20,022 nt of DNA from a virus: positions 1 to 20,022 of IMG/VR virus record IMGVR_UViG_3300031774_000212, one strand, 5' to 3'. Below are positions 1-20,022 of this stretch, one piece after another (position 1 is the first letter of the stretch; every line of letters starts with the position of its first letter). The position numbers were made by a program, and so were the translations under genes. The notes under the pieces are model-generated. The model had not been told where the DNA came from. It worked only from the letters and a program-made list of their open reading frames with translations, and did not search any database.

Positions 1-1
1 T

Positions 2-2011
2 ACAAATCCAATATTGCCAAGTGAAACACAGATAAGTGAATTACTTTTAGACGATAAGATTGCTGTAAGAAGGGCAATGAAATTTATTAATAAAGAATTA
101 AAATCAGAACAAGTAAAAGATTTTAATAATGATATAACTCGTTTAATTAAAAATGTTCAATTTGGTAAACTTGGGGAAATAGGAGAAATAGACAAAAGCG
201 ATACTGCTCCAAGTGAGTACAATCAAATTAATATGTTGAAAAACAAAAAAAAGAATAAAATCATAAATGGGTTGTATGACCATTTAGAAAATAAAGATTT
301 AAGCATACCTAACTTTAATGCCATTTTAAAATTAGGAGCTGATTATCGTGATAATCAACTTGTTTTAAATAATGATGATTTGGCTTTTGAATTAGAGCTT
401 ATGCTATCAGGTCAAACAGATCAGATGATACACCCAGCACAATTATTAGAAACAACATATGTTAATAAATTAATTGAAAAAGGTTTTATAGGAACATCTA
501 AAACAGCTAAATACACAAAAGAAGCATGGGCAAAAAGAGTTGCTAAATACAAAACTGCTTGGGACGAAGCTCAGACTAAAGCTCATAATGTTAACCAAGC
601 TAAAGATAATATAGAAGCTGGAATACCAGTAACTAACACACAAAGAAATGAAATTGTTGATTCATTACCAAAAACAGTTCTTGTAAATGGTTTTGATGAG
701 CCATTAAGTATATTAAGTGACGATGAAAATATAAGAGTTAAAAGTGTAGATCAAGAAGTTGGATCAGCTATTTCAATAGGATTTTTATCAGAAAACTCAT
801 CTAATGCCCTTAATAACATATTAACTTCTAATGATGTTGGCTTTAATAACATTAAAAAGTTTTATTCAAGTTTAAAACAAGCATTTGTTAAAAAACATGG
901 CAGAGATTGGGTAATTTATTGGCATAAATTTGCAGAGAATAACAAACTTGATTTAAATATTCTTGAAAGTGCAAAGTATTATAATGATGCAAGTAATTTT
1001 GCCTCATCTTTTAATACGCAATCAGGAAAAAGATCATTAAGTTTATTTTTTGGAGACGAGGACTTAGATGACACGCAAGTTTTAACAAAAATAATAAAAG
1101 AAGTTGGAAGTAACATAGACGATAATTGGTTTATGAGAATATTAAGTCCAAATCTAAATGTTGACCCTACAGTAGCAAAAGCTATGAGAGCTTGGTATGA
1201 CCAAAATGGTGTTAATGATTTATCTGATTTAACAGCAAAAGACCCAGCTTTGTTTAATATGATAATGAGAGAAGTTAAATCTCAGGTATTTCAAGGAAAA
1301 TTAGACCCTAAAAAACCACAACAAGCATTAGAAAGTGCCGTTATTGGAGCTATGTATAAGTTTTCAGGTCGCATTAATGTTCAGGAAGATCAAAATGGCA
1401 ATGCTTATTTAGCCGAAGGAATTAGCTTGTTAAAATATGGGCAAGCAACAATACCAGGAGATGCCTATACATTAACACAAGAAGATTTAATAAAAGATGT
1501 TGTTTCTAAATATAACATGACATTTGGTGGGGGTACAAAAGACCCAAAAGTTAGAGAAGCTATTGATAATGGAAATATAATATTTTTACCTAATAATGAA
1601 GGTGTAGGAGAGCAGACCTATAGAGCTGTTGCAGTAACAGATGATGGAAGAAGGGAAACAATATCTGATAGATATACTTGGCATTGGAATACATCTCAGG
1701 AAAATAAAGATTATAAATTAGCATTGGAAAGATTATCAAGTGAGACATTTAGAAAGATTTTCACAACATTTAGTTTTATGAGTAAAAACAATATTTCTGC
1801 TGTTATGGACACTATTAAAAGTAATAGAGACAGAGCAGAAACATGGTTAAAATTTACCAATATGTATAACAAGGTTGCGTTATCAATTAACAATAATGTT
1901 AGAGTAAATTATCAAAAAGACATATTACCTATAATCAGCAACAAAGAAACTCTTGAAGAATTAGAAGAATATTATGACTCTAAAAGATGGAGGGTTTTAA
2001 ACGTAAGATGA
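2..2011 (+). CDS. Large virion protein, probable internal core protein (5' truncated)
   Basis: The reading frame is open back to base 2. The first possible start inside the window is a TTG at 14 with no convincing ribosome site, so the gene most likely begins outside the window. At least 665 residues are visible. The protein is hydrophilic, rich in Asn and Lys, and has no signal peptide or clear membrane segment. I recognise no domain by motif. The call rests on position: a large soluble protein, then a ~1040-residue protein, then a T7-type tail fibre, which is the T7 order gp15-gp16-gp17 (internal core proteins, then fibre). It overlaps the next gene by 4 bases (ATGA), suggesting coupled translation. 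A different structural role, such as a tail-hub or ejected enzyme, cannot be excluded. Confidence 0.6.
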   Translation, partial: TNPILPSETQISELLLDDKIAVRRAMKFINKELKSEQVKDFNNDITRLIKNVQFGKLGEIGEIDKSDTAPSEYNQINMLKNKKKNKIINGLYDHLENKDLSIPNFNAILKLGADYRDNQLVLNNDDLAFELELMLSGQTDQMIHPAQLLETTYVNKLIEKGFIGTSKTAKYTKEAWAKRVAKYKTAWDEAQTKAHNVNQAKDNIEAGIPVTNTQRNEIVDSLPKTVLVNGFDEPLSILSDDENIRVKSVDQEVGSAISIGFLSENSSNALNNILTSNDVGFNNIKKFYSSLKQAFVKKHGRDWVIYWHKFAENNKLDLNILESAKYYNDASNFASSFNTQSGKRSLSLFFGDEDLDDTQVLTKIIKEVGSNIDDNWFMRILSPNLNVDPTVAKAMRAWYDQNGVNDLSDLTAKDPALFNMIMREVKSQVFQGKLDPKKPQQALESAVIGAMYKFSGRINVQEDQNGNAYLAEGISLLKYGQATIPGDAYTLTQEDLIKDVVSKYNMTFGGGTKDPKVREAIDNGNIIFLPNNEGVGEQTYRAVAVTDDGRRETISDRYTWHWNTSQENKDYKLALERLSSETFRKIFTTFSFMSKNNISAVMDTIKSNRDRAETWLKFTNMYNKVALSINNNVRVNYQKDILPIISNKETLEELEEYYDSKRWRVLNVR

Positions 2012-5000
2012 TTAAAACACCTTTATATCGTCAGTCAATGAACTCAATATTTTCTAATATGCAAAATAATATGAATTTTGTTGAGCAAGCATCAGATAGT
2101 GATGTTTACAAATCCCCAGTAACTGCACCTGAAGAATATAGTTTTGGAGAATCTTTTGAAGCTGGATTTAGGCAATATAGCCCTGCTCCATCTATAATGA
2201 GAATGATAGAAAATTTTGATTTTGAAGATGACCCATCTTACGATCCATTAGCTGATGAACAAATACCCGAAGGATATGAATGGCGATTTTTAAATAGTGC
2301 AAGTGCCGAAGAAACAGCTATGCGATTAGAAAGGCTAGATGCAGATTTAAAAGATTTAGATATAATTGAAAATGGTAATTTACTTGCTATTGGTATGGGT
2401 GGTTTAGTATCTCCATTAATTGTTTCTCCAGTTGGTACATATAAGACCTTATCTAATACAAGTTTTCTTAAAAGATTTATAGGTAGTGCAGCTTTTACCA
2501 CGGCTTTATATGCTCCTGAAGAATTTTTAATTGCCTCTCAAAATGAAGGAAGAAGTGAATTTGCACAGACATTAATTCCATTAATTGGAGCTGGTGTTGT
2601 TGGTGGAACAGTCGGTGGTTTTTTTGGTAGACGTATAACACAAAATATAAATCCAGCAGATGAGTTTGCCCAAGAAGGAGAAGAAGGTATTTTTAGAAGT
2701 GCTGGTTCTATGGCAAATCCTGAAAGTCCTATTGTGTTAAAATCATTAATGGATCAAGAAGCTCTTGCAGAAACGGGTATAAAACTTGAAAAGCTTAAAT
2801 GGAATCCCGTTACAAGATTAACTCAAAGCCTTAATCTTACATCAAGGAAAATAGCATCACAGTTAGTTGATATGGGTGGTGTAATTCAAAAGAAAGTTAG
2901 AGGTGGCTCTGTAACTGGTGAATCTATGGATCAATCTGTAGAAACAAACTTTAGAACTAGATATTTAAGTATGCTCATGGATAGTATTAGAATATCCGAT
3001 GAAGCCTATCTTGCTTTTAGAGGATTGGTTGCCAAAGAAGGAGATATTGGCAGATCAATACAAATGCTTGGTCAAAAAAGTGCTGATTTTATTAAACGTA
3101 CTAAAACACTTTCAGAAGTTGGCTTTCGTGAAAGGGTTTCTAAAGCTATAAGGAATGGTGGTGTAGATGAGGTAAGTGACAATGCAACACCCCATGTTAC
3201 AAAAGCTGCACAAGGCTATAAAAAATTATTTGATGGAATAAAAAAAGAAGCAGAAGATGTTAAATTATTTGAAATACAAATAAGAAAAGAAATTAAAGGG
3301 CTTAAAGAATTAGTTGCAAAAGGCAAAGCTAGACCTGACCAAGTAATGGAAGCAGAAAGAAGATTAGCTTCCCTTAAACAAGGTGGTGTTTTATTAAATA
3401 CAGCATTAGGTTATGTGCCTAAATTAGTTAGAATTGATAAGGTTATGGCTAATGAATCCAGGTTTATCAACAAAGTTAGTACATGGCATCAACAAGCATA
3501 CCAATCTAGTAAAAAAGAAGGCGATGATTTTGCTATAGATGTAATGATGGATTACACAAAAAGTAAGCCATTTTTTGATTTAGATGAAGGTGCATCAAGC
3601 CAAATTGACTGGATTACACAAGCAAGTGGTACTAAAGCAAGAAAATATGACATACCTGATAAAGTTATAGAAGAATTTTTAGAAAACGATATAGAGGTTT
3701 TGGCAAGACATCATACTAAAACTATGGGCATTGATATTGAGTTAACAAGAAGTTTTGGCGATATATCAATGAAGAAAATTCTTAAACAGATAGCAGAAGA
3801 ATATGACGAACTAATCAAAAAAGCCCCCACTACTGCTGAGAGGCAAAAGCTAAAACAAGGTTTGGCAGATGATTTAAGAGATATAAAGGGGTTAAGAGAT
3901 AGACTTAGAGGAACATACGGAGCTTCTAAAGACCCTCATAACATGACTAGCCGATTTGTAAGGCAGATGAAATCATTTAATGTTCTTGTTGGCATGGGTG
4001 GTGCAGCAGTTTCTTCAATACCTGATATTGTAAGACCAGTAATGGTTGAAGGTTTAAAAAATGTTTACGAACATGGTTTTCGTAATATGTTTAAACAAAA
4101 CAGAAAATTATTAAAAAGCCTACAATTAAGAGAACTAAGACAAGCTAGTATAGCTGTAGACGCAACATTAGGACTTCGTGCTAATTCCTTTTCTGATATA
4201 GGAGATTTATTTGGTAGTCGTTTTGCTATTGAAAGAGCTTTAAATCAATCAACTGGAATATTCTTTTTGATTAATGGTTTAAACTATTGGAACCAAGCCA
4301 TGAAAGAATTTTCTGGCAATATAATAAGCCTTCGTATGACAAGTGCAATTATGTCTGATTGGACTAAATTAAGTAAGACAGACAGACGTAAGTTACTTGC
4401 TAATGGTATTGATGCAAATGACCATGCCCGTATGCAGAAAATGATTAAAGCCAATGGTCAAAAAATAGATGGGGAATGGGTTGCTAATACTGATTATTGG
4501 TCTGATATTATGATGGTTAGAAAATTTCGTAATGCACTAAATCAATCTGTTGAAAGAACTATTATAACCCCAGGAGCTGGAGACAGAGCTTTATGGACAT
4601 CAACTGAGTTTGGTTCATTAATTACTCAATTCAAAGGTTATGGTCAAGGAGCTACAGTTAGATTGTTAACTTCGGGACTTCAAGAAAAAGATGCGTCATT
4701 TTGGCAAGGTGCAATGCTACTTGTAGCTTTAGCCTCTATAGTAAATGAAACAAAAAAGATACAATATGGAATAGATAAGGAACAAACTTATACTGAGTTA
4801 TTAATTGATGCAGTAGATCGAAGTGGTGCATTAGGTTGGTTTACAGATGTTAATAACAGTATTGAAAAATTATCTGATTGGAGATTAGGTCTGAGACCAA
4901 TGATGGGTAAAAAGGAAGGGTATCTTCCTATTGGTGCTAAACTTGGTGCTATATTTGGTCCTACTGCAAGTAATATTACAACTGCTGGTAGCGTTGCTAC

Positions 5001-5118
5001 AGATGTATTAACTGGCGAAGCTGATGATAAAACTCTTAGAAGTGCAAGGTTTATATTGCCTACGGGTAACTTACCTTATCTTGATCCTATATGGGACGAA
5101 ATCATGGCTTCTAAGTGA
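2008..5118 (+). CDS. Very large virion protein, probable internal/ejection protein (gp16-like position)
   Basis: A 1036-residue protein if it starts at the ATG at 2008, which overlaps the upstream stop as ATGA. An in-frame ATG at 1987 would add 7 residues but has no ribosome site, whereas GGAGGG lies 14 bases before 2008. Two Gly-rich hydrophobic stretches (about residues 125-145 and 183-205) could insert in a membrane. A charged helical, coiled-coil-prone part follows at about 410-465. The C-terminal third has further apolar helices and ends with a Pro/Asn/Leu/Tyr-rich motif just before the stop. No lytic transglycosylase motif is evident. Its size, its place directly before the tail fibre and its membrane-active segments fit a DNA-ejection core protein. 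The role is inferred from synteny, not from a recognised domain. Confidence 0.6.
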   Translation: MIKTPLYRQSMNSIFSNMQNNMNFVEQASDSDVYKSPVTAPEEYSFGESFEAGFRQYSPAPSIMRMIENFDFEDDPSYDPLADEQIPEGYEWRFLNSASAEETAMRLERLDADLKDLDIIENGNLLAIGMGGLVSPLIVSPVGTYKTLSNTSFLKRFIGSAAFTTALYAPEEFLIASQNEGRSEFAQTLIPLIGAGVVGGTVGGFFGRRITQNINPADEFAQEGEEGIFRSAGSMANPESPIVLKSLMDQEALAETGIKLEKLKWNPVTRLTQSLNLTSRKIASQLVDMGGVIQKKVRGGSVTGESMDQSVETNFRTRYLSMLMDSIRISDEAYLAFRGLVAKEGDIGRSIQMLGQKSADFIKRTKTLSEVGFRERVSKAIRNGGVDEVSDNATPHVTKAAQGYKKLFDGIKKEAEDVKLFEIQIRKEIKGLKELVAKGKARPDQVMEAERRLASLKQGGVLLNTALGYVPKLVRIDKVMANESRFINKVSTWHQQAYQSSKKEGDDFAIDVMMDYTKSKPFFDLDEGASSQIDWITQASGTKARKYDIPDKVIEEFLENDIEVLARHHTKTMGIDIELTRSFGDISMKKILKQIAEEYDELIKKAPTTAERQKLKQGLADDLRDIKGLRDRLRGTYGASKDPHNMTSRFVRQMKSFNVLVGMGGAAVSSIPDIVRPVMVEGLKNVYEHGFRNMFKQNRKLLKSLQLRELRQASIAVDATLGLRANSFSDIGDLFGSRFAIERALNQSTGIFFLINGLNYWNQAMKEFSGNIISLRMTSAIMSDWTKLSKTDRRKLLANGIDANDHARMQKMIKANGQKIDGEWVANTDYWSDIMMVRKFRNALNQSVERTIITPGAGDRALWTSTEFGSLITQFKGYGQGATVRLLTSGLQEKDASFWQGAMLLVALASIVNETKKIQYGIDKEQTYTELLIDAVDRSGALGWFTDVNNSIEKLSDWRLGLRPMMGKKEGYLPIGAKLGAIFGPTASNITTAGSVATDVLTGEADDKTLRSARFILPTGNLPYLDPIWDEIMASK

Positions 5119-5161
5119 TGTGAATTAACAAGAAGGTGCAATATGAGTAAAGGTTATAATT

Positions 5162-6580
5162 ATGGCTACTATATCTATTGCAGACAACGATGCACGAATA
5201 CAACATAGTATAGGTGGTGGAGGCAACACAGCAGACTCCACACAGTTTACTATTGATTTTCCCTTCTTTGCCCTTGATGATATTGATGTAACAATAACCA
5301 GTAGTGCTGGTGTTGATACTGTAATAACTAGAGGCACAGGTGCTGGTACATTTGCAGTATCAGGCACAGCCGTAGATGATGGGTTCTCTGGTGGATATAT
5401 TACATTAGGATCAGTTTACACCAGTTCTACTGTAACAATTTCAAGAGATATACCTATAGTAAGAACAAGTGACTTTGCCACATCGGGTCCTTTTAATATA
5501 TCAAGTTTAAATACTGAATTAGATAAAGTTTATGCAGTAATGCAACAAGTTGAAACTAATAATGCTAGAGCATTAAGTATGCCGACTACTGATACGTTAA
5601 ATTCAATAACATTACCAACTAATGTATCTCGTAGAGGTAAATATTTGGCTTTTAATGATTCAACTGGAGATGCTGAAATTGGAGGAGACGTAGCTGACAC
5701 GGGTACAGTATCTGCAATATCAGGAAACATTACAACAGTTGCTGGTATATCAGCTAACGTAACTACAGTAGCTGGAATTGCATCTAACGTAACAACAGTA
5801 GCTGGCATTAGCTCTAATGTAACAAGTGTTGCTGGTGCAATTACAAATATTAATGCTTTAGCAGCTTCTGATGTAATTACAGACATGGCATTATTAGGAA
5901 ACGCAGATGTGATAGCTGACATGGCTTTACTTGCAACAAGTGATGTTATATCCGATATGAATACTTTGGCAGTATCAGATGTAATAGCTGATTTAAATAC
6001 ATTGGCAACATCTGACATTGTAACTGATATAAATTTGTTGGCTACAAGTGATATAGTAAGCGATCTTAATACATTAGCTACTAGTGATATAGTTTCTGAT
6101 TTAAACACACTTGCAACTTCCGATATTGTTTCAGACTTAAATACCCTGGCAACAAGCGATATTGTTTCCGATATAAATACATTAGCAACAAGCGACATTG
6201 TAAGTGATTTAAATACACTTGCTACAAGCGATATTGTTACTGATTTAAATTTATTAGCTACATCAGCAAACGTAACTAACATGGCTACTCTTGGAGCATC
6301 AGGTGTAGTAACCAACATTGCATCTGTAGCTGGTATTGCCAGTAATGTTACAACAGTAGCTGGAGTTGCAAGCAATGTAACGACTGTTGCTGGTATCGCA
6401 AGTAACGTAACCACAGTAGCTGGTGCTAACAGTAATATTTCTACAGTAGCAGGTGCTAACAGCAACATATCAACTGTTGCAGGTTCAATAGCTAATGTGA
6501 ATACAGTAGCAAGTAACATAGGAACAATATCAGCTAAAGCATCAAAAGGATTTGCTACAGCTATGGCGATTGCACTTTAA
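5162..6580 (+). CDS. Tail fibre with T7-gp17-like N-terminal adaptor and repeat shaft
   Basis: A 472-residue protein. Residues 1-130 resemble the T7 tail-fibre N-terminal domain that anchors fibres to the podovirus tail: an FTIDFPFFALDDIDVTI strand region, an ISRDIPIVRTSDF motif and an SLNTELDKVYAVMQQVE helix. The shaft then follows as four 10-residue repeats (193-232, VAGIxSNVTT type), thirteen 12-residue repeats (233-388, LATSDIVSDLNT type) and six more 10-residue repeats (389-448). The protein ends about 24 residues later with no receptor-binding tip, so the tip is probably one of the proteins encoded downstream. A short ribosome site (AAAGG) precedes the ATG. The family assignment of the N-terminus is fairly firm; the trimeric shaft is inferred. 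Confidence 0.82.
   Translation: MATISIADNDARIQHSIGGGGNTADSTQFTIDFPFFALDDIDVTITSSAGVDTVITRGTGAGTFAVSGTAVDDGFSGGYITLGSVYTSSTVTISRDIPIVRTSDFATSGPFNISSLNTELDKVYAVMQQVETNNARALSMPTTDTLNSITLPTNVSRRGKYLAFNDSTGDAEIGGDVADTGTVSAISGNITTVAGISANVTTVAGIASNVTTVAGISSNVTSVAGAITNINALAASDVITDMALLGNADVIADMALLATSDVISDMNTLAVSDVIADLNTLATSDIVTDINLLATSDIVSDLNTLATSDIVSDLNTLATSDIVSDLNTLATSDIVSDINTLATSDIVSDLNTLATSDIVTDLNLLATSANVTNMATLGASGVVTNIASVAGIASNVTTVAGVASNVTTVAGIASNVTTVAGANSNISTVAGANSNISTVAGSIANVNTVASNIGTISAKASKGFATAMAIAL
5738..6505 (+). repeat. Intragenic tandem repeats (30-bp and 36-bp units)
   Basis: Four 30-bp units (5738-5857), thirteen 36-bp units (5858-6325) and six 30-bp units (6326-6505) encode the shaft of the tail fibre. 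The peptide repeats are close to identical while codons differ between copies (for example attgtttcagactta against atagtttctgattta). The array is therefore old and held by selection on the protein, not a recent DNA duplication. Confidence 0.9.
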
Positions 6581-6591
6581 AGGAGTAATAA

Positions 6592-6918
6592 ATGGCACAA
6601 GATTTTGAAAGAAACACAGCAAATGCAGTAGGCACTGGTGCTACTACATTAAGGACTGCAAACTCATATGATGCCATAGTCGGCATAACAGTAGCAAATG
6701 TTCATTCATCACAGATAACAGTAGAAGTTTACATTAATGATGGATCAAACGACATACACATTGTTAAAGATGCACCAATACCAGTAGGAGGTGCTTTGCA
6801 AGTTCTTGATGGTGGTGCAAAAATAGTAATGGTGTCTGGTGATGCACTCAAAGTAAAAAGTAATACTGCAAGTTCTGCTGATGTTTGGGTATCGGTAGTT
6901 GATGCTATTAGTGAATAG
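6592..6918 (+). CDS. Small tail-associated beta-rich protein
   Basis: A 108-residue protein, 11 bases after the tail-fibre stop, with a good ribosome site (AAAGGAG). It is made of short beta-strand-like segments rich in Val, Thr and Ala, with no membrane segment, Cys or signal peptide. Proteins of this size and make-up are common beside fibre genes in marine phages and often form a small beta-sandwich in the tail or head. Nothing in the sequence identifies a catalytic role. It is probably a minor structural protein that decorates or connects the fibre. Confidence 0.6.
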   Translation: MAQDFERNTANAVGTGATTLRTANSYDAIVGITVANVHSSQITVEVYINDGSNDIHIVKDAPIPVGGALQVLDGGAKIVMVSGDALKVKSNTASSADVWVSVVDAISE

Positions 6919-6926
6919 GAGTTAAT

Positions 6927-7517
6927 ATGGGATATGTTGGACAAACCATAACAGATGTATTTCCTACGTCTATTAGTGTTGATAGTGCAACGATAAGTGG
7001 CAATACAACTATAGGTGGTACGTTAGGTGTTACTGGTGTGTCTACATTATCAGATAACATTGTCTTTGGTGCATCTGGTAAAGGTGTTCATCTTGGTGTA
7101 ACTACTGCTACTGCATCTAATTTACAAGATGACTATGAAGAAGGTGCTTGGACTTGTACTGTTACTGGCTCTACTTCAAATCCAAGTTCAACAGTTTCCG
7201 AAGCAGGAACTTATACGAAAATTGGAAGAATGGTTTATGCCCATGTCCAATTATCAAATAAAAATACAAGTGGAGCAGCAGGGGGGGTTAGAATAACTGG
7301 ATTGCCTTTTGAAGCTGGTGCTGATAATCAAGCAACTGGTAACCTTATGACCTATGTTGGGGTGTCTATGGATGTTGATTCTTCAAATATATCACCTTAT
7401 GTTGCTGGAACTGGTTCATCATTTTACTCAAGTAAGCATAATGCTGGGTGGGCAGAGATTACTCATAATGCAGTAAGTAACTTCTATTTATCATTTAGTG
7501 TAGTTTACGTTGTATAG
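6927..7517 (+). CDS. Tail fibre/tip-like protein
   Basis: A 196-residue protein with a ribosome site (AGGAG) just before the ATG. A short N-terminal shaft contains TIGGTLGVTG (about residues 28-37), a string also found in the 400-residue protein at 7782-8984, so the two shafts are related. At about residue 66 there is a DDYEEGAWTCTVTG motif. This kind of (D)YEEGxWTPxxxG segment commonly introduces the C-terminal beta domain of phage tail and receptor-binding proteins, and YTKIGRMVY follows about 15 residues later, also usual for this group. The family resemblance is recognisable; which receptor it binds, if any, is unknown. Confidence 0.65.
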   Translation: MGYVGQTITDVFPTSISVDSATISGNTTIGGTLGVTGVSTLSDNIVFGASGKGVHLGVTTATASNLQDDYEEGAWTCTVTGSTSNPSSTVSEAGTYTKIGRMVYAHVQLSNKNTSGAAGGVRITGLPFEAGADNQATGNLMTYVGVSMDVDSSNISPYVAGTGSSFYSSKHNAGWAEITHNAVSNFYLSFSVVYVV

Positions 7518-7529
7518 AAAGGGAATATA

Positions 7530-7778
7530 ATGGCAATAACAAAATCAATAGAAATACCAAAAATTGAGGTAGTTAAGACTTGGGCGATACAAGTTGCGAC
7601 AGATACAGTCATTAAAGAAGATGGCACAGAAATTAGTAGGTCAAGGCATAGGCATGTTATTTATCCGGATTCAGATATATCAAGTGAAGCTACAGAAGTA
7701 AAAGCAATAGCAAATGCAGCTTGGACAGATACAGTCAAAGCTAATTACAAGACATGGAAAGAAGCACAAGGGAAATAA
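7530..7778 (+). CDS. Small protein between tail genes, function unknown
   Basis: An 82-residue soluble protein with a ribosome site (AAAGGGA). The first half looks beta-rich and the second half is an Ala/Lys/Glu-rich helix ending close to the stop. No cysteines or membrane segments. It sits in the tail block, 12 bases after one fibre-like gene and 3 bases before another, and is surely co-expressed with them. It could be a small structural protein or a fibre-assembly helper; I do not recognise the family from sequence alone. Confidence 0.55.
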   Translation: MAITKSIEIPKIEVVKTWAIQVATDTVIKEDGTEISRSRHRHVIYPDSDISSEATEVKAIANAAWTDTVKANYKTWKEAQGK

Positions 7779-7781
7779 TCA

Positions 7782-8984
7782 ATGGCATATATTGGCACAA
7801 GTCCAAGCAACGGAGTAAGGCGAGTTCACACCTATACTGCAACTGCTAATCAGACTACATTTACTGGCAGTTCTACAGAGGGTGTAACTCTATCCTATGC
7901 AGATACAAACTACATAGATGTATTTCAGAATGGTGTATTACTAGGTAGTGCAGACTATACAAGTACAAGTGGTACATCTGTTGTATTGGCTCAAGGTGCT
8001 AGTGTATCAGACCTGGTTGTTATTGTTGTGTATGATGTATTTTCTGTGGCAGATACAGTAAGCAAAACAGCAGGTGGTAGCTTTGATAGTGCTATAACTA
8101 TTGGAGGTACACTAGGAGTTACTGGAGAAACAACTTTAGCTACTCATTTAAATATGGGTGATGATGACAAGATTAAACTTGGTGCAGGTTCGGATTTACA
8201 ACTATATCACGATGGTACAAATAGTTATGTTAATAATACAACTGGTAATCTTATAGTTCAAAGTGGTGCTAATGCTTATATGAATGTTAATAGCAGTGAA
8301 AATGCTGTTGCTTGTATAGCAAATGGTGCTGTAGGTCTTTATTATGACAATTCTGAAAAGTTAGTTACGACTACACATGGAATAACAGTAAATGGTAGGC
8401 AAACAATACTTCATAATGGAGCATCAGATTATGCTATGTATGTATACAATGACGGAGATAATGCTAACAGGTATGGTATTTATATGCAAATTGGTGATGA
8501 TGATGGAACAGGAACAAGTATCTTCCTAAGTTTTGTAGATGGTGATGGTAATACTGTGGGTAGTGTTACCTTTACTGGCAGTACTACAAGTTTCAACACA
8601 TCTTCAGATTATAGATTAAAAAATAATATAACAGATTTAACAGATGCTACTGCTAAAGTAAAAGAGTTAAAACCTAAAAAGTTTAGTTGGAAAAAAGATA
8701 AAAATAGTACATTAATACATGGTTTTCTAGCACATGAAGTTGCAGAAGTTATTCCTGAAGCTGTAGTTGGCGAAAAAGATGCCATGACAGAAGAAGTGCT
8801 TTATGTTGATGGTGATGAAATACCTAAAGGCAAAAAAGTAGGAGATGTAAAAGAAGCATCAAAGATTGCTCCACAAGGTATTGACCCATCTAAATTGATT
8901 CCGTTACTAACAAAAGCCATACAAGAATTATCAGCTAAAAATGATGCACTTGAAACACGAATTAAAGCATTGGAGAGTAAGTAA
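7782..8984 (+). CDS. Tail fibre/tip protein with S74 intramolecular chaperone
   Basis: A 400-residue protein. Residues 1-90 form an N-terminal beta domain (TANQTTFTG, YIDVFQNGVLLG, DYTSTSGTSVVL) of a type seen in many marine phage tail proteins. Residues 100-120 carry TIGGTLGVTG. Residues 126-160 have the KIKLGAGSDLQLYHDGTNSY segment common in such fibres. The C-terminus is an S74-type chaperone starting near S275 in SSDYRLK: Ser275 and Lys280 match the Ser/Lys pair of endosialidase-type chaperones, which assemble a trimer and then cleave themselves off before the Ser. HGFLAHEV and a final coiled coil (LTKAIQELSAKNDALETRI) complete it. The chaperone assignment is strong; target specificity is unknown. 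The stop overlaps the next start by one base (TAATG). Confidence 0.82.
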   Translation: MAYIGTSPSNGVRRVHTYTATANQTTFTGSSTEGVTLSYADTNYIDVFQNGVLLGSADYTSTSGTSVVLAQGASVSDLVVIVVYDVFSVADTVSKTAGGSFDSAITIGGTLGVTGETTLATHLNMGDDDKIKLGAGSDLQLYHDGTNSYVNNTTGNLIVQSGANAYMNVNSSENAVACIANGAVGLYYDNSEKLVTTTHGITVNGRQTILHNGASDYAMYVYNDGDNANRYGIYMQIGDDDGTGTSIFLSFVDGDGNTVGSVTFTGSTTSFNTSSDYRLKNNITDLTDATAKVKELKPKKFSWKKDKNSTLIHGFLAHEVAEVIPEAVVGEKDAMTEEVLYVDGDEIPKGKKVGDVKEASKIAPQGIDPSKLIPLLTKAIQELSAKNDALETRIKALESK

Positions 8985-10309
8985 TGACCAAAGCAGCAGA
9001 TACAGCAAATATATTAAAGCAACCTTTTACTAATACATTAGGCGGATCTAATTATCGTGCAGGTGTCAATGCAGGTGATTCAGTAGCTAGTGGTGGTGAA
9101 TTTAACGTACTTGTTGGTGATGAAGCAGGAACTGCTATAACGACTGGCACAGACAACACTTTTATAGGTGCTTTAGCAGGAGATGCTTTAATTGATTCTG
9201 ACCATAATGTAGCAGTAGGGTATCAATCTCAAACGGCAGATACTAAAGGAAGTAAGTCAACTGCTTTAGGTGCATTTTCTTTAAATGCTCAAAACTTTAC
9301 ATCTGCTACAGATTCTCACAATACAGCCATAGGCTATTCGGCAGGAGGTGCAGTAACAACTGGTACATCTAATACTCTAATTGGTTCTCAGTCTGGTAAT
9401 GCAACTAATACTGGAGTTAGAAACGTAGCGATTGGACATGAAGCTATGTATAGTCAAACAGATGGAAGTAATAACGTATCTATTGGTTGGCAGGCAGGCT
9501 ATACTAATAATGGCAATAACAATGTTGCTATCGGTTGGCAGGCTTTGTATAGTGGTAATGGTTCTGATAGCTGTGTAGCCATTGGCAGAGAAGCATTAGA
9601 AGTTGCTACTGGAGACAGTAATACAGCAATCGGTTATCAGGCAGGGCAAGGACTAACAACTGGTGTTAACAATATTGAGATTGGGTATCAATCAGGAACA
9701 TACTCAACAGCTTTGCAAACTGGTGGTCAAAATATATTAATTGGTAATTATTCTAAAACAAGTTCAAGCAGTATAGATTACGAAATTGTTATCGGCTATA
9801 ACGCAGCAGGGCAAGGCAATCAAACATTTACATTCGGTCAAGGTTCGGTAGATACTAGTATAGGTTTCGGAGGAACTGGTTGGAATGCACCATCAGATGA
9901 AAGATTAAAAGAAGATATTAAAGATGAAACTGTAGGTCTTGCATTTATTAATGAACTTAGACCAGTAACATTTCAATGGAAAAAAGAAAAAGACATTCCT
10001 GAAGATATGGAAGGTTACGATAAAGATTCTGATGAAAGAGTTATGAATGGTAAATATAATCATGGTTTTATAGCACAAGAAGTTAAAGCAGTTATAGATA
10101 AATATGATATTAAAGATGGCTTAGGTCTTTGGCTAGAAGCAGGTAAAGATAAAAGACAAAGATTAGCTGAAAGTGAACTTATACCATTCTTAACAAAAGC
10201 AATTCAAGAATTATCAGCACAAGTAACAGCATTAGAAACAGAAAACAAAACACAATCAACACAGATTGCTGATTTGATTAGCAGAGTTACAGCATTGGAG
10301 AGTGCATGA
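8984..10309 (+). CDS. Second S74-chaperone protein with YadA-like repeat head
   Basis: A 441-residue protein. Residues about 40-285 are loose repeats of 15-25 residues centred on NVAIGxxA / NTAIGYQA, the pattern of YadA-head-type left-handed beta-roll trimers in adhesins. The C-terminus begins with APSDERLKEDI, where Ser304 and Lys309 fit the S74 Ser/Lys pair. It continues through HGFIAQEV to a coiled coil whose LTKAIQELSA matches the preceding gene almost exactly, so the chaperones are paralogous although the fibre parts differ. It probably forms a trimeric tail spike or fibre tip that matures by self-cleavage. Its stop and the next start overlap by one base (TGATG). Confidence 0.8.
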   Translation: MTKAADTANILKQPFTNTLGGSNYRAGVNAGDSVASGGEFNVLVGDEAGTAITTGTDNTFIGALAGDALIDSDHNVAVGYQSQTADTKGSKSTALGAFSLNAQNFTSATDSHNTAIGYSAGGAVTTGTSNTLIGSQSGNATNTGVRNVAIGHEAMYSQTDGSNNVSIGWQAGYTNNGNNNVAIGWQALYSGNGSDSCVAIGREALEVATGDSNTAIGYQAGQGLTTGVNNIEIGYQSGTYSTALQTGGQNILIGNYSKTSSSSIDYEIVIGYNAAGQGNQTFTFGQGSVDTSIGFGGTGWNAPSDERLKEDIKDETVGLAFINELRPVTFQWKKEKDIPEDMEGYDKDSDERVMNGKYNHGFIAQEVKAVIDKYDIKDGLGLWLEAGKDKRQRLAESELIPFLTKAIQELSAQVTALETENKTQSTQIADLISRVTALESA

Positions 10310-10476
10310 TGGCTAAACCAAGTATCCAATCTGTTAAGGCTGAACTAGATACACACGAAGCAGTATGTGCTGAGAGATGGAAAGAAACTATCTTACGGAT
10401 CAAACGCATTGAAGCAATTATGATTGGTACAGCAGGTACTATGATACTAATGATGGCAGGGTTGCTCTTGAGGTAG
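10309..10476 (+). CDS. Small membrane protein, lysis-cassette member (55 aa)
   Basis: ATG at 10309 overlaps the TGA of the preceding fibre gene, and translation runs 55 codons to TAG at 10474-10476. The first ~36 residues are charged (…CAERWKETILRIKRIE), then one hydrophobic segment (about 37-54, AIMIGTAGTMILMMAGLLL) ends in a single Arg. It has one predicted membrane span with a cytoplasmic amphipathic helix and no signal peptide. The position directly after the fibre genes corresponds to the T7 class II holin gene 17.5. It could be a holin, antiholin or spanin-like accessory; the family is not established. Translational coupling supports it as a real gene. Confidence 0.6.
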   Translation: MAKPSIQSVKAELDTHEAVCAERWKETILRIKRIEAIMIGTAGTMILMMAGLLLR

Positions 10477-10479
10477 CTA

Positions 10480-11232
10480 ATGGAATTTGTAACAGCTACT
10501 TTAACTGGCATAGCCCTTATTAAAAAATCAGTCGATTTTATAAAATCAAATATAGAAACAGTAAACGATATCTCAGGCATAGCTAAACAGATTGATGGCT
10601 TTTTTGAGGGCGAAGCTCAAATGAATAAAGCTTCAGGTAAAGGTCTTGGTATTAAAGAACAATTTGGAATTGAATCCACAGCATCAGATTTTATAGACAG
10701 AAAACTTTTAGAAGAAAAAAGACAAGAGTTAAAGAATATGTTGAACATGAGATTTGGTCCGACTACATGGGATCAGATTATAGCTGAACGGGCTAATAGA
10801 ATTAACCAGGCTAAAGAAACTCAAAAGCTACAAAGAATAGAAGCAAGGCAAAAGCAAAAAGATATTATAGATACCTTACAAACAATGGGAATTGTTTTTT
10901 GTGTAATAGCTGTATTTATAATTGCCGTTGTTATGACGTTTAGAGCTATGGCAGATACGTATAAATTTGTAACCAAGCCATTGACTAGGCAACAAATGAT
11001 TAACAATGGAACAATATCTCTGCCTACCATGACAACTTGCAGACTAATGAAACAAAAAGTTTTGAAGGATAAGATGGCTTGTATCTATGTAGGTTCTCAA
11101 AAAACATATGAAATAGAGTTTACCGATATTCATATTGGCTGTCCTAGAAAATACAAATGCGTTTTAAATCCAAATAGTAAAGAACCCTCAATAGATAAAG
11201 TAATGGAAAGTTTAAGGAGCATTACAAAATGA
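10480..11232 (+). CDS. Single-span membrane protein, unknown, lysis cassette
   Basis: A 250-residue protein. Residues 1-130 are helical and charged, including KLLEEKRQELKNML and a Lys/Gln-rich stretch (about 105-130) that could be a coiled coil. One strongly hydrophobic segment follows (about 137-156, GIVFCVIAVFIIAVVMTF). The C-terminal 90 residues contain four Cys (about residues 188, 200, 220 and 226), which could form disulphides if this part faces the periplasm. The gene overlaps the next start by 4 bases (ATGA) and sits among lysis genes. It may help disrupt the envelope or be a tail-to-membrane factor. I recognise no named family. Confidence 0.55.
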   Translation: MEFVTATLTGIALIKKSVDFIKSNIETVNDISGIAKQIDGFFEGEAQMNKASGKGLGIKEQFGIESTASDFIDRKLLEEKRQELKNMLNMRFGPTTWDQIIAERANRINQAKETQKLQRIEARQKQKDIIDTLQTMGIVFCVIAVFIIAVVMTFRAMADTYKFVTKPLTRQQMINNGTISLPTMTTCRLMKQKVLKDKMACIYVGSQKTYEIEFTDIHIGCPRKYKCVLNPNSKEPSIDKVMESLRSITK

Positions 11233-11441
11233 CAGAAGATAAAAAGAAAATTGTTAATTTGGATATAGGTCAGAACTCTTTTGAATTGTCTTTGCGAATA
11301 TTAGGCAATGAGTTTGTGGCTATTAAAATCGGATCAACAAATTTTAGTGGAAAGCTTATAGCTGGTGGAATCTTGTTATTATTCTTCACTTTAATTTTGC
11401 TTGAAGGTTTTGGTTTAAACGAAATATTAAAGGGAGTTTAG
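11229..11441 (+). CDS. Small membrane protein, unknown (70 aa)
   Basis: A 70-residue protein whose ATG overlaps the upstream stop as ATGA. A charged N-terminus and a short beta-like middle precede a single hydrophobic segment (about 42-60, KLIAGGILLLFFTLILLEGF). It has no Cys and no signal peptide, and one base separates it from the holin candidate. Its size and topology would suit an antiholin or holin regulator, but this is inference from context only. Confidence 0.5.
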   Translation: MTEDKKKIVNLDIGQNSFELSLRILGNEFVAIKIGSTNFSGKLIAGGILLLFFTLILLEGFGLNEILKGV

Positions 11442-11442
11442 A

Positions 11443-11808
11443 ATGATACAACTACTGGGACCAATAGCCAATATTGCCACGACTTGGCTTCAAGGCAAAC
11501 AAGAGAAAGCCAAAGCCAAACAACAATTAGAAGTTGCAAAAGTACAAGCACAAGTAAAACGTGTTGAGCAAGAAGGATCATGGGACGAAAAAGCAATGGA
11601 CGCTTCTGACAATAGTTGGAAGGACGAAGCATGGACTATTTGCTTTATCTCTTTAATTTTTGCGTGCTTCATTCCAGCTCTACAACCATACATATCTGAT
11701 GGCTTTAAGTTTTTAAGAGAAGATTGTCCTGAATGGTTAAGTTACGGGATTTTGGCCTCAATAGCTGCAAGCTTTGGGCTAAAATCTATAGCAAAGTTAA
11801 AAAAATGA
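11443..11808 (+). CDS. Probable holin, 3TM gene-transfer-agent type
   Basis: A 121-residue protein. A short apolar N-terminus (LLGPIANIATTWL) leads into a Lys/Gln-rich helix (about 18-45), then SWKDEAWTICF with a hydrophobic segment (about 64-85), a short loop (REDCPEWL) and a second hydrophobic segment (about 98-117). This pattern, with a Trp-rich entry to the first clear span, resembles the GTA_holin_3TM family (PF11351), whose members form inner-membrane pores that release the endolysin. Its stop overlaps the start of the muramidase as ATGA, the usual holin-endolysin coupling. The holin role is well supported by context; the exact family is tentative. Confidence 0.6.
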   Translation: MIQLLGPIANIATTWLQGKQEKAKAKQQLEVAKVQAQVKRVEQEGSWDEKAMDASDNSWKDEAWTICFISLIFACFIPALQPYISDGFKFLREDCPEWLSYGILASIAASFGLKSIAKLKK

Positions 11809-12329
11809 TAGGTAACTTTGATAAAGCATTAGAGCTAGTTCTAAAACATGAAGGAGGTTATGTAGATCACCCTAAAGACCCAGGAGGAGCTACTAACTAT
11901 GGAGTAACCAAAAAGGTATATGAGGCTTATCTTGGTAGAAAATGTACTAAAGAAGAAGTAAAGGATATGCCATTAGAAGCTGTAGGCGATATATATAAAA
12001 GAAAATACTGGGACAAAGTTAAAGGCGATGAATTGCCTAGTGGATTGGATTGGGCAGTATTTGATTTTGCAGTTAATGCTGGTGTATCAAGAGCTTCTAA
12101 AGTATTGCAAGGATTTCTTAAAACATCAGTAGATGGTCATATAGGTCCTTCTACATTACAAGCTGTTGAGAACTACCCTACTTCAATTAAAGGTGTCATA
12201 GAAGTCTATACGGCTCAAAGATCAAGCTTTTACAGAACATTAAGTACCTATGATACGTTTGGTAAAGGTTGGGATAGACGATGCTATGAAACAAGGAAAA
12301 CAGCATTAGAAATGTTAGAGAGTACCTAA
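11805..12329 (+). CDS. Endolysin: GH108 N-acetylmuramidase
   Basis: A 174-residue protein starting at the ATG at 11805, inside the holin stop. An in-frame extension upstream to 11733 lies wholly within the holin gene and is not needed. The N-terminus LVLKHEGGYVDHPKDPGGATNYGVT is the hallmark of glycoside hydrolase family 108; Glu16 in HEGGY is the expected catalytic acid. The C-terminal half (about 90-170), with DGHIGPSTL and KGWDRRCYETR, matches the peptidoglycan-binding domain usual in this family. It should cut the MurNAc-GlcNAc backbone. No signal peptide is present, so it needs the holin to reach the wall. Length is typical for the family. Confidence 0.92.
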   Translation: MIGNFDKALELVLKHEGGYVDHPKDPGGATNYGVTKKVYEAYLGRKCTKEEVKDMPLEAVGDIYKRKYWDKVKGDELPSGLDWAVFDFAVNAGVSRASKVLQGFLKTSVDGHIGPSTLQAVENYPTSIKGVIEVYTAQRSSFYRTLSTYDTFGKGWDRRCYETRKTALEMLEST

Positions 12330-12593
12330 GCTACTTTTAACTCCTATTGCTGATGATGGTCTTGATCTATGCATAACACCCTCATCAGGATCAAATGCTA
12401 TATCTTCAAAAGAACCTTCTTCTTCTATATCCCTTAAAGGTCTAGCTTGAAGTTCCATTGGTATTTTTTTTAATTCTGTTACCATTGCTCGTTTTTCAAA
12501 TCCACAAGCTTCACAAAGCTTTGCTTTTTCATATTTAGTCACAAGTACGTCTACACCACATTCTATACATGATTGTTTAATCTTATTTTCCAT
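12315..12593 (-). CDS. Zinc-ribbon protein next to the attachment site, moron candidate
   Basis: A 92-residue protein with an AGAGGT ribosome site before its ATG. Two CxxC pairs (C9-x2-C12 and C28-x2-C31) suggest a small zinc ribbon. The rest is acidic and probably disordered (RDIEEEGSFEDIAFDPDEG). It is transcribed against the lysis cassette and overlaps the muramidase end by 15 bases. After integration it would lie at the extreme end of the prophage, beside the attachment site, on the opposite strand from the late genes. That is the typical place for a gene expressed in lysogens. Its target is unknown; an RNA- or protein-binding regulatory role is possible. Confidence 0.55.
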   Translation of the reverse strand: MENKIKQSCIECGVDVLVTKYEKAKLCEACGFEKRAMVTELKKIPMELQARPLRDIEEEGSFEDIAFDPDEGVMHRSRPSSAIGVKSSLGTL

Positions 12594-12614
12594 GTGAATA
12601 CCTCTATTTCGTTT

Positions 12615-12643
12615 AATTTAGTATTGTTTAACTGCACCTTCAA
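12615..12643 (-). promoter_or_regulatory. Possible promoter of the zinc-ribbon gene
   Basis: On the minus strand, TTGAAG (12643-12638) and TAAATT (12620-12615) are separated by 17 bases, ending 22 bases before the ATG at 12593. The spacing is ideal and the match moderate. A private promoter is needed because the gene faces away from its neighbours. Confidence 0.35.
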
Positions 12644-12680
12644 AGGGATAGATTTAATGTTAAGTCTGTCCCTTTATTTT
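12642..12680 (+). terminator. Rho-independent terminator of the late/lysis transcript
   Basis: AAAGGGATAGA (12642-12652) pairs with TCTGTCCCTTT (12665-12675) in 11 pairs, including one U-G wobble. The loop can close further to a 15-pair stem with a 4-base loop. TTATTTT-type sequence follows. The wobble is paired only in plus-strand RNA, so it should end the plus-strand structural/lysis transcript. Confidence 0.75.
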
Positions 12681-12694
12681 ACTATTCACATAAA

Positions 12695-12713
12695 TGGGGA
12701 CAATTTGGGGACA
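12695..12713. repeat. 19-bp direct repeat, left copy (possible integrase arm site)
   Basis: TGGGGACAATTTGGGGACA, itself two TGGGGACA units spaced 11 bases apart. The identical 19-mer recurs at 12948-12966 in the same orientation. Together the copies flank the tRNA-like attachment core, the arrangement expected of arm-type binding sites for a tyrosine integrase or its accessory factor. Confidence 0.6.
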
Positions 12714-12797
12714 CAAAAGTAATGTGAATTGAGCTTCATACGTCAAATATGATTAGATATCTAAATATTGCCCAACTCGGCAGTAGTGGGGAAAAGA

Positions 12798-12839
12798 GGC
12801 TCAAAGTGTTAGTACGCCTAACATTTGGGTCTTTTTTTT
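12798..12839 (+). terminator. Strong rho-independent terminator beside attP
   Basis: GGCTCAAA-g-TGTTAG (12798-12812) pairs with CTAACATTTGGGTC (12818-12831) around a TACGC loop, with one bulged G and two G-U pairs, and is followed by eight T. It reads on the plus strand and no gene ends nearby. It either insulates the attachment site from late transcription or ends a short RNA begun at about 12715-12760. Confidence 0.75.
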
Positions 12840-12846
12840 GAATAGA

Positions 12847-12891
12847 TGGTGGGACTAACTGGGATTGAACCAGTGACCCCTTCGATGTCAA
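12847..12891 (-). other. attP core: 3' half of a tRNA-Val(GAC)
   Basis: Read on the minus strand this is a perfect tRNA 3' half: anticodon loop TTGACAT (GAC anticodon, U33 present), stem strand CGAAG, variable loop GGGTC, T-arm ACTGG-TTCAATC-CCAGT with all five pairs, acceptor strand TAGTCCC, discriminator A and CCA. The 5' half is absent: no GGGACTA lies upstream and the bases before the anticodon loop (TGTAG) do not pair with CGAAG. It is therefore not a tRNA gene but the segment that rebuilds the host tRNA when the phage integrates. The identity begins in the anticodon loop, a known crossover position for tyrosine integrases in tRNA genes. Confidence 0.85.
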
Positions 12892-12932
12892 CTACATAGT
12901 ACCTAAGTCATTGTTTTATATAGACGAACTAT

Positions 12933-13133
12933 CTAGTCATCGGCATTTGGGGACAATTTGGGGACAATTTCTTTTGTAATGGTATCAATCCTTTCATCTT
13001 TAAAATCTACCATTTCCATTTTTTCAAAGTCACCATCAAGGTATATTTCTTCTGCTTCTTCTTCAGAATGAGCATAAACTTCATATTCTGATATTAATGT
13101 GCAACTAGTTGTTACTTTATATTGATTCTTCAT
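12933..13133 (-). CDS. Small acidic protein, DpnD/PcfM-like candidate
   Basis: 66 residues if started at the ATG at 13133, which has a GGAG site 7 bases upstream; earlier in-frame ATGs at 13163 and 13145 lack one. The pattern YKVTTSCTLISEYEVYAHSEEEAEEIYLDGDF has a beta strand, then a helix opening with SEEEAEE. It recalls small DpnD/PcfM-type proteins that often accompany mobile elements, whose function is unknown. The last codons are written in the 19-bp att repeat. It is the last gene of the integrase operon before the attachment site. Confidence 0.5.
   Translation of the reverse strand: MKNQYKVTTSCTLISEYEVYAHSEEEAEEIYLDGDFEKMEMVDFKDERIDTITKEIVPKLSPNADD
12948..12966. repeat. 19-bp direct repeat, right copy (possible integrase arm site)
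   Basis: Identical to 12695-12713, 253 bases away and on the other side of the tRNA-derived core. It overlaps the 3' end of the small acidic gene and continues as a further partial GGGGACAATTT. See the left copy for interpretation. Confidence 0.6.
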
Positions 13134-13202
13134 TATTTTCTCCATTTTAAAGGGTACAATCATACATGAGTCTATCGTTAACCCTACTGTATGGCTCTTA
13201 AA

Positions 13203-13355
13203 TCAAGGCGTTTTTTCATCATTCTTGCACATTGGCACATAAAACTTAACATGGAGCTGATTTCCTTGTAGTGAGGAAATGTAAGTTTCATTAGGACAAG
13301 TTTTAAGCCAATCTAATAATTTTTCCATACTTGCAATTTGATATGTGTTAGGCAT
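13203..13355 (-). CDS. Small protein downstream of integrase (50 aa)
   Basis: ATG at 13355 is preceded by a strong ribosome site (GGAAGGAGAG, 4 bases away) and the frame runs 50 codons to TGA at 13205-13203. The start (MPNTYQIASMEKLLDWLKTC) looks like an amphipathic helix, followed by a short beta-like part with a second Cys pair position and a polar tail. No known family. The good start signal and its place 32 bases after the integrase stop support expression in the same transcript. Confidence 0.5.
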   Translation of the reverse strand: MPNTYQIASMEKLLDWLKTCPNETYISSLQGNQLHVKFYVPMCKNDEKTP

Positions 13356-13387
13356 TTTACTCTCCTTCCCCACTACTGTCGTGAGGG

Positions 13388-14404
13388 TTATTTCATCTTG
13401 TTAATATCGTCTCTTAAATGTTCAGGGTTTAACCTGATATAATGAGTTACAGACTTTGAATCATTCCAGCCACCAAGAGCCATTAGCTTCTTGTCGTTAA
13501 TACCAGCTAACGCATGGGTAGATGCCCAATGTGATCTCCAGTTGTGAACTTTAAATCTTCTGTTTTCACCCAAGGCACTTTTGACAGCCCTTGTATGAGT
13601 TTTGTCCAAAGGGTTACCGAGTCTTGTATAGAAATACCTAAAGGGTTTGAGTGTAGTTGATAGGAATACTGGACCTTCCCGTTCTCTGTTAAGCAAACGT
13701 AGACTTTCGTATATTCTTTCATGCATTGGGATAGACCTAAAATCGCCGTTCTTGGTGTCCCAGAATGTGACAGTCCGTTTATCCATATCAACGTCCTTCC
13801 ATAATAGACAGACGGCTTCGCCAATTCTAGCTCCTGAATAGCAAAGGAAAATAATAAGTGGTTGGAGAATTGGGTTAAAAGCATTGATTAATCTTTCTTG
13901 TTCTTCATAAGACAAGTAGACTGGTTTTGGCTTTTCTACTTGTCGTCCTTCAATTTTTTGAATGGTAATATTTGGGCTTCTTTGTTTGGAGCCGTATTTA
14001 AGAATTGCCGTGAGTGTTCCTCTGAGTCTATTAAAGTAAGAGGGCTTGATTCCTGGCTTAGTTCTATTAAGTATCGTGTTGAACATTCCATTGTTAATGT
14101 CAGACAAACGGGTATTCCCGAAATGTTGATTAAGAAATCGTATTCTTGCTTCGGTTGATGGATCGATTGACTCTTTTGCATTGAGGTAATCAATCGTAGC
14201 ATCTCTAAAGCAATAGTTTGTGGAGTGTCCTCGTCCATAACTTTGATCTATGATTTTTCCATAGATTTCATGAGCAAGTTTTTCTGCTTCTTGACGGCTA
14301 GTAGTTTTTGCAGACTGTTTAACCCTGAAGCTTCCGTTTGGAGTTTGGATTGTTCCTTGAATATATAAGTTTTTTCTATTTTTTCTTTTTCGTACTTGAA
14401 GCAA
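13388..14404 (-). CDS. int: Tyrosine-recombinase integrase
   Basis: A 338-residue integrase that should recombine attP (12847-12891) with the host tRNA-Val gene. The N-terminus (about 5-50, VRKRKNRKNLYIQG…) is an arm-binding-type domain. Residues about 60-140 are the core-binding helical domain. The catalytic domain carries Arg193 (GARIGE), Lys218 (TKNG), His287-x2-Arg290 (HNWR), Trp313 (LGGW) and the nucleophile Tyr322 (HYIRL), so the full set is present. The start is TTG at 14404, with a stop two codons upstream in frame and a GGGTAGGGA ribosome-like stretch; no ATG option reaches the conserved N-terminus. It overlaps the upstream excisionase candidate by 157 bases. All its neighbours run in the same direction. 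Confidence 0.95.
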   Translation of the reverse strand: MLQVRKRKNRKNLYIQGTIQTPNGSFRVKQSAKTTSRQEAEKLAHEIYGKIIDQSYGRGHSTNYCFRDATIDYLNAKESIDPSTEARIRFLNQHFGNTRLSDINNGMFNTILNRTKPGIKPSYFNRLRGTLTAILKYGSKQRSPNITIQKIEGRQVEKPKPVYLSYEEQERLINAFNPILQPLIIFLCYSGARIGEAVCLLWKDVDMDKRTVTFWDTKNGDFRSIPMHERIYESLRLLNREREGPVFLSTTLKPFRYFYTRLGNPLDKTHTRAVKSALGENRRFKVHNWRSHWASTHALAGINDKKLMALGGWNDSKSVTHYIRLNPEHLRDDINKMK

Positions 14405-14586
14405 TGTTCCCTACCCTTCAAGAAGTTATAAAAGTCTTTTTCTTTAATTAGCCAATTACCACTATCTAGAATTATTGGCACAGTTGATTTTCTTAGTAAA
14501 GCTTTCCAGCGATTTAGATTCTTTATATTTGAATCTAAACCACAGAAAGTCTCTAAAAGATACGATAATGGGTATCGTCTATCCAT
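14248..14586 (-). CDS. Excisionase-like DNA-binding protein candidate
   Basis: 112 residues from the ATG at 14586, which has GAGG 6 bases upstream and overlaps the preceding stop. Residues 1-60 (…LNRWKALLRKSTVPIILDSGNWLIKEKDFYNFLKGRE) look like a winged-helix or AlpA/Xis-type fold: helix, turn, a short hairpin with DSGNWLI, then a helix. The last 52 codons overlap the integrase start in another frame and are Lys-rich and low in complexity. Its position directly upstream of int and its basic charge (many K/R) make it the best candidate for the directionality factor, but no family motif proves it. Confidence 0.5.
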   Translation of the reverse strand: MDRRYPLSYLLETFCGLDSNIKNLNRWKALLRKSTVPIILDSGNWLIKEKDFYNFLKGREHCFKYEKEKIEKTYIFKEQSKLQTEASGLNSLQKLLAVKKQKNLLMKSMEKS

Positions 14587-14785
14587 CTCTATCCTCGTCC
14601 ATAAAGCCAAAGATATTTAAAGTGCCATCATCAATTTTATTCTGAAGAAAATTTCTTTTTAATTCAATTCCTTCAGGTAATGGTTTCCCAGTATCTTCTT
14701 CAATTAAAAAATCTATTTTTCTCAAAGCTTGATACTGTTCTTTTGACACTTTTATATCTTCAACAATGACATAATAATTTCTCAT
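14579..14785 (-). CDS. Small unknown protein in the recombination operon (68 aa)
   Basis: A 68-residue acidic protein whose ATG shares one base with the stop of the annealing-protein gene (TAATG) and whose end overlaps the start of the next gene by 8 bases. An N-terminal beta strand (NYYVIVEDIKV) is followed by helices and an acidic tail (GFMDEDRDG). No metal-binding or catalytic motif. The tight coupling shows it is translated with the recombination genes. Function unknown. Confidence 0.55.
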   Translation of the reverse strand: MRNYYVIVEDIKVSKEQYQALRKIDFLIEEDTGKPLPEGIELKRNFLQNKIDDGTLNIFGFMDEDRDG

Positions 14786-15420
14786 TAAGCAGCAGCTTTA
14801 ATCTTATTGAGATAGGTTTTGTAATGACCTTGAAGCTTGGTAACAATTTTAGCATCTAATTTATTTATTATTGGAGCTTCTGCTTTCCAAGTTGTAGCAA
14901 GTTCTTCTTTATCCTTACAAGCACCTAATGCTGAATCTATACGTTGATAATGAGCATGATCTTGTTCATTTTTAGTAGCTTTCTTAATATCAAGATAATC
15001 TTTATCCATTACTGGTAAATCTTCTCCAGCATATATGGAAGTGCCTAGTCCGTGATAAGCTAAACATTTAACAAGACCTCTTTGTAAGGCAGTATTGACT
15101 TGAAATGATGTTGCTGCTTTTAGAGGCTCATTTCTATTGCCTAATACTGGATAAATTTCTGATTGAGTAATACCATCAATAGTTACTGACACAGACACAT
15201 AAGTATATGTGAGAGAATCTCTCATAAATGGTAATATGTTGTCTTGGTTGTCACTAAAGGTATGCTTTTCAAATGTAGCAGTTGGGTAATGTTGCTTGAC
15301 TAATGCCCAAGCCCATGCCCATGAAACATAACTGAATTGACCTTTCTTATCTATATGGTCTGATACGTCTATTGCAGACAAGGTAGCCCAAACCGATTTA
15401 GCTGAGTTTTTAGTTGCCAT
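14785..15420 (-). CDS. Single-strand annealing protein, DUF1071/Sak3-like
   Basis: A 211-residue protein. The segment GQFSYVSWAWAWALVKQHYPTATFE (about 27-51) is the recognisable signature of the DUF1071/Sak3 group of phage annealing proteins (PF06378). It is followed by a beta-rich core with TYVSVSVTIDG and VLGNRNEPLK, and then SFQVNTALQRGLVKCLAYHGLGTSIYAGED. The C-terminal ~65 residues are helical and charged. Such proteins anneal complementary single strands during phage recombination and work with a 5'-3' exonuclease, here the gene directly upstream, which overlaps its start by 11 bases. A Redβ-like pair role is inferred from the family and the pairing. Confidence 0.82.
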   Translation of the reverse strand: MATKNSAKSVWATLSAIDVSDHIDKKGQFSYVSWAWAWALVKQHYPTATFEKHTFSDNQDNILPFMRDSLTYTYVSVSVTIDGITQSEIYPVLGNRNEPLKAATSFQVNTALQRGLVKCLAYHGLGTSIYAGEDLPVMDKDYLDIKKATKNEQDHAHYQRIDSALGACKDKEELATTWKAEAPIINKLDAKIVTKLQGHYKTYLNKIKAAA

Positions 15421-16279
15421 CTCTTTTTTCCTTTTTAGGTTGATGTTTAAGTGTGATTGTATTGGTCTTGCTACGAGATACGATTATCTTGTCGCCTTGT
15501 AGATTACCTGACAAATCCAAGACCATCTTGCGACAATTTGCAGGTAAATAATGTTTGATTTCTGTTTTAGCCGTATCAGCAATCTTATTGGCTTTTGAGG
15601 CTTCAATAATATCCTGGGCATTGAGATTCATTTCAGATTGCATCTGATTGTCCCAACATTCTAAGTCAGACATATTAATGGTAATTTGATCTGTCCAATC
15701 GACTGGAGGTAGCATCTCAAATGCATCAGGCATAATGTCTTTTGTGTACCAAAGCCAAAACTGTTTACATTGGTCCAAATACATCTCAAGCCATGCATCA
15801 TCTCTCTGTAATTTTCTGTATTCCATACGGCAATGAACACCAAAGAACACGGCTATATAACAATGATCTTTAGCCCTTGTGTGCATATGATGTTGACATT
15901 GTGGAGCATAAAGATCACATATTTCTTCCATAGTCATAAAACCCCAATGAGTTTTAGCTTCTACTGGGTTTCCATCTGAGGCAATAGCATCATAAGTAGA
16001 GTGTATTGGTACACCATGATAATCTATTGTTTTACCACTTCCTCTAGCACCTATTTTAAGATCGGTAATATTTGCGAAGCTGTCTAGAACATACGGCTCC
16101 ATGAAATTACCAGTATCAAACAGAAACTGTAATTGTTTGGTAACAAGACGTTCTTGCTCACCTTTTTTTTCTGATATGAGCTTTGCCCAGTCAGAGAATG
16201 AACCATCGGCTATAATCTTAGCTTCAGATGAACCTATAAAGTTTTTACGTTCACTAAGCTGCTTTTGTGTGAGTGCCAT
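15410..16279 (-). CDS. YqaJ-type phage exonuclease
   Basis: A 289-residue member of the YqaJ / lambda-exonuclease-like PD-(D/E)xK family. The fold motifs are in order: GSSEA (16-20), TGNFMEPYVLD with Glu61, STYDAIA with Asp97, VEAKT with Glu107 and Lys109 as the D-ExK core, and QCQHHMH (127-133) with the conserved Gln/His helix. It should degrade 5' ends of double-stranded DNA to give 3' single strands for the annealing protein encoded next, whose start it overlaps. The gene overlaps its upstream neighbour by 26 bases. Catalytic residues look intact. The role in phage replication by recombination or end repair follows from the pair. Confidence 0.88.
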   Translation of the reverse strand: MALTQKQLSERKNFIGSSEAKIIADGSFSDWAKLISEKKGEQERLVTKQLQFLFDTGNFMEPYVLDSFANITDLKIGARGSGKTIDYHGVPIHSTYDAIASDGNPVEAKTHWGFMTMEEICDLYAPQCQHHMHTRAKDHCYIAVFFGVHCRMEYRKLQRDDAWLEMYLDQCKQFWLWYTKDIMPDAFEMLPPVDWTDQITINMSDLECWDNQMQSEMNLNAQDIIEASKANKIADTAKTEIKHYLPANCRKMVLDLSGNLQGDKIIVSRSKTNTITLKHQPKKEKRDGN

Positions 16280-16520
16280 TATGCTTTCCTTCCTGATATT
16301 GTTTATCTAAATCATTGGATAACCAGTCCTCTTGAGCATATGGACTGTTGCGACCTTCCCAAGATAGTTTTGAAACGTCCAAGAACTTATCCATATCGAA
16401 TCTGCTATTTCTTGATTTGGCTTTAACCTTTTCTGCAAACTCTTTCATATCGTGTGGATAGATCATTGGAGCAATTTCCTCTGCAAACCATTTAACGTCT
16501 TTTCTAGTCATTCTATTCAT
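16254..16520 (-). CDS. First gene of the recombination operon, unknown (88 aa)
   Basis: 88 residues from the ATG at 16520, which has a GAGGTG site 5 bases before it; an in-frame ATG at 16532 contains this site and is less likely. The protein is helical and charged (KDVKWFAEEIAPMIYPHDMKEFAEKVKAKSRNSRFDMDKFLDVSKL). The repeated FAE/F-D-x-x-KF pattern resembles small conserved phage proteins often found beside recombination genes, function unknown. It overlaps the exonuclease by 26 bases, so translation is coupled, and the operator-like site lies 14 bases upstream of its start. Confidence 0.55.
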   Translation of the reverse strand: MNRMTRKDVKWFAEEIAPMIYPHDMKEFAEKVKAKSRNSRFDMDKFLDVSKLSWEGRNSPYAQEDWLSNDLDKQYQEGKHNGTHTKAA

Positions 16521-16533
16521 GTTACACCTCATT

Positions 16534-16556
16534 TGCCTAGATAAATCGGCATTATA
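16534..16556 (-). promoter_or_regulatory. Promoter -10 and operator of the recombination/integration operon
   Basis: On the minus strand a perfect TATAAT (16556-16551) is followed at once by the 18-base near-palindrome TGCCGATTTATCTAGGCA (16551-16534), ending 14 bases before the start codon at 16520. This 18-mer matches 15 of 18 bases of the site at 17787-17804 in the control region. No good -35 is seen 17 bases upstream. Binding here would cover the start of transcription, so the repressor probably silences the integrase and recombination genes. Confidence 0.55.
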
Positions 16557-16567
16557 ATTAAATTTTT

Positions 16568-17137
16568 TTAGACCTTACGGATTAACTGAACAACAACTCC
16601 CATTATATCTACTAATCCTACATCTATTTCTTGTTGGCTTTGTGCCGATCTAGGGAGCAAGTATGGTGTTCTGTATTCCATAATCTGTATTTTATTCTTA
16701 AATTGTATTAATACTGTTTTTCCATCTTTTGGCTTTATGTCAGGATCAACAACTATTGTATCTCCTACATGATACCCAGCTAAGTCCATAGTGTTCCATT
16801 GAACAGGAATAGCAAAAGCTCTAGGAGATATATCTTCTGTAGTGACTATTGTTTTATCTGTTTCCATTAACGCACCTTTTTTATATACCATAATTGGTAA
16901 TGTTTTAACTTTGGAAACAAGAGCTGTCGGATTAGGAAAGTCTGGGTATGATTTGCTTACTGCACCTAATTTGGAAATTACAGTTTGCGATAAACACCAG
17001 GGCTTTTCTTTTATAAATCTTTGTAAGGTGCTTGGAGCTACTCCTGATTCCATAGCCCACTTTCTAGCACTCCAGCCCTTTTTATTTAGGGTTTGGAGAA
17101 CCCAGTCATGTACCCTCCCAATAGTATCTGACATCAT
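16568..17137 (-). CDS. Lysogeny repressor with inactive S24/LexA-type C-domain
   Basis: A 189-residue protein (an ATG at 17134, 3 bases on, is better placed behind AGGTG). Residues about 15-45 are a helix-turn-helix (GWSARKWAMESGVAPSTLQRFIKE). Residues about 105-189 have the S24 fold pattern: FAIPVQWNTMDLAGYHVGDTIVVDP, then KPKDGKTVLIQF. The place of the catalytic Ser (usually G/D-S-M) is Thr116 in NTM, and the Lys normally following in a VKRL-like strand is missing (QIMEYR). It should bind operators and dimerise through the S24 domain but not self-cleave. It lies 15 bases after the winged-helix gene, facing away from a Cro-like gene, as in lambda-type switches. Confidence 0.8.
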   Translation of the reverse strand: MMSDTIGRVHDWVLQTLNKKGWSARKWAMESGVAPSTLQRFIKEKPWCLSQTVISKLGAVSKSYPDFPNPTALVSKVKTLPIMVYKKGALMETDKTIVTTEDISPRAFAIPVQWNTMDLAGYHVGDTIVVDPDIKPKDGKTVLIQFKNKIQIMEYRTPYLLPRSAQSQQEIDVGLVDIMGVVVQLIRKV

Positions 17138-17152
17138 GCACCTAAAATGTAT

Positions 17153-17713
17153 TTATCCCTTGCCTCTTTGTTTCTTCGAACTTTTAAGAATAAAAGAAGC
17201 AACATTATCTTCAATACCACTTAAGTTTGTACTTGAGGTGCTATTGAATTGTGAGTCATACTGTAGTTCACTTCTATCTACAGTAGAAGATTGAAGTAAA
17301 TTAAAAGATTTAACTATCATTGGCAAGATAGTTGATTCATACCATTGAAACCACTCATCATTTATATGAATTATTTCATCGGAAGGGTGCAAAAACACCT
17401 TATGAACATCTATGCCAGTACCTTTTTCTTTGTAAAGCCAGCCTTCAGCTTCCCAAACACTTACTATTTCATTAATAGCTTTACGACTCACTCCCATTTC
17501 AGCAGTTATAATTGCTGGTGTTATAGCTCTGTTAGAATAAAAAGAATGGACGATCCATGTTGCAAAATGAAATCGTGTTCTTGTTGAATTAGTATATCTT
17601 AACCATTTATGATTGTTTCTATTATTTTGTATTTGCTCAAGTATCATTCTAGCTTTTAATACAGTAGCTCTAGAAATTCTAAGCTCTAATGGATAGTCTT
17701 TATAATCAAACAT
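17153..17713 (-). CDS. Winged-helix DNA-binding protein upstream of the repressor
   Basis: 186 residues from the ATG at 17713, which has GGAGGTG 6 bases upstream; an ATG at 17728 overlaps this site. Residues about 60-110 (VHSFYSNRAITPAIITAEMGVSRKAINEIVSVWEAEGWLYKEKG) form a clear winged helix-turn-helix of MarR/GntR-like type. The C-terminal part is Ser/Asn-rich and probably flexible. It is the first gene of the leftward lysogeny transcript, before the repressor. It may regulate the switch or modulate establishment; it is not itself recognisable as a repressor of a named family. Confidence 0.65.
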   Translation of the reverse strand: MFDYKDYPLELRISRATVLKARMILEQIQNNRNNHKWLRYTNSTRTRFHFATWIVHSFYSNRAITPAIITAEMGVSRKAINEIVSVWEAEGWLYKEKGTGIDVHKVFLHPSDEIIHINDEWFQWYESTILPMIVKSFNLLQSSTVDRSELQYDSQFNSTSSTNLSGIEDNVASFILKSSKKQRGKG

Positions 17714-17744
17714 GGGTTGCACCTCCATACCAATTAATATGTTA

Positions 17745-17772
17745 AGAATAGTTATTTAGTCACGGAAGTCAA
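17745..17772 (-). promoter_or_regulatory. Leftward (repressor) promoter with internal half-operator
   Basis: On the minus strand, TTGACT (17772-17767) and TATTCT (17750-17745) have a 16-base spacer. The spacer holds a site matching the operator at its CTAG-side half: plus-strand TAGTTATTTAGTCA (17749-17762) against TAGTTATCTAGTCA, 13 of 14. This arrangement would let the repressor regulate its own transcript. It drives the winged-helix and repressor genes. Confidence 0.55.
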
Positions 17773-17778
17773 GTACTA

Positions 17779-17807
17779 TTGATTTATGCCTAGTTATCTA
17801 GTCATAT
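17779..17807 (+). promoter_or_regulatory. Rightward (cro/ruvC) promoter with 18-bp palindromic operator
   Basis: TTGATT (17779-17784), 17-base spacer, TCATAT (17802-17807); the -10 match is weak. The spacer and -10 are covered by TGCCTAGTTATCTAGTCA (17787-17804), a near-perfect palindrome around TTAT (TGNCTAG/CTAGNCA). This copy and the one in the leftward promoter are spaced 42 bases, four helical turns, so bound proteins would sit on the same face. Confidence 0.5.
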
Positions 17808-17825
17808 TCACATAAGAGGTGTGAT

Positions 17826-18062
17826 ATGCAAACTAAAGAACAAGAATGGATTACTGATGTAATCTCTCAGTTTACCACCAGACGATATGAACTAGAAATT
17901 TCACAAAATGAACTAGACCATATAATAGGTTGTGCTACTGGATTAGTAGCGAAATGGGAAACTGGAAACAGAAAGCCAACAGCATTTAATTTGTATTGTT
18001 GGGCAGAAGCCCTCAACTGTCAAATCAATGTGGAGGCGATAAATGATAATATGCGGAATTGA
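17826..18062 (+). CDS. Cro-like helix-turn-helix protein
   Basis: A 78-residue protein with an AGAGGTG ribosome site. Residues about 20-60 (YELEISQNELDHIIGCATGLVAKWETGNRKPTAFNLYCWAEALN) are a Cro/C1-type (XRE) helix-turn-helix with the usual W-E-x-G-x-R-x-P motif after the recognition helix. It is the first gene of the rightward transcript, opposite the repressor, which is the position of Cro. It probably competes for the same operators and favours lytic growth. Its 3' end overlaps the resolvase start by 20 bases. Confidence 0.8.
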   Translation: MQTKEQEWITDVISQFTTRRYELEISQNELDHIIGCATGLVAKWETGNRKPTAFNLYCWAEALNCQINVEAINDNMRN

Positions 18063-18516
18063 TCCTGGGTTATCAGGAGGATTATCCTTTTTCAACAATG
18101 AGAATAAAACAATTCATGCTGAAAAAGCACCTATATTCCAGTTAAAGACTAAAGCCAAGACTAAAAGATTCCTAGATATGTGGACATTAATGGCTATGTT
18201 AGATGAACATGATCCTGACCATGTATATATAGAGAAACAACAAGCAATGCCACAACAAGGACTGGTAAGTACATTTGCTACTGGCATGGGTTATGGTGTT
18301 TACTTAGGTCTTTTAGTAGCTGGAGGCTGGTCATATACAGAAGTAGCATCAAGAACTTGGAAGAAAGACCTTAATTGTACTGCTGATAAAGACCATGCTA
18401 GAAAAAGAGCATCAGAGTTAATGCCCAATGGTAGCCATCTCTGGCAACAGAAAAACCAAGATGGAATTGCTGAAGCCAGTTTGATAGCCTATTGGGGAAT
18501 ATATAAAAGTAATTAG
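18043..18516 (+). CDS. RuvC-like Holliday junction resolvase
   Basis: A 157-residue RuvC-fold nuclease. The N-terminal strand motif GIDPGLSGG carries Asp7; YIEKQQAMPQQG carries Glu64; and DGIAEASLIAYWG near the C-terminus supplies Asp140 and Glu144, completing the acidic cluster. Length matches phage members of the family. It should cut four-way junctions arising from recombination-dependent replication, linking it to the exonuclease/annealing pair encoded on the other side of the switch. It is co-transcribed with the Cro-like gene, so it is probably expressed early in lytic growth. Confidence 0.88.
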   Translation: MIICGIDPGLSGGLSFFNNENKTIHAEKAPIFQLKTKAKTKRFLDMWTLMAMLDEHDPDHVYIEKQQAMPQQGLVSTFATGMGYGVYLGLLVAGGWSYTEVASRTWKKDLNCTADKDHARKRASELMPNGSHLWQQKNQDGIAEASLIAYWGIYKSN

Positions 18517-18698
18517 TGGCTTTTTTTTAGTTTGCCCATTACACCTGGAATAAACTTAGTCAGCGTTCTCAGGTTTGCTTCCTAGACTTCGTTGTATGAC
18601 AAGTAAACATCTAGGCTCTTTCAAGCTGGATTCGGCTACTTAGCTGATACCACTAATTCGGTACGGCATCTTTCCATACCAGTACCTACCGACGGGTT
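18511..18698 (-). ncRNA. Candidate structured RNA in the convergent gap
   Basis: About 180 bases lie between the RuvC-like stop and the ParB-like stop, with roughly 45% GC against much lower GC around it. Read as minus-strand RNA: hairpin GGUAC-U-GGUAU/AUGCC-GUACC around GGAAAG (18686-18660), ten pairs and one bulge; GCUU-GAAA-GAGC, a stem with GNRA loop near 18627-18616; CCUAGA/UCUAGG (18615-18610 with 18586-18581); and AAUUAGUGG (18658-18650) pairing perfectly with CCACUAAUU (18519-18511) to close the whole. The first hairpin pairs fully only on the minus strand, because a U-G wobble becomes C-A on plus. No known RNA family is recognised. It could also be a structured 3' UTR of the ParB-like gene. 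Confidence 0.4.
18519..18530 (+). terminator. T-run after the resolvase gene
   Basis: The RuvC-like stop is followed by GGC and eight T. No local hairpin precedes the run, so it is only a weak terminator unless the upstream AATTAGTGG pairs elsewhere. Confidence 0.25.
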
Positions 18699-20022
18699 CT
18701 ATTTGACAGTATCAAGAAACTTTATTGGATCGAATACTGCACCTTCTTCAAAGGCACGAACAAGTTTATCGATAACTAATTTCTTGTTGTCAGTTGGTAA
18801 TAAGTCACATTTAATTTTACTAGCAAGTAAACGTAACTGAGTTATTTTATATTTATTTAACCATTCTTCCGATGGTTTAAACCAGTCTTTGGCAACAGAC
18901 GCACCATATATGTTTTTCTGTGCCGAGAAAATCTGGCTCTGATCCATAGAGGCAACAATCCCTTTATAAAGTATAGCAATGAGATCAGACTCTGTTTTAG
19001 TAAGAAAATATTGGAGAGTAGTATGTTTAGCTTTCTTACAAAAAACAACAAGGTCTTTAGCAATTTCATCAAAGTAATCATAGTAATCCTCCGTTAATTG
19101 AGCTTTATTCCAAGTAACATTTGTGTATTTCTTTGTATTAATATCACGAATATCAAACATTTGATTACATAATGTAGCTAACACATAATGTTTACTATCA
19201 GTTACTAAATGTTTGAATATGTCATCATTCCAGAAATGCTGACGTAAAGTATCTTCATACATTTCATTTGTTAGTTCTCTTTGAGGGTTAGACATATCAG
19301 CTAGTGTGAGTTCAGGAATCTCTCCATTCTCAATAGCATCTAATTCCTTTTGAGACATTTCTATTTTGCTTTTGTATTTCTGTACCCAAAACACACCTCT
19401 TAATGGCTGATATTGGATAACAACATGAATATCTTTTGGGTCTAGTTTTTCAGACTCAATTTCATGCTGATACACTTGTATTAAATTCTTAAGCAATCCT
19501 TTTACATCTGAAGGGTGTCTGTCAATAACAGTACAATCCTTAAACTTCTTATCATAATATTTGGCTTTTTCATCAACAAACTGTTTTTGTAAAGCTAAAA
19601 AGCTATCCATGTTAGCTACATATTGATGGTCGCTAAATAAATCTCCATCAAACTCAATTTCTTTAAATAGCTTGTGCTTTTCAGGAATAATAACATTTTG
19701 CCTAGATATTTTTACATTACCAATATCATGCTTGATGTCATCATAGTCAAAGTAACCATTACAATCTGTATAGATTTTGTCTTGTGTTTCTTGATCTACA
19801 TTTGTAAATAATTGTGCAATGGATAAACCAAATTCTTTATTTCTAAAGCCTTCTTTAACTTTATCGGACAGTTCAGATAAGGCTACTCTTTGCATAACCC
19901 ATTTTCTAGTCTGTCCCCAGTTAGCAGCAATCTGGTCATAATCATATTCCCCATCTTGTGCGACCTGATTAATAGCATCAGCTTCGTCAAGTGGGTGCAT
20001 ACCTTCTCTCATCATGTTAGCC
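18699..20022 (-). CDS. ParB-related protein with long C-terminal extension (5' truncated)
   Basis: The frame stays open to the window edge (…GCT-AAC before the first ATG at 20015), so the start lies outside. The first visible residues, ANMMREGMHPLDEADAI, match the end of the ParB/Srx nuclease-like domain (E/xNxxRxxMHPLEEA). A ParB/KorB-type helix-turn-helix follows (YDYDQIAANWGQTRKWVMQRVALSELSDKV…FGLSIAQLF). The remaining ~350 residues are mixed charged helices and strands I cannot assign, ending with a helical segment (ITQLRLLASKIKCDLL). Chromosome-type ParB is shorter, so this may be a phage-specific DNA-processing or modification-linked ParB-like protein, not a partition protein. A ParA partner would have to lie outside the window. 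Confidence 0.65.
   Translation of the reverse strand, partial: ANMMREGMHPLDEADAINQVAQDGEYDYDQIAANWGQTRKWVMQRVALSELSDKVKEGFRNKEFGLSIAQLFTNVDQETQDKIYTDCNGYFDYDDIKHDIGNVKISRQNVIIPEKHKLFKEIEFDGDLFSDHQYVANMDSFLALQKQFVDEKAKYYDKKFKDCTVIDRHPSDVKGLLKNLIQVYQHEIESEKLDPKDIHVVIQYQPLRGVFWVQKYKSKIEMSQKELDAIENGEIPELTLADMSNPQRELTNEMYEDTLRQHFWNDDIFKHLVTDSKHYVLATLCNQMFDIRDINTKKYTNVTWNKAQLTEDYYDYFDEIAKDLVVFCKKAKHTTLQYFLTKTESDLIAILYKGIVASMDQSQIFSAQKNIYGASVAKDWFKPSEEWLNKYKITQLRLLASKIKCDLLPTDNKKLVIDKLVRAFEEGAVFDPIKFLDTVK

Follow-up and report, generated by a model that had tools for sequence, protein, structure and literature searches.

A predicted phage attachment site matching the 3′ part of a SAR116 tRNA-Val(GAC) gene in an uncultured marine virus

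The window analyzed here is the whole stretch of 20,022 nt, which comes from a linear virus record of 20,022 bases; the features around its predicted attachment site are collected in Table 1. Between the lysis genes and the integrase gene (int) there is a 46-nt block whose reverse complement, GTTGACATCGAAGGGGTCACTGGTTCAATCCCAGTTAGTCCCACCA, reads as a tRNA from position 31 to the CCA end. It comprises the anticodon loop TTGACAT with the anticodon GAC, the 3′ strand of the anticodon stem (CGAAG), a variable loop GGGTC, a T arm ACTGG-TTCAATC-CCAGT, and a 3′ end formed by the acceptor strand TAGTCCC, A73 and CCA. All 46 nt are identical to the 3′ part of the SAR116 tRNA-Val(GAC), through the CCA. 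The host gene (GGGACTATAGCTCAGCGGGAGAGCACTTCGTTGACATCG...CCA) equals the phage sequence from G31 onward, and upstream of G31 the phage (...CTATGTA) and the host (...GCACTTC) part ways. No complete tRNA was found by ARAGORN over the 20,022-nt window.

Table 1. Features in and around the predicted attachment site, with positions in the window
Feature	Position	Strand	Basis
Endolysin (glycosyl hydrolase 108), lysis side of attP	11733..12329	+	PF05838 2.8e-30; PHROG 315 endolysin 2e-52
Predicted distal arm-type repeat pair, same 19 nt and orientation as the int-proximal pair	12695..12713	-	Shuffles; counterpart pairs in L032-L036
One arm of the conserved 16-nt inverted repeat around the att region	12778..12793	+	94% pairing with 13366-13381; kept in L032-L036
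Hairpin with a T8 tract, adjoining the CCA end of the core	12796..12838	+	MFE -16.3 kcal/mol, z -3.8; in 5/5 relatives
Predicted attP core, 3′ part of tRNA-Val(GAC)	12847..12892	-	Identity to SAR116 tRNA-Val(GAC) genes
Predicted int-proximal arm-type repeat pair TGTCCCCAAATTGTCCCCA, 11-bp tandem period	12948..12966	-	Perfect 19-nt match with 12695-12713; shuffles
Second arm of the 16-nt inverted repeat, just beyond the int stop codon	13366..13381	-	Pairing with 12778-12793; kept in L032-L036
Tyrosine integrase, 338 aa, TTG start	13388..14404	-	PF00589, PHROG 1, catalytic residues
Conserved ORF overlapping the 5′ end of int	14248..14610	-	Homologous ORFs in L032 and L033
S24-peptidase repressor-like protein, candidate lysogeny regulator	16568..17137	-	PF00717 1.4e-5; PHROG UmuD-like 1.2e-7, transcriptional repressor 2e-5
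Small HTH regulator, divergent from the repressor side	17826..18062	+	PF01381; PHROG repressor 2.5e-5

The integrase matched Pfam PF00589 with 61.9 bits (cutoff 27.1) and the PHROG 1 integrase at 1.3e-44. Residues R193, K218, H287, R290, W313 and Y322 were invariant across nine sequences, so that the set R, K, H-x-x-R, H/W and Y is complete, and the protein is full length. The ORF overlapping the 5′ end of int may encode an excisionase (RDF), for which its position is suitable; profile searches with this upstream ORF recognised no excisionase, and it gave no Pfam match at E 5. The repressor-like gene and the endolysin, as annotated by profile, fit a temperate phage.

On both sides of the core the region carries a perfect 19-nt direct repeat in the same orientation, each copy being formed by two 11-bp units. 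Dinucleotide shuffling of the region (2000 shuffles) never produced a repeat of 19 nt; a single 18-nt repeat was the longest obtained. These repeats are predicted to be arm-type sites in a lambda-type organisation. The int-proximal copy falls within the 3′ end of a small ORF of 76 aa (window 12933-13163, minus strand), where arm and coding sequence overlap. The hairpin with its T8 tract is likely the terminator of rightward (late) transcription, and most of the att region is enclosed by the 16-nt inverted repeat.

To assign a host, a 40-nt exact sub-pattern of the core was searched in ~85,000 species genomes, where it gave 27 matches: 23 complete tRNA-Val(GAC) genes (ARAGORN) and four truncated copies of the same gene that start in the D arm (L008, L021, L025 and L029). 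All 27 matches are titled SAR116 or unnamed Alphaproteobacteria, and they include the SAGs AAA015-N04, AAA536-G10 and AAA536-K22. Furthermore, the full 46-mer was present in 23 of the 111 genomes sampled from the SAR116 order, and in IMG/VR the 40-nt sub-pattern occurred in only three further contigs (L002-L004). Since the 27 matches in ~85,000 genomes were all tRNA-Val(GAC), complete or truncated, a chance resemblance between the core and the host tRNA is excluded on these counts. A first-pass annotation of this DNA had described the block as 45 nt of a tRNA-Val(GAC), from the anticodon loop to the CCA, with the 5′ half missing, and had proposed a marine alphaproteobacterial host. The block is real and one base longer; its tRNA identity and the missing 5′ half were borne out by the fit of all its parts, the 46/46 identity, the ARAGORN result and the divergence upstream of G31, and the proposed host agrees with SAR116 tRNAs that share the block, exact matches being confined to SAR116 or unnamed Alphaproteobacteria. 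In this way an uncultured marine virus is linked to SAR116, a clade that is abundant in the ocean but for which few phages have been cultured, and tRNA-Val(GAC) is indicated as the place in the genome in which to look for lysogens.

The tRNA-Val(GAC) site is used in nature, as read from the sequence of SAG AAA536-K22 (contig ATWQ01000008.1, L029:1910 to L017:396). This genome carries a 6.4-kb integrated island with a complete tRNA-Val(GAC) at one end, a 68-nt duplicate at the other and an integrase adjoining the tRNA. The truncated copies in L008, L021 and L025 resemble this duplicate. All four truncated host copies were considered as a possible attR of the present phage and rejected: the phage flank is absent and the duplicated stretch is wider, at 68 nt in the copy that was measured, which assigns them, to judge from these features, to other elements.

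Five IMG/VR loci (L032-L036) share the att layout, with conserved flanks on both sides; a pattern derived from the conserved att flank recovered no loci beyond these same five. Their integrases are 86% (L032), 76% (L033) and 67-68% (L034-L036) identical to that of the window, and their lysis and int flanks are syntenic with ~73-95% DNA identity. In every relative the fragment is the 3′ part of a tRNA ending in CCA. The cores of L034-L036 correspond to the SAR116 tRNA-Ala(GGC), and that of L032 (region 5822-6700) to the SAR116 tRNA-Thr(GGT); with respect to int, this core sits on the other strand, but the orientation of the arms, the hairpin and the inverted repeat is unchanged. The core of L033 is Val(GAC)-like and represents a second Val-like tRNA, as identified from a hand-read fold; no host for it was found among 289 Alphaproteobacteria. 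Because the cores of the relatives are SAR116 tRNA-Ala(GGC) and tRNA-Thr(GGT), the target varies whereas the host clade is constant.

The arms also vary from phage to phage, but the left and right copies in any one phage are identical or almost so. The window and L032 share the arm sequence TTGTCCCCAAATTGTCCCC, L034 has TTGACACAGAATTGTCACA, L035 and L036 have TGGCACAGAATTGGCACA, and L033 has a looser TGACACA pair. Both arms change together, along with the N-terminal domain of the integrase: identities in the N-terminal and catalytic domains were 59% and 85% between the window and L033, and 62% and 89% between L034 and L036. In the window, L033, L034, L035 and L036, respectively, the proximal arm lies 64, 64, 74, 74 and 74 nt from tRNA position 38 (numbering in L033 follows the hand-read fold), and the distal arm lies 132, 132, 142, 142 and 142 nt from the CCA. 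This 10-bp step on each side, one helical turn, is what would be expected if the arms are kept in helical phase with the core. A more tentative suggestion is that we are dealing with one small lineage of SAR116 phages in which the core may be an exchangeable cassette (Val, Ala, Thr), even inverted as in L032, while the arms, the terminator and the inverted repeat stay put; such an exchange would be feasible given two arms that, as identical direct repeats, can trade the P and P′ roles. The relatives form a short natural series of phages with different tRNA targets, in which the arm sequence co-varies with the integrase N-terminal domain, and which makes arm recognition and target switching testable. 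Among more distant int relatives (L040, L041 and L043-L047, 43-46%), tRNA-Gly(GCC)-like fragments were seen that contain both strands of the anticodon stem.

Taken as a whole, the region is very probably the attP of a temperate podovirus-like phage, which would insert in the SAR116 tRNA-Val(GAC) and rebuild the gene. According to this model, the N-terminal domain of the integrase would bind the two tandem arm repeats, and its core-binding and catalytic domains would bind the tRNA-like core. The enzyme would then catalyse recombination between attP and the 46-bp stretch of the host tRNA-Val(GAC) that is identical to the core. Integration would fuse the 5′ part of the host gene to the 3′ part supplied by the phage, giving a complete and unchanged tRNA-Val(GAC), and the 3′ part of the host gene would end up at the int end of the prophage. 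Against this simple model, the close relative L032 has its core in inverted orientation with respect to int and the arms, a situation that the model does not predict.

With respect to the site of strand exchange, the tRNA would be whole again wherever in the 46 bp the crossover occurred. The position near the anticodon loop that had been proposed initially is plausible, although the crossover is bounded to the 46-mer rather than pinned. In its favor, identity between the window and the host spans the whole anticodon loop, anticodon-centred sites (class A) are the commonest tRNA class, with 2083 of the 3919 islands catalogued by Islander (PMC4383910), and the anticodon loop and stem match the layout of the lambda core (PMC8371274). 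In the relatives, identity with the host tRNA starts at position 36 in L034 and at position 38 in L035 and L036, and L032 has a mismatch at position 37. If the family shares one crossover position, it would lie at or 3′ of position 38; such a shared crossover could fall 3′ of the loop because the identity of L034-L036 begins only at 36-38.

A 3′ tRNA fragment beside int is also typical of the distal end of a prophage, so the block could be read as the attL or attR of an integrated element, or else as the product of a chimeric assembly. We regard this as extremely improbable. Phage genes lie on both sides, and L032-L036 keep the same order with high DNA identity; the synteny of both flanks in these loci shows that the window has attP in unintegrated DNA. 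A chimera would not recur in independent contigs, and the comparison by synteny refutes both versions. The first-pass reading of an intact attP between the lysis genes and int, in a free (unintegrated) form rather than at a phage-host junction, is upheld by the same synteny; a complete tRNA-Val in related sequences would have spoken against it, and in L032-L036, the five syntenic relatives, ARAGORN found no complete tRNA. It could be imagined that the fragment is a by-product of the pickup of a tRNA, or that it is a tRNA-derived RNA gene acting as a decoy or tRNA supplement, in view of the tRNA genes that occur in some phages and of tRNA-dependent lysogeny, which exists according to the available part of one report (PMC10865867). 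This reading is largely refuted, and its chances seem to us minimal, given that the window has no complete tRNA and that the relatives keep the position and the arms and swap the tRNA species, always with the 3′ part to the CCA, as att cores should.

It could also be argued that the attP is a relic of past integration in tRNA-Val(GAC), the site being now dead and the phage effectively lytic. In agreement with this, no lysogen was detected: integrase relatives were absent from 58 SAR116-family genomes at E 1e-20 and from 385 Alphaproteobacteria at E 1e-50, and the phage flank followed the host tRNA in 0 of the 27 copies. It should be noted that this absence is weak evidence, because SAR116 genomes are largely single-cell or metagenome assemblies, most of them partial; the phage need not be integrated in any genome searched. 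On the other hand, neutral decay would probably have hit at least one of four features that are all in good order: a core with 46/46 identity to living hosts, two arms that are perfect copies, a full-length integrase retaining every catalytic residue, and a repressor-like gene. A dead site is therefore very unlikely, and a functional attP is preferred.

The mechanism of attachment itself is well known, and here it is found in a virus of a mostly uncultured host. In 2013, matching of attP to host tRNAs was used to assign uncultured marine phages (uvMED), including the SAR116 group G16 (PMC3861242). To the extent covered by the available text of that study, G16 resembles the present phage in the integrase/attP-tRNA logic and the SAR116 host, G16 having ~35% GC, and both works share SAG AAA015-N04, whose tRNA-Val (L024) matches the core. 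Searches against named phages, a collection from which the G16 records are perhaps missing, gave no megablast match for window 12001-20022 and no integrase above 60% identity. As in the class A tyrosine-integrase elements of Islander, attP carries a 3′ tRNA fragment by which the gene is restored (3760 of the islands have a 3′ fragment; PMC4383910); unlike them, the cores of the relatives lose identity inside the anticodon loop and the crossover is only bounded. Integrases often switch tRNA targets (PMC4383910).

The top-ranked integrase match among named phages was that of Acetobacter phage phiAX1 (LC644973), with 27% identity over 99%. This phage also has a tRNA-Val(GAC)-like 45-nt fragment directly beyond int, but its host and integrase are distant, and its attP is not described in the available part of its literature. 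The IMG/VR contigs L002-L004 contain the same SAR116 tRNA-Val(GAC) core (45 nt), whereas their integrases are only 25-29% identical (27% in L004). L004 (8972-11237) has a near-identical gene of 121 aa next to the lysis gene; its endolysin is a different one, and its core is in the opposite orientation to int. Between these contigs and the window the integration module seems to have been exchanged. Two points were less expected: the core of L032 is inverted, and the integrase of L002-L004, although only distantly related, uses the same SAR116 tRNA-Val.

Outside the att region, a tail-fibre-like ORF (window 5162-6580, plus strand) contains repeated SNVTTVAGI and LATSDIVSDLNT motifs, and the 329-aa open frame opposite to it (5530-6519, minus strand) is probably a by-product of these repeats. 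Two neighbouring tail proteins (window 7782-8984 and 8984-10309, plus strand) each present a C-terminal endosialidase-type chaperone domain (Peptidase_S74).
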